Notes under the pieces: generated by a model
Database searches by the model: none
Told to the model about the DNA's origin: nothing
The model's input: only the letters and a program-made list of their open reading frames with translations
Translations under genes and position numbers: made by a program
Assembly (NCBI RefSeq): GCF_008919445.1
Contig: NZ_VSLG01000003.1
Span: 124,001 to 188,000, forward strand
Source: Serinicoccus kebangsaanensis
GTDB lineage: Bacteria; Actinomycetota; Actinomycetes; Actinomycetales; Dermatophilaceae
Direction: 5' to 3'
Length of the DNA stretch: 64,000 nucleotides
In this document: piece by piece, positions 1-64,000 of the stretch
Layout of the letters: each line of letters starts with the position of its first letter
How positions within the stretch are numbered: position 1 is the stretch's first letter

Positions 1-1213
1 CGGTCCGGGAGACGATGGAACGGACGGCGCTGGTGCCGAGCACCTCCTTGGTCTGTCCCTCGAACTGCGGCTCGGGCAGGCGCACCGTCACCACGGCCGT
101 CAGCCCGGCCAGGATGTCGTCCTTCTCGACCTTGTCGTTGCCGACCTTGAGCTTGCGCGCGTTGGTCTCCAGCTGCTTGCGGAAGACCTTCATCAGCGCC
201 TGCTCGAAGCCGGCGACGTGGGTGCCACCCTTGGGGGTGGTGATGATGTTGACGAAGCTGCGCACGGCGGTGTCGTAGCCGGTCCCCCACCGCAGCGCGA
301 CATCCACCTCACACTCCCGCTCGGTCTCCCGCGACACCATGTGCCCCAGCTCGTCCAGCATCGGGACGGTCTCGGTGAAGCTCCCGGAGCCCTGCAGGCG
401 CCACACGTCGGTGACCGCCGGGTCGGTCGCGAGGTACTCGGCATACTCGGCGATGCCCCCGGAGTAGGCGAACGTCTCCTCGGCCGGGCCGTCCGCGCCT
501 GGTGTCCCGGGCAGCCGCCGCTCGTCGCGGACCACCATGGTCAGGCCGGGGACGAGGAACGCCGTCTGCCGGGCGCGGGCGACCAGCTCGTCGTAGGCGA
601 ACTGGGCGTCGGCGAGGAAGATCTGCGGGTCGGCCCAGTAGCGCACCCTGGTGCCGGTCACACCTCGCCTGGCCTTGCCGACCACGGCGAGTTCGCTGCT
701 GCGCTCGAACGGGGCGAAGGTGGCCGTGGGCTCGGGGCTGCCGCCCCGGTCGTCGAAGGTGCCCGGCTCGCCGCGCCGGAAGCTCATGCCGTAGGTCTTG
801 CCGGCGCGGTCGACCTCGACGTCCAGCCGTGCCGACAGGGCGTTCACGACCGAGGCGCCGACCCCGTGCAGACCACCCGAGGCGGCGTAGGACCCGCCCC
901 CGAACTTGCCTCCCGCGTGCAGCTTGGTGAAGACGACCTCGACCCCGGACAGCCCGGTGCGCGGCTCGATGTCGACCGGGATCCCCCGGGCGTGGTCGCG
1001 GACCTCGACCGATCCGTCCTCGTGGAGCAGCACCTCGATCCGGTCACCATGACCGCCCAGCGCCTCGTCCACGGCGTTGTCGATGATCTCCCAGAGACAG
1101 TGCATCAGCCCCCGGGCGTCGGTGGACCCGACATACATCCCCGGGCGCTTCCGGACCGCCTCCAGGCCTTCCAGGACCTGCAGGTGGCGGGCGGAGTAGT
1201 CCTGAGTGGTCAC
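1..1213 (-). CDS. parE: DNA topoisomerase IV subunit B (ParE/GyrB family), C-terminus outside window
   Basis: ATP-driving subunit of a type IIA topoisomerase, which together with subunit A decatenates or supercoils DNA. The reading frame begins with GTG at 1213 (MTTQDYSARHLQVLEGLEAV) and runs off the left edge after about 404 residues. It shows the GHKL ATPase motifs: the KRPGMYVGS segment, EIIDNAVDEAL carrying the catalytic Glu and the metal-site Asn, and the glycine-rich GGKFGGG and GLHGVGASVVNAL lid. The later transducer region is also present (FVNIITTPKGGTHVAGFEQAL). The start is supported by a TANNNT -10 box seven bases upstream, which suggests a leaderless message. ParE rather than GyrB is chosen because the small DUF7455 gene lies divergently beside it, as in other Micrococcales. 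GyrB cannot be excluded without the missing part. Confidence 0.88.
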   Translation of the reverse strand, partial: MTTQDYSARHLQVLEGLEAVRKRPGMYVGSTDARGLMHCLWEIIDNAVDEALGGHGDRIEVLLHEDGSVEVRDHARGIPVDIEPRTGLSGVEVVFTKLHAGGKFGGGSYAASGGLHGVGASVVNALSARLDVEVDRAGKTYGMSFRRGEPGTFDDRGGSPEPTATFAPFERSSELAVVGKARRGVTGTRVRYWADPQIFLADAQFAYDELVARARQTAFLVPGLTMVVRDERRLPGTPGADGPAEETFAYSGGIAEYAEYLATDPAVTDVWRLQGSGSFTETVPMLDELGHMVSRETERECEVDVALRWGTGYDTAVRSFVNIITTPKGGTHVAGFEQALMKVFRKQLETNARKLKVGNDKVEKDDILAGLTAVVTVRLPEPQFEGQTKEVLGTSAVRSIVSRT

Positions 1214-1220
1214 GCCCGGC

Positions 1221-1226
1221 AGGGTA
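1221..1226 (-). promoter_or_regulatory. -10 box (TACCCT) of the topoisomerase gene, leaderless
   Basis: On the minus strand TACCCT ends seven bases before the GTG start at 1213. This matches TANNNT and places the transcription start at or next to the start codon. No clear -35 box is visible. Confidence 0.5.
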
Positions 1227-1343
1227 GCGCGCGCCACCGACAGGCCCCGGGAGGCGCGTCGGGAACCCCACCCCCGACGGCGCCGTCTTACGCGCACAGC
1301 GAAACGCGCTCGCTCCGGGGCACAAAGGCACGGTGCGGCGGCG

Positions 1344-1349
1344 TTGACA
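1344..1349 (+). promoter_or_regulatory. possible -35 box TTGACA upstream of DUF7455 gene
   Basis: A perfect TTGACA lies 52 bases upstream of the GTG start at 1401. No convincing TANNNT box sits 16-19 bases further on, so this is only a weak promoter candidate. Confidence 0.25.
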
Positions 1350-1400
1350 TGTTTGACTGTGACGACCAACCGTCGGTTGGCCACTGGAGAGGAGACCGCC

Positions 1401-1616
1401 GTGAACGCCACTCTGACCCCTGAACTCAGCACCGCCGACCGCTGCGACCGCTGCGGGGCACAGGCCTACGTCCGGGCCCGGCTCGGGGACGGCCTCGAGC
1501 TGCACTTCTGCGCCCACCACGGGCGTGAGCACCTGGACAAGCTGCGCGCGGTCGACGACGTGCACATCCTGGACGAGACGCACCGGCTGGAGGAGGAGGA
1601 GACCCCCGCGGTCTGA
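1401..1616 (+). CDS. DUF7455 family small zinc-ribbon-like protein
   Basis: A 71-residue acidic protein of unknown function found widely in actinobacteria beside topoisomerase and sigma-factor genes. Two CxxC-type groups are visible: CDRCG near residue 14 and FCAHHGREH near residue 36, so Cys and His could bind one zinc ion. The rest is charged and ends in a run of Glu. The open frame extends further upstream, but the GTG at 1401 is chosen because a purine-rich GGAGAGGAGA lies just before it and because family members begin a few residues ahead of the first CxxC. It is divergent from the topoisomerase gene and followed by a strong hairpin terminator. The family assignment is from recall and the function is not known. 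Confidence 0.8.
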   Translation: MNATLTPELSTADRCDRCGAQAYVRARLGDGLELHFCAHHGREHLDKLRAVDDVHILDETHRLEEEETPAV

Positions 1617-1632
1617 CCCCACCAGCACGACA

Positions 1633-1672
1633 CCCGACGCCCGCCCGGCTGCAGAGCCGGGCGGGCGTCGGG
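1633..1672 (+). terminator. strong intrinsic terminator hairpin
   Basis: Perfect 18-bp inverted repeat with a 4-base loop (gcag): left arm 1633-1650, right arm 1655-1672. It lies 16 bases after the DUF7455 stop codon. No T-run follows, as is common in high-GC actinobacteria. Confidence 0.75.
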
Positions 1673-1682
1673 CTGCGTCAGG

Positions 1683-1688
1683 CAGAAT
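1683..1688 (+). promoter_or_regulatory. -10-like box (CAGAAT) of DUF456 gene, leaderless
   Basis: CAGAAT keeps the A at position 2 and T at position 6 of TANNNT and ends seven bases before the ATG at 1696. It lies directly behind the terminator of the previous gene. Confidence 0.4.
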
Positions 1689-1695
1689 CTGACCC

Positions 1696-2184
1696 ATGGA
1701 GCCCGCCGAGATCCTCATCCTGGTGCTGATGGCGGTCGGGGTGGTGGGAGTCGTCATCCCCGTCCTGCCGGGCCTGCTCATCGTCCTGGTCGGCTCGCTG
1801 GTCTGGGCGCTGACCGAGCGGAGCGCGCTGGGGTGGGTGGTCTTCGGGCTGTCGACCCTGGTCTACCTGCTCGGGGTGGCGCTGCAGTGGGCCATCCCCG
1901 GCCAGCAGATGCGGCGGGCCGGGGTCCGGACCTCCACGCTGGTCATCGGCGTGCTGTGCGCGCTGGTCACCGGGGTGCTGATCCCCGTCGTCGGACTGTT
2001 CGTCGGCTTCCCGCTCGGGATCTTCCTGGTCTCCCTGGCCCGCACGCGCGACCGGGGCGAGGCGCTCCGGGCGACCCGGCACGCGCTGCGCGCCGTGGGG
2101 CTCAACATCCTCATCGAGCTCGCCACGGCCTTCGCCCTCATCGCGATGTTCGTCGTGAGCGCGATCGTGCTGACGCCCTCGTGA
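1696..2184 (+). CDS. DUF456 domain integral membrane protein
   Basis: A 162-residue hydrophobic protein that fits DUF456, a bacterial inner-membrane family of unknown function. Several membrane spans are visible: about residues 4-27 and 33-56, a hydrophobic pair centred on 80-108, and a last span about 135-158. The glycine- and proline-rich loops (GVVIPVLPGLL and GVLIPVVGLFVGFPLG) look like two halves of an internal duplication typical of the family. A short basic stretch around residues 110-125 would be cytoplasmic. It seems to be a single-gene unit with a leaderless start and a hairpin after it. Nothing in its neighbours suggests a role. Confidence 0.85.
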   Translation: MEPAEILILVLMAVGVVGVVIPVLPGLLIVLVGSLVWALTERSALGWVVFGLSTLVYLLGVALQWAIPGQQMRRAGVRTSTLVIGVLCALVTGVLIPVVGLFVGFPLGIFLVSLARTRDRGEALRATRHALRAVGLNILIELATAFALIAMFVVSAIVLTPS

Positions 2185-2196
2185 GCACGCGGACGC

Positions 2197-2233
2197 CCTC
2201 CGGTGCCTGTCTCCCTGCGGACGGCACCGGAGG
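2197..2233. terminator. hairpin between convergent genes
   Basis: Eleven-base inverted repeat CCTCCGGTGCC (2197-2207) and GGCACCGGAGG (2223-2233) with a 15-base loop. It lies between the stops of the DUF456 gene and the leftward sortase gene, so it could serve both. Confidence 0.55.
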
Positions 2234-2268
2234 ACGTGGCTCGTGGGTCCTGCGGGTGGTGCGGGAGG

Positions 2269-3051
2269 TCAGCCCTCGACCATCCGGGCATACACCACGG
2301 TGTTGTCCTCGTGGCTGCCGGCGGCCTCGTCGAACTCACCACCGCAGGTGATGAGCCGCAGCTCGGGCTCGCTCGTCGGTCCGTAGACGTCGACCGTCGG
2401 GAACTCGTCCTTGGCGAACTGGTCCACGCGGTAGACCTCGAAGATCACGGTCCGGCCGTCCTCACGGTCGACCTCGGCCGTGTCCCCGGGCTCCAGCGCC
2501 CCGAGGTCGAAGAAGATGGACTCGACGCCGCCGGCACCGGTGACGTGCCCCTCGATGACCGTGGGGCCGGCCTCACCCGGGGTCGGGGACCCGTCGTACC
2601 AGGCCGCCTCGTGGTATCGGTCACCGCTGGGCACCTCGAGGGTCCCGTCGTCGGTGAGACCGAGCGCGTGCAGCGGGCTGGTGACCGAGATGGACGGTAT
2701 GCGCACCTCCACCGGCTCGGACGGGTCCAGTGCCTGGACCGTCGGCTCGGCCTCGGACTCGCTCGGCTCGGCGGTCGCAGACTCCGTCGCCGTGGGCGAG
2801 GCCTCAGCCTCCGCCGTGGACCCGGAGGTGTCCTCGGAGGCGCCGTCGCCGCTGCCGGCGTCGCTGTCGTCCGACGTGTCGTCGTCAGCGGTAGGGCTCG
2901 GGCCCGCGGCTGCCTCGGTCGGGGAAGGTGGGTCGGGTCGTTGCGTGCCGAGACCGAACCCGACCAGCACGACCCCGACCAGCAGGGCGAGCACGGCCAG
3001 GGCCGTGAGGGCAAAGCCCCCACGGCCCCGGCTGTTGCTCTCGAGCGACAT
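2269..3051 (-). CDS. class F sortase
   Basis: Membrane-anchored cysteine transpeptidase that would attach a secreted protein to the cell wall. The 260-residue protein has a basic N-terminus, a membrane span at about 13-33, a Ser/Thr/Asp/Glu-rich linker (about 38-112) and a C-terminal sortase domain. Active-site residues are visible: His169 in VIEGHV, Cys236 in LITCGG and Arg256 in VVYAR. The short domain and the TVIEGHV/LITCGG pattern match the actinobacterial class F group. It starts one base after the stop of the upstream CHRD-type protein gene, so the two are almost certainly co-translated. That makes the CHRD protein the prime candidate substrate, although it carries no plain LPxTG signal. 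Confidence 0.9.
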   Translation of the reverse strand: MSLESNSRGRGGFALTALAVLALLVGVVLVGFGLGTQRPDPPSPTEAAAGPSPTADDDTSDDSDAGSGDGASEDTSGSTAEAEASPTATESATAEPSESEAEPTVQALDPSEPVEVRIPSISVTSPLHALGLTDDGTLEVPSGDRYHEAAWYDGSPTPGEAGPTVIEGHVTGAGGVESIFFDLGALEPGDTAEVDREDGRTVIFEVYRVDQFAKDEFPTVDVYGPTSEPELRLITCGGEFDEAAGSHEDNTVVYARMVEG

Positions 3052-3052
3052 G

Positions 3053-3817
3053 TCAGCTGTCGGTGCGACGACGCTGGTTCAGCGCGAAGGCACCGGCACC
3101 GGCCGCGGCCAGCAGGGCACCACCGGCGATCAGGCCGGCGTTCTCGGTGCCGGCGGTGCTGCCACCACCGGTCGCCACGCCACCACCGGGAGCGCTCATC
3201 TGACCCATCTCGAAGGCGCCGCAGAGCGCCGGGTCGGTGGCCTCCGAGGGCAGGCTGTCGTCCAGGTCGGACATCTGCTCGCCGTCGTACTCGCCGGAGC
3301 CGTTGTGGTCGACACCGTGGATCACCACGACGCCCTCACCACGGTGCAGCGCCTGGCCCACCTCGTTGGGCACCTCGAAGGTGCGCTCGTAGGTGTAGGT
3401 GCCGTCGGCCGGGAAGTTGGCCACGTCGAGCGCGGCGGCCTCGGAGGTGTCGGCGTCGTTCCCGGTCAGGGACACGCGGACGGCGCCGTAGCTGTCGATG
3501 GCGTCCGTGGTGCGGATGGCACCCTCGAAGCCGCTGCCCTCCATGTTCGGGTCCGGGCACTCGCCGGCGCCACCGATGTGGATGTGCTGGGCGTGCGGGT
3601 TGCCCTCGAGCAGACCCTGCACCTCGACCTTGATCCACACCTCGTTGCCGGTGACCTTGGCCCAGGCGTTGCCGCTGCCGCCGGAGTCGTTCAGCTCGGT
3701 GAACTCGGTCATGAGCTCGACCGTCTGGTTCTCGTGCGCCGCCAGGGCGGGCGCGGCGCTCACCGCGAGCAGTGCGGGGGCGGCCAGGGCGGCCATCGTC
3801 GTCGTGAGCTTCTTCAT
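3053..3817 (-). CDS. secreted CHRD-like surface protein with C-terminal membrane anchor
   Basis: A 254-residue exported protein. It has a signal peptide (MKKL, hydrophobic core, cleavage near AAPALAAHEN at about 26) and a beta-rich domain resembling CHRD proteins (GNAWAKVTGNEVWIKVEVQG, then HAQHIHIGG, then VVVIHGVDH), including His clusters that could bind metal. A Gly/Ser/Thr linker (about 207-222) leads to a hydrophobic segment (about 225-245) and the basic tail NQRRRTDS. This is the layout of a sortase substrate, but the only candidate signals are VATGG or TAGTE. A good ribosome site (GGAGGAG) precedes the ATG. Directly downstream is the sortase, and upstream are rskA and sigK. A SigK-like promoter lies in the gap. 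The function is unknown. Confidence 0.75.
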   Translation of the reverse strand: MKKLTTTMAALAAPALLAVSAAPALAAHENQTVELMTEFTELNDSGGSGNAWAKVTGNEVWIKVEVQGLLEGNPHAQHIHIGGAGECPDPNMEGSGFEGAIRTTDAIDSYGAVRVSLTGNDADTSEAAALDVANFPADGTYTYERTFEVPNEVGQALHRGEGVVVIHGVDHNGSGEYDGEQMSDLDDSLPSEATDPALCGAFEMGQMSAPGGGVATGGGSTAGTENAGLIAGGALLAAAGAGAFALNQRRRTDS

Positions 3818-3880
3818 CGAGGTTCACTCCTCCATCTGGTGCCGCTGCAGCCCGTCTGCCACAGCGTGGGTACAGGAGGG

Positions 3881-3907
3881 ATTCGGCGCGGCCCCAGGTC
3901 CGGATTG
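3881..3907 (-). promoter_or_regulatory. candidate SigK promoter for the CHRD-sortase operon
   Basis: On the minus strand a perfect CCGAAT (3886-3881) is preceded 15 bases earlier by CAATCC (3907-3902). The published mycobacterial SigK promoter, as I recall it, is CCATCC at -35 and CCGAAT at -10, so this is 6/6 and 5/6. The spacer is short. An alternative -35, ACATCC (3914-3909), would give a 22-base spacer, which is too long. The leader to the ATG at 3817 would be about 55-60 bases. Confidence 0.45.
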
Positions 3908-3912
3908 CGGAT

Positions 3913-3926
3913 GTGACGAACGTCAC
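3913..3926. promoter_or_regulatory. 14-bp palindrome GTGACG-AA-CGTCAC
   Basis: A perfect inverted repeat with a 2-base centre, lying immediately upstream of the SigK-like promoter elements. Its size and position fit an operator for a dimeric regulator. No regulator is identified. Confidence 0.35.
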
Positions 3927-3972
3927 TCCGAGGTCGGGAACCTCGCGCGACGGCGGTAGCGGGGCGGGCCTG

Positions 3973-4794
3973 TCAGGCCAGGGGGACGACGACGAAGGGC
4001 TCCGTCGTCGGCTGGTCCGAACCGCCCGTGGGCTCCACGGTGAACCCGACCGCGACGGCGTCGTCCGGCGAGCCCTCCAGCAGGGCGGTGCGCTCCTCCA
4101 GCATCTCGGGCTGCAGCACCCCCGCGGACCGGGCGGTCCCGTCGGCGCTGACGAACCAGGCCTGGTAGACGCTGCCCGCCCGGGGGGAGGCGAACTCGGC
4201 CGGGAGCTGGACGACGGCCCGGCCCTCGGCCGCCGAGACGATGACGGCGACCGGGCCGTCCTCGGTGTCCGCGGTGTGCTCGGAGGCGTCGTCGGCGCGG
4301 ATGACCTGGGTCGCAGGGTCGGGGTTGAGAGCCTGCGAGACGCCCCAGACGCCTCCGGCCAGCACCACCGCGGCAGCGGCGGCGGCGAGCCAGCGCCCGG
4401 GGCCACGGGTGGGGGCGCGGTGCCGACGTCGGGCGTCCAGGGACGTCACGTCGGCCGCACCGTCCTCGTGGGGCTCGGCGGTTGCGGTGGCGTCGCCGTC
4501 TGCCGGCGACCCGGTGGCCGCGGCCTCTCCCCCGGCGGCGTCGCGCGCCGCCCCGGCCGTCTCGGGCCCTCGGGCCTCGGTGGCGACGAGATCGAGCACG
4601 GAGGCACGCAGCTGAGCGGGGGGCTCGACCTCGAGACCGTCGCTGAGCACGAGGGCGAGGTCCTGCAGCTCCTCCACCTCACGGCGGCACCGGTCGCAGT
4701 CGGCGAGGTGCGCCTCGAAGGCCGCCCGCTCGTCGGGGTCGACGGCATCGACGGCATAGGCCGCCGCCAGGTCGTGCATGTCCGCCTCGCTCAT
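3973..4794 (-). CDS. rskA: anti-sigma-K factor RskA family
   Basis: Membrane protein of 273 residues that holds SigK inactive until regulated proteolysis releases it. The N-terminal anti-sigma domain carries the zinc-binding pattern His29-x3-Cys33-x2-Cys36 (FEAHLADCDRC). A long Ala/Glu-rich linker follows, then one membrane span at about 134-155, and an extracytoplasmic RskA C-terminal domain (about 165-273) containing the typical VYQAWFVSADG segment. Its ATG overlaps the sigK stop codon by four bases (ATGA), so the two proteins are made together, which is the normal sigma/anti-sigma arrangement. What the extracytoplasmic domain senses is not evident from the sequence. Confidence 0.93.
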   Translation of the reverse strand: MSEADMHDLAAAYAVDAVDPDERAAFEAHLADCDRCRREVEELQDLALVLSDGLEVEPPAQLRASVLDLVATEARGPETAGAARDAAGGEAAATGSPADGDATATAEPHEDGAADVTSLDARRRHRAPTRGPGRWLAAAAAAVVLAGGVWGVSQALNPDPATQVIRADDASEHTADTEDGPVAVIVSAAEGRAVVQLPAEFASPRAGSVYQAWFVSADGTARSAGVLQPEMLEERTALLEGSPDDAVAVGFTVEPTGGSDQPTTEPFVVVPLA

Positions 4795-5435
4795 CCCTGC
4801 TCACCTCCGTCCAGCTGTGTCCGCAACTTCCGCAACCCGTCCCTGATCCGCGTCTTGGCCGTTCCGAGCGGAATGTCCATGCGCTCAGCCACCTCACGGT
4901 GGGTGAACCCGGAGAAGTACGCCAGGGCGAGGGTCGTCCGGTGTGGTTCACCGATCCGGTCCAGCGCCTGCTGCACTCTTCCTGCCTCGATCCGCTCCAC
5001 GGCCTCCTCCGCGGTGACGTCGTACGGTGGTGTCTTGTTCTCTGATTCGTAGCGGTGCAACCGATCGGATTGCGCCTGTTCGGAACGAACCCGGTCCACC
5101 GACCGGCGATGGGTCAGGGTCATCACCCAACCGACCGGAGAACCGCGACCGGGATCCACCTCGGACGCCTGTCGCCAGATCTGCAGGAAGACGTCCTGGG
5201 TGACCTCCTCGGCGAGGGCGCGGTCACGGACGATGCGCAGGGCCAGGCCGAAGACGCGCGGAGCGAGCTGGTCGTAGACCTGGGCCAGGGCGCTCTGGTC
5301 GCCCTCGGCCACCGCGCGGATGAGCTCGATCAGCTCCGGCCGACCGGACGGGGAAACGTCGACGACCCGGGCCTGGCCCGGGTCGTCATGAGAGGCGTCG
5401 GAGGTCAGAGACCCTGCTCCCGTCGCCGATCCCAC
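4791..5435 (-). CDS. sigK: ECF RNA polymerase sigma factor SigK
   Basis: Extracytoplasmic-function sigma factor of 214 residues. Region 2 (about 50-115) holds the core-binding helix LAEEVTQDVFLQIW and a DNA-melting stretch followed by HRRSVDRVRSEQA. Region 4 (about 150-205) shows the helix-turn-helix FSGFTHREVAERMDIPLGTA. The translational overlap with rskA and the close match to the SigK family support the name. The chosen GTG start overlaps the end of the upstream DUF3040 gene by about 30 bases, and no better start is visible. The neighbouring secreted protein and sortase, with a CCGAAT box upstream, are its likely local targets, in place of the mycobacterial mpt70/mpt83 genes. Confidence 0.92.
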   Translation of the reverse strand: MGSATGAGSLTSDASHDDPGQARVVDVSPSGRPELIELIRAVAEGDQSALAQVYDQLAPRVFGLALRIVRDRALAEEVTQDVFLQIWRQASEVDPGRGSPVGWVMTLTHRRSVDRVRSEQAQSDRLHRYESENKTPPYDVTAEEAVERIEAGRVQQALDRIGEPHRTTLALAYFSGFTHREVAERMDIPLGTAKTRIRDGLRKLRTQLDGGEQG

Positions 5436-5836
5436 TGCTGCTCCATCCGCTCCATGAAGGTGCCACCACGAGAGCTCTTCTTCTTCGTCGTCGGCCCGGC
5501 ACCCGGACCGCGGACGTGGCCGTCCTTGCCGACGACCCCGAGCCGCCCGCGCCGTGAGGCGTTGCGGGAGGGGGACGCGGCCCAGGCACCTCCCAGCACC
5601 ATGGCCAGGAAGCCGAGCGCACCGACCCAGATCATGGAGGACATCACGCCCACGACGACCAGCGCGAGGCCAGCGAGAGCGGCGACGACACCGAGGACGA
5701 GGCGGCGTCGGTCCAGGCCGGCGGCGGCGCTCCCGGCGGCCGGGCGCTTGAGCTGGCTCGCGAGCCGGGGGTCCTCGGCGTAGAGGGCCTGCTCCATCTG
5801 CTCGAGCACACGCTGCTCGTGGTCTGAGAGCGGCAC
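5405..5836 (-). CDS. DUF3040 membrane protein
   Basis: A 143-residue protein of the actinobacterial DUF3040 family, of unknown function. The N-terminus MPLSDHEQRVLEQMEQALYA is the family hallmark. Two adjacent membrane spans (about 47-88) follow, and the tail is basic (RRGRLGVVGKDGHVR and TKKKSSRGG). The open frame extends much further upstream, but GTG at 5836 is chosen because GGAGG lies five bases before it and the hallmark begins there. A second GTG at 5842 would overlap the ribosome site. Homologues sit next to dinB or mraZ in other actinobacteria, which fits the dinB gene just upstream. Confidence 0.85.
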   Translation of the reverse strand: MPLSDHEQRVLEQMEQALYAEDPRLASQLKRPAAGSAAAGLDRRRLVLGVVAALAGLALVVVGVMSSMIWVGALGFLAMVLGGAWAASPSRNASRRGRLGVVGKDGHVRGPGAGPTTKKKSSRGGTFMERMEQQWDRRREQGL

Positions 5837-6026
5837 GTTCACCTCCGGTGGTGCGAGTCGTAGGTCGCCGGCACGGGAACCGACGTCCTCGTCCTGTCTT
5901 TCAGGATAAGGCGTCAACGTCCGGAGCACTAGCCGGAGTTCCCCAGCCCTGACGCGCCCCTGTCGAACAGGACCGAGCATAGGCGGACTGCGGGGGGCGC
6001 CACAGCAGCGGGTCGGACCACGTGCG

Positions 6027-7253
6027 TCACCGCTGCAGCAGACTGGCTGGACGCACCGCCTGCTGCCCGAACCGGGCGACGGCGCGATCCGCTGCCCGTT
6101 CGGCCTCGCGCCAGCCCTTCTCGGGCTCGTCGAGCCGACCCTGGACCAGCGTCCGGTCAGCCTCGGTGATGCCCTCCACCCGCACACCCAGCATCCGGAT
6201 CCGGGCTCGCTGCAGTCCCAGCGCGGCATACAACGAGCACGCGGTGCCGTGGATCTCCCGGGTGACATCGGTGGGGACGGCCACGGTGCGAGACCGGGTG
6301 AGGGTGGTGAAGTCGGAGAACCGGACGGTCAGCACCACGGTGCGGCCCAGGACCCCCGCGTGCCGCATCCGGCTGGCCGTCCGCTCTGCGAGGTGCAGCA
6401 GCTGGCGTCGGACCAGCTCCGGGTCGTCCACGTCCTGTCCGAACGTCTCGGAGGACCCGACGCTGCGCTCCCGACGCTGCGGCACGACGGGATCCTGGTC
6501 GATCCCCCAGGCCAGGGTGTGCAGCCGCGTCGCGGACTGCTCGCCGAAGGCTCGGCGCAGCGTGAGCAGGGGCACATGGGCCAGCTGGGCCACCGTGTGC
6601 AGGCCCAACCGGTGCAGCTCGGCCTCGGTGGACTCCCCCACCCCCCACAGCGCGCCCACCGGCATGGGGTGCAGGAAGGGGACCACCTCGTCCCGGGTGA
6701 TCAGCCTCATGCCGTCCGGCTTGGCCGCCCGGGACGCCATCTTGGCGACCGCCTTGGAGGGGGCGCCACCGACCGAGCAGGTGATCCCTTGCTCGTCGGC
6801 CACGGTGTTGCGGATCCACCTGCCGATGCGTTCCGGGTCGCCCCAGGACCGCCCGGTGGTCGAGATGTCGAGGAAGGCCTCCTCCATCGAGACGGGCTCG
6901 ACCTGGGGGGTGACCTCGGCGAAGATCGCCATCACCGCCTCCGAGACCCGGGCGTAGCTGTCCCCGTCAGGACGGACCACGACCAGCGCCGGGCAGAGCC
7001 GGCGCGCCGTGGCCATGGGCATACCGGAGCGCACGCCGTAGGCGCGGGCCTCGTAGGTCGCGGCCAGCACCACGCTGCGCCACCCACCCCCGACCACCAT
7101 CGGCTGTCCTCGCAGGTCGGGACGGTCCAGCAGGGAGACCGCGGCGTAGAACGCGTCCATGTCGACGTGCAGCACCCATCCTCGCCCGGACCGGGCCGAG
7201 GACCCCGCGCGGTCGGAGACCGGACCGGCACGGTCACAGGTCGTGGTCACCAT
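6027..7253 (-). CDS. dinB: DNA polymerase IV (DinB, Y family)
   Basis: Translesion DNA polymerase of 408 residues. The palm motif VLHVDMDAFYAAV supplies the first metal ligand (Asp31). The second motif reads SMEEAFLDIS (residues 122-131), where most DinB proteins have S-x-D-E-A-F, so one catalytic Asp is replaced by Glu124. The helix-hairpin-helix region (VGALWGVGESTEAELHRLG) and little-finger domain are intact. No obvious C-terminal clamp-binding motif is seen; it ends VRPASLLQR. ATG at 7253 is chosen because GGGGAG lies six bases upstream. It overlaps the dnaE2 stop, so the two are translationally coupled in the LexA-controlled operon. A GTG at 7250 is an alternative start. Confidence 0.92.
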   Translation of the reverse strand: MVTTTCDRAGPVSDRAGSSARSGRGWVLHVDMDAFYAAVSLLDRPDLRGQPMVVGGGWRSVVLAATYEARAYGVRSGMPMATARRLCPALVVVRPDGDSYARVSEAVMAIFAEVTPQVEPVSMEEAFLDISTTGRSWGDPERIGRWIRNTVADEQGITCSVGGAPSKAVAKMASRAAKPDGMRLITRDEVVPFLHPMPVGALWGVGESTEAELHRLGLHTVAQLAHVPLLTLRRAFGEQSATRLHTLAWGIDQDPVVPQRRERSVGSSETFGQDVDDPELVRRQLLHLAERTASRMRHAGVLGRTVVLTVRFSDFTTLTRSRTVAVPTDVTREIHGTACSLYAALGLQRARIRMLGVRVEGITEADRTLVQGRLDEPEKGWREAERAADRAVARFGQQAVRPASLLQR

Positions 7254-10200
7254 CCGGGGCTCCCCGGGCTGGAGTGCCACAGCTTGGTGCCGGGCTGACG
7301 GGTGGCCTCACCGGCCGGAGCGACATCGGCATACGGCGACTGGGCGAAGCCGGAGGCGTGCAGCAGCACCCTCCGGCCCGGCGGGGCGCCGGCCTCCTCG
7401 GACGCACGCCGCGAGGCGTCCTCCGCCTCCTGGGCCACCTGGCGGGCGGTCCGCTCGGCCTGCTCCATCGCCGCGAGCGCCGCGGCACGCCCTCCGGCCT
7501 CCCAGGCCTGCGCGATCTCCCCCAGCTCCCACGCCGCGGTCGCCCTGATCGACACCCCCCTCGGGCCGGTGCGTCGCACCACGCCTCGCACCACGAGCAG
7601 CCAGGAGTGGAAGACGGTGGCGGCGTAGGGCCCCTGGACGTCTTCGAAGAAGGTGGCGTCGGCGGGTCCGCTGCCGTCGTCCACGGTGAGGAAGACCACT
7701 CGCCGACCGGACCGGACCGGGGGGGTCTGGGTGGCCACCTTCGCCCCGGCCACGAGCACCTCCGCCCCGCTGCCGTAGGAGAGCAGGTCCCGGGACCGGG
7801 TCACCCCGAGCTCGGCCAGCATCGGCCCGAAGGTGTCCATCACGTGGTGGCTGACGTCCATGCCCAGCACCTCCAGCTCGGCCCGCAGCTGCTCGGACTC
7901 GCTCATCTCCGGCAGGCCGCTGCCGACGAGCGGTGCCGGGTCGTCGCCGAGCTGCAGGGTCAGCTGCGTGGCCGGACCCTCGCCGGCAGCGTGCCACGAG
8001 CGCCTCCCCACGGCCTGACCTCCCGCCCGCGCGGCCACCTCACCCGCCTCGATCACCGGCGCCGGCCGCCTCCGGCCGCCGCGGGCGCCCCGACCGCTGG
8101 TGGCGTGACGCGACCAGCGCTCGAGATCACGCACGTGCAGCATCAGGTCGCGGCGGGTCAAGGTCGCCCGGCCAGCACCTCCCGTCGACCGACCAGAGGT
8201 GTGCTCACCCCGAGGGCTGCACCGCCCGACCCGGTGCAGCCGGTCCAGCGCACCCGCCAGCACCAGCCGCTCCGCCGTCGGGCGGCTGGGGTGGGCGCGG
8301 TGCCACAGGTCGGACAGGGAGTCGTAGGGCGCTCCCGCGACGATCCGGGCGACCTCGTCGTCGGTGATGCCCTTGACGTCGGCCAGCGACAGGCGGATGC
8401 CGTAGCCGGCCGCCCTGCGCTCGACCAGCTCCATCGTGGCGTCGACCCGGTCACCGGTCCGTCGCACCGTGCCCTGCGTGGAGGGCGGCCCGGCGGGCGC
8501 GGAGAGGAAACCTCCCGGTATGCCGGAGTCCTGGTCGAGGTGGGCACCGGCGTCCTGCGCGGGCTGGTCCACCCGCTCGACCCGGTAGGTCGCGCCCGAG
8601 GCGTTGACGTCGAGCCCGAGCACGTGGACCCCCATGGTCCTGGCCTCGTCCAGGATGAGGCGCTTGGGGTACATCCCCGGGTCGTGGGTCAGGACGCCGG
8701 CGAGGAACGCCGCCGTGTGGTGCGTCTTGAGCCAGGCCGACTGGTAGGTCGGGAGCGCGAAGGCGGCGGCGTGCGCCTTGCAGAAACCGAAGGAGGCGAA
8801 GGCCGCCAGCACCTCCCAGATCCGGTCCACCTCGTCCCCGTGGTACCCCCGGGCCGCAGCCGCGCCCCGCCACCACACCTCGACCTCGTCCTGCCCGGCC
8901 GGGCTGCCCATCGCGCGACGCACCTCGTCGGCCTGGGCCAGCGACACCCCGGTGGTCTCCGCGACGATCTGCAGCACCTGCTCGTGGAAGACCACCACCC
9001 CGCACGTCTGCTCCAGGTGGGGCACCAGGCTGGGGTGGAGGTACTCCGGCTCGCCCCACCCCTGGCGTGCGTGCAGGAAGGGCCGGATCATGTCGGACTT
9101 GACCGGACCGGGGCGGAAGAGCGAGATGTCGATGATGATGTCGGCGAAGCTCTCGGGCGCGAACTTCCCGACCAGCTCGCGCTGCCCGGGCGACTCGATC
9201 TGGAAGCACCCGAGGGTCCGGGTCGACTGGATCAGGGCGAAGGTGTCCGGGTCGTCGAGCGGCACCTGGGCGCGGTCGTCCAGATCGATCCGGCTGCCGT
9301 CGACCCGCTCGACCTCGTCCAGCGCGTGCGTCATCGCCGACTGCATCCGGATGCCCAGCACGTCGAGCTTGAGCAGCCCGAGCTCCTCCACGTCGTCCTT
9401 GTCGAACTGGCTCATCGGGAAGCCCAGCCAGCTGGCCTCGACCGGGGTCCGGTCGAGCAGACCGGTGTCGGACAGGACCACCCCGCAGGGGTGCATCGCG
9501 ATGTGCCGCGGCAGGCCGTCGAGCGACTCCACCAGCTCCATCAGCAGCTGCATCCGGGGCGCGTCCAGCCCCTGCCGACGCAGCTCGGGAAGGTCCCGGA
9601 TCGCCGCGCGGGCATCACGCGCGCGGATGTGCGGGAAGGCCTTGGCGATGATGTCGATCTCCCCCGGCGGCATCCCCAGCGTGGCGGCGACGTCCCGCAC
9701 CGCGTGACGCACCCGGTAGGTCTCCGTCATCGACACACAGGTCACCCGTTCGGAGCCGAACCGCTCCAGGATGCGCTCGTAGAGCTCGGTACGCCGGGCG
9801 GACTCGACATCGATGTCGATGTCCGGGAGCTGGGCGCGCAGCGGTGAGCAGAAACGCTCCATGAGCAGGCCGTGCTCCATCGGGTCGACCCCGCTGATCC
9901 CCAGCAGGTAGGTCACCAGGCTCCCGGCACCCGACCCACGGGCGGCCACCCGTACGCCGTGGTCCCGGATCAGGTCGCACACCTGGGCGACGGTGAGGAA
10001 GTAGGTCGGGTAGCCCAGCCCGGCGATGACCCCCAGCTCCTCCTCGAGCCGGTCGTGGACCTTCCGCCGGAACGACGGACCGCCCCCGGGGTATCGCGCG
10101 CCGACGGCCTGGGTGCAGCGCTCGGTGAGGACCTGGTGGGCCTGGCCGACACCGCGCACCCCCAGCACCTCCGGCTCGGGGAGATGGACCGCCCCGATGC

Positions 10201-11290
10201 CCAGGTCGGACCGGGCGTCCTGGTGACAGGCCACGGCCAGCTCCAGGGTCTCGCGCAGCAGCTCCTCGGCCCGGGCACCTGGTCCGGCAGCGCGTTCGAG
10301 CTGGTGGGCCAGGGCATGCATGGTGGCGGTCGTCGCCAGATGCCCGGCGCTGCTGACGCGGTCCAGGTGACGCTCGTCCAGCGCGACCCGTCGCCGGGCC
10401 GCGTCGAGCACGTCCACCACGCGCGCCTGCTCGGGGCGGGCGTGCCGCACCGCGGCCGTGAGCACGGCGGGGATGCCCGCCTCCCGGGCCAGCGCCCAGG
10501 ACGCCGTGGCGTGCGCCAGGCTGCCCGGTGTCCCGTCGGGTCCCCCGTGACAGACCACCTCGATCCGCACCGCTCCCGCCGGGAGCAGTCTGGTCCACCC
10601 CAGGAGCAGCCGTCGGGCCAGGTCCCGACGTCGAGCCAGCAGCGCCCGGCCGACGTCGGAGTCCGGACCGAGCAGCACGACGACCGGTGCCACCCCTGCC
10701 GTGGTCGCCGCCGCGCGGGCGATGAGCTCGGGGGTGACCCGGGGGACGGACCGCTCACCCGACAGATGGGTGTGGGTGACCAGCCGGCACAGGCGGGACC
10801 ATCCTGCTCCTGCCTCGGCCCCGCCGCGCTGGCCCCGCGCCAGCAGCACCACCCTCGGCTGCTGGTCGTCGACCAGCGTCCCTCCCTTGACCGGCGTGCG
10901 TGGACCACGCCGCTCCGGTCGGACGTCGAGACCCTCGCCCCATCCGCGACCGGGGGCCACCCGGTGCCGTCCTGGCGGTGGGTCGTCCCGCAGCCCGGTG
11001 ACGAACGGGCTCCCGGCCGGGCCCGGTCCACCCTGGCCCGGCCCGGGCGGCGAACCCCCCAGGGCGAGATCCACACCGAGCACCGGGGCGATCCCCGCCT
11101 CGCCGCAGGCACGGACGAACCGCACCGCACCGTAGAGCCCGTCACGGTCGGTCAACGCCAGTGCCGACTGCCCCAACCCGGCCGCCCGGTCGACCAGCTC
11201 GGTCGGGTGGGACGCGCCGTAGCGCATGGAAGCACTGGAGGAGACGTGCAGATGGACGAAGTCGTCACCGGCGCCGCTCACCGGTCTCAC
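7247..11290 (-). CDS. dnaE2: error-prone DNA polymerase III alpha (DnaE2)
   Basis: Damage-inducible C-family polymerase of about 1347 residues. It shows the N-terminal PHP domain (FVHLHVSSSASMRYGASHPTELVDRA), the polymerase core with the catalytic LPDIDIDVE and GRAVAARGSGAGSLVTYLLGI-type segments, the helix-hairpin-helix region and a C-terminal OB fold (VVFLTVDDGSGPADATFF). It is longer than the usual 1050-1100 residues because of Gly/Pro-rich insertions after the first PHP motif and near residues 990-1150. The open frame extends to 11761, but homology begins at VSGAGDDFVHLH. GTG at 11290 gives a GTGA overlap with the upstream gene; GTG at 11281 is the alternative. It is the third gene of an SOS operon. 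Confidence 0.93.
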   Translation of the reverse strand: MRPVSGAGDDFVHLHVSSSASMRYGASHPTELVDRAAGLGQSALALTDRDGLYGAVRFVRACGEAGIAPVLGVDLALGGSPPGPGQGGPGPAGSPFVTGLRDDPPPGRHRVAPGRGWGEGLDVRPERRGPRTPVKGGTLVDDQQPRVVLLARGQRGGAEAGAGWSRLCRLVTHTHLSGERSVPRVTPELIARAAATTAGVAPVVVLLGPDSDVGRALLARRRDLARRLLLGWTRLLPAGAVRIEVVCHGGPDGTPGSLAHATASWALAREAGIPAVLTAAVRHARPEQARVVDVLDAARRRVALDERHLDRVSSAGHLATTATMHALAHQLERAAGPGARAEELLRETLELAVACHQDARSDLGIGAVHLPEPEVLGVRGVGQAHQVLTERCTQAVGARYPGGGPSFRRKVHDRLEEELGVIAGLGYPTYFLTVAQVCDLIRDHGVRVAARGSGAGSLVTYLLGISGVDPMEHGLLMERFCSPLRAQLPDIDIDVESARRTELYERILERFGSERVTCVSMTETYRVRHAVRDVAATLGMPPGEIDIIAKAFPHIRARDARAAIRDLPELRRQGLDAPRMQLLMELVESLDGLPRHIAMHPCGVVLSDTGLLDRTPVEASWLGFPMSQFDKDDVEELGLLKLDVLGIRMQSAMTHALDEVERVDGSRIDLDDRAQVPLDDPDTFALIQSTRTLGCFQIESPGQRELVGKFAPESFADIIIDISLFRPGPVKSDMIRPFLHARQGWGEPEYLHPSLVPHLEQTCGVVVFHEQVLQIVAETTGVSLAQADEVRRAMGSPAGQDEVEVWWRGAAAARGYHGDEVDRIWEVLAAFASFGFCKAHAAAFALPTYQSAWLKTHHTAAFLAGVLTHDPGMYPKRLILDEARTMGVHVLGLDVNASGATYRVERVDQPAQDAGAHLDQDSGIPGGFLSAPAGPPSTQGTVRRTGDRVDATMELVERRAAGYGIRLSLADVKGITDDEVARIVAGAPYDSLSDLWHRAHPSRPTAERLVLAGALDRLHRVGRCSPRGEHTSGRSTGGAGRATLTRRDLMLHVRDLERWSRHATSGRGARGGRRRPAPVIEAGEVAARAGGQAVGRRSWHAAGEGPATQLTLQLGDDPAPLVGSGLPEMSESEQLRAELEVLGMDVSHHVMDTFGPMLAELGVTRSRDLLSYGSGAEVLVAGAKVATQTPPVRSGRRVVFLTVDDGSGPADATFFEDVQGPYAATVFHSWLLVVRGVVRRTGPRGVSIRATAAWELGEIAQAWEAGGRAAALAAMEQAERTARQVAQEAEDASRRASEEAGAPPGRRVLLHASGFAQSPYADVAPAGEATRQPGTKLWHSSPGSPGW

Positions 11291-11730
11291 CCAGGACCCA
11301 GCGGCACCAGCTCGGAGTGCAGCGGTGTCTCGCACGGCAGGTGCAGCGACGCGCGCACCAGCTCCAGGAAGCGCTCCCCCGCCCGGACCAGGTCGTCGGC
11401 GTCCCGCGCCGTGACGGTGGCGCGACCGGCGCCACGCTCCAGGACGATCCGCCGCCGACCGGACTCGGCGAAGAACGCCGCCCACTCGGTCAGCTCGGGT
11501 GCCACCGAGGGCAGCACCTCCCACACGCTGCGGGGGCGGCTGCGCCTGCTGGGCGACGGTGTCGTCCGGGCGGCCAGCAACGCCGCGCCGGCCCGCAACG
11601 CGGCGAGGTGCGCCTGGGTGTACCGCTCTGCTGCGGTGCCGCTGTGGCACGCCTGCAGCAGCACCCCTCGCGAGCGCTCCAGCAGATCCAGCACCGCCCC
11701 CGCAGTGGCACCTGTCTCGGTGACCGTCAT
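11287..11730 (-). CDS. SAV_6107 family HEPN-domain protein
   Basis: A 147-residue helical protein of the SAV_6107 family, annotated in databases as HEPN-like and usually found beside dnaE2 or Y-family polymerases in actinobacteria. The N-terminal part (AVLDLLERSRGVLLQACHSG) and the later WAAFFAESGRRR are well conserved as I recall. No canonical HEPN RNase R-x4-6-H motif is obvious, so an RNase activity is unproven. The ATG at 11730 is preceded by AAGGACGAGGAG. It sits between the DUF6504 gene and dnaE2 and overlaps dnaE2 by four bases. It is therefore probably an accessory factor of the DnaE2/DinB mutagenesis machinery; that role is inference. Confidence 0.8.
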   Translation of the reverse strand: MTVTETGATAGAVLDLLERSRGVLLQACHSGTAAERYTQAHLAALRAGAALLAARTTPSPSRRSRPRSVWEVLPSVAPELTEWAAFFAESGRRRIVLERGAGRATVTARDADDLVRAGERFLELVRASLHLPCETPLHSELVPLGPG

Positions 11731-11800
11731 CTCCTCGTCCTTCCGTCGTCCTGTCCTGCACCAGCTGGTCGGCCGTCCATCGGCTCCTCCGCCGCGGGCA

Positions 11801-12175
11801 TCAGTCGGCCACCCGGTCCAGCCACCACTGCTCTCCCTGGACGAGGTCGTAGACCCCGGTCCCGGACGTCCTCCCGGCGCTGGCCTCGACCCGCCAGACC
11901 ACCCGCTCCAGCTGACCGTCCACCTCGCCCTCGACGGCGTCGACCGTGGCGCCCTGCTCGACCTGCGGCTGCTCGCTCCTCCACCACGGGACCCGCACGG
12001 TCCACCGGTCCAGCACCGCACGCACGAGGTGCGGCCGACCCCGCCAGAGGAAGACGGTGGGCACCTGCGGGCACTCGCCCGCGGGGCTGACCGGCACGGC
12101 GCCCTCCCACCGGACACCGTGCTCCTCCGCCGCACCCACCTTCATCTCGACCGGCTCGTGATAGCTCCTGCTCAT
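11801..12175 (-). CDS. DUF6504 family protein, first gene of the SOS mutagenesis operon
   Basis: A 124-residue protein rich in Trp, Glu and Val with no membrane span or signal. It matches the DUF6504 family, which accompanies dnaE2-type operons in actinobacteria. The sequence FLWRGRPHLVRAVLDRWTVR followed by paired Trp residues (VPWWRS, QWWLD) suggests a small beta-barrel-like fold, possibly nucleic-acid binding. The open frame starts earlier, but ATG at 12175 is preferred because GAGGAGG lies about ten bases upstream and homologues begin near MSRSYHEPVEMKV. It is the gene closest to the LexA box at 12233-12248. No function is established. Confidence 0.78.
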   Translation of the reverse strand: MSRSYHEPVEMKVGAAEEHGVRWEGAVPVSPAGECPQVPTVFLWRGRPHLVRAVLDRWTVRVPWWRSEQPQVEQGATVDAVEGEVDGQLERVVWRVEASAGRTSGTGVYDLVQGEQWWLDRVAD

Positions 12176-12232
12176 GCTTCTTCGTCCGCCTCCTCGACGT
12201 CGCACGGGCCGGGCACCGACCACCTAGGATCA

Positions 12233-12248
12233 TCGAACTCGTGTTCGA
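12233..12248. promoter_or_regulatory. LexA (SOS) box
   Basis: TCGAAC-TCGT-GTTCGA is a perfect 16-bp palindrome matching the actinobacterial/Gram-positive SOS consensus CGAAC-N4-GTTCG. It lies 58 bases upstream of the DUF6504 start and inside the likely promoter region of the leftward DUF6504-SAV_6107-dnaE2-dinB operon. It could also affect the rightward polyprenyl synthase gene, but that promoter lies about 160 bases away. Confidence 0.9.
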
Positions 12249-12489
12249 CGATGGGAACAAATGTACGACTGCGCACCGACAGACTTCAACCCCCGACCCC
12301 CTGTGGACAACTTCTGCGCCCGCCGCGGCATCCGCAGCAGCATGGAGGTCGTCTGCCGGCCCGGGCCGCGGGAGGGGGTGGCCCGGGCCGGCCGGACGGC
12401 GGATAGGCTCAGGTGCGGGCGATCAGCCGGGCCCACCACCCTCCCGGCCACCCCACCGGCGACCCGGCCGAGGCACAGGAGGACTCGTG
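12249..12489. other. gene-free leader between divergent operons
   Basis: Apart from the LexA box at its left end and the -10 box at 12404-12409, this stretch holds no gene or RNA that I recognise. The small leftward frame across it has atypical codon use and no ribosome site. Confidence 0.5.
12404..12409 (+). promoter_or_regulatory. -10 box (TAGGCT) for polyprenyl diphosphate synthase
   Basis: GATAGGCT matches TANNNT and would start a transcript with a leader of about 75 bases before the ATG at 12490. That leader carries a clear AGGAGG ribosome site. Confidence 0.4.
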
Positions 12490-13572
12490 ATGCACGCCCT
12501 GGACGGCGTGGACCTGCGCCCCCGCGTGCAGCAGGCCCTGGACGACCATCTCACCCGGCAACGGGGCGTGCTGGAGGACCTCGGGCCCCCGATGACCCCC
12601 TTGGTCGACTCCGTCGCCGACCTGCTCTCCGGCGGCAAGCGGCTCCGAGCCGCCTTCTTCTACTGGGGATGGCGCGCCCTGGGCCGGCCCGACGACCACG
12701 CGGTGGTCCGTGCCGCCAGCGCGATGGAGATCTTCCAGGCGGCCGCGCTCCTGCACGACGACGTCATGGACAACAGCGACCTGCGCCGCGGTCGCCCCAC
12801 CGCGCACCGCACCTTCAGCACCTGGCACCAGGAGCAGGGGTGGGCCGGTGACCCGGTCCGGTTCGGCCACGCGGCCGCCGTCCTCGCGGGAGATCTCTGC
12901 CTCAACTGGACGGACGAGGTCTTCGCCACCAGCGGACTGCCGGCCGCGGCCCTGCAGCGCGCCCGCCCCGAGTTCGACCGGATGCGCAGCCAGCTCATGG
13001 GCGGTCAGTTCCTCGACATCCTCGAGGGTGCTCGCGGGTGGCGCGACCTCGCCCCGGAGCAACGCCTGGAACGCTGCCTCACGGTCATCCGCTACAAGAG
13101 CGCCCGCTACTCCGTCGAGCAGCCGCTGCTCATCGGGGCGGACGCCGCGGACGCAGCCACCGGGACCCGGGTCGGACTGGCGGGCTACGGTGCCGCGCTC
13201 GGCGAGGCCTTCCAGCTGCGGGACGACGTCCTGGGTGTCTTCGGTGATCCGGAGCAGACGGGCAAGCCCGCGGGGGACGACCTCCGGGAGGGCAAGCACA
13301 CCGTGCTGGTCGCACACGCCCTCGCCCACGCCGACCCCGAGGGTGTCGAGCTCATCGACGCGTCCCTCGGGACGGCGGACCTCGACGACGCCACGGTCCA
13401 GGACGTCCGTGACGTCCTGGTGCGCTCCACCGCCCTGGAGCGCACCGAGGAGATGATCAGCGGCGGTGCCCGCCGCGCCCTGCAGGCGCTGGACCGCACC
13501 CCGGGCCTCACCGACGAGGGCCGGCAGGCCCTCCGGGACCTCGTCGCCATCTGCACCGACCGCGCGCTCTGA
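12490..13572 (+). CDS. trans-polyprenyl diphosphate synthase (IdsA-like)
   Basis: Condenses isopentenyl diphosphate with allylic diphosphates to make a C20 or longer chain for quinones, carotenoids or carriers. The 360-residue protein has both Asp-rich motifs: HDDVMD (Asp90, Asp91, Asp94) followed by the basic DLRRG, and RDDVLGVFGD (Asp245, Asp246), with the GGKRLR substrate motif at 48-53. ATG at 12490 is chosen because AGGAGG lies seven bases upstream; an in-frame GTG sits immediately before it. Mycobacterial idsA2 occupies the same position beside the Rv2175c-type gene and pknL. Product length cannot be read from the sequence with certainty. Confidence 0.88.
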   Translation: MHALDGVDLRPRVQQALDDHLTRQRGVLEDLGPPMTPLVDSVADLLSGGKRLRAAFFYWGWRALGRPDDHAVVRAASAMEIFQAAALLHDDVMDNSDLRRGRPTAHRTFSTWHQEQGWAGDPVRFGHAAAVLAGDLCLNWTDEVFATSGLPAAALQRARPEFDRMRSQLMGGQFLDILEGARGWRDLAPEQRLERCLTVIRYKSARYSVEQPLLIGADAADAATGTRVGLAGYGAALGEAFQLRDDVLGVFGDPEQTGKPAGDDLREGKHTVLVAHALAHADPEGVELIDASLGTADLDDATVQDVRDVLVRSTALERTEEMISGGARRALQALDRTPGLTDEGRQALRDLVAICTDRAL

Positions 13573-13578
13573 CCACCA

Positions 13579-13594
13579 GCTCGGGGGGCCGAGC
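13579..13594. terminator. short hairpin between convergent genes
   Basis: GCTCGG (13579-13584) and CCGAGC (13589-13594) enclose a gggg loop directly after the polyprenyl synthase stop and before the leftward Rv2175c-type stop. It is weak but well placed. Confidence 0.35.
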
Positions 13595-13618
13595 CGGCAC
13601 CCTCCACGCCGCGATCTG

Positions 13619-13975
13619 CTAGAAGGCCTGCTCCTGGGCCCGACGACGCACCTCGGTCTTGGCCCCCGACCGGAGCGAGGCGATCGCGCTGCCGCCCGGC
13701 AGGGTGTCGTCCGGCGCGTGCAACCACGCGACGATCTCCTCGTCGTCGTGCCCGCCGTCGTCCAGGACGGTGATGGTCCCCCGCAGTGCGGGCAGCGGCG
13801 CGTCGTCGACGAAGAAGCTGGCGGGGATCATCACCACCCCGTCCGGACCTCGACGCACGCCGACGACGTCGCGCTCCTGCAGCCAGCGACGCACGGTCTG
13901 CAGGCTGGCACCGGTGCGCTCCCCGACGTCGGGAACGGTCAACCACTCTGAAACTACATCGGTGTCACTTACCAC
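13619..13975 (-). CDS. Rv2175c family DNA-binding protein
   Basis: A 118-residue protein with an N-terminal winged helix-turn-helix (LTVPDVGERTGASLQTVRRWLQERDVVGVRRG) and the C-terminal domain found in the Rv2175c family. The mycobacterial protein binds DNA and is phosphorylated by PknL, whose gene lies nearby, as it does here (about 1.5 kb away with one gene between). The C-terminus ends near the basic TEVRRRAQEQAF. The GTG start at 13975 has only a weak ribosome site (GGAAG), so the start is less certain than the family. It is transcribed convergently with the polyprenyl synthase gene and divergently from the LysM gene. A role as a PknL target is inferred from synteny. Confidence 0.87.
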   Translation of the reverse strand: MVSDTDVVSEWLTVPDVGERTGASLQTVRRWLQERDVVGVRRGPDGVVMIPASFFVDDAPLPALRGTITVLDDGGHDDEEIVAWLHAPDDTLPGGSAIASLRSGAKTEVRRRAQEQAF

Positions 13976-14128
13976 ATCTTCCAGTCAATCACATCATCCG
14001 ACACGCCGAAAGGGTGGCGCTCCTGCTCACGGGCAGGTACTGTCCCTTCTGCCTCGCCAGTCACGATGTCCCCTAGAGCCGCGTGAGGCACATCATCCCC
14101 ACGACCACCACTCCCTGGAGGACCCGAC

Positions 14129-15433
14129 GTGAGCCCCCTCTTCGCCGCCCTGCCGCCCGGAGACCTGCCGTCCGTGGCCTACGTCGCCCCCACGGGCGTG
14201 CACGCCACCGCACCGATCGCGGTCCTGCCGACCGCCGGCGGCACGACCCACGTGGTCGCGCCGGGAGACACGGTCTACGACCTGGCCGAGCGCTACGACG
14301 TCACCCCGAGCGCCATCCTGCGCGCCAACTCCCTCTCCGACGGGGGACGCTGGATCATGCCCGGCGAGAAGCTGCGCATCCCCGGCACGGACCGCGCCAC
14401 CGCGCCCACGCCCTCCGGTGGCGACTCCGGCACGAAGGCCCGCAAGGCCGCACCGGCGAAGGCAGGCGGCGGCACCGTCACCGTGCGTCCCGGCGACACC
14501 CTGACCCACCTCGCCGCACGGCACGGGGTGAGTGTCGAGCAGCTGGTGGACGCCAACTCGATCAGCAACAGCCGCCTGATCTACCCCGGCCAGGTCCTGC
14601 ACCTGACGGGGTCCGGCGACCGGTCGACCGGTCCACGGCGCGATCCCGCGCCGACGGCGAAGCAGTCGACCTCGTCGACCTCGTCCTCGACCTCGGGCAC
14701 GGTCACCGTCCGCAGCGGGGACACCCTCTACGACCTCGCGGCCCGCCACGGCGTCAGCGTGGCCAGCATCGCCCGCGCCAACGACCTGCAGGACACCCGG
14801 CTGATCTACCCGGGGCAGAAGCTCCGGCTGTCCGGATCGGCCCCTGCGGCCGACCGCCCGGCACCCAAGGCCGACCGCTCGGCCAGCCGCTCCACCACGC
14901 TGGACCGTCCCTACGACGAGCACACGATCGGCGACCACCGCGCCGGGGAGAAGGTGCCCGACACCTTCCTGCACTACCGCTACAGCGACGGGATCGCCCG
15001 GTCGGCGGCCGCCAACCGCGACTACCTCACGTCGATCGAGGTGCCCGACCGGGAGGCCATGCGCGACCTCATCGTCCGCACGAGCAAGCGACACGGCGTC
15101 GACCCCACCCTCATGCTCGCCCTGTCCTACCAGGAGTCGGGCTGGAACCAGCGGGCCGTCTCGCCCGCCAACGCGATCGGTGCGATGCAGGTGATCCCGA
15201 GCTCCGGCGAGTGGGCCTCGGGCCTGGTCGGTCGCGAGCTGAACCTGCTCCAGCCGGAGGACAACGTCACCGCCGGGGTCGTCATCATGCGCACCCTGCT
15301 CCGCTCCGCGGACAGCACCGATGCGGCCATCGGCGGCTACTACCAAGGGCTGGCCAGCGTCCGGCAGTACGGCCTCTTCCCCGATACGCGCCAGTACGTC
15401 GCCAACATCAAGCACTTCCGCACGACGCTCTGA
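14129..15433 (+). CDS. LysM-repeat lytic transglycosylase (SLT family)
   Basis: Peptidoglycan-binding and probably peptidoglycan-cleaving protein of 434 residues. Three LysM domains are visible at about 40-84, 116-160 and 190-235, separated by Ser/Thr/Ala-rich linkers. A C-terminal soluble-lytic-transglycosylase-like domain (about 300-430) has the catalytic Glu336 in SYQESGWNQRAVS and the family segment GAMQVIPSSGEWAS. GTG at 14129 has a good ribosome site (CTGGAGG) and an in-frame stop lies 45 bases upstream, so the start is firm. No typical signal peptide is visible, which is odd for a wall enzyme. It lies just upstream of the PASTA kinase gene, another cell-wall component. Confidence 0.88.
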   Translation: MSPLFAALPPGDLPSVAYVAPTGVHATAPIAVLPTAGGTTHVVAPGDTVYDLAERYDVTPSAILRANSLSDGGRWIMPGEKLRIPGTDRATAPTPSGGDSGTKARKAAPAKAGGGTVTVRPGDTLTHLAARHGVSVEQLVDANSISNSRLIYPGQVLHLTGSGDRSTGPRRDPAPTAKQSTSSTSSSTSGTVTVRSGDTLYDLAARHGVSVASIARANDLQDTRLIYPGQKLRLSGSAPAADRPAPKADRSASRSTTLDRPYDEHTIGDHRAGEKVPDTFLHYRYSDGIARSAAANRDYLTSIEVPDREAMRDLIVRTSKRHGVDPTLMLALSYQESGWNQRAVSPANAIGAMQVIPSSGEWASGLVGRELNLLQPEDNVTAGVVIMRTLLRSADSTDAAIGGYYQGLASVRQYGLFPDTRQYVANIKHFRTTL

Positions 15434-15492
15434 GCGGCCCGCCGACGGCATACCGTCGACACCACGTCCCACGGTCCGGGCCTCCGGCTTCG

Positions 15493-15498
15493 TAGACT
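15493..15498 (+). promoter_or_regulatory. -10 box (TAGACT) of pknL, leaderless
   Basis: TAGACT ends six bases before the GTG at 15505, so the transcript would begin at or next to the start codon. No ribosome site is visible. Confidence 0.55.
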
Positions 15499-15504
15499 CG
15501 GGAC

Positions 15505-17460
15505 GTGAGTGCCCCGACCCCCACCCTCTACGACCGCGTCATCGACGGTCGCTACCAGGTGGAGGCCGAGCTCGCCCGCGGCGGGATGGCCACCGTCTAC
15601 CGTGCGCGTGACCTGCGGCTGGACCGCCCGGTGGCGCTCAAGGTCATGCGGCCCGACCTGGCCGACGACGACACCTTCGTCCGGCGGTTCGTGGCCGAGG
15701 CCCGGGCTGCCGCACGGCTGACTCACCCGCACGTGGTCGGGGTCTACGACCAGGGGGAGGACGACGACGTCGTCTTCCTGGCGATGGAGCTCGTCGAGGG
15801 CCCGACGCTGCGCGACATCATCACCGACCACGCCCCCCTCTCGACCCGGCGGGCGATGGCGCTGCTGCTGCCCGTGACCGAGGCGCTCTCCGAGGCGCAC
15901 CGGCACGGCCTGGTCCACCGGGACATCAAGCCGGAGAACGTCCTGCTCGCCGGCGGCCGGGAGAGCGGGGTCAAGGTCGCCGACTTCGGCCTGGCCCGGG
16001 CGGTGTCGGCCTCGGGACGCCATGCCAGTGCCGAGCTCCTCTGGGGCACCGCCGCCTACCTGGCGCCGGAGCAGGTGGAGCACGACGCCGTCGACGCCCG
16101 GACAGACGTGTATGCCGTCGGGCTGCTGCTCTTCGAGCTGCTCACCGGACGGAAGGCCTTCCCGGGCGGCGACCCGCTCCGGGTCGCCTACGAGCACGTC
16201 CACGGCAGCGTCCCGGCGATCCGCGACACCGCCCACGGCGTCCCGGCGGCCGTCGAGGACCTCATCCGGCGCGCGGCGGCGACCGACCCGGCCGACCGGC
16301 CGCACGACGCCTCCGCCCTCCTGGTGCAGATGCGGGCCTGCCTGCGCGAGCTCAGCGACGCCGAGCTCGACGAGGTGTCGGCACCGCAGCAGACCGAGCA
16401 GGTGCCGCAGGCGCGCGCCGGCGACCTCACCCAGGTCGTGGGCGCGGACGGAGGGTCGACCCGACAGCTCCCGCTGCACACCGCGCGGTCCGACGGTCAC
16501 TACGCGCGGACCACCGGCAACCGGACGACGCGACCACCGACAGTCACGAAGCCGCGACGCGACCGCCCGCGGCGCCGGGGGGGTGTCGTCCTCACGCTGC
16601 TCTTCCTGCTGCTCCTGGGTGGGGGCGGGTATGCCGCGTGGTGGTTGCTCGAGGGACCAGGGGTCCACTCGGCCATGCCCGAGGTGGTCGACCTGCCCGA
16701 GCAGGAGGCGAGGGGGCTGCTCGATGCCGGGCAGCTCGACCCGGTGATCACCTATGCCTACTCCGAGGACGTGCCCGACGGCACGGTGATCTCGGCCGAC
16801 CAGCAGGTGGGGGCCCAGGTGCGCCACGGCACGGACGTGTCCGTCGTGGTGTCCCAGGGCCCGGAACGCTATGACGTCCCGCCCCTGACCGGTCTGGCCC
16901 TGGAGTCGGCGCAGGAGGCCCTGGACGGGGCCAACCTGGTGCTCGGGGAGCAGACCCGGGAGCACCACGAGTCCGAGCCCGAGGGCCGGATCCTGCGCAC
17001 CTCCCCCGAGGCCGGCGAGCCGTTGCCGCCGGGTGGCTCGGTGGACGTCGTCGTCAGCGACGGCCCGGCACCGGTCGACGTGCCCGATGTCACGGGTCAG
17101 CCGGAGCAGCAGGCCGTCGCGGCGCTGAGCGATGCCGGCCTCACCGTCACGGTCGACCCGGAGAGGGCCTTCGACGACGAGGTCCCGGAGGGCGCGGTGC
17201 TGGCCCAGACCCCGGCCTCGGGCCAGGTGGAGCGCGGGACCGGCGTGACCCTGACCATCTCCCAGGGGCCGGAGCTGGTGGTGGTGCCCCAGGTCGTGGG
17301 TCGGCAGTTCTCCGTCGCAGAGGAGGAGCTCACCGAGCTGGGCCTGGTGGTGCGCCGCGAGGACGTGCGTGGCGGCTTCTTCGGCACCGTCCGCGAGCAG
17401 TCGGTCGAGCCGGACCAGGAGGTCCCGACCGGCACCGAGATCGTGCTGACGGTCGTCTAG
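15505..17460 (+). CDS. pknL: PASTA-domain Ser/Thr protein kinase PknL
   Basis: Transmembrane receptor-type kinase of 651 residues. The kinase domain (about 17-280) is complete: glycine loop ARGGMATVY, Lys46 in VALKV, catalytic loop HRDIKPEN (Asp140, Lys142, Asn145) and DFG (Asp160). A basic juxtamembrane stretch leads to one membrane span at about 359-382. Four PASTA domains (about 391-453, 457-522, 524-590, 592-651) are outside the cell and would bind muropeptides. Position next to the Rv2175c-type gene and DAHP synthase matches mycobacterial pknL. The mycobacterial protein lacks PASTA domains whereas the corynebacterial one has them, so this protein resembles the latter. The start is GTG with a leaderless -10 box. 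Confidence 0.93.
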   Translation: MSAPTPTLYDRVIDGRYQVEAELARGGMATVYRARDLRLDRPVALKVMRPDLADDDTFVRRFVAEARAAARLTHPHVVGVYDQGEDDDVVFLAMELVEGPTLRDIITDHAPLSTRRAMALLLPVTEALSEAHRHGLVHRDIKPENVLLAGGRESGVKVADFGLARAVSASGRHASAELLWGTAAYLAPEQVEHDAVDARTDVYAVGLLLFELLTGRKAFPGGDPLRVAYEHVHGSVPAIRDTAHGVPAAVEDLIRRAAATDPADRPHDASALLVQMRACLRELSDAELDEVSAPQQTEQVPQARAGDLTQVVGADGGSTRQLPLHTARSDGHYARTTGNRTTRPPTVTKPRRDRPRRRGGVVLTLLFLLLLGGGGYAAWWLLEGPGVHSAMPEVVDLPEQEARGLLDAGQLDPVITYAYSEDVPDGTVISADQQVGAQVRHGTDVSVVVSQGPERYDVPPLTGLALESAQEALDGANLVLGEQTREHHESEPEGRILRTSPEAGEPLPPGGSVDVVVSDGPAPVDVPDVTGQPEQQAVAALSDAGLTVTVDPERAFDDEVPEGAVLAQTPASGQVERGTGVTLTISQGPELVVVPQVVGRQFSVAEEELTELGLVVRREDVRGGFFGTVREQSVEPDQEVPTGTEIVLTVV

Positions 17461-17466
17461 GACTGC

Positions 17467-18057
17467 CTAGGCCTGGTGCGCCCACCGCTCCTCGTGGGCG
17501 ACGCGGCCGCGCGGGTGGTAGCCGTGCGACTCCCACCAGCCCTGCTGCGGCCGGTCGTGGTAGGTCACCTCGACCACCCACTTCGGCCCCTTGAAACCGT
17601 AGAGGTGCGGGAGCACCACCCTGGCCGGCCAGCCGTGCTCCGGCGTGAGCGGCTCACCCCCCACGCTGTGCGCGAGGAGCGCGTCGGGGTGGCGCAGGTC
17701 CTCCAGGTGGACGGCGGCGGCGTAGCCGCGCGTGGCGGCCAGCAGGACGTGCTCGACCCCGCGGGCGGGTGGCGCGAGCGCGAGCACGTCGCGCATCCGC
17801 ACACCGCCCCACCGCAGCCCGGGCACGGTGTGCCGGTCCACGCAGTGCATCCCGGCCACCACCTCGACCTGCGGCAGCGCGCCCAGGTCCTCCCAGGTCA
17901 GCACCCTCATCCCGCCGTCCCTGGTCTCCCCCGCGAGGGTGAGCGTCCAGCTGTCCGGGTCCAGCCGGGGCACCCGGCCGTAGTGCGAGGCACGCCAGGT
18001 CCCGGTGGGCCGCTGCCCCGGGGGGAGAGCGTCCTCGGAGGGGCCGGGCGGCATCAC
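17467..18057 (-). CDS. sulfite-oxidase-type molybdopterin oxidoreductase
   Basis: A 196-residue protein of the sulfite oxidase/MsrP molybdopterin superfamily. The molybdenum-ligating Cys72 sits in the conserved segment AGMHCVDRHTVPGLRWGGVRM. The later LPHLYGFKGPKWVVEV and WWESHGYHPRG are also typical. There is no signal peptide, haem domain or dimerisation domain, so this is a minimal cytoplasmic form. Its ATG overlaps the stop of the threonine aldolase gene by four bases, so they are co-translated. The physiological substrate cannot be told from the sequence. Confidence 0.88.
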   Translation of the reverse strand: MMPPGPSEDALPPGQRPTGTWRASHYGRVPRLDPDSWTLTLAGETRDGGMRVLTWEDLGALPQVEVVAGMHCVDRHTVPGLRWGGVRMRDVLALAPPARGVEHVLLAATRGYAAAVHLEDLRHPDALLAHSVGGEPLTPEHGWPARVVLPHLYGFKGPKWVVEVTYHDRPQQGWWESHGYHPRGRVAHEERWAHQA

Positions 18058-19139
18058 GACGCCCGGCCGGCCGCTCGCTCGTCGAGCGCGGCGAGCAGGG
18101 TCTCCTGCGCGTGCCGGGTCATGGCGTCGTCGATGTCCAGGTGCCAGACGAAGCGGGCGTGCCGCGCATCGGTCGGATAGCCGTGGACCCCCCGGTCACC
18201 GACGGCCGCGACGAACTCGGCGGCGGGCCACCCGGCCGCCCCGACGTCCAGCACGAGGATGTTGGTCTCGACCCGGGCGGCGTCCACCACACCAGGGAAG
18301 GCCTCCCCCACGGCCGCCGCCACGGCCGCGGTCCGCGCGTGGTCCTCGGCCAGCCGGTCCAGCTGGTGCTCCAGGGCATACCGCCCTGCTGCCGCCAGCA
18401 GCCCCACCTGGCGCATCCCGCCACCCATCCGCTTGCGCAGGACGCGAGCGCGGGCGATCCGGTCCGTGTCGGCGACGAGCACCGAGCCGACGGGTGCCCC
18501 CAGCCCCTTCGACAGGCAGACCGACACCGTGTCGGCGCAGCTGCCGTAGTCCGCCAGCGGCACACCGGTGGCCACGTGCGCGTTCCACAGCCGGGCTCCG
18601 TCGAGGTGGACACCCACCCCGACCGACGCCGTCTCCTGCCGCAGCCGCTGCATCTCGTCGAGCGGCTGGACGGTGCCACCACCGAAGTTGTGGGTGTTCT
18701 CGACCACGACGCACGCGGTGCCCACCTGGTAGGCACCGCCGTCCGGGACCATCACCTGCAGGGCCGTGTCGACGTCGATCCGTCCCCGGTCCGCCACCCA
18801 GCTGCGGGTCGTGATGCCGGAGTATGCCGCTGCCGCGCCCAGCTCCGCGCGCAGCACGTGCGCGAGGTGGTCGGTGATGATCTCCTGACCGGGGCCTGCG
18901 TGCAGGCGCAGCCCGATCTGGTTGGCCATCGAACCGGTGGGCATGAACAGCGCCGCCTCGTGACCGAGCAGCTCCGCCACCCGCGCCTCGAGCGCCGCGA
19001 CGGTCGGGTCCTCGCCGTAGACGTCGTCCCCGACGTCCGCGGAGACCATCGCCTCGCGCATACCCCTGGTGGGGCGGGTGAGCGTGTCCGAGCGCAGGTC
19101 GGCGACCGGTGCCGTGCCGGGGGTGGTCCCGCTGCTCAC
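18054..19139 (-). CDS. ltaE: low-specificity L-threonine aldolase (beta-eliminating lyase family)
   Basis: PLP-dependent fold-type I enzyme of 361 residues that splits threonine or allo-threonine into glycine and acetaldehyde. Conserved points are LRSDTLTRPT at 15-24, the VGDDVYGEDPTV segment that binds substrate, HLDGARLWNA (Asp180, Arg183) and the PLP lysine Lys211 in VCLSKGLGAPVGS. The start follows the DAHP synthase stop by one base and its stop overlaps the molybdopterin protein gene, so the three form one leftward operon. The family also includes related lyases with other substrates, so the precise substrate is inferred. Confidence 0.9.
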   Translation of the reverse strand: MSSGTTPGTAPVADLRSDTLTRPTRGMREAMVSADVGDDVYGEDPTVAALEARVAELLGHEAALFMPTGSMANQIGLRLHAGPGQEIITDHLAHVLRAELGAAAAYSGITTRSWVADRGRIDVDTALQVMVPDGGAYQVGTACVVVENTHNFGGGTVQPLDEMQRLRQETASVGVGVHLDGARLWNAHVATGVPLADYGSCADTVSVCLSKGLGAPVGSVLVADTDRIARARVLRKRMGGGMRQVGLLAAAGRYALEHQLDRLAEDHARTAAVAAAVGEAFPGVVDAARVETNILVLDVGAAGWPAAEFVAAVGDRGVHGYPTDARHARFVWHLDIDDAMTRHAQETLLAALDERAAGRAS

Positions 19140-19140
19140 C

Positions 19141-20508
19141 TCAGCGTCCGCCCCGCTCCAGCATCTCGGCCACCAGGAACGCCAGCTCCAGGCTCTGCTG
19201 GTGGTTCAGCCGGGGGTCGCAGAGGGTCTCGTAGCGCAGGCCCAGGTCGTCCACGTCCACCGGCGAGGTCCCACCCACGCACTCGGTGACGTCGTTGCCC
19301 GTCAGCTCCACGTGGATCCCACCGGGGTGGGTGCCTGCCTCGGCGTGCGCCTCGAAGAAGCCCCGGACCTCGTCGACCACGTCCTCGAAGCGACGCGTCT
19401 TGTAGCCGCTCGGGGAGGTGAAGGTGTTGCCGTGCATCGGGTCGCACACCCATGCCACCCGCCGGGCGTCCTCCCCGAGCGAGGTGAGCAGGGGCGGCAG
19501 CACGTCGCGGATCTTCGCCGCGCCCATCCGGGTGATGAAGGTGAGCCGCCCCGGGGTGCGGTCCGGGTCGATCCGGTCCATCAGGGCCAGCACGGTCTCC
19601 CGGTCGGCGGACGGCCCCAGCTTCACCGCGACGGGGTTCTGGATCCGGGAGACGAAGTCGATGTGCGCGCCGTCCAGGTCGCGGGTGCGCTCCCCCACCC
19701 ACACCAGGTGGCTGGAGGTGTCGTAGAGCAGCCCGGTGCGGTGGTCGCGACGGACCATCGGCCGCTCGTAGTCCAGCACGAGCGCCTCGTGCGCGGAGTA
19801 GAACTCCACCCGCCGGATCTCCTCCGCGTCCGCCACGCCGGAGGCCTCGAGGAAGCGCAGCGCCCGGTCGATGTGCCCAGCCATCTGCTCGTACCGCTTG
19901 TAGGCGGGGCCGGCGAGGAAGCCCTTGTTCCAGGCGTGCACGCTGCGCAGGTCCGCGAACCCGCCGCTGGTGAAGCCTCGGACGAGGTTCAGCGTGGCCG
20001 AGCTCGCGTGGTAGCACCGCAGCAGCCGCTCGGGGTCCGGCCGGCGGGCCTCCGGGGTGAACTCGAAGCCGTTGACCATGTCGCCGCGGTAGGCGGGCAG
20101 GGTGACGCCGTCGCGGGTCTCGGTGTCCGAGGAGCGCGGCTTGGCGAACTGTCCGGCCATCCGCCCCACCTTGACGATCGGCATACCCGCGCCGTAGGTC
20201 AGCACGACCGCCATCTGCAGGATCGTCTTGATCCGGTCACGAATGTTGGGTCCGGTGACGTCGGCCAGGGTCTCCGCGCAGTCACCACCCTGCAGCGTGA
20301 ACGCCTCACCGGCCGCGACGGCGGCCATCCGCCGACGCAGCTGGTCGCACTCGCCGGCGAAGACGAGCGGCGGATAGGTGCCGAGCACCGACAGGGTCTG
20401 GGCCAACGCCGCGGGGTCCGCCCAGGTGGGCTGCTGCCGCGCCGGCAGGTCGGGCCAGTCGATGTCGTGGCCACCCGAGGTGGCCAGTCCGGTCAGGTCG
20501 ATGCTCAC
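19141..20508 (-). CDS. aroG: class II 3-deoxy-D-arabino-heptulosonate 7-phosphate synthase
   Basis: First enzyme of the shikimate pathway, joining phosphoenolpyruvate and erythrose 4-phosphate. The 455-residue protein is of the plant-like type II family found in actinobacteria. Characteristic segments are LVFAGECDQLRRRM, FTLQGGDCAE (metal-binding Cys), GRMAGQFAKPRS, the long VWVGERTRDLDGAHIDF, AWVCDPMHGN and the C-terminal THPGGIHVELTGNDVTEC. The GTG start at 20508 has no ribosome site but is preceded by a TACCAT box at a leaderless distance. It heads an operon with threonine aldolase and the molybdopterin protein. The mycobacterial homologue is in the same relative place (Rv2178c). Confidence 0.95.
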   Translation of the reverse strand: MSIDLTGLATSGGHDIDWPDLPARQQPTWADPAALAQTLSVLGTYPPLVFAGECDQLRRRMAAVAAGEAFTLQGGDCAETLADVTGPNIRDRIKTILQMAVVLTYGAGMPIVKVGRMAGQFAKPRSSDTETRDGVTLPAYRGDMVNGFEFTPEARRPDPERLLRCYHASSATLNLVRGFTSGGFADLRSVHAWNKGFLAGPAYKRYEQMAGHIDRALRFLEASGVADAEEIRRVEFYSAHEALVLDYERPMVRRDHRTGLLYDTSSHLVWVGERTRDLDGAHIDFVSRIQNPVAVKLGPSADRETVLALMDRIDPDRTPGRLTFITRMGAAKIRDVLPPLLTSLGEDARRVAWVCDPMHGNTFTSPSGYKTRRFEDVVDEVRGFFEAHAEAGTHPGGIHVELTGNDVTECVGGTSPVDVDDLGLRYETLCDPRLNHQQSLELAFLVAEMLERGGR

Positions 20509-20514
20509 CGCACC

Positions 20515-20520
20515 ATGGTA
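20515..20520 (-). promoter_or_regulatory. -10 box (TACCAT) of aroG, leaderless
   Basis: On the minus strand TACCAT ends six bases before the GTG at 20508. No ribosome site is present. Confidence 0.5.
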
Positions 20521-20551
20521 GGAGACTCGCGGGGGCGCCTTTGACGCGGCG

Positions 20552-21442
20552 TCAGTGCTGCGCCGGTGGCTCGGGGTCGGTATGCCGTCGCGCCCGTCGG
20601 TCGGCGAGGTTCTCGCGGGCTCGCTCGGTGGCCCCGGCGAGGTCGTCCTTGGCCTGGCCCAGGCCCTCCTTGGCCCGTTCGCCCGCCTGCCCCAGGCCGT
20701 CCTTGGCCTTCTCCGCAGCCTGCTCGATCCCGGAGCGGGCCTGCTCGACCCCGGCCCGTGCCCGGGCGGCGATACGCTCCTTCACCGTCGCGGCGTACTC
20801 GTCGACGTACTGCTGCCCGGAGAGCCGCTGCAGCTCGGCCATCACCTCGTCGGTGATCTGGCGCAGCACCACGTGGTCCTCGCTGCGACCCGCGTGCTCC
20901 GGGAAGTGCATCGGCCGACCGATCCGGACCCCGACCTGCACGACGTTCGGGATCTTCTGCCCGGTGGGCTGGGCCTTGTCGGTGTCGATCATCGCGCACG
21001 GGATGATCGGCACGTCGGCCTCCAGCGCCAGCCGGGCCATCCCGGTCTTGCCGCGGTAGAGCTGGCCGTCCGGGCTACGCGTCCCCTCGGGGTAGATCCC
21101 GAAGAGCTCACCGCGGCGCAGCACCTGCAGCCCCTGCTCCAGGGCCGCCATCGACGCCGAGCCGCCGGACCGGTCGATCGGGATCTGACCGGTCGAGGTG
21201 AAGAAGAGCTTGGTGAGCCAGCCCTTCACCCCGGTGCCGGTGAAGTACTCCATCTTGGCGGGGAAGGTGATCCGTCGATCCACCATCAGGGGCAGGAAGA
21301 TCGAGTCCGAGAAGGACAGGTGGTTGCTCGCCAGGATCGCCGGGCCCTCGGAGGGGATGTGGTGCTTGCCCTCGATCCACGGGCGGAACACCGCCCGGAT
21401 CGGCGGCCCCACGAAGAGGTGCTTGAGGATCCAGTAGATCAA
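20552..21442 (-). CDS. 1-acyl-sn-glycerol-3-phosphate acyltransferase (PlsC family)
   Basis: Membrane-associated acyltransferase of 296 residues in phospholipid synthesis. The catalytic NHLSFSDS (H-x4-D, about residue 40), the substrate motif FGIYPEGTRS and the later PIIPCAMIDT are all present. After residue 225 comes an Ala/Glu/Lys-rich tail of about 70 residues made of approximate 11-residue repeats (EKAKDGLGQAG, ERAKEGLGQAK), predicted to be an amphipathic helix lying on the membrane. The start is a TTG at 21442 with a strong AGGAGG seven bases upstream; the longer open frame above it looks non-coding. Its position matches mycobacterial Rv2182c. Confidence 0.9.
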   Translation of the reverse strand: MIYWILKHLFVGPPIRAVFRPWIEGKHHIPSEGPAILASNHLSFSDSIFLPLMVDRRITFPAKMEYFTGTGVKGWLTKLFFTSTGQIPIDRSGGSASMAALEQGLQVLRRGELFGIYPEGTRSPDGQLYRGKTGMARLALEADVPIIPCAMIDTDKAQPTGQKIPNVVQVGVRIGRPMHFPEHAGRSEDHVVLRQITDEVMAELQRLSGQQYVDEYAATVKERIAARARAGVEQARSGIEQAAEKAKDGLGQAGERAKEGLGQAKDDLAGATERARENLADRRARRHTDPEPPAQH

Positions 21443-21562
21443 CGCAGGTCCTCCTGGGTCGCGTCGTCGCTGCAGCACTGCGGGCGGTGTGCGCGCTGAC
21501 TCTACCCCTGCCGACCCGGGACGACCACGTCGGCGGCGTGATCCCCGTGCGAGACTGGCACG

Positions 21563-22018
21563 GTGAGATTTTCCAGCCCGGAGGACGGCCCGGGCGACCC
21601 GGACGTCGACCGGGCCTTCCGCGACATCGTCGCGGGGCTGCGCGACGAGGGCGCCGGGTCGCCGGTGGGCGACGTCAACCCGCCGTGGCCGCAGGAGGCG
21701 CCGCGGTCCCACCTCGGCGACCGCACCCCGGAGGGCATGGCGACCGACCACCGGTCCTACGAGCCCCCGGAGGAGGACGACCACTTCGTGCCTCCGCCAC
21801 CGCCCCCTCTGCCGGCCGGGGACCTGCACTTCTGGGGCATCGTGGTCGGGCTGGTGGTCGGGCCGCTCCTCGTGGTCTTCTCCGCCATCGTGCCGCTGCT
21901 GGACCGGTGGTTCTCGGCGCTCGGGCTGCTGCTGGCGATCGCGGGCTTCGTGCTCCTGGTGCTGCGCCAGCCGCGCCGTCGCACGCCCTTCGACGGGGAC
22001 GACGGCGCCCGGGTCTGA
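21563..22018 (+). CDS. small two-span membrane protein of unknown function
   Basis: A 151-residue protein that I do not recognise. The first 80 residues are acidic and Pro-rich, ending in the run PPPPPPLPAGDLHFWG. Two membrane spans follow at about 88-108 and 115-135, and the C-terminus is basic then acidic. Mycobacteria and other actinobacteria carry small membrane proteins near plsC, so it may be a conserved neighbour. The GTG start at 21563 lacks a good ribosome site. Third-position GC bias and the clear membrane segments argue that it is a real gene. Confidence 0.65.
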   Translation: MRFSSPEDGPGDPDVDRAFRDIVAGLRDEGAGSPVGDVNPPWPQEAPRSHLGDRTPEGMATDHRSYEPPEEDDHFVPPPPPPLPAGDLHFWGIVVGLVVGPLLVVFSAIVPLLDRWFSALGLLLAIAGFVLLVLRQPRRRTPFDGDDGARV

Positions 22019-22035
22019 GCGCGCCGGCTCCCCAC

Positions 22036-22047
22036 GGCGGGCCCGCC
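22036..22047. terminator. self-complementary GC-rich site between convergent genes
   Basis: GGCGGGCCCGCC is a perfect palindrome lying between two convergent stop codons (22018 and 22061). A zero-loop palindrome is a poor terminator, so the role is doubtful. Confidence 0.25.
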
Positions 22048-22060
22048 GGACGGGTGGGCC

Positions 22061-22747
22061 TCAGACCTCCAGGTCGACCCAGACCGGCAGGTGGTCGCTG
22101 GCCCTGGCCACCGGCATACCGTCCAGCAGGGCCGGGTCGCCCGGTGTCGCGGCGGTGTGTCCGCGCGCGAAGATCGCGTCGATGTAGCGGTGCGGCCGGT
22201 GCGCGGGGAAGGTCGGCCGGTCCGCCGAGACCTCCACCAGCGCCTCGCCGATCGCGCCCCACGCCGCACCGTCGCGCCCTTCGTTCAGGTCACCCCCCAC
22301 GACCAGCGGCACGTCCTCGCCGAAGCGCGGGTCGGCGGCCAGCTCGGTGAGGACGGTGCGCGCGTGCTCCACGCGCTGCTCGGCCCGCAGCGAGAGGTGG
22401 ATCGAGACCACGTCGGCCCGCTGGCCCTCCGGAAGCCGCACCTGGGTGACCGTGTAGCTGCGGGGGTTCTCCCGCAGGCCGACCGCGAGCCGTCGGTCCT
22501 GCGAGTCGGCCGCGGTGACCCGCAGCGCCGTCATCAGACCCGTCCCGCTCACCATGCGCGTCCGGCCGGACCAGAGCAGGTCGCAGGAGCGCGCGAAGGC
22601 GCTGATGGCGTACTCCGAGGTCGGGTAGCGCGGCACCTCCTGCAGCAGCAGCACGTCCGGGGCGATCGCGCGGACGACCTCGGCGGCGGCACCGGCGTCG
22701 TCCTTGAGTCCGCGCAGGTTGTAGGTCGCGACGCGCAGGGAGGGCAT
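22061..22747 (-). CDS. endonuclease/exonuclease/phosphatase family protein
   Basis: A 228-residue cytoplasmic hydrolase of the DNase I-like superfamily. The ordered motifs are visible: ATYNLRGL (Asn), LLLQEVP (Glu37), the substrate-strand VVSIHLSL (His), VVGGDLNEG (Asp and Asn) and the terminal ASDHLPVWVDL (Asp-His pair). All metal and catalytic residues appear present, so it is probably active, but the family includes nucleases and phospholipid or sugar phosphatases, and the substrate cannot be read. GGGGAGG lies upstream of the ATG at 22747. It stands alone between a convergent small membrane protein and the ROK kinase pair. Confidence 0.87.
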   Translation of the reverse strand: MPSLRVATYNLRGLKDDAGAAAEVVRAIAPDVLLLQEVPRYPTSEYAISAFARSCDLLWSGRTRMVSGTGLMTALRVTAADSQDRRLAVGLRENPRSYTVTQVRLPEGQRADVVSIHLSLRAEQRVEHARTVLTELAADPRFGEDVPLVVGGDLNEGRDGAAWGAIGEALVEVSADRPTFPAHRPHRYIDAIFARGHTAATPGDPALLDGMPVARASDHLPVWVDLEV

Positions 22748-22798
22748 GGGGTCATCCTCCCCGATTGCCCCGACCCGCGAGGTATGCGGGTGGCCGGC

Positions 22799-23821
22799 TC
22801 AGCGGCACAGGTCGCCCGCAGGCCCGTCGCCGCGGGCGAGCTCGGCCCGCGCGAGGTCCGCCGCACCGACGAGCCCGGCCGACGCGCCGAGGGCGGCGGG
22901 GAGCAGCTGCGGCACCGGACGGTGGCCTCGACCCACGAGGTGGCGGGCCAGGGTCTCCCGGGCGGGGTGGAGCAGCAGGTCGCCGGCGAGGCTGGCGCCT
23001 CCCCCGATGACGACGGTGCCGGGGTCCAGCGCGCCGACGACGCCGGCCAGGCCGATCCCGAGCCAGTGCCCGACGTCGGCGAGGATCTCCCGGGCGGCCG
23101 GGTCGCCCTGCCGGGCGGCGAGGCTCACGTGCTCGCCCCGCAGCGCCGACGGGTCCCCGTCGCAGCTGCGCAGCAGACCGGCCGCGTGCTCGCCGCCGAC
23201 ACGGACCACCTCCCGTGCCTGCCGGGCCAGCACCCCCGCCGAGGCGTACTGCTCCCAGCAGCCCCGGTTGCCGCACTCGCACCGCCGTCCGTCCGGCACC
23301 AGCTGCTGGTGCCCGAACTCACCGGCCAGTCCATGCCGCCCACGCTGCACCTGCCCGTCGGTCACGATGGCCCCGCCGATCCCGGTCCCGAGGGTCAGCA
23401 CCACCAGGTGGCTCTCCCCCCGGCCCGCGCCGAAGCGGTACTCCGCCCAGGCGGCCGCGTGCGCGTCGTTGTCCACGAGGACCGATCGGTCCAGCCGCCC
23501 GGTCAGCCGCTGCTGCAGCGGCTCGTCGCGCCAGGACAGGTGCGGGGCGAAGACGACGGTCCCCCGCCGGGCGTCCACGAAGCCTGCGGCGCCCACCCCC
23601 ACCGCGACCACCTCCCGGTCCTGGCTCTGCGCCAGCGCCACCAGCTCCTCCACCAGGTCGGCCAGGACCCGCTCCACCTCGGCCGCGGGGGTGGAGCGGG
23701 GCGGGGTGCTCCGGGCGCGGGTGTCCCGGACCGTGCCGTCGCGGTCGACCAGCCCACCCTTGAGACGGGTCCCGCCGATGTCCACACCGACGGCCCACCC
23801 GTCGACGGCAGGAGCGGTCAC
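22799..23821 (-). CDS. ROK family sugar kinase, second of a tandem pair
   Basis: A 340-residue ROK (repressor, ORF, kinase) protein without a DNA-binding domain, so a kinase. It has the ATP site VGVDIGGTRLKGG, the catalytic DNDAHAAAWAE, the glycine-rich LTLGTGIGGAIV and the zinc-site pattern GEFGHQQLV...CECGNRGCWEQYAS. Translation begins at GTG 23821, overlapping the stop of the upstream ROK gene by four bases. The two proteins share the same domain plan and roughly half their residues in the motif regions, which suggests an old tandem duplication. One may be glucokinase and the other a related hexose or N-acetylhexosamine kinase; which is which is not decided here. Confidence 0.88.
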   Translation of the reverse strand: MTAPAVDGWAVGVDIGGTRLKGGLVDRDGTVRDTRARSTPPRSTPAAEVERVLADLVEELVALAQSQDREVVAVGVGAAGFVDARRGTVVFAPHLSWRDEPLQQRLTGRLDRSVLVDNDAHAAAWAEYRFGAGRGESHLVVLTLGTGIGGAIVTDGQVQRGRHGLAGEFGHQQLVPDGRRCECGNRGCWEQYASAGVLARQAREVVRVGGEHAAGLLRSCDGDPSALRGEHVSLAARQGDPAAREILADVGHWLGIGLAGVVGALDPGTVVIGGGASLAGDLLLHPARETLARHLVGRGHRPVPQLLPAALGASAGLVGAADLARAELARGDGPAGDLCR

Positions 23822-24774
23822 ACGCGTCGGGAGGCCAGGTCGGCGGCGCCGATCATGCCGGCGTCGTTGCCGAGCTGCGCCAGCACCACCGGAGTCACCT
23901 CCCGGTGCCCTCGCCCGGTGAGGTTGCGGGCGAAGGCGGCGCGCGCCGGGACCAGCACCAGGTCGCCCGCCGCGGAGACGCCCCCACCGATGACCATCAG
24001 CCCCGGGTCCAGGATCGCCGCCAGGCTGGCCAGGCCCTCCCCCGCCCAGCGCCCGATGTCCTCGAGCAGCTCGCGCGCCGCGGGGTCGCCGGCCTGCGCG
24101 ACCTCGGTCACCATGACCCCGGTGACCGCCCTCGGGTCCCCGCCGGAGGCGTCCGCGAGCGCCCCGGCGTGCGGGCTGCCGCCGGCCACCAGGTCCTGCG
24201 CCTCGCGCACCAGCGCGCTGCCCGAGGCATACACCTCCCAGCAGCCCTTGTTGCCGCAACCGCATCGGTGGCCGTCCGGGACCACCCGCATGTGGCCGAC
24301 CTCGGCGCCCATCCCGTGGCTGCCGCGCACCAGCTCCCCGTCGACCACGATCCCGCCCCCGACGCCGGTCCCGAGCGTGATGAGGACCATCTCCTCGACG
24401 TCGCGTGCCGCCCCGAACCGGAACTCGCCCCAGGCCGCGGCGTTGGCGTCGTTCTCGAGCACCACCGGCAGCCCGGTGACCTCCTCCAGCCGCGCCCGCA
24501 GCGGCTCGTCCCGCCACGCGAGGTTGGGGGCGAAGACCACGACGTCCCCGGCGCGGTCGATGAAGCCGGCGCAGGCGACCCCGACAGCCTCCACCGGGCG
24601 CTCGGGACCGAGCCGGTCCTGCAGCTCCCGCACCACGTCCCCGACGGCCTGGACGATGTCGTCCGGTGCCTGCGCCGGCGTCTCCCGCAGCGCCTGCTCG
24701 ACGATGACGCCCCCGGTCACGGCGCTGGCCGCGATCTTGGTCCCACCGATGTCCACGCCGACGCAGATGCTCAC
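23818..24774 (-). CDS. glk: ROK family glucokinase
   Basis: Phosphorylates glucose with ATP, probably as the main glucokinase. The 318-residue protein carries CVGVDIGGTKIAA (phosphate loop), the catalytic Asp in ENDANAAAWGE, LITLGTGVGGGIV and the zinc motif CGCGNKGCWEVYASGSALV. It is the first gene of the ROK pair and is closer than its partner to the length and motif spacing of characterised actinobacterial glucokinases, so it gets the symbol with moderate confidence. The GTG start at 24774 is preceded by a TAGGGT box at leaderless distance. It is divergent from the acyl-CoA ligase gene. Confidence 0.85.
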   Translation of the reverse strand: MSICVGVDIGGTKIAASAVTGGVIVEQALRETPAQAPDDIVQAVGDVVRELQDRLGPERPVEAVGVACAGFIDRAGDVVVFAPNLAWRDEPLRARLEEVTGLPVVLENDANAAAWGEFRFGAARDVEEMVLITLGTGVGGGIVVDGELVRGSHGMGAEVGHMRVVPDGHRCGCGNKGCWEVYASGSALVREAQDLVAGGSPHAGALADASGGDPRAVTGVMVTEVAQAGDPAARELLEDIGRWAGEGLASLAAILDPGLMVIGGGVSAAGDLVLVPARAAFARNLTGRGHREVTPVVLAQLGNDAGMIGAADLASRRV

Positions 24775-24780
24775 CCGTTC

Positions 24781-24786
24781 ACCCTA
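24781..24786 (-). promoter_or_regulatory. -10 box (TAGGGT) of the ROK operon, leaderless
   Basis: Minus-strand TAGGGT ends six bases before GTG 24774. Confidence 0.5.
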
Positions 24787-24851
24787 GTGCCTCCCGGGTA
24801 AGGTGATCGGGCCACCGCAGCCCACTGACCTCGACGAACTGGAGATCCTGC

Positions 24852-26651
24852 GTGCCCGAGGTGTCCGTCCCCGCCCTCGTCCCCCACGCCGACCAGGGCA
24901 CCGTGGCCGACTACCCGCGGCGCTGGGCGCGGACGCAGCCGGACCGGGTCATGGTGTCGGTCCGGCGGGACGGCGGGTGGCGCGACGTCACCGCCGCCGA
25001 GCTGCACCGGCGGGTCGACGCGTTGGCCAAGGGCTTCATGGCAGCCGGGGTGGAGCAGGGAGACCGGGTGGGGCTGATGAGCCGGACGCGGCTGGAGTGG
25101 ACCCTGGTCGACCTGGCGCTCTGGACCGCGGGGGCGGTGCCCGTGCCGATCTACGAGACCAGCTCGGTGGACCAGGTGCGCTGGATCTGCGCGGACTCGG
25201 GGATGGTGGCGGCGGTCGTGGAGGACGCGGCCATGATGGCCACCGTCTCGCAGGCGCGTGAGGGGCTGCACGAGCTGCGCGAGGTCTGGCAGATCGAGAC
25301 CGGGTCGCTGGACGAGCTGGCCTCCGCGGGCGCGGACGTCTCGGACGAGGAGCTGGAGCGGCGTCGCAGCGGGGTGGGCCGGCAGGACCTGGCGACGATC
25401 ATCTACACCTCCGGGACGACGGGTCGGCCGAAGGGCTGCGAGCTCACCCACGACAACTTCGTGTCGCTGGTCGAGAACGCCTCGGAGCGCCTGACCGAGA
25501 TCGTGGACGCGCCCGGCTCGGCCACCCTCGTCTTCCTGCCCCTGGCGCACGTCTTCGCCCGGTTCATCCAGGTGGTATGCCTGCGCTCGGGGGTGCGGAT
25601 GGGGCACACCCCGGACCCGTCGACCCTGCTGGACGACCTCGCGACCTTCCGGCCCACCTTCCTGCTCTCCGTCCCGAGGGTCTTCGAGAAGATCTACAAC
25701 GCTGCGGAGCAGCGCGCCGAGCGCGGTGGCCGCGGTCGGGGCCGGCTGTTCCGCTGGGCCGCCGGTGTCGCCGAGGACTACAGCCGCGCGCTGGAGCGCG
25801 GCTCGGTCGGGCTGGCGCTGCGGGCCCGGCACGCGGTCGCCGACCGGGCCGTCTTGGCGCGGCTGCGCGCGGCCCTGGGCGGCCGGGTGACCTACGCGAT
25901 CTCCGGCGGCGCCGCGCTCGGCGAGCACCTGGCGCACTTCTTCCGTGGCGCCGGCCTGGTGGTGCTCGAGGGCTACGGCCTCACCGAGACGACGGCCCCG
26001 GTGACCGTGAACACCCCCGACATGATCCGCATCGGCACGGTGGGGCGACCGCTGCCCGGTGCCGGGGTGCGGGTCGACGAGGGCGGGGAGGTCCTGGTCC
26101 GTGGCGCGGGCGTCTTCCGGGGCTACCGGGGAGACACCGGCACCGACGAGCTGCTCCTGCCCGACGGATGGTTCCGCACCGGCGACCTCGGCGAGCTGGA
26201 CGACGAGGGGTTCCTGCGCATCACCGGACGGCGCAAGGAGATCATCGTCACCGCCGGGGGCAAGAACGTCTCGCCGGGCCCGTTGGAGGACCGTGTGCGG
26301 GCGCACCCGCTCGTCTCGCAGTGCCTCGTCGTCGGCGAGGGACGCCCCTTCGTGGCCGCGGTCATCACCCTGGACGAGCAGATGCTGCCGGGGTGGCTGG
26401 ACCGGAAGGGCCTGTCCGGCACCGCGCCCGAGGAGGCGCCACGGCACCCGCAGGTCCGGGAGGAGCTGCAGCGCGCCGTCGACCAGGCCAACGCCACCGT
26501 CAGCCGTGCGGAGTCGATCCGTTCCTTCGTCGTGCTCGACGAGGACCTGACCGTGGCGGCTGGCCACCTGACCCCGTCGCTGAAGCTGCGACGCGCGGCG
26601 GTGACGGAGATGCTGTCGGCGCAGATCGACGCGATCTACGCCGCCCGCTGA
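24852..26651 (+). CDS. long-chain fatty acid-CoA ligase (FadD15-like)
   Basis: Activates fatty acids to acyl-CoA through an acyl-adenylate. The 599-residue protein has the AMP-binding loop TIIYTSGTTGRPKG, the ISGGAALGEHLAHFF segment, the GYGLTETTAPV motif, the WFRTGDLGELDDEGFLRITG hinge region and the C-terminal KEIIVTAGGKNVSPGPLED with the conserved lysine. The GTG start at 24852 is preceded by GGAGAT. Mycobacterial fadD15 (Rv2187) has the same place in the conserved gene order. The glucokinase gene is divergent on its left and the small Cys-rich gene is convergent on its right, two bases away. Chain length preference is not visible in the sequence. Confidence 0.93.
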   Translation: MPEVSVPALVPHADQGTVADYPRRWARTQPDRVMVSVRRDGGWRDVTAAELHRRVDALAKGFMAAGVEQGDRVGLMSRTRLEWTLVDLALWTAGAVPVPIYETSSVDQVRWICADSGMVAAVVEDAAMMATVSQAREGLHELREVWQIETGSLDELASAGADVSDEELERRRSGVGRQDLATIIYTSGTTGRPKGCELTHDNFVSLVENASERLTEIVDAPGSATLVFLPLAHVFARFIQVVCLRSGVRMGHTPDPSTLLDDLATFRPTFLLSVPRVFEKIYNAAEQRAERGGRGRGRLFRWAAGVAEDYSRALERGSVGLALRARHAVADRAVLARLRAALGGRVTYAISGGAALGEHLAHFFRGAGLVVLEGYGLTETTAPVTVNTPDMIRIGTVGRPLPGAGVRVDEGGEVLVRGAGVFRGYRGDTGTDELLLPDGWFRTGDLGELDDEGFLRITGRRKEIIVTAGGKNVSPGPLEDRVRAHPLVSQCLVVGEGRPFVAAVITLDEQMLPGWLDRKGLSGTAPEEAPRHPQVREELQRAVDQANATVSRAESIRSFVVLDEDLTVAAGHLTPSLKLRRAAVTEMLSAQIDAIYAAR

Positions 26652-26652
26652 C

Positions 26653-27000
26653 TCAGCCCGTCGCGCGGCGCGGACGCTGCACGACGGCCCGGGCGGCGTC
26701 CGCGTCCTCCGGTGCCACCAGCCCCGCACGGACGAAGGCACTGACCGCGGCGAGCTCGTCGCTGTCCAGCGCGGCCGTCACGTCCTCCTCCGGACCGACC
26801 GGCCGGTGCTCCGCCTCCGGCTCGCTGCGCGTGCCCGGCTCGGCCGGTGCTGACCGCACCGGGTCCTGCAGCCAGATCCGGCCGAGGACCGGCACGAAGC
26901 AGTCACCGCAGTGCCGTCCTCGGACCGGACAGGTCTCGCAGTCGATGAGCGCGGTGGTCGCGCCGTTCGGGCTGGGTGGTGTGGTCGGCGTCGGGTTCAT
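26653..27000 (-). CDS. small Cys-rich protein of unknown function
   Basis: A 115-residue protein I do not recognise. Near residue 20 it carries the cluster CETCPVRGRHCGDCFVP, four cysteines spaced C-x2-C-x6-C-x2-C, which resembles a metal-binding knuckle. The rest is acidic and Pro-rich, and a short helical part (LDSDELAAVSAFVRAGLV) lies towards the end. The ATG at 27000 is chosen over an earlier one at 27042 because AAGGAGGTGG lies just upstream of it. It is divergent from the exonuclease gene. In mycobacteria this region carries pimB' and ripC, which are absent here. Confidence 0.7.
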   Translation of the reverse strand: MNPTPTTPPSPNGATTALIDCETCPVRGRHCGDCFVPVLGRIWLQDPVRSAPAEPGTRSEPEAEHRPVGPEEDVTAALDSDELAAVSAFVRAGLVAPEDADAARAVVQRPRRATG

Positions 27001-27115
27001 CGGCTCCACCTCCTTCGTGGCCACGACGCTAGAGGCGTGCACCGACAGACCCCCTCACGCGGACGGATCTGAGGCTCCCCGGTTCCGCCTGCCGCGGTCT
27101 GTCGGTGGCCCCACC

Positions 27116-27121
27116 TAGCGT
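27116..27121 (+). promoter_or_regulatory. -10 box (TAGCGT) of the exonuclease gene, leaderless
   Basis: TAGCGT ends six bases before ATG 27128; no ribosome site is present. Confidence 0.55.
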
Positions 27122-27127
27122 CGGGGC

Positions 27128-28960
27128 ATGCAGATGGTGCACGAGAGGTCCGGCGGGTCGTCGACCTTCACCCAGGAGACCTTCGACGACCTCGGCACAC
27201 CGCTGGCCGACGTCACCTTCGTGGTCGTCGACCTGGAGACCACCGGCGGAGCACCCGCAGGCTCGGAGATCACCGAGGTGGGTGCGGTGAAGGTGCGCGG
27301 GGGGCAGGTCCTGGGCGAGTTCCAGACGCTGCTGCGTCCCAGCACGCCCATCCCCGCCTTCATCACGGTGCTGACCGGCATCACCAACGCCATGGTGGTC
27401 GAGGCGCCGAGGATCACGACCGTGCTGCCGCAGTTCCTGGAGTTCGCCCGCGGCAGCGTCCTGGTCGCCCACAACGCCGGCTTCGACGTCTCCTTCCTCA
27501 AGGCCGCCGCCCAGGAGACCGGTCACCCGTGGCCGTCCTTCGCGGTGCTGGACACGGTGCGGCTGGCGCGGCAGCTTGTGCACAAGGACGAGGCGCCCAA
27601 CCACAAGCTCGCCAGCCTGGCCCGGCTCTTCGGCGCGAGCACCACCCCGGACCACCGTGCCCTGCACGACGCGCGCGCCACCGTCGACGTGCTGCACGGC
27701 CTCATCGAGCGGGTGGGCAACCTCGGCGTCCACACCCTGGAGGAGCTGCAGTCCTACAGCTCGCGGGTGAGCTCGGCCCAGCGACGCAAGCGGTTCCTCG
27801 CCGAGGCGATGCCCTCCAAGCCGGGGGTGTACGTCTTCCGCGACGGGGGCGGCGCCCCGCTCTACGTCGGCACCGCCACCGACCTGCGTCGCCGCACCCT
27901 CACCTACTTCACCGCCTCCGAGACCCGGCGACGGATGGCGGAGATGGTGGGCCTCGCCGAGTCGTTGACCCCCATCGTCTGCGAGACCGCGTTGGAGGCC
28001 TCGGTCCGAGAGCTGCGCCTCATCGCCGAGCACAAGCCCCGCTACAACCGCCGCTCCCGCCACCCGGAGAAGGCGGTCTGGGTGCGCCTCACCGACGAGG
28101 CCTTCCCGCGCCTGTCGGTGGTGCGCTCGCTGAAGGATCGTGACGTCGGTGCACAGTATGCCGGCCCCTTCGGCTCCCGGCGCAGCGCCGAGGCGGCGAT
28201 CACCGCGCTGCACGAGGTGGTCCCGCTGCGCCAGTGCACCCGTCGGCTCTCGGCCCGCAGCCCGGGCAGCGACGCCTGTGTGCTGCTGGAGATCGGCAGG
28301 TGCGGAGGTCCGTGCATCGGTGTCCAGTCACCGGCCGACTACGCCGAGGTGACCAGGCGGGCCGGGCAGGTGCTCACCGGTCGCACCACGGACGCCGTCG
28401 GTGCCCTGCGCGACCGGCTGGACGAGCTGGCCGCCCAGGAGCGGTTCGAGGAGGCGCGCACGCTGCGGGACCGGATGATGGCGTTGGTGCGGGCGACGGC
28501 GCGCAGCCAGCGGCTCCGGCCCCTGACCGAGACGCCCCAGCTCATCGCCGCGCGGCGCGGCGAGAACGGCGGGTGGGAGCTGGTCTGCGTGCGGCACGGC
28601 CGCCTGGCGGGCGCCACGGTCAGCCCGCGGGGGGCCGATCCCCTGCCCTACGTCGCGGCCCTGCGAGAGACGGCCGACGTGGTCCGTCCCGGGGCGGGCC
28701 ACGGCGGACCCCACGGGTCGGATGGCGGGCCGCTGGCCGCGCTGCCGGAGGAGACCGAGCTCGTGCTGCGCTGGCTGGAGTCCCCCGGCGTCCGCCTGGT
28801 CGACCTGGACGGTGAGTGGACCTGCCCGGTGGGTGGCGCCGGGGCGAGCCGGGCCGAGCTGGAGACCCGGGCCTCCTCCTGGGCCGACGACGCCCCGCCC
28901 GGAGGCGCGCCCGCCATGCCCCGCCCGCTGGACCGGCCGGTCGGGGCGCTGCCCGCCTGA
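27128..28960 (+). CDS. DEDD exonuclease fused to UvrC/Cho-like GIY-YIG nuclease
   Basis: A 610-residue two-nuclease fusion. The N-terminal DnaQ-type exonuclease (about 28-190) has all motifs: VVVDLETTG (Asp, Glu), AHNAGFDVSFL (Asp) and HRALHDARAT (His, Asp). The second half (about 228-470) is UvrC-like, with GVYVFRDGGGAPLYVGTATDL as the GIY-YIG site, RELRLIAEHKPRYN, and a UVR helix (LDELAAQERFEEARTLRDRM). The C-terminal endonuclease V-like and HhH domains of real UvrC are missing, as in Cho. M. tuberculosis Rv2191 has this architecture and location. It probably acts in DNA repair by incising near lesions and trimming; that is inferred from the domains. Confidence 0.9.
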   Translation: MQMVHERSGGSSTFTQETFDDLGTPLADVTFVVVDLETTGGAPAGSEITEVGAVKVRGGQVLGEFQTLLRPSTPIPAFITVLTGITNAMVVEAPRITTVLPQFLEFARGSVLVAHNAGFDVSFLKAAAQETGHPWPSFAVLDTVRLARQLVHKDEAPNHKLASLARLFGASTTPDHRALHDARATVDVLHGLIERVGNLGVHTLEELQSYSSRVSSAQRRKRFLAEAMPSKPGVYVFRDGGGAPLYVGTATDLRRRTLTYFTASETRRRMAEMVGLAESLTPIVCETALEASVRELRLIAEHKPRYNRRSRHPEKAVWVRLTDEAFPRLSVVRSLKDRDVGAQYAGPFGSRRSAEAAITALHEVVPLRQCTRRLSARSPGSDACVLLEIGRCGGPCIGVQSPADYAEVTRRAGQVLTGRTTDAVGALRDRLDELAAQERFEEARTLRDRMMALVRATARSQRLRPLTETPQLIAARRGENGGWELVCVRHGRLAGATVSPRGADPLPYVAALRETADVVRPGAGHGGPHGSDGGPLAALPEETELVLRWLESPGVRLVDLDGEWTCPVGGAGASRAELETRASSWADDAPPGGAPAMPRPLDRPVGALPA

Positions 28961-28966
28961 GCGGGC
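28951..28966. terminator. hairpin overlapping the exonuclease stop codon
   Basis: GCCCGC (28951-28956) and GCGGGC (28961-28966) enclose ctga, which contains the stop codon. It lies between convergent genes and could terminate either. Confidence 0.35.
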
Positions 28967-28973
28967 GGGTGGG

Positions 28974-29255
28974 TCAGCGGTCCAGCCCCAGCGAGAAGCC
29001 CGCCTCGAGGTCGGACGAGCTGTAGGTCCGGAACGAGATGTGCGTCGTCGTCTCGAGCACGCCCTGCACCTTGTTCAGCCGGTCGGCGATGACGTCGGCG
29101 AACTCCTCGTGCTGGTTCACCCGGGCGATCGCGATCAGGTCCGGGTCGCCGGTGACGGAGTAGACCTCCCGGATGCCCTCGATCTCGGCGATCTCCTGGG
29201 CGACCTCGGGGATGCGTCCGACCTCGGCCTTGATCACGACGATGGCAGAAATCAC
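28974..29255 (-). CDS. stand-alone Lrp/AsnC ligand-binding (RAM) protein
   Basis: A 93-residue alpha-beta protein corresponding to the ligand-binding half of an Lrp/AsnC regulator without the helix-turn-helix. It shows the typical alternating pattern (AIVVIKAEVGRIPEVAQEIAEIEG, then VYSVTGDPDLIAIARV, then VQGVLETTTHISFRTY). Such proteins form oligomers and are thought to bind amino acids or to modulate full-length Lrp partners. GTG at 29255 is favoured over longer options because a TAGGGT box lies seven bases upstream. In actinobacteria it is commonly found beside the trpD/ctaE region, as here. The specific ligand is unknown. Confidence 0.88.
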   Translation of the reverse strand: MISAIVVIKAEVGRIPEVAQEIAEIEGIREVYSVTGDPDLIAIARVNQHEEFADVIADRLNKVQGVLETTTHISFRTYSSSDLEAGFSLGLDR

Positions 29256-29262
29256 GGGCACC

Positions 29263-29268
29263 ACCCTA
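29263..29268 (-). promoter_or_regulatory. -10 box (TAGGGT) of the Lrp-ligand-domain gene, leaderless
   Basis: Minus-strand TAGGGT ends seven bases before GTG 29255, which decides this start among several in-frame GTG codons. Confidence 0.5.
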
Positions 29269-29278
29269 CCGGTGCCGG

Positions 29279-29614
29279 TCATCCCCATCCCAGGTCGTGC
29301 AGACGTTCCTCGTCGATCCCGAAGTGGTGGGCGATCTCGTGGACGACCGTGACCGCGATCTCGTCCAGCAGGTCCTCCCGGTCCTCGCACATCCGCAGCA
29401 GCGGACCGCGGTAGATGAAGATCCGGTCGGGCAGCTGCGTGCCCCAGTCGCGCTCGGTGAGCGGGACGCCGTCATAGAGCCCCAGCAGTTCCGGATCGTC
29501 CGCGGGTGGCTCGTCCTCGACCAGGAAGACGACGTTGTCGAGCCGGTCCATCAGTGGCCCCGGCACCAGGTCCAGGGAGTCGCCCACCGCCTCCTCGAAC
29601 TCGGCGGCCGACAT
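29279..29614 (-). CDS. metallopeptidase family protein (zincin-like)
   Basis: A 111-residue small zincin of the family whose members end in HExxHxxGI. Here VVHEIAHHFGIDEERLHDLGWG at the C-terminus supplies two His ligands, the catalytic Glu and a further Glu/Asp. The preceding FIYRGPLLRMCEDREDLLDEIAV is also typical. The start is uncertain: ATG at 29614 (MSAAEFEEAVGD) fits homologues, but the open frame extends to 29731 inside the end of qcrB. It follows qcrB in the same direction, so it may be the last gene of the bc1 operon. Substrate and physiological role are unknown. Confidence 0.82.
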   Translation of the reverse strand: MSAAEFEEAVGDSLDLVPGPLMDRLDNVVFLVEDEPPADDPELLGLYDGVPLTERDWGTQLPDRIFIYRGPLLRMCEDREDLLDEIAVTVVHEIAHHFGIDEERLHDLGWG

Positions 29615-29669
29615 GGACAGCGCCCCGCCGTCCTCCTCGGGGGCGGGGCGCTGCTCGGTCGGGTCGGCG

Positions 29670-31478
29670 TCAGTGATGGCGGGGCGGCGCGTGCACGGCC
29701 GAACCGTGCGGGTCGCTGAAGTCGTCGTCACCGATGCTGTCGTTGACCGGCACCCCGAGCTGCGGTGAGGACGCCTCCTCCAACGCGTCGTGCTCGCCGT
29801 GGTGGTGCGCTGCCGCCAGCTCGGCGGGCGTGACCGCCGACACTGTGTCCGTGTAGAAGAAGGAGGACAGCCGGTCGCGCAGCCCGGACAGGGGGCTGCG
29901 ACGTCGCGCCACCCCGCGCCGGTCGACCTCCGGCCCCTGGGTCAGCCCGGTGGGGGTGGGCGTCTCGTAGTCGACCAGCGCCCAGCGCTCGTACTCGTCC
30001 AGCGGCTCGTGCGACTCGAAGAAGCGGCCCTCCGGGGTGCGGACGATGCGCCCGGTCTCGTTGCCGTGCAGGACCCGCTCCCGGTCGTGCCGCTGCAGCG
30101 AGAGGCAGACGCGCTTGGCCATGAAGAACACCAGCACCGGCAGCACGAAGAACAGGGTGCGGAAGAGGATGGTGAGGTCGTTGATCGACAGCCCGAGCTT
30201 GATGGCCAGGATGTCGTTGACGCAGGCGAGCGCGAGCACGAGGTACATCGAGATCGCCGCCAGGCCGATCGCGGTCCGCGTCGGGGCGTTGCGGGGACGC
30301 TGCAGGATGTGGTGCTCCCGCTTGTCCCCGGTGATCCACGCCTCGATGAACGGGTAGGCGCCCAGCACCATCCACACCAGGGGTAGCAGGACCAGCGACC
30401 CGAGGAAGATGTTGAAGCTCCACACCGTGTCGAAGAGCGTGAACTCCAGCCACCCGGGCAGCAGTCGGAGCGCTCCGTCGGAGAACCACATGTAGAAGTC
30501 CGGTTGGCTGCCGGCCGTCACCTGGGTCGGGTCGTAGGGTCCGTAGACCCACACCCCGTTGATCTGCACCAGGGCCGACACCAGTGCGGTGATGCCGAAG
30601 ACGACGAAGAAGAACCCGCCCGCCTTCGCCGCGTAGACCGGCATGATCGGGAAGCCCACGACGTTGTCGTTCGTGCGACCCGGGCCGGGGTACTGCGTGT
30701 GCTTGTGGATGACCACCAGGGCGAGGTGCAGCACGAACAGCCCGACGATGATCGCCGGCAGCAGCAGCACGTGCGCGATGTAGAGACGCGGGATGATCGA
30801 CTCGCCGGGGAATTCTCCGCCGAAGACGAAGAAGGTCATCCAGGTGCCGATCACCGGGGCCGACATCATGAAGCCGTTCATCGCCCGGATGCCGGTGCCC
30901 GACAGCAGGTCGTCGGGGAGCGAGTAGCCGGCGAAGCCCTCGATGGCGGCCAGGAGGGACAGGACGACGCCGATCACCCAGTTGATCTCGCGCGGCTTGC
31001 GGAAGGCCCCGGTGAAGAAGACCCGGGCCGCGTGCAGGGCGATGCCGACGATGAAGAACAGCGCCGACCAGTGGTGCAGCTGCCGGATGAGCAGGCCGCC
31101 CTTGACCTCGAAGCTGATGTCCAGGGTGGAGGCATAGGCCTCGGACATCCCCACGCCCTTGAGCGGGACGTAGGCCCCGTCGTAGGTGACGTGGCCCATG
31201 CTCGGGACGAACCAGAGGGTGAGGAACGTCCCGGTGATCAGCGCGATGATCATCGAGTACATCGCGATCTCGCCCAGCAGGAAGCTCCAGTGGTCGGGGA
31301 AGACCTTCTTCAGCGCGAAGCGCAGACCCTTGGCCGCGCCGACCCGCTCGTCGGCCCAGACGAGGGCGCCGGGGAACTTGGCGTCAGGACTGGACTGGTC
31401 GGTCTGGCTGACCGGGCGCTCCGGCCCGGTGTCATCGGACCGCAGGTGGTCCGCACCCTGGGGTACGTGCGTCGTCAT
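29670..31478 (-). CDS. qcrB: cytochrome bc1 complex cytochrome b subunit
   Basis: Menaquinol-oxidising membrane subunit of complex III, 602 residues. It has the di-haem four-helix core with paired His ligands (LIRQLHHWSALFF and FVLHLALVVIHKH), the Qo-site region and the additional C-terminal helices and long hydrophilic tail typical of actinobacterial QcrB. The Qo PEWY-type motif is replaced by PDFYMWFSDG, as in actinobacterial homologues. The ATG overlaps the qcrA stop by four bases. It forms an operon ctaE-qcrC-qcrA-qcrB and would assemble with the aa3 oxidase into a III2-IV2 supercomplex. Confidence 0.96.
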   Translation of the reverse strand: MTTHVPQGADHLRSDDTGPERPVSQTDQSSPDAKFPGALVWADERVGAAKGLRFALKKVFPDHWSFLLGEIAMYSMIIALITGTFLTLWFVPSMGHVTYDGAYVPLKGVGMSEAYASTLDISFEVKGGLLIRQLHHWSALFFIVGIALHAARVFFTGAFRKPREINWVIGVVLSLLAAIEGFAGYSLPDDLLSGTGIRAMNGFMMSAPVIGTWMTFFVFGGEFPGESIIPRLYIAHVLLLPAIIVGLFVLHLALVVIHKHTQYPGPGRTNDNVVGFPIMPVYAAKAGGFFFVVFGITALVSALVQINGVWVYGPYDPTQVTAGSQPDFYMWFSDGALRLLPGWLEFTLFDTVWSFNIFLGSLVLLPLVWMVLGAYPFIEAWITGDKREHHILQRPRNAPTRTAIGLAAISMYLVLALACVNDILAIKLGLSINDLTILFRTLFFVLPVLVFFMAKRVCLSLQRHDRERVLHGNETGRIVRTPEGRFFESHEPLDEYERWALVDYETPTPTGLTQGPEVDRRGVARRRSPLSGLRDRLSSFFYTDTVSAVTPAELAAAHHHGEHDALEEASSPQLGVPVNDSIGDDDFSDPHGSAVHAPPRHH

Positions 31479-32572
31479 GACTGATCATCTCCCAACAGCC
31501 CGGGGCGGTTCCGCTCCCAGAAGCTCGGTCCGACCGGCTCGCGGAACCCGCCCGCGGCCACGATGTAGCCCTCGGCGTCGACGGTGATCGGCAGCTGCGG
31601 CAGCGCGCGCTTGGCCGGGCCGAAGATCACCTTGCAGTCGTCGGTCATGTCGAAGGTGGACTGGTGGCACGGACAGAGCAGGTGGTGCGTCTGCTGCTCG
31701 TAGAGGGCCACCGGGCAGCCGACGTGGGTGCAGACCTTGGAGTAGGCCACGATGCCCTCGTAGCCCCACTCCCGCTGCTTCTGGCTCCGGATCGTGGCCG
31801 GGTCGAGCTTGACCAGGATGATCTGGTCCTTCGCCTTGGAGATCATCGCCTCCTCGGCACCGTGCTCCTCGATGGCCTCGTGCCCGACCCACCCGTCGGG
31901 CATGACGTGGAAGACCGACCCCTGGGTGACGTCCGCGGCACGGATGGCCGCCCCCGAGGGGTCGATCCGCAGCAGCGTCCCCTCCTCCCAGTGGGTGGTG
32001 TAGAGCTCCTGCCGTGGCCGCGGCCCCAGGCCGGCCACCACCGGGAGGACGAGCGGGAGGGCGAACAGGCCCAGCGCGCCACCGGCGGAGCCGAGCAGGG
32101 CGGCGCGGCGGTTGAGCTGCGAGCTGCGCCACCCGTGCGAGAGCGTCTGACCGACGGCCTGCCGGTCGTCCTCACCCGAGGACTGAGGGTGCCTCTCCTC
32201 GACGACCTCCTCGTCCGGCATGAGCGTCTTGGCCCAGTGGATGGCGCCCAGCCCGATGCACAGCAGGGACAGCCCCATGGTGACGCCGAGAGCGACGTGG
32301 AAGAGGTTGACCTCCCCGATGCCCAGCAGGTAGCCCTTGAGGTCGCGGTCGATCGCGTAGTAGGCGACGACGAACCCGATCGACGCCAGCGCCGAGATCG
32401 TGAACAGGGCGACGACCTGGAACTCCGCGCGCCGGGCGGCGCGCGGGTCCTCGTCGGCCCGCCGCGGCACGTGCGGGGGCATGCCCGGGTTCTCGAAGCG
32501 CTCAGTCACAGCGGGCGTCGCATCCCCCCGAGTGGCGGGGGCGTTCGAGTCGTCGTGGTGCGGTGTCGTCAT
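31475..32572 (-). CDS. qcrA: cytochrome bc1 complex Rieske iron-sulfur subunit
   Basis: Electron-transfer subunit of 365 residues carrying a 2Fe-2S Rieske cluster. Cluster ligands are in CTHVGCPVALYEQQTHHLLC and CPCHQSTFDM, with the two Cys-His pairs intact. Three membrane spans precede the soluble head (about 58-80, 92-118 and 160-185), the actinobacterial arrangement, compared with one in mitochondria. The N-terminus is hydrophilic and acidic. It starts one base after the qcrC stop and overlaps qcrB by four bases, as expected for subunits made in fixed ratio. Confidence 0.96.
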   Translation of the reverse strand: MTTPHHDDSNAPATRGDATPAVTERFENPGMPPHVPRRADEDPRAARRAEFQVVALFTISALASIGFVVAYYAIDRDLKGYLLGIGEVNLFHVALGVTMGLSLLCIGLGAIHWAKTLMPDEEVVEERHPQSSGEDDRQAVGQTLSHGWRSSQLNRRAALLGSAGGALGLFALPLVLPVVAGLGPRPRQELYTTHWEEGTLLRIDPSGAAIRAADVTQGSVFHVMPDGWVGHEAIEEHGAEEAMISKAKDQIILVKLDPATIRSQKQREWGYEGIVAYSKVCTHVGCPVALYEQQTHHLLCPCHQSTFDMTDDCKVIFGPAKRALPQLPITVDAEGYIVAAGGFREPVGPSFWERNRPGLLGDDQS

Positions 32573-32573
32573 C

Positions 32574-33434
32574 TCAGGCCGCCTTCCGTCCGAGCCACAC
32601 GGCAGCAGCGATGAACGCCAGGACCCCGAGGGTCCAGGCGAACAACGCGTCCCCGGCCGGGCCGAAGCTGCCCAGCGTGTGCCCGCCGTGGTCGTTCCCG
32701 CCCTCCTCGATGCTCTTGAGGAAGGCGATCACGTCGCGCTTCTCCTCCGGGGTGATGTTCTGGTCGTTGAAGACCGGCATCGACTGGGGGCCGGTCAGCA
32801 TGGCCTCGTAGATGTGCTGCTCGTCGACCCCCATCAGGGTGGGGGCGTACTTGCCCCGCGTCAGGGCGCCACCCGTCCCCGACGAGTTGTGGCACATGGC
32901 GCAGTTGGTGCGGTAGACGGCACCACCGTTGTCGACGTCACCCTCGGCGTAGTCCAGCCACTGCTCCTCGGGCACGTCCGGCCCCGGTGCCAGGGAGTCC
33001 ACGTAGGCGGCGAGCGCCTCGATCTGCTCCTCCGAGAACTTCACCTGCGAGATGTTCCGCTCGGCCTGCACCCCCGGCGCCGGCAGCGGCATCCGCCCGG
33101 TGGCCACCTGGAAGTCGACCGAGGCGGCCCCGACCCCGTGCAGCGACGGGCCGTCGTTGCCGTTGCCCTCGCCGTTCGCGCCGTGGCAGGTGGCGCAGTT
33201 GCCGAGGAAGAGCTCCCGGCCCTCCGCGATCTCGTCCGCCGACGCGGACGCGCTGGAGGTCCCCGGCGACGCGGTCGGCTGCAGCGCGGCGTAGGCGGTG
33301 CCGGTGAAGGCCAGCCCCAGCAGGATCAGCACCAGCAGCGCCAGGGGGCTGCGGCGGCGGGCGGCGAGGAAACTCACGCGGCGGTCCTTCCGGGGTGCGG
33401 GGGCGGGATCGGGGTGGGTCGGCACGGGGGTCAC
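32574..33434 (-). CDS. qcrC: cytochrome bc1 complex di-haem cytochrome c subunit
   Basis: Di-haem cytochrome c of 286 residues that passes electrons directly from the Rieske protein to cytochrome oxidase, replacing soluble cytochrome c in actinobacteria. Two haem-binding motifs are present: CATCH (Cys80, Cys83, His84) and CAMCH (Cys178, Cys181, His182). An N-terminal hydrophobic segment (about 29-50) serves as signal or anchor, and a C-terminal membrane span lies near 262-282. The GTG start overlaps the ctaE stop (GTGA). Confidence 0.96.
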
Positions 33435-34090
33435 CCGACCAGGTAGATCACGGCGAACAGCGCGATCCAGACGACGTCGACGAAGTGCCAGTAGTACGAG
33501 GTCACGACCGCACCCGTGGCCTGGGCATGGGTGTAGCGCTTCGCGGTGAAGCTCCGGCCGATGATGAGCAGGAAGGCGAGCAGACCGCCGGTCACGTGCA
33601 GGCCGTGGAAGCCGGTGGTGATGTAGAAGACCGAGCCGTAGGAGTCCGCTGTCGGGGTCAGCCCTTCACTGGTGAGGGTGGCGTACTCCCAGACCTGGCC
33701 GGCGATGAAGGTGGCGCCGAAGAGATAGGTGAGGACGTACCACTCGCGCATGCCCCAGCTCTTGACGTTGAGCAGGCTTCCGGTGCGGTGCGGGATGCCA
33801 CGCTCGGCCTGCCACACGCCGAGCTGGCACCACACCGAGGAGATGACCAGGATCATCGTGTTGATCGAGGCGAAGGTGATGTCGAGGTATTCCGTGCGAT
33901 CGGCCCACATGTCGGGCGAGACCGAGCGGATGGTGAAGTACATCGCGAACAGCCCGGCGAAGAACATGATCTCGCTCCCCAGCCAGACCATGGTGCCCAC
34001 GGCGACCATGTTGGGCCGCGTGGCCGGTCCGTGCGCCGTCGCATGGAACCGGTCAGCATCGCTCAGGGTTGCTGAAGGAGTCGTCGCCAC
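33431..34090 (-). CDS. ctaE: cytochrome c oxidase subunit III
   Basis: Membrane subunit of the aa3-type terminal oxidase, 219 residues with five predicted spans. Conserved features include [19 protein letters not shown], the [13 protein letters not shown] segment and the terminal [21 protein letters not shown]. It heads the ctaE-qcrCAB operon, the usual actinobacterial arrangement that links oxidase and bc1 genes. GTG at 34090 has a TAAGAT box six bases upstream, so the operon transcript is probably leaderless. The gene is divergent from the receiver-domain gene. Confidence 0.95.
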
Positions 34091-34096
34091 ATCCTC

Positions 34097-34102
34097 ATCT
34101 TA
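34097..34102 (-). promoter_or_regulatory. -10 box (TAAGAT) of the ctaE-qcrCAB operon, leaderless
   Basis: Minus-strand TAAGAT, close to the TATAAT ideal, ends six bases before GTG 34090. Confidence 0.6.
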
Positions 34103-34178
34103 GGCGAACTTGGGGTGCGGTCGCGCGCCCACCCCGCCGACCCGTCCGGCATGCTTTCTCCGACCGCCACCGCGTCGG

Positions 34179-34184
34179 TAGGAT
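34179..34184 (+). promoter_or_regulatory. -10 box (TAGGAT) of the receiver-domain gene, leaderless
   Basis: TAGGAT ends seven bases before ATG 34192. Confidence 0.55.
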
Positions 34185-34191
34185 CGGGCGC

Positions 34192-34611
34192 ATGAGTTCT
34201 GCTGCGGCCCCCTCGACCCCCACGGGCGCCACCACCTCCGTCTCGATCCTGCTCTACAGCAACGACCGCAGCGTGCGGGACGCGGTCCGGGTCGGCGTCG
34301 GCGAGCGACCGGCGGACGACGTCGTCGTCGAGCGCTGGATGGAGTGCGCCACGCCGGAGGTCACGCTGCTGGAGGCGGCCAGCGGCGACTACGACCTGCT
34401 CGTCCTGGACGGCGAGTCCCAGCCCTACGGCGGGATGGGGGTCTGCCGTCAGCTCAAGAACGAGCTCTTCGACTGCCCCCCGGTCCTGGTGCTCACCGGG
34501 CGTCCGGGCGACGGATGGCTGGCCGCCTGGTCCCAGGCCGACGCGGTGCTGGCCCGGCCGCTCGACGAGGCGCGCCTGACCGCCGCGATCGCGGATCTGG
34601 CCCGCCGGTGA
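34192..34611 (+). CDS. stand-alone response-regulator receiver-like protein
   Basis: A 139-residue protein with the alternating strand-helix pattern of a CheY-like receiver: SVSILLYSNDRSV, then DYDLLVLDGES with a possible phospho-acceptor Asp, then PPVLVLTGRPGDGW with the conserved Thr, then AVLARPLDEARL. The usual lysine before the last proline is Arg here, so normal phosphorylation chemistry may be impaired. There is no output domain. Its stop overlaps the trpD GTG start by four bases, an arrangement found in related actinobacteria. The role is unknown; it could be a protein-protein switch rather than a two-component regulator. Confidence 0.75.
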   Translation: MSSAAAPSTPTGATTSVSILLYSNDRSVRDAVRVGVGERPADDVVVERWMECATPEVTLLEAASGDYDLLVLDGESQPYGGMGVCRQLKNELFDCPPVLVLTGRPGDGWLAAWSQADAVLARPLDEARLTAAIADLARR

Positions 34612-35690
34612 CCGACGTCGCCGCGCAGGCGGGCGCGGCGCCGGTGAGTTGGCCCGATGTCCTCACCGCCCTGACCCGGGGGGACGACCTGTCGTCGGAG
34701 GTCGCGGCCTGGGCGATGGACCAGGTCATGTCCGGGGCGGCCAGCGACGCCCAGCTCGGCGGGTTCCTCATGGCGCTGCGGGGCAAGGGGGAGACCGCGC
34801 AGGAGATGGCCGGCCTGGCCGCGATGATGCTGCAGCACGCGCACCGCTTCCACGTGGACGGCCCGACCGCCGACATCGTCGGGACCGGTGGGGACCGGGC
34901 GATGACCGTCAACATCTCCACCATGTCGGCCGTCGTCATGGCGGCGGCCGGCGCCACCGTGGTCAAGCACGGCAACCGGGCCGCCTCCAGCCGCTCGGGG
35001 TCCGCCGACATGCTGGAGGCCCTCGGCGTGCGCCTGGACCTCAGCCCCGAGCGGGTCCAGGAGGTGGTCGAGGAGACCGGCATCACCTTCTGCTTCGCCC
35101 TGACCTTCCACCCCGCCATGCGGCACGCCGGCGCGGTCCGGCGTGAGCTCGGCATCGGCACGGCCTTCAACTTCCTCGGCCCGCTCACCAACCCGGCCCA
35201 GCCGAGGTATGCCGCGGTCGGCTGCGCGGACGCCCGGATGGCCCCGTTGATGGCCGAGGTCTTCGCCCGCCGCGGGACGCAGGCGGTGGTCTTCCGGGGC
35301 GACGACGGTCTGGACGAGGTCACCACGGCGACGACCAGCAGCCTGTGGTGGGCCGACGAGCACGGAGCCGTGCACCGGTGGTCGCTGGCACCGCAGGACC
35401 TGGGGCTGGAGCCGCACCCGCTCGAGGCGCTCCGCGGAGGCGACGCGGGGCACAACGCCGATGTCGCCCGCCGCCTCTTCGCCGGTGAGCGGGGCCCGGT
35501 CCGCGACGCCGTGCTCATGAATGCCGGCACCGCCCTGGCGCTCGTCGCCGCCGGCGAGTCCGGCGCCCACCCCCGGTCCGAGGGCCAGCTGCGCGAGGCC
35601 GTGCTCGACGGCATGGCTCGCGCCGCGGACGCGCTCGACGACGGCGGGGCGGCGCGGGTCGTCGAGCACTGGGTCAGCGCCAGCAGCTGA
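34608..35690 (+). CDS. trpD: anthranilate phosphoribosyltransferase
   Basis: Second step of tryptophan synthesis, joining anthranilate and PRPP. The 360-residue protein contains the PRPP loop DIVGTGGD, NISTMSAVVMAAAGATVVKHGNRAASSRSGSAD with the KHGNR motif, and RRELGIGTAFNFLGPLTNPA. GTG at 34608 overlaps the upstream stop (GTGA) and fixes the start, even though the open frame runs further back. Other trp genes are not in the window, so trpD is unlinked, as in mycobacteria (Rv2192c), where it also sits beside ctaE. Confidence 0.95.
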   Translation: MTDVAAQAGAAPVSWPDVLTALTRGDDLSSEVAAWAMDQVMSGAASDAQLGGFLMALRGKGETAQEMAGLAAMMLQHAHRFHVDGPTADIVGTGGDRAMTVNISTMSAVVMAAAGATVVKHGNRAASSRSGSADMLEALGVRLDLSPERVQEVVEETGITFCFALTFHPAMRHAGAVRRELGIGTAFNFLGPLTNPAQPRYAAVGCADARMAPLMAEVFARRGTQAVVFRGDDGLDEVTTATTSSLWWADEHGAVHRWSLAPQDLGLEPHPLEALRGGDAGHNADVARRLFAGERGPVRDAVLMNAGTALALVAAGESGAHPRSEGQLREAVLDGMARAADALDDGGAARVVEHWVSASS

Positions 35691-35701
35691 GACCCGCACG
35701 G

Positions 35702-35707
35702 TAGCGT
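35702..35707 (+). promoter_or_regulatory. -10 box (TAGCGT) of the quinone oxidoreductase gene, leaderless
   Basis: TAGCGT ends seven bases before ATG 35715. Confidence 0.55.
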
Positions 35708-35714
35708 CGCCACC

Positions 35715-36686
35715 ATGCGCGCGATCATCGTGGAACAGACCGGCGGGCCGGAGGCCCTCACCCTCGTGGAGCGCCCCACGCCCGAGCCCGGACCGGGGCA
35801 GGCCCTCGTCGACGTCTCCGCAGGCGGCGTCAACTTCATCGACATCTACCAGCGCAGCGGCGCCTACCCGCTGCCCACACCCTTCGTGCTGGGCAGCGAG
35901 GGGGCGGGCGTCGTCCGCGCCCTGGGCGAGGACACCTCCGGGGTGTCGGTCGGGGACCGGGTGGCCTGGGCGATGGCCCCTGGCACCGGCTACACCGACC
36001 AGGCGGTGGTCGACACGGACCGGCTGGTGCACGTGCCGGCCGAGGTGGAGCTGGAGACCGCCGCCGCCGTGATGCTGCAGGGCCTGACGGCGCACTACCT
36101 GGCCCGGACCACCTTCCCCGCCGCACCGGGGCATACCGCCCTGGTCACCGCCGCCGCCGGAGGGGTCGGCCTGCTGCTGACGCAGCTGCTGCACCGCGCA
36201 GGGGTGCGCGTCATCGGCACCGTCGGCTCGCCGCAGAAGGCGACCCTTGCCGAGGAGGCCGGTGCCGACGAGGTGGTGCTCTACCGCGACGCGGACCTGG
36301 TCGACCGGGTGCGGGAGCTCACCGACGGGGAGGGGGTGCACGTCGTCTACGACGGCGTCGGCAAGGACACCTTCGCGGCTGGCCTGGAGCTGCTCCGGCC
36401 ACGCGGGATGATGGTGCTCTTCGGTGCGGCCAGCGGCCCGGTGCCTCCCCTCGACCCGCAGCTGCTCAACCAGCAGGGCTCGCTGTTCCTCACCCGCCCG
36501 ACGCTGGCGCACTACGTGGCGGACCGTGCCGAGCTGACGGCTCGCGCCGACGACGTCCTGCACCTCGTGGCCGCCGGCGACCTCGACGTGCGGATCTCGG
36601 GTCGCTACCCGCTCGCACAGGCGCGGCAGGCGCACGAGGACCTCGAGGGTGGCGGCACCACCGGCAAGCTCGTCCTGGTGCCGTGA
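35715..36686 (+). CDS. NADPH:quinone oxidoreductase (zinc-free MDR family)
   Basis: Medium-chain dehydrogenase/reductase of 323 residues related to zeta-crystallin and QorA. The N-terminal catalytic fold contains VNFIDIYQRSGAYPLPTPFVLGSEGAGVV. The Rossmann fold has AAAGGVGLLLTQLL for the dinucleotide, then GTVGSPQKATLAEEAGADEV. No structural-zinc cysteine cluster is present. It reduces quinones or alpha,beta-unsaturated carbonyls with NADPH; the natural substrate is not known. It lies alone between trpD and the convergent ctaC-ctaD-ctaF operon, with its own leaderless -10 box. Confidence 0.92.
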   Translation: MRAIIVEQTGGPEALTLVERPTPEPGPGQALVDVSAGGVNFIDIYQRSGAYPLPTPFVLGSEGAGVVRALGEDTSGVSVGDRVAWAMAPGTGYTDQAVVDTDRLVHVPAEVELETAAAVMLQGLTAHYLARTTFPAAPGHTALVTAAAGGVGLLLTQLLHRAGVRVIGTVGSPQKATLAEEAGADEVVLYRDADLVDRVRELTDGEGVHVVYDGVGKDTFAAGLELLRPRGMMVLFGAASGPVPPLDPQLLNQQGSLFLTRPTLAHYVADRAELTARADDVLHLVAAGDLDVRISGRYPLAQARQAHEDLEGGGTTGKLVLVP

Positions 36687-36696
36687 GGGTGCTGCG

Positions 36697-37098
36697 TCAG
36701 ACCGCCTTCTCGCCCCGGAAGAACTCGAAGGTCCACCCGAGGATCGAGATCACGAGGAAGGGCGCGGCGCAGATCAGCAGCCACCATCCCACGGCGAGAC
36801 CGAGGGCGACGGCGGCGATCGACAGACCCAGCCAGAGCGGCCACCACGAGTAGGGCGCGAAGTGGCCGTAGTCACCAGAGAGGTCGGCGATCTCGCCCTC
36901 GAGGTCGTCCTCGGGCCGGCGGTCGGTCTTGCGGCCGGTGATCCAGAGGTAGAACGCGATGAACGCCGAGAAGATCGTCGTCAGCAGCAGGCCGACGATG
37001 CCGACCCACTCCCGCGGCTCGGTGAAGTAGGCGTACAGCCCGGTCGCCAGGGCGAAGAACGGGACGAGGTATCCGAAAATCTTGACCTCGGTGCGCAT
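36697..37098 (-). CDS. ctaF: cytochrome c oxidase subunit 4 (actinobacterial CtaF)
   Basis: Accessory membrane subunit of the aa3 oxidase, 133 residues with four predicted spans in two pairs (about 7-27, 32-55, 88-106, 108-127). The sequence [20 protein letters not shown] and the later HFAPYSWWPLWLGL match the actinobacterial subunit 4 family. ATG at 37098 overlaps the ctaD stop (ATGA) and so is fixed. It is the last gene of the leftward ctaC-ctaD-ctaF operon. The mycobacterial homologue is Rv2199c. Confidence 0.93.
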   Translation of the reverse strand: MRTEVKIFGYLVPFFALATGLYAYFTEPREWVGIVGLLLTTIFSAFIAFYLWITGRKTDRRPEDDLEGEIADLSGDYGHFAPYSWWPLWLGLSIAAVALGLAVGWWLLICAAPFLVISILGWTFEFFRGEKAV

Positions 37099-38873
37099 CA
37101 GCCGCGCTCCTTCCCGGTGTAGCCGCCGGAGTCGGTCCCGACCCGGCCGTCCGGGTCGGTGTCCGGACCTCCGAGCAGCTTCTCGGCGACGCCCTTGTCC
37201 GGCTCGGGCGACTCCAGCGTGCCGATCTCCGGGTGGTACAGGTCGAAGGCGGCCCGCTCGGAGCGGATCCGCGGCAGCGAGTCGAAGTTGTGCCGCGGCG
37301 GCGGGCAGGAGGTCGCCCACTCCAGTGACATCCCCCAGCCCCACGGGTCGTTGCTCGTGACCTTGGGCGTGCGGAAGCTCTTCCAGACGGCGTAGAAGAA
37401 CGGCAGCATCGAGGCCGCGAGCAGGAAGGAGGAGATGGTGGACAGCTGGTTCATCCAGGTGATGCCGTCCTCGGGGAGGTAGTCGGCGTAGCGCCGCGGC
37501 ATGACCTTCACGCCCAGCCAGTGCTGGATGAGGAAGGTCCCGTGGAAGCCCACGAACAGCATCCAGAAGTGGACCTTGCCCCACTTCTCGTCGAGCATGT
37601 GGCCGGTGAGCTTGGGCCACCAGAAGTAGTAGCCGGCGAACATCGCGAAGACCACGGTCCCGAAGACGACGTAGTGGAAGTGCGCCACCACGAAGTAGGT
37701 GTCCGAGACGTGGAAGTCCAGTGCCGGGCTGGCCAGGATGATCCCGGTGAGGCCGCCGAAGAGGAAGGTGACCAGGAAGCCCACGGCCCACAGCATGGGC
37801 GTGTCCATCTTGATCGAGCCCTTCCACATGGTCCCGATCCAGTTGAAGAACTTCACCCCGGTCGGCACCGCGATGAGCATGGTCATGATCGCGAAGAACT
37901 CGAGCAGCACCGCCCCGGTGGCATACATGTGGTGCGCCCACACCGTGACGGAGAGGGCGGCGATCGCCATGGTCGCCATCACCAGCGTCTTGTAGCCGAA
38001 CAGCGGCTTGCGGGAGAAGACCGGGATGACCTCGGAGATGATGCCGAAGAACGGCAGCGCGATGATGTAGACCTCGGGGTGGCCGAAGAACCAGAAGAGG
38101 TGCTGCCACAGCATCGCCCCACCGTGCTCGGGGTCGTAGATGTGCCAGCCGAAGATGCGGTCGGTCGCCATCCCGAAGAACGCGGCCGCGAGGACGGGGA
38201 ACGCGACCAGCACGAGGATCGAGGTGACCAGCACCGTCCAGGTGAAGATCGGGACCCGGAACATCGTCATGCCGGGGGCGCGCATGCAGACGATGGTGGT
38301 GATGAAGTTGACGGCGCCGAAGATCGTCGCGAAACCGCTGACGGCCAGACCCACGACCCACAGGTCGCCGCCGAGGCCCGGGCTGTGCGTCGGCCCCGCG
38401 AGCGGCTGGTAGGCGAACCAGCCGAAGCTCGCGGCGCCGCTCGGCGTGAGGAACCCGCCGACCGCGATGAGGCTGCCGAAGAGGAACATCCAGAACGCCA
38501 GCATGTTCAGCCGCGGGAAGGCGACGTCGGGCGACCCGATCTGCAGCGGCACCAGGGCGTTGGCGAAGCCGGCGAAGAGCGGGGTCGCGAACATCAGCAG
38601 CATCACCGTGCCGTGCATGGTGAACATCTGGTTGTAGATCTCGGGGTTGTCCACGACCTGCAGGCCGGGGACGAAGAGCTCGGCGCGGATGACCAGGGCC
38701 ATCAGCCCGCCGAGGATGAACCACCCCATGGTGGCGACGAAGTAGAGGTTGCCGATCACCTTGTGGTCGGTCGTGGTGAGCACCCGCACCGCGTTGCGGA
38801 CGAAGGAGCTGCGCTCCGGCATGGGCTGCACCGGTGTCCCGGTGGCGGCCGTGCGCTCCGTGGTGATGGCCAT
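37098..38873 (-). CDS. ctaD: cytochrome c oxidase subunit I
   Basis: Catalytic haem-copper subunit of the aa3 oxidase, 591 residues with twelve membrane spans. The low-spin haem ligand is in [13 protein letters not shown]. The haem a3-CuB site is visible in FFGHPEVYI (His and the cross-linked Tyr) and in [11 protein letters not shown] (paired His), and VAHFHYVVF supplies the further haem ligands. Proton-channel residues also appear conserved. ATG at 38873 shares one base with the ctaC stop (TGATG). In M. tuberculosis ctaD is located elsewhere (Rv3043c), so its joining to ctaC here is the Micrococcales-like layout. Confidence 0.96.
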
Positions 38874-39763
38874 CAGTTCTCCACTCCCTCGGGCAGCTTG
38901 TCCTGCTGGTCCGGCTGCAGCTCGTAGAGGTCGAGGTCGGGACCCAGCTGGCCGGTGTTGCCCGACTCCTCCAGGTCGGCGATGAAGGTGTCGTACTCCT
39001 CCTGGGACACCACCTCGACCTGGAACAGCATCTCGGAGTGGTAGGCGCCGCACAGCTCGGCGCACTTGCCGGCGAAGGTGCCCTCCTCGGTGGTCGTCAC
39101 CTGGAAGATGTTGACCCGTCCGGGCACCATGTCCATCTTCTGCAGGAAGTTCACCACCCAGAACGAGTGGATGACGTCGCGCGAGGTCAGCACGAACTCG
39201 ACGCGGCTGTCCACCGGCAGCACCAGCGTCGGCAACGTGTCGGGGACCCCCTCCTGCCCGTCGTTGAGGTCCCCCGCCTGCTCGCCGGAGACGAAGACCT
39301 GCTCCTCGACGTAGTTGAAGTCCCAGCTCCACTTCTTGCCGACCACGTTCACGACGACGTCCGGCTCGGGCTCGGTGTCGAGCATGGCGTTCTGCAGGTT
39401 CACCGTCTGCCCGAACATCGCGGCGACCATGAAGATCGGCACGACGGTGTAGAGGATCTCGAAGGGCACGTGGTAGCGGAACTGCACCGGCACCTCGTCC
39501 TCGCTGCGGCGCCGGTAGGCGAAGACCGCCCAGAGGATGAGGAACCACACGACGACACCGACGGCCAGCGCGGCGATCCAGGTGGCGTTCCAGAAGCCGA
39601 CGACGTCGGCGCCCACCTCGGTGGCCGGCTCGGGCAGGTAGCCCCGGGTCAACGACTCGCCGCAGCCGGACAGGGCCACGACGCCCGCCCCGGCGGCGAC
39701 CGCCGCCCCGATCCTGCGGGGCAGGGGCAGGGTCTGGGCCCCCCTCTCCTCACGCCGTTGCAC
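38873..39763 (-). CDS. ctaC: cytochrome c oxidase subunit II (lipoprotein)
   Basis: CuA-containing subunit, 296 residues. A lipobox (VVALSGC, Cys34) indicates a lipid-anchored N-terminus. Two membrane spans follow (about 54-82 and 100-122), then the periplasmic-type CuA domain with His199, Cys234, Glu236, Cys238, His242 and Met245 ([12 protein letters not shown]). An insertion rich in Asp, Glu and Gly (about 160-176) is typical of actinobacterial homologues and contacts QcrC in supercomplex structures. The GTG start at 39763 is preceded by AAGAGGTGG. It heads ctaC-ctaD-ctaF. Confidence 0.96.
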
Positions 39764-39816
39764 AGATCCACCTCTTGCTGCTGGGACGGACGGGCATCAC
39801 GGTGAACACTCTACCC

Positions 39817-40605
39817 TCATCGTCCCCCGCGGGCCGCTGCCCCGGGGGGTATGCCGCGCCACCGGCGGGGTGGCTCCTCACCGCACGTTTCGCGGACCAG
39901 ACCCAGGTAGGTCTCGCGGTCGAGAGCCTGCACGCCGAGCGAGGCCAGGTGGGGCGTCTGCCACTGCGCGTCCAGGACCCAGGGTCGACCGTCCTCGGAG
40001 AGCAGGTCCACCAGCCCGGACAGCGCGGCCTTGGACGCGCCCGGCACGCGGTGGAACATCGACTCACCGGCGAAGAGGCGACCCAGCGCCAGGCCGTACA
40101 CCCCGCCGACCAGCTCCTCGTCGCTCCAGACCTCCACCGAGTGGGCCCACCCCAGGTCGTGCAGCCGCCGGTAGGCCAGGGCGATCTCGGAGGTGATCCA
40201 GCCGCCCTCCCGGTCGGGGTCCGCGCACCCGGCGACCACCGCGTCGAAGGCACGATCCACGGTGAGGCTCCAGTGCCGCATCGCGCGACGCGCCGAGCGG
40301 CTGAGGCGGAACTGACCGGGCAGCAGCACGCCCCGTGGATCCGGCGACCACCAGCCGATCGGCTCCGAGCCGCCCTCCCCCAGCCCCATGGGGAAGATCC
40401 CGGCGCGGTAGGCCGCGAGGATGGTGCCGGGCTCGAGGTCGGCACCGATGCCGATGAGGTCCTCACCCGGCTCCGCCCCCGCCGTCGTGAGCTCCCAGAC
40501 GGTCGGGGGCGGTTCTACGGGTCCGGGCGCGCGCGCCTCCTGCTCCGCGAGGACGGGCTCGCCGCCCTGGCGGTCTCGCGGGATCAGCTGAAGCTGTCCC
40601 CGCAC
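39817..40605 (-). CDS. aat: leucyl/phenylalanyl-tRNA-protein transferase
   Basis: Transfers Leu or Phe from tRNA to N-terminal Arg or Lys, marking proteins for ClpS/ClpAP. Core motifs are GIGADLEPGTILAAYRAGIFPMG, IGWWSPDPRGVL, WITSEIALAYRRLHDLGWAHSVEVW and FAGESMFHRVPGASKAAL. The start is unusual: between the end of erpA and the first motif there is no ATG, GTG or TTG in frame. The nearest is GTG at 40605, inside the last codons of erpA, so the genes would overlap by 22 bases. A CTG at the erpA stop or another non-standard start is possible. GCAGGAGG lies in the right area for an unconventional start about 20 codons further on. Confidence 0.88.
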   Translation of the reverse strand: MRGQLQLIPRDRQGGEPVLAEQEARAPGPVEPPPTVWELTTAGAEPGEDLIGIGADLEPGTILAAYRAGIFPMGLGEGGSEPIGWWSPDPRGVLLPGQFRLSRSARRAMRHWSLTVDRAFDAVVAGCADPDREGGWITSEIALAYRRLHDLGWAHSVEVWSDEELVGGVYGLALGRLFAGESMFHRVPGASKAALSGLVDLLSEDGRPWVLDAQWQTPHLASLGVQALDRETYLGLVRETCGEEPPRRWRGIPPGAAARGGR

Positions 40606-40934
40606 GCGCAGGAACTGCCCGCGTTGGGGTTGTCGATGGTGAAGCCCTGCTTCTCGATCGTGTCGGCGAAGTCGATGGAGGCCCCGTCGAGGTAGGGGGC
40701 GCTCATCCGGTCCACGACGACCTCGACCCCGTCGAACTCCGCGACCAGGTCGCCGTCGAGGGTGCGCTCGTCGAAGTACAGCTGGTAGATCAGCCCGGAG
40801 CAACCGCCGGGCTGGACCCCGATGCGCAGCCGCAGGTCGTCGCGGCCCTCCTGCTCGAGCAGGCTCTTCACCTTGCCGGCGGCGAGGTCGGTCAGGGTGA
40901 CGCCGTGCGCCTGGGTCGTCTGGGTCTCGGTCAT
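40584..40934 (-). CDS. erpA: iron-sulfur cluster insertion protein (A-type carrier)
   Basis: Delivers Fe-S clusters to target enzymes such as lipoyl synthase. The 116-residue protein has the three invariant cysteines of A-type carriers: Cys45 in QPGGCSGLIY and Cys109/Cys111 in SSCACGDSF. ATG at 40934 is chosen over a longer frame because AGGAGAGG lies upstream and homologues begin here. The same gene is placed next to glycerate kinase and DUF3043 in mycobacteria (Rv2204c, Rv2205c, Rv2206). IscA is the closest alternative name. Confidence 0.93.
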   Translation of the reverse strand: MTETQTTQAHGVTLTDLAAGKVKSLLEQEGRDDLRLRIGVQPGGCSGLIYQLYFDERTLDGDLVAEFDGVEVVVDRMSAPYLDGASIDFADTIEKQGFTIDNPNAGSSCACGDSFS

Positions 40935-41019
40935 GCGCCGCAGGTCCTCTCCTGAAGGGAAGTCGTGCACGGGGAACGTCGGCCGGGGCCGGTCCTGTTC
41001 CCGTCCTCACCAGGGTACG

Positions 41020-42123
41020 TCACGACCGGGTGCCCGGCGTCCAGGTGCGGGCGACCCGGGCGGCCAGCGCGCCGAGGTCCTCCTCCCCCCGCGCGGCGTA
41101 GGACCCGCTGACGCCGAGCGACATCCCCTCCCGCCGCCCGACGGCCACCTCGCGGGCGAGCACCAGCGTCGGGGCGGCGACCTCGGCCGCCGCCCGCGCG
41201 GTGTCGGCGACCACGCCGTCGTGCACCGTGGTGTAGTCGTAGACGTCGGTGACCAGCACCACCAGGGCACCCACGAGCCGCGGCCGCACCCCGAACTCGT
41301 CCAGCAGCAGCCGGGCACCGGTGTCGGTCCGCGCACCCAGCAGCTGCAGCGCGTAGCCGACGCCCCCGCCCGTCCCGGAGCCGGGCGAGCGCTCGGGTCG
41401 TCGCGGCAGCCCGGTGAGCAGGTCCCGCGGCGGCGGGAGGACGGCGTTGACGCGGTCGCTCAGCCCGCCCAGCTCGGTCTCGAGGCGTTGCGTGACCTCA
41501 GGGGCCACGCCGTGCTCACCCAGGGAGGCGCTGGCCCCGTGGAAGCCCAGCAGGGAGGCCTCCGTGGTGGTCGCGAGCACCAGCTCGACGTCGGTCCAGT
41601 CCCGCCGCACCTCGGCGAGACGGCTCAGGTCGGCTCCGGCGCCCAGCGCGGCCAGGAGGCCCACGCCGCCGTCGTGGCTCGCGGCCGGGCCGACCCCGAC
41701 GACGATCCGCTGCGCGCCGAGCTCGGTCGCGCGCAGCAGCAGCTCCCCCACCCCCGCGCTGCTCAGCCCGGCCGGGTCGGCCAGCCTCGCCTCGTCCACG
41801 AGGTGGCGACCTGCCACCTGCGCCGCGTCGAGGTATGCCGTCGTCCCCCGGTCCGCGCGCACGAGCGTGATCGCCGCAGGGACCTCGGGCCCGCTCGGTC
41901 CCGGCACGAGGACCGGGTGCGTGGTGGCCGGCGCGCCGGTCGCCGTGGCCCGCTCCGCGACGACGGCCGCGAACCCGGGCCCGCCGTCGTGCGACAGGTG
42001 CGGCTCCACCGCCACGTGCGGTGCGGTGGTCGACCAGCCCCGCGCGACCTGGTCCTGGGTCCCCGCCGGCAGCCGGTCCCCGGACCGGTCGGCGACGACG
42101 ACGACGCGTGCGGCGGAGGGCAT
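41020..42123 (-). CDS. glycerate kinase family protein
   Basis: A 367-residue protein resembling glycerate 2-kinase (GlxK type). Recognisable pieces are AATTHPV-like substrate segment, RADRGTTAYLDAA, the glycine-rich VGVGPAASHDGGVGLLAALGA loop, GTGGGVGYALQLLGA and the terminal VARTWT region. It is more divergent than typical GlxK; the long hydrophilic stretches suggest relaxed constraint or a different substrate. Mycobacterial Rv2205c has the same location between erpA and DUF3043. ATG at 42123 follows the trpS stop by a short gap, so both may be in one leftward unit. Conserved catalytic residues should be compared before calling it active. Confidence 0.72.
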   Translation of the reverse strand: MPSAARVVVVADRSGDRLPAGTQDQVARGWSTTAPHVAVEPHLSHDGGPGFAAVVAERATATGAPATTHPVLVPGPSGPEVPAAITLVRADRGTTAYLDAAQVAGRHLVDEARLADPAGLSSAGVGELLLRATELGAQRIVVGVGPAASHDGGVGLLAALGAGADLSRLAEVRRDWTDVELVLATTTEASLLGFHGASASLGEHGVAPEVTQRLETELGGLSDRVNAVLPPPRDLLTGLPRRPERSPGSGTGGGVGYALQLLGARTDTGARLLLDEFGVRPRLVGALVVLVTDVYDYTTVHDGVVADTARAAAEVAAPTLVLAREVAVGRREGMSLGVSGSYAARGEEDLGALAARVARTWTPGTRS

Positions 42124-42131
42124 ACCGTCGC

Positions 42132-43271
42132 TCAGGCGTAGACCATCTGCATGGCCTCGCGCACCTCGTCCAGCGTGGCGCGCGCCACCTCGTCCGCGTG
42201 CGCGTTGCCGGCGGCCAGCACCCGCCGCAGCTCGCCCGGGTCGGCCTCCAGCTCGGCGCGCCGGGCGCGCAGCGGGGCCAGGTGCTCGTTGACCGCCTCG
42301 GTGACCAGCGACTTCAGCGCGCCGGAGCCGGCGGAGCCGATCTCCTCGGCCACCTCCTCGGGCCGGCGCCCGGTGGTGAGCGAGGCGAGCAGCAGCAGGT
42401 TCGACACCTCGGGCCGCTGCTGCGGGTCGTAGGTGATCTGCCGGTCGGCGTCGGTGACCGCCCTCTTGATCGCCCTGGCCGTGTCGTCGGCGCTCATCCG
42501 CAGCTCGATGACGTTGCCCCGGGACTTGCTCATCTTCTGCCCGTCGGTGCCCAGCAGGTTGGGGACCTCGGAGAGCAGGGCGTCCGGCGCCGGGAAGACC
42601 GGGGCGCTCCCGTCCCCCGCCCGGCCGTAGCGCTCGTCGAACCGCCTCGCCACGACCCGCGTCTGCTCCAGGTGCGGCAGCTGGTCCTTGCCCACCGGGA
42701 CGACGTTGGCCTTGCAGAAGAGGATGTCGGCAGCCTGGTGGACGGGGTAGGTGAGCATCAGCCCGGTCATCGGGCGGCCGCCGGTGGCGTCCTGCTCGGC
42801 CTTCACCGTGGGGTTGCGCCGCAGCTCGGCATCCGTGACCAGGGACAGGAAGGGCAGCATCAGCTGGTTCAGCGCCGGCACCTGCGAGTGGGCGAAGATG
42901 GTGGTGCGGGACGGGTCGATCCCCACGGCGAGGTAGTCGGTGAGCAGCGACTGCACGCGTTCGCCCAGCGACCCGACGCCGTCCCGGTCGGTGATGACCT
43001 GGTAGTCCGCGATGAGGACCCAGGTGTCGACGCCCTTGTCCTGGAGCGCGACCCGGTTGCGCAGGCTCCCGAAGTAGTGACCGAGGTGCAGGTGCCCGGT
43101 CGGGCGGTCGCCGGTGAGCATGCGGTAGCGGCCGGGGTGCACGTCGAGGTCGGCCGCGATCTGCTCGCTCCGGGCGACGCTGCGCCCCAGCGACGCCTCG
43201 GACGTGGAGTCGGCGAGCGCGTCCGCCCCCTCGCCGGCGGGCGGCTGGTTCTGGTGCGGGGTTGAGGTCAC
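42132..43271 (-). CDS. trpS: tryptophanyl-tRNA synthetase
   Basis: Class I aminoacyl-tRNA synthetase charging tRNA-Trp, 379 residues. The HIGH signature is HLHLGHYFGSL (His62, Gly64, His65) and the KMSKS signature is DGQKMSKSRGN. The tryptophan-binding segments ADYQVITD and LTYPVHQAADILF are visible. About 45 residues of polar N-terminal extension precede the catalytic domain. The GTG start at 43271 follows a TACCAT box by eight bases and has no ribosome site or leader, so no T-box or attenuator can precede it. Glycerate kinase follows closely downstream. Confidence 0.94.
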   Translation of the reverse strand: MTSTPHQNQPPAGEGADALADSTSEASLGRSVARSEQIAADLDVHPGRYRMLTGDRPTGHLHLGHYFGSLRNRVALQDKGVDTWVLIADYQVITDRDGVGSLGERVQSLLTDYLAVGIDPSRTTIFAHSQVPALNQLMLPFLSLVTDAELRRNPTVKAEQDATGGRPMTGLMLTYPVHQAADILFCKANVVPVGKDQLPHLEQTRVVARRFDERYGRAGDGSAPVFPAPDALLSEVPNLLGTDGQKMSKSRGNVIELRMSADDTARAIKRAVTDADRQITYDPQQRPEVSNLLLLASLTTGRRPEEVAEEIGSAGSGALKSLVTEAVNEHLAPLRARRAELEADPGELRRVLAAGNAHADEVARATLDEVREAMQMVYA

Positions 43272-43279
43272 GAGGCCCG

Positions 43280-43285
43280 ATGGTA
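43280..43285 (-). promoter_or_regulatory. -10 box (TACCAT) of trpS
   Basis: Minus-strand TACCAT ends eight bases before GTG 43271, at nearly leaderless distance. Confidence 0.45.
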
Positions 43286-43325
43286 TCCAGCGGGCCGCTC
43301 CGGTCCGGCGCCGGGATGCCGCCCG

Positions 43326-44300
43326 CTAGCGCTGCAGCGCCTCGCGCCCGTGCGGCGTCGTCCACCCGCTGGTGTCCGGTCCGGCAGGGATGACCCCGGT
43401 CGGGTTGATGTCGCGGTGGGTCGCGTAGTAGTGCGCCTTGACCTGGTCCAGGTCCGTGGTGGCACCGAAGTCCCACGTCTGCCACAGGTCCCGGGCGTAG
43501 GCCCAGAGCACCGGCAGCTCGGTCAGCTTGTGCCGGTTGCACTTGAAGTGGCCGTGGTAGGCCGCGTCGAAGCGCACCAGCGTCGGCCACAGCCGGACGT
43601 CGGCCAGGGTCAGCTGGTCCCCGACGAGGTAGCGCCGACCCTCCAGCCGGTCAGACAGCCAGTCCAGCCGGGCGAAGAGCTGCTCGTAGGCCTCCTCGTA
43701 GGCCTCCTGGCTCCCGGCGAAACCGCAGCGGTAGACCCCGTTGTTGACGTCCCGGTAGACGAGGTCGGACACCTCCTCGATCTCGTCCCGCAGGTGCTCC
43801 GGCCACAGGTCGGGAGCGTCGGGGCGGTGGTGCTCGCCCCACTCGGTCACGAGGTCCTTCACCATCTGGTGGAAGTCGTTGGTCACGACCCGACCGGTGG
43901 TCGTGTCGACGAAGGCGGGGACGGTGACCCCGGACTCGGGGTACCCCTCGGGGCGCGCGTCGTAGGCGTCCTTGAGCCTGGGTATGCCCAGCACCGGGTC
44001 GACCTCGCCCGGGTCCAGGTCGAAGGTCCACGAGTCGGCGTCGTGCACCGGGCCGGCCACGCCCATACCGATCACGTCCTGCAGCCCGAGGAGCTGCCGG
44101 GTCAGGATCATCCGGTGCGCCCAGGGGCACGCCCGGGACACGATCAGCCGGTAGCGGCCCGGCTCCACGGGGAAGCCGTCGCGGCCGTCCTGCGTGATTC
44201 GCTCCGGGATGTAGCGGGTCTTGCGCTCGAAGCTTCCGCCGGTGTTGACGTAGCTGCCGCTGGAGGTGCCGTCGGATGTAGTTGAAGTTTCACCCATCAT
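43326..44300 (-). CDS. glutathionyl-hydroquinone-reductase-like GST (ECM4/YqjG family)
   Basis: A 324-residue xi-class glutathione transferase-like enzyme. The active-site Cys58 lies in RLIVSRACPWAHR, with the conserved FDLDPGEVDPVLGI and the C-terminal YRDVNNGVYRCGFAGSQEAYEEA and KCNRHKLTELPVLWAYARDL. The family reduces thiol-hydroquinone conjugates. Actinobacteria of this kind use mycothiol rather than glutathione, so the natural thiol here may be mycothiol (inference). Tandem ATGs at 44300 and 44297 overlap the M20 peptidase stop, and GGGAG precedes them, which suggests co-translation with the peptidase. Confidence 0.9.
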   Translation of the reverse strand: MMGETSTTSDGTSSGSYVNTGGSFERKTRYIPERITQDGRDGFPVEPGRYRLIVSRACPWAHRMILTRQLLGLQDVIGMGVAGPVHDADSWTFDLDPGEVDPVLGIPRLKDAYDARPEGYPESGVTVPAFVDTTTGRVVTNDFHQMVKDLVTEWGEHHRPDAPDLWPEHLRDEIEEVSDLVYRDVNNGVYRCGFAGSQEAYEEAYEQLFARLDWLSDRLEGRRYLVGDQLTLADVRLWPTLVRFDAAYHGHFKCNRHKLTELPVLWAYARDLWQTWDFGATTDLDQVKAHYYATHRDINPTGVIPAGPDTSGWTTPHGREALQR

Positions 44301-45678
44301 GGCTCCCATCATGCCCGGTGCGGGCCAGTCGTTCCAGCAGAAGGGCCTCGGCCAGGCAGACCCGCTCGAACTCCCCCAGGTGCAGGCTCTCGTTGGCGGC
44401 GTGCGCGCGGGTGTCCGGGTCCTCGACACCGGTCACCAGGATCGCCGCGTCCGGGAAGCGCTCGGCGAAGGCCGCGACGAAGGGAATGGATCCCCCGACA
44501 CCGATGTCCACGGCGTCCACCCCGCCCCAGGCGTCCCGGAAGGCCGAGCGTGCGGCGTCGTAGACCGGACCACGCGCGTCCGCCGCGAAGCCGGCCCCGT
44601 CGTCGACCACCTCGACGTCCACCGCGCAGCCCCACGGCGCGTGCTGCTCCAGGTGGCTGCGCAGGGCCTGCGCCGCCACGGCGGGGTCCTCCTCGGGGTG
44701 CAGCCGCATGGACAGCTTGGCCCGCCCGACCGGGGTGAGCAGGTTGGCGGCCGTGTCCACCGAGGGGGCGTCGATCCCGATGACGGTCATCGACGGGCGG
44801 GTCCACAGGCGGGAGAGCAACGACCCGGTGCCGATCGGCCGGACCCCGTCCGGCAGTCCCGCGTCGGCCCGCAGGTCCTCCTCGGTGAAGTCCAGGTCCG
44901 CCGCCTCCGAGGTGCGCAGCCCGGGCACCGCCACGTCGCCGGCGTCGTCGTGCAGCGTGGCCAGCAACCGGCACAGCGCGGTCAACCCGTCCGGGACCGC
45001 GCCGCCGTAGAGGCCGCTGTGCAGCCCGTGCTCCAGCACCCGCACCTCGACGACCACCCGCACCATGCCGCGCAGGGTCGTCGTCAGCGCGGGGACCCCG
45101 ATCTTCCAGTTGTGCGAGTCGGCCAGCACGATCGCGTCGCAGCGCAGCGACTCACCGTGCTCATCCAGGATCGCCGGCAACGAGTCGGACCCCACCTCCT
45201 CCTCGCCCTCGACGAAGACGGTGACCCCGACCGGGGGAGCTCCACCGTGCGCCCGCAGCGCCGCGACGTGCGCCATGATCCCGGCCTTGTCGTCCGCGAC
45301 GCCCCGCGCATACAGCCGGTCGCCCACCTGGGTCGGCTCGAACACGGGGGTGTCCCAGTCCTGGTCGTCACCGGGGGGCTGCACGTCGTGGTGCGCGTAG
45401 AGGAGGACCGTGGGGGCACCCTCCGGCCCGGGACGGTGCCCGATCACCGCGGGGCGGCCACCCTCACGCACGACCCGCACCTGCAGGCCCTCGGCGCGCA
45501 GCAGCTCGGCGGTCGCCTGCGCGCTGTCCTCGACGTGCTGCTGGTCGAAGGAGTCCAGGGAGACCGACGGGATCCGGGTGAGGGCCTCCAGGTCGGACCG
45601 CACCCCCGGCATCAGCTGCCGCACCCGGGCGGCGAGGTCGGTGGTGCGAACGGCGTCGGCGTCGGTGTCGTGCGGCAT
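44290..45678 (-). CDS. M20 family metallopeptidase (dipeptidase)
   Basis: Two-zinc aminoacylase/dipeptidase of 462 residues. The metal and catalytic sites are present: LLYAHHDVQP (His, Asp), RGVADDKAGIMAH (bridging Asp), VFVEGEEEVGSDSL (catalytic and ligand Glu), VLADSHNW (Asp) and the final NESLHLGEF (His). A lid domain inserted at about 210-330 is typical. ATG at 45678 is fixed by a TACCCT box seven bases upstream. The gene is divergent from the DUF3043 gene, whose own -10 box lies about 20 bases away. It corresponds to Rv2141c-type dipeptidases; peptide preference is unknown. Confidence 0.92.
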   Translation of the reverse strand: MPHDTDADAVRTTDLAARVRQLMPGVRSDLEALTRIPSVSLDSFDQQHVEDSAQATAELLRAEGLQVRVVREGGRPAVIGHRPGPEGAPTVLLYAHHDVQPPGDDQDWDTPVFEPTQVGDRLYARGVADDKAGIMAHVAALRAHGGAPPVGVTVFVEGEEEVGSDSLPAILDEHGESLRCDAIVLADSHNWKIGVPALTTTLRGMVRVVVEVRVLEHGLHSGLYGGAVPDGLTALCRLLATLHDDAGDVAVPGLRTSEAADLDFTEEDLRADAGLPDGVRPIGTGSLLSRLWTRPSMTVIGIDAPSVDTAANLLTPVGRAKLSMRLHPEEDPAVAAQALRSHLEQHAPWGCAVDVEVVDDGAGFAADARGPVYDAARSAFRDAWGGVDAVDIGVGGSIPFVAAFAERFPDAAILVTGVEDPDTRAHAANESLHLGEFERVCLAEALLLERLARTGHDGSHDG

Positions 45679-45685
45679 GGACCAG

Positions 45686-45691
45686 AGGGTA
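45686..45691 (-). promoter_or_regulatory. -10 box (TACCCT) of the M20 peptidase gene, leaderless
   Basis: Minus-strand TACCCT ends seven bases before ATG 45678. Confidence 0.55.
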
Positions 45692-45711
45692 GTCACCGGC
45701 CGGGCAACGCC

Positions 45712-45717
45712 TACACT
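45712..45717 (+). promoter_or_regulatory. -10 box (TACACT) of the DUF3043 gene
   Basis: TACACT ends seven bases before GTG 45725 and ten before ATG 45728. The first spacing suits a leaderless start and favours the GTG. Confidence 0.5.
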
Positions 45718-45724
45718 GCCTAGG

Positions 45725-46321
45725 GTGATGTTCGGGAAGAGGTCGAGCGAGCTGACCGAGACCAACCTCGAGGCGGTCCAGCAGCCGGTCGACCCTGCCC
45801 GGACCGTCGGCAAGGGCCGACCCACCCCGAAGCGTCGGGACGCCGAGCGCGCCAACCGGCGGCCCCTGGTCGTCGACAAGAAGACGATGTCGGCGGAGCA
45901 GAAGGCCAAGGCACGCAGCGAGCGGGCGCGGATGCGCGAGGCGATGCTCCGGGGCGACGAGAAATACCTCCCGGCGCGCGACAAGGGCCCCGAACGCCGC
46001 TACCTGCGCGACGCCGTCGACGTCCGGTGGAACGTCGGCGAGGTGCTGCTGCCCGCCATGATCCTCGTCCTCGCCGTGTCGCTGCTGCCCTTCGCCTGGA
46101 CCCGCGGCGGCACCTTCCTCCTCGCCTACGTCCTCATGCTCGGGGGCGTCCTCGACTGCTGGTTGCTGTGGCGGCGGACCAAGAAGCGCTTCACCGAGGC
46201 CTTCGGGCACGAGCCCGGTCGAGGGTCCGCCTGGTATGTCGTCCTGCGCGCCTTCCAGATGCGCGGCAGCCGGATCCCCCGTCCGGCCGTGTCCCGCGGG
46301 GACACGCTGCAGCGACGCTGA
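45725..46321 (+). CDS. DUF3043 membrane protein
   Basis: A 198-residue protein of the actinobacterial DUF3043 family (Rv2206 in M. tuberculosis), of unknown function. The first 100 residues are strongly basic and hydrophilic (KGRPTPKRRDAERANRR and KARSERARMREAM). Two membrane spans follow (about 105-125 and 131-151), and the tail is again basic (RRTKKRFTEAFG). GTG at 45725 is preferred for its leaderless -10 spacing; ATG at 45728 adds only one residue less. The longer open frame upstream overlaps the divergent peptidase gene and is not credible. Confidence 0.85.
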   Translation: MMFGKRSSELTETNLEAVQQPVDPARTVGKGRPTPKRRDAERANRRPLVVDKKTMSAEQKAKARSERARMREAMLRGDEKYLPARDKGPERRYLRDAVDVRWNVGEVLLPAMILVLAVSLLPFAWTRGGTFLLAYVLMLGGVLDCWLLWRRTKKRFTEAFGHEPGRGSAWYVVLRAFQMRGSRIPRPAVSRGDTLQRR

Positions 46322-46373
46322 GCGGCGCGCCCCGGCGGCCGACCCCGCGCTCGGCAGGCCACCAGGTCCGTCG

Positions 46374-46511
46374 TTGCCCTCTGGTCGAGGACAGGCAGGC
46401 GCGCAGTCCCTGCTGTCGGCACTCGGCCAGCACCAGGACGCCCTCGCCGACGGCGCCTCGGGCGGGATCCTCGGCGACGTCCTGGGCAGCATCCTCGGCG
46501 GGCGTCGCTGA
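46374..46511 (+). pseudogene. possible small ORF or remnant with a Gly/Leu-repeat C-terminus
   Basis: Between DUF3043 and the CobU-like gene an open frame encodes about 45 residues ending SGGILGDVLGSILGGRR. This ending resembles the C-terminal repeats of DUF937/YidB-type proteins, but no domain core is left. The only start is TTG at 46374, with no ribosome site. It is either a decayed gene or a chance frame. Confidence 0.25.
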
Positions 46512-46603
46512 CCGGTGGGCCGGGGGCCGGGCACGCGCGAGCGTTTGTATGCTGACCGCGTCAGTCCCCTTGCCCTCACGAGCCCGAGGAGTGCCGGCCC
46601 GCG

Positions 46604-47161
46604 ATGACGTCCACCTTGGTCCTGGGAAGCGCCGGAAGCGGTAGCACCCGGCACGCCGAGTCCCTCCTGCGCCGGCACCCGAAGGTGACCTGCCTGACGC
46701 CCAGGACCCGCCCGCTGCCTCCCGGCATCGCCGAGTTCCGCCAGCGGGTCGGCAGCGAGCCGGGCGAGCGCCCGTCGGGGTGGAGCGAGCACCCCACCGG
46801 GAACCTCAGCATGTCGCTGCTGGCCGCCCGGCACCCCGTGCTCCTGGACAGCGTGGCCGACTGGTTGTGGTCCGTGGTCGACGACCACGAGCTGTGGGAC
46901 GACCCACGGGCGGCGACCCTGCTGCTCGAGCCGATGCTCGACGAGGCCGTCGTCGCGCTGCGCGCACTGCCCTACGACGTGGTGCTGGTCAGCGAGGAGG
47001 CACCGGTCGCGGGCGTGGCCGACGACCCCGCGGACCTGCTGCTGGCCACGCTGCTGGGCCACGCCAACAGGCGGCTGTCGGCGGCCTGCGACCAGGTCCA
47101 CCTGGTGCTCGGGGGTCGGGTGCTCGACCTGTCCGGGTCCAGCCCCGTCGGGGCCGGCTGA
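46604..47161 (+). CDS. CobU-like protein with degenerate P-loop
   Basis: A 185-residue protein with the layout of the bifunctional adenosylcobinamide kinase/guanylyltransferase CobU: an N-terminal phosphate loop, LLDSVADWLW (the LLDCLTLWL-like strand), VVLVSEEAP (usually VSNEVG) and a C-terminal LLGHANRRLSAACDQVHLVLGGR that matches the usual NQ-x-A-x-x-D-x-V-x-L-x-x-x-G. The P-loop reads GSAGSGST (residues 8-15), whereas CobU has G-x-x-x-S-G-K-S; the invariant Lys is Ser. The expected GTP-binding His is also not obvious. It may be a pseudoenzyme. CobT and CobS genes, found near here in mycobacteria (Rv2207, Rv2208), are absent. Confidence 0.7.
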   Translation: MTSTLVLGSAGSGSTRHAESLLRRHPKVTCLTPRTRPLPPGIAEFRQRVGSEPGERPSGWSEHPTGNLSMSLLAARHPVLLDSVADWLWSVVDDHELWDDPRAATLLLEPMLDEAVVALRALPYDVVLVSEEAPVAGVADDPADLLLATLLGHANRRLSAACDQVHLVLGGRVLDLSGSSPVGAG

Positions 47162-47190
47162 GCAGGTGCCGCCGACCGGCCCGCGCCGGG

Positions 47191-48303
47191 TCAGCCGGCC
47201 GCGCCGCCCTCGACGAACGGCGGCTTGCTGACCTGCACCGGGATCTCCCGGCCGCGCACCTCGACGGTGAGCTCACTGCCCTGGTCCGTCCCGCGGTCCA
47301 GCAGCGCCAGCGCGATCCCCTGCTTGCGGGTGGGGCTGAACGTGCCCGAGGTGACCACGCCGACCTCCTGACCCGCACCGTCGACCACCCGGCAGCCGGC
47401 CCGGGGGATCCCGCGGCCGGTCACCACCAGCCCGCCGGCCAGACGGCTCTCCTTGGCCTCCTTCTGGGCGGTGAGCGCCTCCTTGCCCCAGAACTCCTCC
47501 TTGCCCCAGCCGACGGCCCAGCCGGTGCGTGCCATCACCGGGGTGATCTCGTCGGAGAGCTCGTTGCCGTGCAGGGCATACCCCATCTCGGTCCGCAGCG
47601 TGTCCCTGGCGCCGAGGCCGCAGGCGAGCCCCTCGTGGGCCCCCATCGCCGTCATGAGCGCGTCCCACAGCGCAGGGGCGGCGTCGCTGGCGCAGACCAG
47701 CTCGTAGCCGCGCTCCCCGGTGTAGCCCGTGCGGCACACCGTGACCTCCGCGCCCTGCCACTGCGCGGGCACGAAGCTCATGTAGTCGTGGCCCGTCGGC
47801 AGGTCCAGCTCCTCCATGACCTGGTCGACGAGCGGCCCCTGCAGGGCGAGGATGGCGTAGTCGTGGTGCTGGTTCTCGACCCGCACCCCCTCCGGCCGGT
47901 GGTCCGAGGCCTGGAGCAGCTCGACGACGCGGGCGGTGTTGGCGGCGTTCGGGATGAGGAACACCTCGTCGTCGGACCGGAGGTAGGCGATCATGTCGTC
48001 GACCACCCCACCGTCCTGGTCGCAGCACAGGGTGTACTGCGCCTTGCCCGGCTCGATCCGCTCCAGGTCGTTGGTCAGGCAGCGGTTGAGGAAGTCCTTC
48101 GCCCCCGGCCCGCTGACGAGCGCGTTGCCGAGGTGCGAGACGTCGAAGAGGCCGACCCGTTCCCGGACCGCCGTGTGCTCGGCGACCACACCTCCCCCGG
48201 GATACTCGATGGGCATCGACCAGCCGCTGAAGTCGGCCAGCTTGGCCCCGAGCCCGACGTGCTTGTCGTGGAGGGGGGACGTCTTCGTCGCAGAACCGCT
48301 CAT
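47191..48303 (-). CDS. gcvT: aminomethyltransferase (glycine cleavage T protein)
   Basis: Transfers the methylene group from the lipoyl-bound aminomethyl of GcvH to tetrahydrofolate. The 370-residue protein shows DFSGWSMPIEYPGG, FDVSHLG, the folate-site Asp in QYTLCCDQDGGVVDDMIAY, CRTGYTGERGYEL and GLGARDTLRTEMGYALHGNEL. ATG at 48303 is preceded by a TAGGGT box eight bases upstream, so no glycine riboswitch can fit. It is divergent from pepA. The other glycine-cleavage genes (gcvP, gcvH) are outside the window. The same gcvT-pepA neighbourhood exists in mycobacteria (Rv2211c, Rv2213). Confidence 0.95.
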   Translation of the reverse strand: MSGSATKTSPLHDKHVGLGAKLADFSGWSMPIEYPGGGVVAEHTAVRERVGLFDVSHLGNALVSGPGAKDFLNRCLTNDLERIEPGKAQYTLCCDQDGGVVDDMIAYLRSDDEVFLIPNAANTARVVELLQASDHRPEGVRVENQHHDYAILALQGPLVDQVMEELDLPTGHDYMSFVPAQWQGAEVTVCRTGYTGERGYELVCASDAAPALWDALMTAMGAHEGLACGLGARDTLRTEMGYALHGNELSDEITPVMARTGWAVGWGKEEFWGKEALTAQKEAKESRLAGGLVVTGRGIPRAGCRVVDGAGQEVGVVTSGTFSPTRKQGIALALLDRGTDQGSELTVEVRGREIPVQVSKPPFVEGGAAG

Positions 48304-48311
48304 GTGCGCAC

Positions 48312-48317
48312 ACCCTA
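48312..48317 (-). promoter_or_regulatory. -10 box (TAGGGT) of gcvT
   Basis: Minus-strand TAGGGT ends eight bases before ATG 48303, giving at most a one-base leader. Confidence 0.45.
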
Positions 48318-48335
48318 GTGCCTGCCCACGTGGCC

Positions 48336-48341
48336 TACCCT
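48336..48341 (+). promoter_or_regulatory. -10 box (TACCCT) of pepA
   Basis: TACCCT lies 43 bases before ATG 48385; AAGGA seven bases upstream of the ATG is the probable ribosome site, so this gene has a normal leader. Confidence 0.4.
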
Positions 48342-48384
48342 CGGTGGGGAACAGGCCCTTCCCTCCGAGCGACAAGGACTCTCC

Positions 48385-49899
48385 ATGGGAGCACGCACAC
48401 CCCTCACCTTCAGCACCGACGACCCGGCGGGAGCCGAGGTCGAGGCCCTCGTGATCGGGGCGGTGAAACGCGACGGCGCCCTCGTCCTGCTGGACGGCCA
48501 CGGGCTCCCGGACGACACCGCGAGCGCGCTCGCCGGCTCCCTGGCCACGCTGGGCGCCGAGGGTGGCGCGGACGAGCTGACCCGGATGACCGGGGTCGAC
48601 GGCGTGGCCGCCCCCCTGGTCCTGGTCGTCGGCGTCTCCGGGAGCGGCCCCGCCCCGCGGACCGAGCAGCTCCGCCGCGCGGCGGGGGTCGCTGCGCGCG
48701 CCCTGGCCGGCCGGGGCTCCGCCGTGTTCGCGCTCGGTCAGCAGGGTCGGGAGCAGGCGATGGCGGTGGCCGAGGGTGCCGTCCTGGGCGCCTACAGCTA
48801 CGTCGACCAGCACGGCATCGGCAAGGCCGACTCGGCCAAGGCGCCGCTGGGGTCCGTCACCGTCGCCGGCCTGAGCGGCGAGGAGGGCACGGCCGCCGTC
48901 GCAGAGGTCTCGGCGCTGGTCAGCGGGGTCGCCTATGCCCGTGACCTGGTCAACACCCCGCCCAACCTGCTCTACCCCGAGTCTTTCGCCGACGACGTCG
49001 TCGCCCGGGCCCAGGAGGCGGGCGTGGAGGTCGAGGTCTGGGAGCCGGAGCGGCTGGTCGAGGAGGGGTGCGGCGGCATCATCGGTGTCGGGCAGGGATC
49101 GGCGCGAGGACCGCGACTGGTGATGCTGCGCTACGCCCCGGCGGGGGCGAGCCGCCACCTGGCGCTCGTCGGCAAGGGCATCACCTTCGACTCCGGTGGG
49201 CTGTGCCTCAAGCCCGGGGCCTCGATGGTGACCATGAAGATGGACATGGGTGGCGCAGCCGCCTGCGCCGCGGCCACCCTGGCCGTCGCCGAGCTCGGAC
49301 TCCCCGTCCAGGTGACGGCATACCTGTGCCTCGCGGAGAACATGACCGGCGACCTCGCGCAGCGTCCCGGTGACGTCGTCACCATGCGTGGCGGCCGCAC
49401 GGTCGAGATCATCAACACCGACGCCGAGGGCCGGCTGGTCATGGCGGACGGTCTGGCGCTCGCGAGCGAGCAGCAGCCGGACGCCATCGTCGACGTCGCC
49501 ACGCTGACCGGGGCCTGCATCATCGCCCTCGGCGAGCGGACCATCGGCGTCATGGGCAACGACGACGCGCTGCGCGACTCCCTGGTCGACCTGGGCACCC
49601 AGGCCGGGGACACCGCGTGGGCCCTGCCGTTGCCGGAGGAGATCCGCCCGACCCTGGACAGTCCCGTCGCCGACCTCAAGCACACCGGGGAGCGCTCGGC
49701 CGGAGCGATGGTCGCGGCGACCTTCCTCAAGGAGTTCGTCGGGCACCAGGACGGTGAGGAGACCCAGATCCCCTGGGCCCACCTGGACATCGCCGGCCCG
49801 GCCTTCAACGAGAAGGCCGCCTGGGGCTACTACCCCAAGGGCGGCACCGGTGCCGGGGTGCGCTCGCTGGTCGCCCTGGCGCGCTCCTACGCGGACTGA
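48385..49899 (+). CDS. pepA: leucyl aminopeptidase (M17)
   Basis: Di-metal aminopeptidase of 504 residues that removes N-terminal residues from peptides. The C-terminal catalytic domain contains LVGKGITFDSGGLCLKPG (metal-ligating Lys and Asp), MKMDMGGAAA (Asp) and the signature NTDAEGRLVMADGL (Asp, Glu, catalytic Arg). The N-terminal domain (about 1-165) is the regulatory or hexamerisation fold. It is followed by a strong hairpin terminator shared with the convergent small DUF5302 gene. Confidence 0.95.
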   Translation: MGARTPLTFSTDDPAGAEVEALVIGAVKRDGALVLLDGHGLPDDTASALAGSLATLGAEGGADELTRMTGVDGVAAPLVLVVGVSGSGPAPRTEQLRRAAGVAARALAGRGSAVFALGQQGREQAMAVAEGAVLGAYSYVDQHGIGKADSAKAPLGSVTVAGLSGEEGTAAVAEVSALVSGVAYARDLVNTPPNLLYPESFADDVVARAQEAGVEVEVWEPERLVEEGCGGIIGVGQGSARGPRLVMLRYAPAGASRHLALVGKGITFDSGGLCLKPGASMVTMKMDMGGAAACAAATLAVAELGLPVQVTAYLCLAENMTGDLAQRPGDVVTMRGGRTVEIINTDAEGRLVMADGLALASEQQPDAIVDVATLTGACIIALGERTIGVMGNDDALRDSLVDLGTQAGDTAWALPLPEEIRPTLDSPVADLKHTGERSAGAMVAATFLKEFVGHQDGEETQIPWAHLDIAGPAFNEKAAWGYYPKGGTGAGVRSLVALARSYAD

Positions 49900-49923
49900 G
49901 GATCAACCCGACCCGGACACGCA

Positions 49924-49960
49924 CGAGGGGCACCGCCGCGCATCGCGGTGGTGCCCCTCG
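49924..49960. terminator. bidirectional terminator hairpin after pepA
   Basis: Arms 49924-49940 and 49944-49960, 17 base pairs with one G-T wobble, loop of 3 (cat). It lies 24 bases after the pepA stop and 20 bases after the convergent DUF5302 stop. Confidence 0.8.
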
Positions 49961-49980
49961 CATCCGTCTGCCGGTCGACG

Positions 49981-50157
49981 TCAGCCGCTCTTGCGGCGGA
50001 ACATCTGCTGGGCTCCCGAGGTCTTGGCGTCGCGCTCGTGCGCGACCTTGCCGTGCTCGGAGTGGTCCGAGACATCCGTCCCGCCATGCGCCTGCTTCTT
50101 GGCCAGCGCCTCACGGAACTTGGCCTTGACGTCGTCCGTGACCGGATCGTTGCTCAT
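49981..50157 (-). CDS. DUF5302 family small protein
   Basis: A 58-residue hydrophilic protein beginning MSNDPVTDDVKAKFREALAK and ending MFRRKSG. It matches the DUF5302 family of very small actinobacterial proteins of unknown function. It is rich in Lys, His and Asp, has no membrane span, and begins with a short predicted helix. The ATG at 50157 and TGA at 49981-49983 enclose a clean frame with third-position G/C bias, and a strong terminator follows. Upstream is the divergent sucB gene. Possibly a nucleoid- or ribosome-associated small protein, but nothing in the sequence proves this. Confidence 0.8.
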   Translation of the reverse strand: MSNDPVTDDVKAKFREALAKKQAHGGTDVSDHSEHGKVAHERDAKTSGAQQMFRRKSG

Positions 50158-50307
50158 CGGGCCACCTCCTCACTCTCGCCGGACATGACCCGACCACCCT
50201 GACACGTGGGCCGGTCCTCCGCCACCAGTTTCCCGCAGGTGGCAGGATGGATCGTGGACCGGACCCCTGGGTGGCACCAGTGCCTGACCCAGCGGCAGCA
50301 ACACCCG

Positions 50308-50313
50308 TAGACT
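50308..50313 (+). promoter_or_regulatory. -10 box (TAGACT) of sucB
   Basis: CGTAGACT lies 33 bases upstream of ATG 50347 and would give a leader of about 27 bases containing GAGGAGA. Confidence 0.45.
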
Positions 50314-50346
50314 GCAGAACCCCGGACGAGGAGAGTGTCAACAGAG

Positions 50347-52326
50347 ATGTCGGAACGCGTATCGATGCCCGCCCTCGGTGAGTCCGTCACCGAAGGCACC
50401 GTCACCCGTTGGTTGAAGAGCGTCGGCGACACCGTCGAGGTCGACGAGCCGCTGCTCGAAGTCTCGACCGACAAGGTCGACACCGAGATCCCCTCCCCCG
50501 TCGCGGGCGTCCTGCAGGAGATCCTCGCCGAGGAGGACGAGACCGTCGAGGTCGGGGCCGACCTGTGCGTCGTCGGCGACGGTGACGGCGGTGGCTCCGA
50601 GGGGTCGGGGGGCGACGAGCAGTCCGGGGACGACGCGGAGGAGGCGCCTGCGGACGACGCGCAGGCGTCGGAGGACGACGCGGAGCAGGCGCCGGAGGAG
50701 GACACGTCCGAGGACTCCGGCTCCGGGGACGAGTCCGGCGACGAGGGGTCGCAGCAGTCCGGGTCGGACAGCGCCTCGGGATCGTCCGGGGGCGGCTCCG
50801 GCGGCGAGACCGTCACGATGCCGGCGCTGGGCGAGTCGGTGACCGAGGGCACCGTCACCCGCTGGCTGAAGTCCGAGGGCGACTCGGTGGAGGTGGACGA
50901 GCCGCTGCTCGAGGTCTCGACCGACAAGGTCGACACCGAGATCCCCTCGCCGGTGGCGGGCGTGCTGACCTCGATCATCGCTGGTGAGGACGAGACCGTC
51001 GAGGTCGGCGGGGAGCTGGCGGTCATCGGCGGCGAGGCCTCCGGTGGCGGCACGGACGACGAGGGCTCGAGCGAGCCGGCCGACGAGGCCGACGACGAGC
51101 CGGCCGAGGACCAGCCGGCCGAGGACCAGCCGGCCGAGGACGAGCAGGCCACCGAGGACGAGGGGTCCTCCGGCGACCTGGCCGAGGAGCAGGACAAGCA
51201 CGAGGAGGCGGCGAAGGAGTCGGCGGAGGCCGGCTCCGGGTCGGCCGAGGCCGACGACTCCGGCGTGGCCGTGGGTGTCGGCACACGCTCCGGCGACAAC
51301 GGCACGACCTCGCACAAGGACGCGGATGGCGACGGTGTGCGCGACGTCGAGCAGAGGTCGGAGACCTCCTCGGCCGGCGCCGGTCAGGACGTCAGCGCCT
51401 ACGTCACCCCGTTGGTGCGCAAGCTGGCGGCGCAGCACGACATCGACCTGAGCTCGCTCAAGGGCACCGGTGTCGGAGGCCGCATCCGCAAGCAGGACGT
51501 GCTGGACGCCGCCCAGGCCAAGACGTCGGAGTCGCAGCCCGAGCCGGCCGCCCAGGAGACGTCGGCACCTGCCGCCTCGCCCGCCTCCGGTGCCCCGGCG
51601 CCGAGCCCGGAGAGCGAGGCCAAGCGTGGCACGACGGAGAAGATGTCGCGCCTGCGCAAGGTCATCGCCTCGCGGATGGTGGAGTCGCTGCAGACCAGCG
51701 CCCAGCTCACCACCGTCGTCGAGGTCGACGTCACGAAGATCTCCCGGCTGCGCAAGCGGGCCAAGGACGAGTTCCTCCGCCGCGAGGGCACCAAGCTGTC
51801 CTTCATGCCGTTCTTCGCGATGGCCGCGATCGAGGCGCTCAAGGAGCACCCGATCGTCAACGCCAGCGTCGAGGAGGACTCGATCGTCTACCACGCGGCC
51901 GAGCACCTGGGGGTCGCCGTCGACACCCCCCGGGGCCTGCTGGTGCCGGTCATCAAGGACGCCGGTGACCTCAACATCGCCGGGCTGGCCCGCAAGATCG
52001 CCGATCTGGCCGAGCGCACGCGGGACAACAAGGTCACGCCGGACGAGCTGTCCGGCGGCACCTTCACGCTCACCAACACCGGCTCCCGCGGGGCGCTGTT
52101 CGACACCCCGATCATCAACCAGCCGAACGTCGGCATCCTCGGCACCGGTGCGGTGGTGAAGCGCCCGGTGGTCATCGTCGACGAGGACGGCATGGAGACG
52201 ATCGCGATCCGGGACATGGTCTACCTCGCGATCAGCTACGACCACCGTGTCGTCGACGGTGCGGACGCCGCCCGCTTCCTGGCCACCATGAAGGAGCGCC
52301 TGGAGGACGGGAAGTTCGAGGTCTGA
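50347..52326 (+). CDS. sucB: 2-oxoglutarate dehydrogenase E2 (dihydrolipoyl acyltransferase) with two lipoyl domains
   Basis: Core acyltransferase of a 2-oxoacid dehydrogenase complex, 659 residues. Two nearly identical lipoyl domains are present, with lipoyl-lysines Lys43 and Lys194, each in [11 protein letters not shown]. They are joined by long Asp/Glu/Ser-rich linkers (about 80-155 and 233-340), one containing three PAEDQ repeats. An E3/E1-binding domain ([23 protein letters not shown]) and a C-terminal catalytic domain with the active-site [15 protein letters not shown] follow. The actinobacterial enzyme may be shared between pyruvate and 2-oxoglutarate complexes (DlaT, Rv2215). LipB and LipA, which lipoylate it, are encoded nearby. 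GTG at 50335 is an alternative start. Confidence 0.93.
51099..51143 (+). repeat. three 15-bp direct repeats inside sucB
   Basis: Three consecutive copies of a 15-bp unit encode [10 protein letters not shown] in the flexible linker after the second lipoyl domain. Such repeats can change in number by slippage and would alter only linker length. Confidence 0.75.
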
Positions 52327-52333
52327 GCCGCCG

Positions 52334-53299
52334 ATGACCGAGCCTGCCGACAGCTCTGGCCCGCGCACCGTCGCGATCACCGGCTCCAGCGGCCTGATCG
52401 GGTCCGCGCTCAGCCAGGCGGTGCGGGACCGCGGCGACCAGGCACTGCACCTGGTGCGCCGCGATCCGCACCCGGCCGCCGACCTCCCCGACGGCGTGCG
52501 CGAGGTCACCTGGGACCCCGGCTCCACGCTGGACCCCGGCGTGCTGGCCGACGTCAGCGGCGTGGTGCACCTGGCGGGAGCCGGCATCGGGGACGAGCGA
52601 TGGACCGAGGAGCGCAAGCAGGTGCTCGTCTCGTCCCGGATCGACGGGACCGGCACCATCGCCCAGGCCCTGGCCGAGCTGACCGCGGGTGATCCCGGGG
52701 CTCCGGTGCCACGGCTCGTCTCCGGCTCGGCCGTCGGCTACTACGGCGACCGCGCCGACGAGGTCCTCACCGAGGACAGCGCCGCCGGCGAGGGTTTCCT
52801 GGCCCGGCTCTGCCAGCAGTGGGAGGACAGCACCTCCCCCGCGCAGGACGCGGGAGTGCCGGTGGCGCACGTGCGCACCGGCATCGTCCTCAGCGCGGAC
52901 GGCGGTGCGCTCGGCCGGCTGCTGCCGCTGGTCCGGCTCGGTCTGGCAGGGCCGCTCGCGGGAGGGGGCGCCTGGTGGCCCTGGATCACCCTGCACGACC
53001 ACGTGCGCGCGCTGCTGTTCCTCCTCGACCACCGCGAGGTCACCGGCCCGGTGAACCTCGTCGGCCCCGCACCGGCGACCCAGCTCGAGGTCACCCGCGC
53101 CCTGGCGCGCACCCTGCGGCGGCCCGCCGTGCTCCCCGCACCGGGCATCGCCCTCCGGGTCGTGCTGGGCGAGATGTCGCAGGAGATCCTCGCCTCGACC
53201 CGGGCCGTGCCCGACGTGCTGGCGGACGCAGGCTTCGACTTCGCGCACGCCGACCTGGACCGCGCGGCGGCCTGGGTGGTGGAGGACTCGCGCCGCTGA
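52334..53299 (+). CDS. TIGR01777 family NAD-dependent epimerase-like protein
   Basis: A 321-residue extended short-chain dehydrogenase. The N-terminal Rossmann motif is TGSSGLIGSAL. The family segments VVHLAGAGIGDERWTEERKQ, SGSAVGYYGDRADE, and the C-terminal REVLGEMSQEILASTRAVP-like ending are visible. The Tyr of the SDR catalytic pair is in VGYYG. Its start is eight bases after the sucB stop. M. tuberculosis Rv2216 has the same position between dlaT and lipB. The reaction is unknown; the family is sometimes annotated as a cell-division inhibitor (SulA-like), which is not supported. Confidence 0.9.
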   Translation: MTEPADSSGPRTVAITGSSGLIGSALSQAVRDRGDQALHLVRRDPHPAADLPDGVREVTWDPGSTLDPGVLADVSGVVHLAGAGIGDERWTEERKQVLVSSRIDGTGTIAQALAELTAGDPGAPVPRLVSGSAVGYYGDRADEVLTEDSAAGEGFLARLCQQWEDSTSPAQDAGVPVAHVRTGIVLSADGGALGRLLPLVRLGLAGPLAGGGAWWPWITLHDHVRALLFLLDHREVTGPVNLVGPAPATQLEVTRALARTLRRPAVLPAPGIALRVVLGEMSQEILASTRAVPDVLADAGFDFAHADLDRAAAWVVEDSRR

Positions 53300-53305
53300 G
53301 CGGGG

Positions 53306-54919
53306 TCACCGGGTCGGCTGCGGCCCCCACTCGTGGACCAGCCAGCGCTGGTCGTGCCGGGTCAGCACGACGCGGATCCGGTCCTCACGCTCGGGCTCTG
53401 CCCGCACCACCTCGTCCCCCCGGCGCACCTGCAGCGCCGCGCGCCGCACGGTGAGGTCGACCGTGGCGGAGCCCCGGTCCACCTGGCCCACCCGTGCCTC
53501 GGTGACGGTGAACACCACCGAGGGATAGCTGACCCCCGCCGCACCGGCCTCGGCCAGGTCGGCCAGCTCGGCGCGGTGGGCCGGTGACCCGGGTGCCATG
53601 ACCTCGTCCACCCTCGCGGGGTCGGAGCGCTCCCAGGCCGCGGAGCGGCCGTCCAGCAGCCGCTGCAGCACCACGACGGTCTCGTGCTCGTCCCAGTCCG
53701 CCGGGGAGGGAGTGGCCGTGGCGGTGGCCGCAGGGGCCGGGGCGTGCCCCGACCCGGCCCCGGTGGGTGGGCTCTCGACGGGGGTGGTCGGCGTGGCGGA
53801 AGGCAGAGCGGCCGGGGGTCCGGCTGCCGGCGGCTGCGGGAGCCAGAGCCGGACGGTCGCCACGACCAGCAGCAGGGCGACCGCCACTCCTGCGGCGACC
53901 CACCACCCGTGCCACCGGCGCGATCCTCCGGTCGCGGAGGCGACCCGGTGCGCGCCGCCGCGGCGCAGCACCGCGGGCCGGGCGGTGGTGTCCTGCTCCC
54001 GCGTGGGCGCCGAGCGCCGCCCGACTCCCCAGCGACGCCGGCGGGGCGACGTGGGTCCGGAGGCGTCCGCGAGCGCGACCTGACGCAGCCGCTCGGTCAG
54101 CCCGTGGGCGACGTCGGCCTCCGGCGCCACCTCGATCGGCTCCGGGTCGGCGAGGGCCAGCAGCGCGGCCGGCAGCTCCTCGGCCGCGGGCCGGTCCTCC
54201 GGCTGCGGCCCCATGCACCGCTGGACGAGGTCCACCAGGTCCCCCGGCAGGTTCGGGTCCACCTCCGCGAGGGCAGGACGGTCGAAGCCCGGCCCGGGAG
54301 TCTGCCCCACCAGGCACAGCCACGCGAGCGCACCGACCTGGTAGACGTCGGACTCGACGGTGGCGGAGAACCCCTCCATCACCTCCGGGGCCACCATCCC
54401 GTCGTGCCCACCGGTCCCCCAGCCCTGCAGCCCGTGCTCGCCCACCACCCGGGCGGTGCCCAGGTCACCGAGCAGCGGCATACCGTCGCTGCGGAAGAGG
54501 ACGTTGCCCGCCGACACGTCCCCGTGCACCACCCCCAGCCGGTGCAGCTCGGCCAGCGCCCTGGCGAGCGGGTGCAGCACCGTCACCAGCTCGCCCGGGG
54601 ACAGCAGGCGACGGCGGTGCAGGACCTGCGCCAGCGAACCGCCGGCAGCGAGCTGGGTGACCAGGGCGACCGTGGGATGCTCCGCCTCCCCCAGCGGCAG
54701 GACGTCGTAGAGGTGGAGGATGTGCTCGTGCCGCAGGCCGGCCATGAGTCCGGCCTCGGCCAGCGCCGCCGTCAGGTCGCCCCTGCCGTCCCCGGGGCGC
54801 ACCAGCTTGATCGCGACCGGCAGGTCGTCGACCCGTCGGCGTCCGCGCCACACGCTCCCGCTCCCGCCGGCCCCCAGCGGACCGAGGACGTCGTAGCCAG
54901 GGACGGTCGGGACGGTCAT
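53306..54919 (-). CDS. atypical membrane Ser/Thr protein kinase
   Basis: A 537-residue kinase-like protein. The kinase domain (about 9-260) has a glycine loop GAGGSGSVW and Lys38 in VAIKLV. The catalytic loop is HGDVSAGN (Asp134, Asn139), which lacks the usual Arg before Asp and the Lys two after it, and DFG is DLG (Asp152). The catalytic Asp, Asn and metal Asp remain, so activity is possible. An Arg-rich stretch, a membrane span (about 340-365), a Pro/Ala/Thr-rich linker and a C-terminal extracellular alpha-beta domain (about 415-537) follow. Nothing similar is in the mycobacterial locus. It is divergent from lipB. Confidence 0.85.
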   Translation of the reverse strand: MTVPTVPGYDVLGPLGAGGSGSVWRGRRRVDDLPVAIKLVRPGDGRGDLTAALAEAGLMAGLRHEHILHLYDVLPLGEAEHPTVALVTQLAAGGSLAQVLHRRRLLSPGELVTVLHPLARALAELHRLGVVHGDVSAGNVLFRSDGMPLLGDLGTARVVGEHGLQGWGTGGHDGMVAPEVMEGFSATVESDVYQVGALAWLCLVGQTPGPGFDRPALAEVDPNLPGDLVDLVQRCMGPQPEDRPAAEELPAALLALADPEPIEVAPEADVAHGLTERLRQVALADASGPTSPRRRRWGVGRRSAPTREQDTTARPAVLRRGGAHRVASATGGSRRWHGWWVAAGVAVALLLVVATVRLWLPQPPAAGPPAALPSATPTTPVESPPTGAGSGHAPAPAATATATPSPADWDEHETVVVLQRLLDGRSAAWERSDPARVDEVMAPGSPAHRAELADLAEAGAAGVSYPSVVFTVTEARVGQVDRGSATVDLTVRRAALQVRRGDEVVRAEPEREDRIRVVLTRHDQRWLVHEWGPQPTR

Positions 54920-54987
54920 GACGCCAGCCTGCCCCGGACGGCCGCCGTCCCGCAGGAGTTGTCCACAGCCCGGGTCCGGGCACGGGA

Positions 54988-54993
54988 TACAGT
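54988..54993 (+). promoter_or_regulatory. -10 box (TACAGT) of lipB, leaderless
   Basis: TACAGT ends six bases before ATG 55000. Confidence 0.55.
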
Positions 54994-54999
54994 GCCGAC

Positions 55000-55650
55000 A
55001 TGCGCTTCGAGCTGCTCGGCCTCGCCCCCGACCTGGTCGACTACGTGCAGGCGTGGGAGCACCAGCGCGAGGTGCACGCGCAGGTGGTCGACGGCTCCCT
55101 GCCCGACACGGTGCTGCTGCTGGAGCACGCGGCGGTCTACACCGCCGGCAAGCGGACCGAGGCGCACGAGCGGCCGCTGGACGGCACGCCGGTGGTCGAC
55201 GTGGACCGCGGCGGCAAGATCACCTGGCACGGTCCCGGTCAGCTGGTGGGCTATCCCATCGTGCGGCTCCCGTCGCCCGTGGACGTCGTGGCCCACGTGC
55301 GCCGGCTGGAGGACATGATGATCGGGGTATGCCGTGACCTGGGTCTCCCGACGACCCGGATCGAGGGGCGCTCCGGTGTCTGGCTGCCGGCGGACCGGCG
55401 GGGCCCGGCGCGCAAGATCGGGGCCATCGGCATCCGCGTGAGCCAGGACGTCACCATGCACGGCTTCGCCCTCAACTGCGACTGCGACCTCGGCTGGGCC
55501 GACACCATCATCCCGTGCGGCATCGCCGACGCCGGTGTGACCTCGCTGTCCCGCGAGCTCGGCCGCGAGGTGGGCGTCGCCGACGTGCTGACCCTCGCCC
55601 AGCGGCACCTGGAGCGCGTCCTCAGCCCAGCGCCGGCAGGGCACGCCTAG
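55000..55650 (+). CDS. lipB: lipoyl (octanoyl) transferase
   Basis: Moves octanoate from acyl carrier protein to lipoyl domains, the first step of lipoylation. The 216-residue protein has the conserved [18 protein letters not shown], the catalytic Lys139 in [11 protein letters not shown] and Cys173 in [14 protein letters not shown], which act as an acid/base pair. The ATG at 55000 is fixed by a -10 box six bases upstream. It would act on the sucB product and GcvH. LipA is 2.3 kb downstream, separated here by an ABC transporter pair, whereas in mycobacteria lipB and lipA are adjacent (Rv2217, Rv2218). Confidence 0.95.
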
Positions 55651-55819
55651 GCTCCTCACCGGCCTCGGGCCCCGGTGCCCACCGCTGCGCGACCGGGACA
55701 CCGTGCCCTGGTTCGGGGACACGCTGCAACACTGCGCGGCGCAGCGACATAGCCACGGTTGACTGACCCTGCAGGGTTCGGCCGCTCGCGGCTGCCCGCC
55801 CGAGACCAGGAGGACAGCA

Positions 55820-56851
55820 GTGACGGTGCCGCACGTGGTCGCCGAGGGGCCGGCCGTGACCACGCGCGGTCTGCGCAAGACCTACCGGACCGTCCGGGGT
55901 CGCCGGGTCGCCGTGCACGGCCTTGACATGGACGTGCCCTCCGGAGGGGTGCACGGCTTCCTCGGGCCGAACGGCTCGGGCAAGACGACGACGATCCGGA
56001 TGCTGCTGGGCCTGGTCCGGCCGGACGCCGGCGAGATGCAGATCTTCGGCACGCCGGTCCCCCGGCAGCTCCCGCAGGTGGTCGACCGGGTGGGGGCCAT
56101 CGTCGAGTCGCCCAAGTTCTTCCCCAGCTTCACCGGCGCCCGCAACCTGGCGTTGCTGGCCCAGGCCATCGGGACACCCGTGGGCCGCGTCGGCGAGGTC
56201 CTGGACGAGGTCGGCCTCGCCGCCCGCGGCAGGGACACCTTCCGGTCCTACTCGCTCGGCATGAAGCAGCGGCTGGCCATCGCCGCGACCCTGCTCAAGT
56301 CGCCGGACCTGCTCATCTTCGACGAGCCGACCAACGGCCTCGACCCGGCGGGGATCCACGAGATCCGGCAGACGATGCGGCGGCTCGCCGACGCCGGACG
56401 GACCGTGCTGGTCAGCAGCCACATCCTGTCCGAGGTGGAGCAGATCGCCGACACGGTCACCATCATCGGCCGGGGACGGGTGCTGGCGCAGGGCACCGTC
56501 GCCGGGCTCATCGGGGGCGGCGGCGAGACCGTCGAGGTGGGGGTCCGGCACCCGGGGGCGGCGGCCCGGCTGCTGCGCGACGCCGGCTTCACCGTGGACT
56601 GGATGCCGCGCCCGCAGGGTGGCGACGCGGCGGAGGCCCTGGCGCGCGCGGACGACTCCGCCGGCCCCGAGGCGGGGCTGCTCACGGTGACCGGCGCGCA
56701 GCCGGCCGAGATCACCCGCCTGCTCGCCGGCCAGGGCCTGTGGGTGGAGCGGCTCGTCCCCAGCCGTCGCGGGCTGGAGCAGATCTTCCTCGAGCTGACC
56801 GGCGACGACGCGCTGCCCAGCTCCCTGGGCGAGGGCGAGGGGGCGGCCTGA
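55820..56851 (+). CDS. ABC transporter ATP-binding protein
   Basis: ATPase of an ABC-2 type exporter, 343 residues. Walker A is GPNGSGKTT (Lys55), the signature is YSLGMKQRLAIA and Walker B is LLIFDEPTNGLDP, followed by the H-loop VSSHIL. Beyond the ATPase domain an extension of about 120 residues (about 225-343) is typical of CcmA/DrrA-like transporters. The GTG start has AGGAGG seven bases upstream. The stop shares one base with the permease start, so they form a pair. It is inserted between lipB and lipA relative to mycobacteria, so it was gained in this lineage. The substrate is unknown. Confidence 0.93.
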   Translation: MTVPHVVAEGPAVTTRGLRKTYRTVRGRRVAVHGLDMDVPSGGVHGFLGPNGSGKTTTIRMLLGLVRPDAGEMQIFGTPVPRQLPQVVDRVGAIVESPKFFPSFTGARNLALLAQAIGTPVGRVGEVLDEVGLAARGRDTFRSYSLGMKQRLAIAATLLKSPDLLIFDEPTNGLDPAGIHEIRQTMRRLADAGRTVLVSSHILSEVEQIADTVTIIGRGRVLAQGTVAGLIGGGGETVEVGVRHPGAAARLLRDAGFTVDWMPRPQGGDAAEALARADDSAGPEAGLLTVTGAQPAEITRLLAGQGLWVERLVPSRRGLEQIFLELTGDDALPSSLGEGEGAA

Positions 56852-57834
56852 TGCGACTGACCCTGGTCGAGGTGCGCCGGCTGCTGTGGCGTCGGCTCCC
56901 GACGCTCGCGGTGCTGGCGGCGCTGCTCGTGGCGCTCATGGCGCTCTTCGGTGTGCACCAGCAGGCACAGCAGATCGCGCAGGCCCGCGCCGGTGCGGAC
57001 CGGGACCTGCAGGCGGCGATCGAGGACTGGGAGGCCAACGGCGAGTCCTACGTCGAGGAGTGCCGGCGCGGGCAGGAGGACGAGCGGCGCGCGACCGGGG
57101 ACGGGAGCATCGACTGGGGGTGCGACGAGATGCAGGCCCCGAGCCCGGAGGACTGGTACGGCCAGATGCCCGGCATCGGCGAGCAGTACACCGAGCTGCT
57201 CGCGGTCGTGGTCTACCCGCTGCTGCTGCTCGCGCTCGCCGTCGGCTCCACCGGCGTCGCCGCGGAGTTCAGCCACCGCACGATGGGGTCCTTCCTGACC
57301 TTCGTGCCGCGGCGGGTCCCGGTCTTCGTCGCCAAGCTCGTCGCCGCCGCGGTGATGTCGGTCCCCATCGTCGCGGTATGCCTGCTGGTCCTCGCCCTCG
57401 GCATCCCCGCCGTCTACCGGCTCACCGGGAGCGACCCCGGCATCCTCGCGGACGGGGTGACGCCGACGTTCTGGATGTCGGTCCGCATCCTCGGCCTGGG
57501 TCTGGCGGCCGGCGCCTTCGGAGCCGCCGCGGCCTTCGTGCTGCGCCACAGCGCGGTGGTGATCGGCATCATGGTGGGCTACGTCGCCGTGGTCGAGGGG
57601 ATCCTCGGCTCGCTGCTCCCGGACCTCACCCGCTACCTGCTCGGGCGCAACCTCGAGGCCGTCGTCCGGGACGGCACCGAGTGGGCGACCTATGTCGACT
57701 GCGAGTCGACCACCGGCTGCCGCGAGCTGATCCACCAGCTCAGCCTCGGACAGGGACTGGTGACCGTCTCCGCCCTGCTCCTCCTCGTGGTCGGCCTGGG
57801 CCTGCTCCGGTTCGTCCGCTCCGACATCGACTGA
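56851..57834 (+). CDS. ABC-2 type transporter permease
   Basis: Membrane partner of the preceding ATPase, 327 residues with six predicted spans. The first span (about 15-37) is followed by a large extracytoplasmic loop (about 40-110) rich in Gln, Glu and Asp and containing two Cys (ECRRG and WGCDE) that could pair. The other spans cluster at about 112-135, 160-185, 205-235, 238-260 and 300-320. ATG at 56851 overlaps the ATPase stop (TGATG). The large outside loop is unusual for drug exporters and might bind a ligand. It could be a bacitracin-type or peptide efflux permease, but nothing selects one. Confidence 0.88.
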
Positions 57835-57894
57835 GCCTGCGCCACGCCGACCCGCGACCCCCGGGCCGCCGTGCCCCGGCCGGGAGCACGGGCA

Positions 57895-57900
57895 TACCCT
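57895..57900 (+). promoter_or_regulatory. possible -10 box (TACCCT) upstream of lipA
   Basis: TACCCT lies 68 bases before the lipA GTG; GAGGGAGA just upstream of the GTG is the ribosome site. Confidence 0.35.
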
Positions 57901-57967
57901 GGGGGGTGCAGGCGTTGCCACCCACGGAGCACGACGACGACGCCGCACCGACAACGAGGGAGAACTT

Positions 57968-59014
57968 GTGACCGTCGCACCGGAGGGCCGCCGGCTGCTG
58001 CGCGTGGAGGCGCGCAACGCGGAGACCCCGATCGAGCGCAAGCCGTCGTGGATCCGGACCACCGCGAAGATGGGCCCGGAATACCAGGAGCTGCACTCCA
58101 TGGTGAAGAAGGGCGGGCTGCACACGGTGTGCCAGGAGGCAGGCTGCCCGAACATCTTCGAGTGCTGGGAGGACCGCGAGGCCACCTTCCTCATCGGCGG
58201 GGACATCTGCACGAGGCGCTGCGACTTCTGCGACATCTCGACCGGCCGGCCCGGCCCGCTGGACCTGGAGGAGCCGCGCAAGGTCGCCGAGTCGATCCGG
58301 ACGATGGAGCTGCGCTACGCCACCATCACCGGCGTCGCGCGGGACGACCAGAAGGACGGGGCCGCCTGGCTGTACGCCGAGGTGATCCGCAAGGTGCACG
58401 AGCTGAACCCCACCACCGGCGTGGAGATCCTGCCCCCGGACTTCGGCGCGGTGCCCGAGCTGGTGCAGCAGGTCTTCGACGCCCGGCCCGAGGTGTTCGC
58501 CCACAACCTGGAGACGGTGCCGCGGATCTTCAAGAAGATCCGGCCCGCCTTCACCTACGACAAGTCGCTGCGCGTGCTGTCCATGGCGCGCGACAACGAG
58601 CTGGTGACCAAGTCGAACCTCATCCTGGGGATGGGCGAGAACGAGGACGAGATCGACCAGGCGATGCGGGACCTGCACGACGCCGGGTGCGACATCCTCA
58701 CCATCACGCAGTACCTGCGCCCCTCCAAGCTGCACCACCCGATCGAGCGCTGGGTGAAGCCGGCCGAGTTCGTGCACTGGTCGGAGCGGGCCGAGGAGAT
58801 CGGCTTCAAGGGCGTCATGGCCGGTCCCCTGGTCCGCAGCTCCTACCGTGCCGGCAAGCTCTACGCCCAGGCGATGCGACGGTGGGGCCGCGAGGTGCCG
58901 GAGAACCTGTCGCACCTGGCCCAGCAGGCCGAGGCCGACATCCCCGCCCGGCAGGAGGCCGCCTCGCTCGTCGCCCAGGAGCGTCAGGATCTGGCCAGCC
59001 GCCACGTATCCTGA
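57968..59014 (+). CDS. lipA: lipoyl synthase
   Basis: Radical-SAM enzyme that inserts two sulfurs into octanoyl groups. The 348-residue protein carries both clusters: the auxiliary one [12 protein letters not shown] (Cys55, Cys60, Cys66) and the SAM cluster CTRRCDFC (Cys81, Cys85, Cys88), with the terminal RSSY motif coordinating the auxiliary cluster. The GTG start has GAGGGAGA upstream. It acts after LipB on the E2 protein encoded nearby and probably receives clusters through an A-type carrier such as ErpA, also encoded in the window. Confidence 0.96.
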
Positions 59015-59019
59015 ACCCC

Positions 59020-59802
59020 ATGTCCACGAGCACCACCGCACCGGAGCCGAAGAAGCGCCGCTTCGGCCGCAACCGCAAGCCCAAGGACCCGAACAACCCG
59101 GGTCGGATCGCGCAGTTCCGCCAGGTCTTCTCGATGACCCGCAAGGCGGACCCCGCCGCCGTGTGGTGGATGGCGCTCGCCGCGCTGGCGGTGCTGGTCG
59201 TGGCCCTGCTCGTCGGCCTGTGGCTGGACCAGGTCGTCTACCTGATGGTCCTCGGCGTGCCGTTGGCGCTGCTCGCGGCGGTGATCATCCTCGGTCGCCG
59301 GGCGGAGCGTGCGGCGTTCACCCAGATCGACGGCCAACCGGGGGCGTCGGCCGCCGTCCTGCAGCAGCTGCGGCGCGGGTGGTACTACGACCAGGAGCCG
59401 GTCGCCGCCGAGGCGGGCGGGCAGGTCCGAGGTATGCGTGACCTGCACAACGCGGCGATGGTCTTCCGGGCCGTGGGTCGGCCCGGCGTGGTGCTCATCT
59501 CCGAAGGTCCGCGCGGCTCCGCGCAGCGGCTGGCCAAGGCCGAGGAGCGCAAGGTGGCGCGGGTCGTCGGCGGCGAGGTGCCGGTGCACACGATCGTGGT
59601 GGGCAACGGCGAGGGACAGACCCCGTTGCGCCGCGTGGTGAAGACGATCAAGGGCTTCCCCAAGCAGCTGAGCAACGACGAGGCCCTCGTCGTGCAGCAG
59701 CGGATGAAGGCGCTGGGCAGCCGCAACAAGCCGGCCATCCCAGCGGGCATGGACCCGACGCGGCCGCCGCGGGCGAGTCGCCGCGCGCTCCGCGGCCGCT
59801 GA
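59020..59802 (+). CDS. DUF4191 membrane protein
   Basis: A 260-residue protein of the DUF4191 family found directly after lipA in actinobacteria (Rv2219). A basic N-terminus (KKRRFGRNRKPKDPNN) precedes two membrane spans (about 50-70 and 72-92). A soluble C-terminal domain contains AAMVFRAVGRPGVVLISEGPRGSAQRL and the conserved VPVHTIVVGNGEGQTPLRRVVKTI. The ATG at 59020 is six bases after the lipA stop. The stop codon lies inside the first copy of an 83-bp tandem repeat. Function is unknown; the constant lipA link suggests a role near lipoate metabolism. Confidence 0.9.
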   Translation: MSTSTTAPEPKKRRFGRNRKPKDPNNPGRIAQFRQVFSMTRKADPAAVWWMALAALAVLVVALLVGLWLDQVVYLMVLGVPLALLAAVIILGRRAERAAFTQIDGQPGASAAVLQQLRRGWYYDQEPVAAEAGGQVRGMRDLHNAAMVFRAVGRPGVVLISEGPRGSAQRLAKAEERKVARVVGGEVPVHTIVVGNGEGQTPLRRVVKTIKGFPKQLSNDEALVVQQRMKALGSRNKPAIPAGMDPTRPPRASRRALRGR

Positions 59803-59970
59803 CGCACGAGCGCGCGGTCCCACCGGCACCCAGTGCCGCACCCACCGCGCGCGAGCAGGAAGCGGCCACGGCAGAATGCCGCTGACGCACGAGCGCGCGG
59901 TCCCACCGGCACGCAGTGCCGCACCCACCGCGCGCGAGCAGGAAGCGGCCACGGCAGAATGCCGCTGACG
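59795..59970 (+). repeat. 83-bp tandem direct repeat, two full copies plus 10 bp
   Basis: Copy 1 is 59795-59877 and copy 2 is 59878-59960. They differ at one base (C at 59830, G at 59913). A third partial copy covers 59961-59970. Each copy can fold into a nested hairpin: GCGCGCGGT with ACCGCGCGC (59810-59818 and 59844-59852), symmetric six-base internal loops and an inner GGCAC/GTGCC stem. A small hairpin CGGCA-gaa-TGCCG (59869-59881) sits at each copy junction. The first copy begins at the DUF4191 stop, so the hairpins may be a duplicated terminator. Confidence 0.9.
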
Positions 59971-59993
59971 GCGAACCCAGGGGGACAGGCACG

Positions 59994-62225
59994 ATGAGCA
60001 CCGACAGCTCGGTGCGCGCCAGCGAGCGCGACCTCGAGAACGACGCGGGACCGGCCAGCATCTGGATCACGGTCCTCTTCACGGCCACGGTCTTCGTGGG
60101 AGCGGGTCTGCTCTTCGTGGTGCAGCCGATGGTGGCCAGGCTGGTGCTCCCCCAGTTCGGTGGGTCGGCGACCGTCTGGAGCACGAGCAGCCTCTTCTTC
60201 CAGGTGCTGCTGCTCGTCGGGTATGCCTATGTCCACGGCAGCACGCGATGGCTGGGGCCGCGCGCCCAGCCGGTGCTGCACCTCGGTCTCCTGTTGCTGC
60301 CGCTGGTCGCCCTCCCGGTGGCCCTGCCCGGTGCTGCCGCGGCCTCGGGGAGCAACCCTGTCGCCGCGCTGCTGCTGACGCTGACGCTCATGATCGGTCT
60401 CCCCTTCGCGGTGCTGTCCACCACGGGTCCGCTGACTCAGAAGTGGTACTCCTGGACCGGCGGTCGCCGCGCGGACGACCCGTACTTCCTCTTCGCGGCC
60501 AGCAACCTGGGCAGCTTCGGCGGGCTCCTCGCCTATCCCTTCCTCATCGAGCCGTTCCTGAGCATCGACCAGCAGCGGGTGGGCTGGTCGATCGGCTACG
60601 GCCTGTTCCTCGTGCTCATGCTGACCTGCGGTGCGGTCACCCTGGTCTCCTCCCGGGCGCGCACCCGCGCGGCCGTCGAGGTCAGGACCGGTCGGGACGA
60701 GGCGTCGGGGACCCTGCGCGGGCGGGAGGTGCTGGTGTGGCTGGCTCTGGCCTTCCTTCCCTCGACCCTGATGCTGGGCGTCACCGCGCACATCTCGACC
60801 GACGTGGCGGCCATCCCGCTGCTGTGGGTCGTGCCGCTGGCGATCTACCTGGGCACCTTCGTCATCGCCTTCGCCCGGACCTCACGCCGGGTCGCGCCCA
60901 CCTGGGCCCGGGCGGTCACCGTCGCGGCCGTGGCGGCGATGGTCATCTGGCTGATGCCGACGGCGTTGCCGATCTGGCTGGTGATCGGGATGGACCTGCT
61001 CCTGCTCACGCTGGTGGCGGGGACCGCCCACGCGCACCTCGCCGCCCGCCGGCCCGGACCGTCCCACCTCACCGCGTTCTACCTCGTCGTGGCCTTGGGT
61101 GGAGCCGTCGGTGGGCTGGTGAACGGCGTCCTGGCGCCGTTGCTCCTCCCGGACGTCTGGGAGTACCCCGCAGCCATCGCGGCGTCCACCCTGCTGGCGC
61201 TCCCCTGGGCCCGACGGCGACGCGGCGACCGGCCCCGAGCGTCCCGCACCCTGCTCGTCGGCCTCACCGTCGTGCTCGTCCTCTTCGTCGGTGCCTTCGC
61301 CGCGCTCAGCCTGCAGGGCTGGTCGCTGCTGGCCCTCTGCCTGGCCCTGCTGGTCCTGGCGTGGTGCGTCAGCAACCGCCCGGTGGCGATGGTCGGAGGG
61401 CTGCTCATGGTGATGCTGCTCCCCGTGCTGGCCGACAGCGAGCCGCTCGTCCGTGACCGGTCCTTCTACGGTGCCTTCACCGTCCGCGACCAGGACGGCA
61501 TCCGGACCTTCTCGCACGGGACGACGGTGCACGGCACCCAGGTCCTGGCGGAGCCGGCCGAGCCCACCACCTACTACGCCCGCGGTGGCCCGGTCGGGGC
61601 CGTCATGGGGACCAGCGCCGACGACGCCGACATCGGGGTCGTCGGGCTGGGAGCCGGGGTGATGGCGGCCTACGGCCGCGAGGGACAGCGGCTCACCTTC
61701 TACGAGATCGACCCGGAGGTGGTCGACGTCGCCTCCGACCCGGCGTTGTTCAGCTATGTCGAGGACAGCGCTGCCGAGATCGACATGGTCGTCGGCGACG
61801 GCCGGTTGAGCCTCGAGGAGGTCCCCGCCGAGCGCCACGACGTGCTCTTCGTCGACGCCTTCACCTCCGACGCGATCCCGGTGCACCTGCTGACCCGGGA
61901 GGCCTTCGACACCTACGGCCGGGCGCTGCGGGACGACGGCATCCTGATGATCCACGTGAGCAACCGGGTGTTCGACCTGGAGCCGGTCGTGGCGGCCGGC
62001 GCCGAGCACCTCGGGTGGGCGAGCGCCGTCGGGCGCGGCACCGCCGACGACGGTCCGGGTGCGACACCCAGTCGCTGGGTCGCGCTGTCCGCGGACGACG
62101 CGGCGATCGAGGAGCTCACCGCCTCGGACCGGTGGCGGGACACCGGTGCCGGACGGGTCCGGTGGACCGATGACTTCGCCTCGGTGCTGCGGGTGCTGGA
62201 TCTCGGCGACGACCCCGCCGGGTGA
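59994..62225 (+). CDS. fused MFS-like/spermidine synthase-like membrane protein
   Basis: A 743-residue protein with an N-terminal membrane half (about 22-480) of a dozen or more spans and a C-terminal methyltransferase-like half (about 490-735) related to spermidine synthase. The fused half shows DADIGVVGLGAGVMAAYG, LTFYEIDPEVVDVA (SAM-type Glu), VVGDGRLSLEE and VLFVDAFTSDAIPVHLL. The Asp residues needed by true polyamine synthases are only partly recognisable, so the product is not certain. ATG at 59994 is chosen because GGGGGACAGG lies upstream and upstream sequence is the repeat. It is unusual in this neighbourhood; mycobacteria do not have it between DUF4191 and glnA1. Confidence 0.85.
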   Translation: MSTDSSVRASERDLENDAGPASIWITVLFTATVFVGAGLLFVVQPMVARLVLPQFGGSATVWSTSSLFFQVLLLVGYAYVHGSTRWLGPRAQPVLHLGLLLLPLVALPVALPGAAAASGSNPVAALLLTLTLMIGLPFAVLSTTGPLTQKWYSWTGGRRADDPYFLFAASNLGSFGGLLAYPFLIEPFLSIDQQRVGWSIGYGLFLVLMLTCGAVTLVSSRARTRAAVEVRTGRDEASGTLRGREVLVWLALAFLPSTLMLGVTAHISTDVAAIPLLWVVPLAIYLGTFVIAFARTSRRVAPTWARAVTVAAVAAMVIWLMPTALPIWLVIGMDLLLLTLVAGTAHAHLAARRPGPSHLTAFYLVVALGGAVGGLVNGVLAPLLLPDVWEYPAAIAASTLLALPWARRRRGDRPRASRTLLVGLTVVLVLFVGAFAALSLQGWSLLALCLALLVLAWCVSNRPVAMVGGLLMVMLLPVLADSEPLVRDRSFYGAFTVRDQDGIRTFSHGTTVHGTQVLAEPAEPTTYYARGGPVGAVMGTSADDADIGVVGLGAGVMAAYGREGQRLTFYEIDPEVVDVASDPALFSYVEDSAAEIDMVVGDGRLSLEEVPAERHDVLFVDAFTSDAIPVHLLTREAFDTYGRALRDDGILMIHVSNRVFDLEPVVAAGAEHLGWASAVGRGTADDGPGATPSRWVALSADDAAIEELTASDRWRDTGAGRVRWTDDFASVLRVLDLGDDPAG

Positions 62226-62247
62226 GCCTCGGCAGGTGACCGGAGGC

Positions 62248-62285
62248 GTAACACCGACGTAACACCCGAGTGACCCTGCGGAAAC
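62248..62285 (+). promoter_or_regulatory. GlnR box, four sites (a1-b1-a2-b2)
   Basis: GTAAC, GTAAC, GTGAC and GAAAC occur at 62248, 62259, 62270 and 62281, each separated by exactly six bases. This matches the streptomycete glnA GlnR box pattern gTnAC-n6-GaAAC repeated twice. It lies directly upstream of the glnA -10 box, so nitrogen control by GlnR is expected. Confidence 0.88.
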
Positions 62286-62295
62286 CACCGGCACG

Positions 62296-62301
62296 TAGGT
62301 T
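62296..62301 (+). promoter_or_regulatory. -10 box (TAGGTT) of glnA
   Basis: TAGGTT lies 10 bases downstream of the GlnR box and would give a leader of about 50 bases with an AGGAGG ribosome site before ATG 62359. The GlnR sites would overlap the -35 region, fitting activation. Confidence 0.5.
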
Positions 62302-62358
62302 GGGCATACCGGACCCGAACCCCGAGCTCTCGCCTGGTCCGCGACAGGAGGAACTGGA

Positions 62359-63783
62359 ATGTTCAGCAACGCCGATGAGGTGCTCGCCTTCATCAAGGAC
62401 GAGGACGTCAAGTTCATCGACATCAGGTTCTGTGACCTGCCTGGTGTCATGCAGCACTTCAACGTCCCGGCGGAGACCTTCGACCAGGACGCCTTCGACA
62501 CGGGGCAGATGTTCGACGGCTCCTCGATCCGCGGCTTCAAGTCGATCCACGAGTCGGACATGAAGCTCATCCCGGACCCGCAGACGGCATACCTCGACCC
62601 GTTCCGGGCCGAGAAGACGCTCATCATGAACTTCTCGATCGTGGACCCGTTCACCGACGAGCCCTACGAGCGCGACCCGCGGCAGATCGCCCGTCGGGCC
62701 GAGGAGCACCTGGCGTCCACGGGGATCGCGGACACCGCCTACTTCGGCGCCGAGGCCGAGTTCTACGTCTTCGACGACGTCCGCTTCGCGACCGGTCCGA
62801 GCGGCGGTTACTACCACATCGACTCGATCGAGGCGGCGTGGAACACCGGGCGCGGCGAGGACGGCGGCAACCGGGGCTACAAGCCGCGCTTCAAGGGCGG
62901 CTACTTCCCCGTCCCGCCGGTGGACCACTTCGCCGACATCCGTGACCGGATGGTGCTGGATCTGGCGACGGTCGGCATCGACGTGGAGCGCGCGCACCAC
63001 GAGGTCGGCACCGCCGGGCAGCAGGAGATCAACTACAAGTTCAACACCCTGCTCCACTCCGGCGACGACATGATGAAGTTCAAGTACGTCATCAAGAACA
63101 GCGCCTGGGCCGCGGGCAAGACGGCGACCTTCATGCCCAAGCCGCTCTTCGGGGACAACGGCTCGGGTATGCACACGCACCAGAGCCTGTGGAAGAACGG
63201 CGAGCCGCTGTTCTACGACGAGAACGGCTACGGCGGCCTGTCCGACATCGCGCGGTGGTACATCGGTGGCCTGCTGCAGCACGGGCCGGCGCTGCTGGCG
63301 TTCACCAACCCGTCGCTGAACTCCTACCACCGGCTGGTGCCGGGCTTCGAGGCGCCGATCAACCTGGTCTACTCGGCCCGCAACCGCTCGGCCTGCGTCC
63401 GCATCCCGATCACCGGCACGTCGGCGAAGGCGAAGCGGGTGGAGTACCGCGTGCCCGACCCGTCGTCGAACCCGTACCTGTCCTTCTCCGCGCAGCTGAT
63501 GGCCGGTCTGGACGGGATCAAGAACCGGATCGAGCCGCCGGAGCCGGTGGACAAGGACCTCTACGAGCTGCCGCCGGAGGAGCTGGCCGACATCGCCCAG
63601 CTGCCGACGTCGCTGCCGGAGGTGCTGGACGCCCTCGAGGACGACCACGCCTTCCTCACCGAGGGCGAGGTCTTCACCGAGGACCTGCTCGGTGCGTGGG
63701 TGGACTACAAGCGGGCCAACGAGATCACCCCGATGCGCCTGCGGCCGCACCCGCACGAGTTCGAGCTGTACTTCGACATCTGA
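62359..63783 (+). CDS. glnA: glutamine synthetase type I
   Basis: Main ammonia-assimilating enzyme, 474 residues. Metal and substrate sites are visible: [12 protein letters not shown], the ammonia/ATP segments [15 protein letters not shown] and NRSACVRIP. Tyr402 in [12 protein letters not shown] is the adenylylation site of GS1-beta enzymes. The AGGAGG ribosome site lies eight bases upstream of the ATG. Transcription is probably controlled by GlnR, and activity by adenylylation (GlnE), which is not in the window. It is followed by a strong terminator. It occupies the position of mycobacterial glnA1 (Rv2220). Confidence 0.96.
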
Positions 63784-63790
63784 TCGGAGA

Positions 63791-63826
63791 GAGGCCCTGA
63801 CCAGCACAAACGCTGGTCAGGGCCTC
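63791..63826. terminator. terminator hairpin after glnA
   Basis: Perfect 15-bp arms 63791-63805 and 63812-63826 with a 6-base loop (acaaac), eight bases after the glnA stop. It also lies downstream of the leftward recombinase stop, so it can serve both. Confidence 0.85.
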
Positions 63827-63850
63827 GATGTTTCCGTGAAAGTGTCCGTA

Positions 63851-64000
63851 CTAGCCGGAAGCCGCACGCTGCCCGAGAGCGGCCGAGACGGCTGCCCGTG
63901 ACGTGTCGTCGCTGTCCGGCCACAGGTGCCCGTAGACGTCGAGCGTCGTCCTCGCCGAGGCGTGCCGCAGCCGGGTCTGCACCACCTTGACGTCGAGCCC
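63851..64000 (-). CDS. tyrosine recombinase/integrase, C-terminal 49 residues only
   Basis: The last 49 codons of a leftward gene whose start is beyond the right edge. The translated end contains RLRHASARTTLDVYGHLWPD. The RLRH and later His positions fit the catalytic box II, and the Tyr in LDVYGHL is the nucleophile of the tyrosine recombinase family (phage and ICE integrases). It ends 25 bases from the glnA terminator. Because such integrases sit at one end of an integrated element, a prophage or conjugative element probably begins here. No attachment site or tRNA was recognised. Confidence 0.85.
   Translation of the reverse strand, partial: GLDVKVVQTRLRHASARTTLDVYGHLWPDSDDTSRAAVSAALGQRAASG

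Follow-up and report, generated by a model that had tools for sequence, protein, structure and literature searches.

The closest described relatives of the locus analysed here are the DnaE2B-PolY-[ImuB-C]-RecA and DnaE2B-[ImuB-C] modules of Actinobacteria, for example Tessaracoccus lapidicaptus and Arthrobacter alpinus, which were published in 2026; for the former type, the main text of that paper proposes that RecA takes the role of ImuA' (PMC12926913). A second point of reference is the ImuA'-ImuB-DnaE2 mutasome of Mycobacterium and Proteobacteria, and in a published model of the mycobacterial complex the C-terminal domain of ImuB (ImuB-C) docks on the PHP domain of DnaE2. ImuB-C is described as a beta domain in the available parts of two articles (PMC12926913, PMC3765255), and a superfamily of standalone ImuB-C proteins was presented by Aravind 2013 (PMC3765255). 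Unlike the present analysis, the available part of the latter article draws no tie from ImuB-C to DUF6504 or SAV_6107, and the term HEPN does not occur in it. The HEPN-M (SAV_6107) family of the HEPN superfamily was described by Anantharaman 2013 (PMC3710099); its table row gives neither an architecture nor an operon, and DinB and DnaE do not occur in the main text.

The locus studied here lies in a stretch of 64,000 nucleotides from Serinicoccus kebangsaanensis (the window), in which a LexA/SOS box is followed by four leftward genes (Table 1), with polyprenyl synthetase and DUF3040 genes among their neighbours. The first-pass annotation had described a perfect palindromic SOS box ahead of four tightly packed genes, and both elements were recovered with some refinement. 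The 6-base arms of the box form a perfect palindrome and its 4-base spacer is non-palindromic; DUF6504 and SAV_6107 are separated by 70 bp, and the SAV_6107/dnaE2 and dnaE2/dinB junctions are overlaps of 4 bp (GTGA) and 7 bp (ATGGTGA), respectively. Judged from its sequence, the locus is a four-gene operon behind a LexA-type box, which would presumably be induced by DNA damage.

Table 1. Boxes and genes of the operon (positions are those of the window)
Feature	Position	Strand	Remarks
LexA/SOS box TCGAACTCGTGTTCGA	12233-12248	.	57 bp 5' of the DUF6504 start codon; position kept in relatives
Possible, weak second LexA-like site GGGAACAAATGTACGA	12253-12268	.	9/12 positions; 20 bp from the first; read directly from the sequence
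DUF6504 protein, 124 aa	11801-12175	-	PF20114, E 7.4e-13; read as standalone ImuB-C
SAV_6107-family HEPN protein, 147 aa	11287-11730	-	PF18726, E 1.2e-32
dnaE2, GTG start, 1347 aa	7247-11290	-	DnaE2B-like C-family polymerase, not in the ImuB-linked clade
dinB, 408 aa	6027-7253	-	Y-family polymerase with RecA-NT-like C-terminal motif

The sequence TCGAACN4GTTCGA has its sole exact match in the window at this box, and four matches with up to two mismatches were found versus 1.64 expected. Across the 3.5-Mb genome, CGAACN4GTTCG is limited to two places. The closest named relatives belong to Serinicoccus (86% identity in SAV_6107), and two Serinicoccus records (L208, L209) retain the box with an altered spacer. 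The comparison was extended by a survey of 216 genomes of the host's class, in which, at E 0.01, DUF6504 was present in 98 and SAV_6107 in 157. The 108 DUF6504 places in these 98 genomes include, among the matches listed, at least 53 directly 5' of SAV_6107 on the same strand; in G048 and G178 the adjoining SAV_6107 was taken from a separate scan. The 140 loci fetched comprised 54 with DUF6504 and SAV_6107, 18 with DUF6504 only (in L126 and L127 the matches score below the cut-off) and 68 with SAV_6107 only; among the matches listed, this left aside 35 of 55 DUF6504 places that lack an adjoining SAV_6107 and 17 of 85 SAV_6107-only genomes.

When 650 bp 5' of the first gene were scanned for at least 11 of the 12 box positions, 53 of 54 other loci with DUF6504 and SAV_6107 were found to have a box ahead of the pair, and the only miss (L100) has a perfect box farther upstream. 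The background, taken from random windows of the same loci, was 0.6% of 6338; together with the changed spacers in Serinicoccus, this places the box beyond chance. The same scan detected a box before SAV_6107 in 55 of the 68 loci that lack DUF6504 and before DUF6504 in 11 of the 18 that lack SAV_6107, so that SAV_6107 or the pair is preceded by a box in 108 of 122 loci, versus the 0.6% background. Loci lacking a box are concentrated in one family, f22 (0/9). Our family labels (f1-f42) carry no taxon names, and f22 is called Streptomyces-like because 64 Streptomyces/Streptomycetaceae loci, out of the best 80 kept from at least 500, show the same pattern: within 450 bp an exact box is lacking in all of them, and none contains DUF6504, DnaE2 or DinB in the locus. 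In the other families examined, SAV_6107 is therefore preceded by a LexA box as a rule, independently of DnaE2. With such a box ahead of it in most of the actinobacterial families sampled, SAV_6107 appears to be a widespread SOS gene of actinobacteria.

DUF6504 is very probably the standalone form of ImuB-C, a reading based on Pfam matches to the C-terminal ends of alphaproteobacterial ImuBs, on an all-beta model and on a near-exclusion with ImuB-type DnaE2. Nine ImuB-type proteins were scanned with PF20114, and the four alphaproteobacterial ones all gave a C-terminal match (E 5.6e-5 to 1.5e-3, within residues 400-507) with scores of 19.2-23.8 bits, under the curated Pfam cut-off of 24.2 bits; none of the remaining five, including all four actinobacterial ones, was matched. 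At E 1, PF20114 gave no match to any of 12 actinobacterial ImuB tails when these were scanned alone, and a profile derived from four such tails failed to retrieve DUF6504 at E<1. Alignment of the 12 tails with two DUF6504 alignments by hhalign gave P=0.0044 and 0.013 with the W-WW columns aligned, at low hhalign probabilities of 7.9% and 3.4%, versus P=0.52 for SAV_6107 as a control. Within 14 control genomes PF20114 was found above the cut-off in Caulobacter only, which carries an imuA-imuB-dnaE2 operon. The predicted DUF6504 structure is all-beta (pLDDT 83; a putative barrel), and W117 is invariant across 22 sequences.

In the 216 genomes, DUF6504 was above the cut-off in 92 and an error-prone DnaE above the NF004225 cut-off also in 92, and both were present in only six (Fisher P=1.9e-22, uncorrected for phylogeny, so that the kinship of the genomes overstates the significance). 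Such a near-exclusion would be expected of a domain that exists either as a part of ImuB or as a free protein. On the matches of PF20114 to Caulobacter and to alphaproteobacterial ImuBs, the view that DUF6504 is an unknown protein unrelated to ImuB was rejected. The initial view that neither ImuA' nor ImuB is present therefore needs to be divided: full-length ImuB and a clear ImuA' (by PF00154) were indeed not found in the genome, but since DUF6504 is most likely free ImuB-C, a part of ImuB would be present.

The search for Y-family genes at E 0.01 returned three, namely the DinB of the operon, one whose C-terminal extension is longer and a shorter one; all three retain an acidic catalytic pair (read by eye in the third), and none is a full-length ImuB with an inactive Y-family domain fused to ImuB-C. 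PF00154 detected one RecA above its cut-off, one weak match of 24.2 bits below the cut-off and one at E 0.57, and thus no clear ImuA'-like RecA paralogue, a result that a very divergent ImuA' could escape. In a DnaE tree of 85 tips, with the DnaE1 of the genome as the outgroup, the 16 ImuB-linked sequences formed one clade (support 1.0) and the DnaE2 of the window was placed among the 68 other tips (support 0.93); published DnaE2B sequences were not part of the tree, and DnaE2B-like denotes a position outside the ImuB-linked clade. The DnaE proteins of all 10 ImuB-linked chromosomal loci scored above the NF004225 cut-off.

The DinB tail ...AADRAVARFGQQAVRPASLL resembles the N-terminal motif ...VMAQIEKQHGKGSVMRLG of the RecA of the genome, in a comparison made by eye, and through this tail RecA is the likely stand-in for ImuA'. 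It should be noted that the catalytic pair of the operon DinB is Glu-Glu (SMEEAFLD versus the usual S.DEAFLD) in place of Asp-Glu, and therefore the protein may be weak or inactive. The Glu-Glu pair is shared with two Serinicoccus records and one Ornithinimicrobium record; of 95 sequences compared, five have it and 86 have Asp-Glu-Ala-Phe.

Because DnaE2 lies outside the ImuB-linked clade and DinB has a RecA-NT-like end, the operon core corresponds to the DnaE2B-PolY-[ImuB-C]-RecA module as described in the main text of PMC12926913, with which it also shares a standalone ImuB-C-like protein, a Y-family polymerase (its tail appearing RecA-NT-like by eye) and the lack of any ImuA or ImuB found. 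DUF6504 likewise resembles the standalone ImuB-C superfamily in the available part of PMC3765255 in being small and mostly beta, in its conserved C-terminal Trp and in lying next to SOS-network genes for DinB/DnaE2. With the ImuA'-ImuB-DnaE2 mutasome the operon has in common a LexA-type box, DnaE2 and an ImuB-C-like domain, but it differs in the absence of a fused ImuB and of an evident ImuA' and in having a DnaE2 from another clade. In contrast to the published DnaE2B modules, SAV_6107 lies inside the operon; the main text of PMC12926913, as distinct from its supplements, contains no occurrence of HEPN, DUF or SAV. What is new here is that DUF6504 is very probably the ImuB-C of such modules, that SAV_6107 is part of the operon in many families, and that SAV_6107 is a recurrent LexA-box gene; no earlier statement of these three points was found in the literature searched, the scope of which excluded most subscription papers and all supplements.

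The role of SAV_6107 is best judged from the company that it keeps. Locus classes were counted from same-strand matches of more than 250 bits within the fetched stretch, and some absences are contig ends. Of the 140 loci, 40 with 21 family labels have all four genes on one strand (L083 with an 8-kb gap), and so have 12 of 16 loci from outside Streptomyces among the best 80 kept from at least 500; SAV_6107 is hence an operon member in many families. This arrangement, in which DUF6504 and SAV_6107 usually lie between the box and dnaE2, in a genome without full ImuB or evident ImuA', would agree with the earlier proposal that the two proteins together take the place of ImuA' and ImuB as novel functional substitutes, loading or restraining DnaE2. 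We regard that proposal as quite unlikely, as DUF6504 is apparently homologous to a part of ImuB and as SAV_6107 behaves differently from a replacement: it coexists with ImuB and DnaE2(A) in 10 of 140 loci, in 56 of the 68 SAV_6107 loci without DUF6504 the fetched stretch contains no same-strand DnaE2, and five of 140 loci have DUF6504, DnaE2 and DinB without it. Furthermore, across the 216 related genomes its presence was independent of ImuB-type DnaE2 (P=0.36) and of DUF6504 (P=0.45). On these counts, the reading of SAV_6107 as a stand-in specific to ImuA' or ImuB was rejected. DUF6504 occurs without the other three genes in 12 of 140 loci, and smaller classes make up 17 together, several of which are contig ends.

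The 23 of 140 loci that contain SAV_6107 and a same-strand DinB without DnaE2, of which 19 show an exact box when 450 bp are scanned, raise a different possibility, namely that the old unit consisted of the SOS box, SAV_6107 and DinB, that DUF6504 and dnaE2 were inserted later, and that the HEPN protein regulates the Y-family polymerase. This appears unlikely in the light of the 33 of 140 SAV_6107 loci that have none of DUF6504, DinB and DnaE2, of which 20 have an exact box. These loci, some of them perhaps contig ends, include all 11 of family f23. They are joined by the Flexivirga locus L221, in which SAV_6107 and its box are found between MTHFR and DUF3040 genes with no DinB or DnaE2 in the locus, and a common chromosomal position may account for part of the linkage with DinB. 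Loci of f23 can show a weaker Y-family match on the opposite strand (L145).

A common position would also suit the explanation that SAV_6107 is a passenger at a conserved chromosomal site with a shared promoter, as the site neighbours recur (polyprenyl synthetase and DUF3040 genes in the window, MTHFR and DUF3040 genes in L221). A passenger would need no box of its own, but the box stays with SAV_6107 in differing surroundings, for example in the f23 loci L146 and L187, where a PAC2-family gene and an FAD oxidoreductase gene adjoin it, and we consider this explanation very unlikely. Taken on its own evidence, SAV_6107 is probably an accessory SOS protein and not a core subunit; its packing between DUF6504 and DnaE2 in many families would also fit a real subunit.

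The explanation that we favour, with considerable though not full confidence, is that the operon encodes a LexA-repressed split mutasome to which SAV_6107 is accessory and of which it is not an obligatory subunit. As the box suggests, DNA damage would activate RecA, LexA would be cleaved, and the four genes would be co-transcribed. By homology, DnaE2 would be a mutagenic polymerase of the DnaE2B type, on which DUF6504, as free ImuB-C, would dock in the manner of ImuB-C on the PHP domain in the mycobacterial model. DinB would contribute the Y-family part, and its RecA-NT-like tail, if the motif recognized by eye is correct, would bind RecA in the place of ImuA', so that the products could assemble into a DnaE2B-PolY-[ImuB-C]-RecA complex. 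SAV_6107, the association of which with the operon is observed, would ride in it as an accessory actinobacterial SOS HEPN protein.

The assignment of SAV_6107 as a HEPN-family protein was confirmed by its four-helix HEPN fold, and AF0298 and AbiV are among its structural matches. The canonical Rx4-6H motif of HEPN RNases at the end of helix 3 is not conserved in the 121 SAV_6107 sequences analysed, in agreement with the HEPN-M (SAV_6107) family in the main text of PMC3710099, which is the same family, actinobacterial and likewise without a conserved Rx4-6H. R94 is kept in 118 of 121 sequences without a conserved His following it, and H41, which is located in helix 2, is conserved in 114; with this other His conserved, an RNase role is conceivable. 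It is conceivable, though doubtful, that SAV_6107 is a widespread and hitherto unrecognized LexA-controlled HEPN effector of the actinobacterial SOS response, possibly an RNA-acting checkpoint during the work of error-prone polymerases; as such, it might possibly use a non-canonical site of R94 with H41, by analogy with the proposals for AF0298 and AbiV.

For the biology of this group, DUF6504 gains a probable name as standalone ImuB-C, with which the mutagenesis cassettes of many actinobacteria become readable from annotation, and the operon offers a small gene set for damage-induced mutagenesis in bacteria without ImuA' and ImuB. In addition, a conserved HEPN protein is singled out by the LexA box that precedes it in most families examined. 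If SAV_6107 is indeed an effector, its presence in DnaE2A-ImuB as well as in DnaE2B-ImuB-C operons would point to a requirement that mutagenic repair has in common in these bacteria.

The exact sequence CGAACN4GTTCG has, genome-wide, a single further copy besides the box of the operon (C8:62073-62086). In family f20 (loci L110-L114), the sites upstream of the DUF6504 gene read RRGAACN4GTTCGA, with 10 of the 12 positions matching, as opposed to the full palindrome.

Additional features in the window
Feature	Position	Remarks
Possible weak second LexA-like site GGGAACAAATGTACGA	12253-12268	the perfect box lies at a distance of 20 bp
Sigma-70-family (ECF-like) and DUF3040 genes	4791-5836	same strand as dinB, after dinB
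Polyprenyl synthetase gene	12490-13572	divergent

The catalytic motif encoded by dinB of the window (6027-7253) is SMEEAFLD, with Glu replacing Asp. This change is common to the present genome and to the Serinicoccus and Ornithinimicrobium records (L208-L210); [S/A].DEAF is present in 86 of the 95 sequences compared.

Two relatives contain a SAM-methyltransferase gene between dnaE2 and dinB (L070, 8038-8922, and L087, 8391-9251); the window has no such gene. Four small genomes of family f29 (L122-L125) retain the box followed by DUF6504, DnaE2 and DinB, and SAV_6107 is absent. Three loci (L086, L106 and L109) encode DUF6504, SAV_6107 and DinB without a DnaE2 in the stretch fetched around them, and in each of the respective genomes (G146, G202 and G178) a DnaE2 of the ImuB type is found elsewhere, as if the one type had been displaced by the other.
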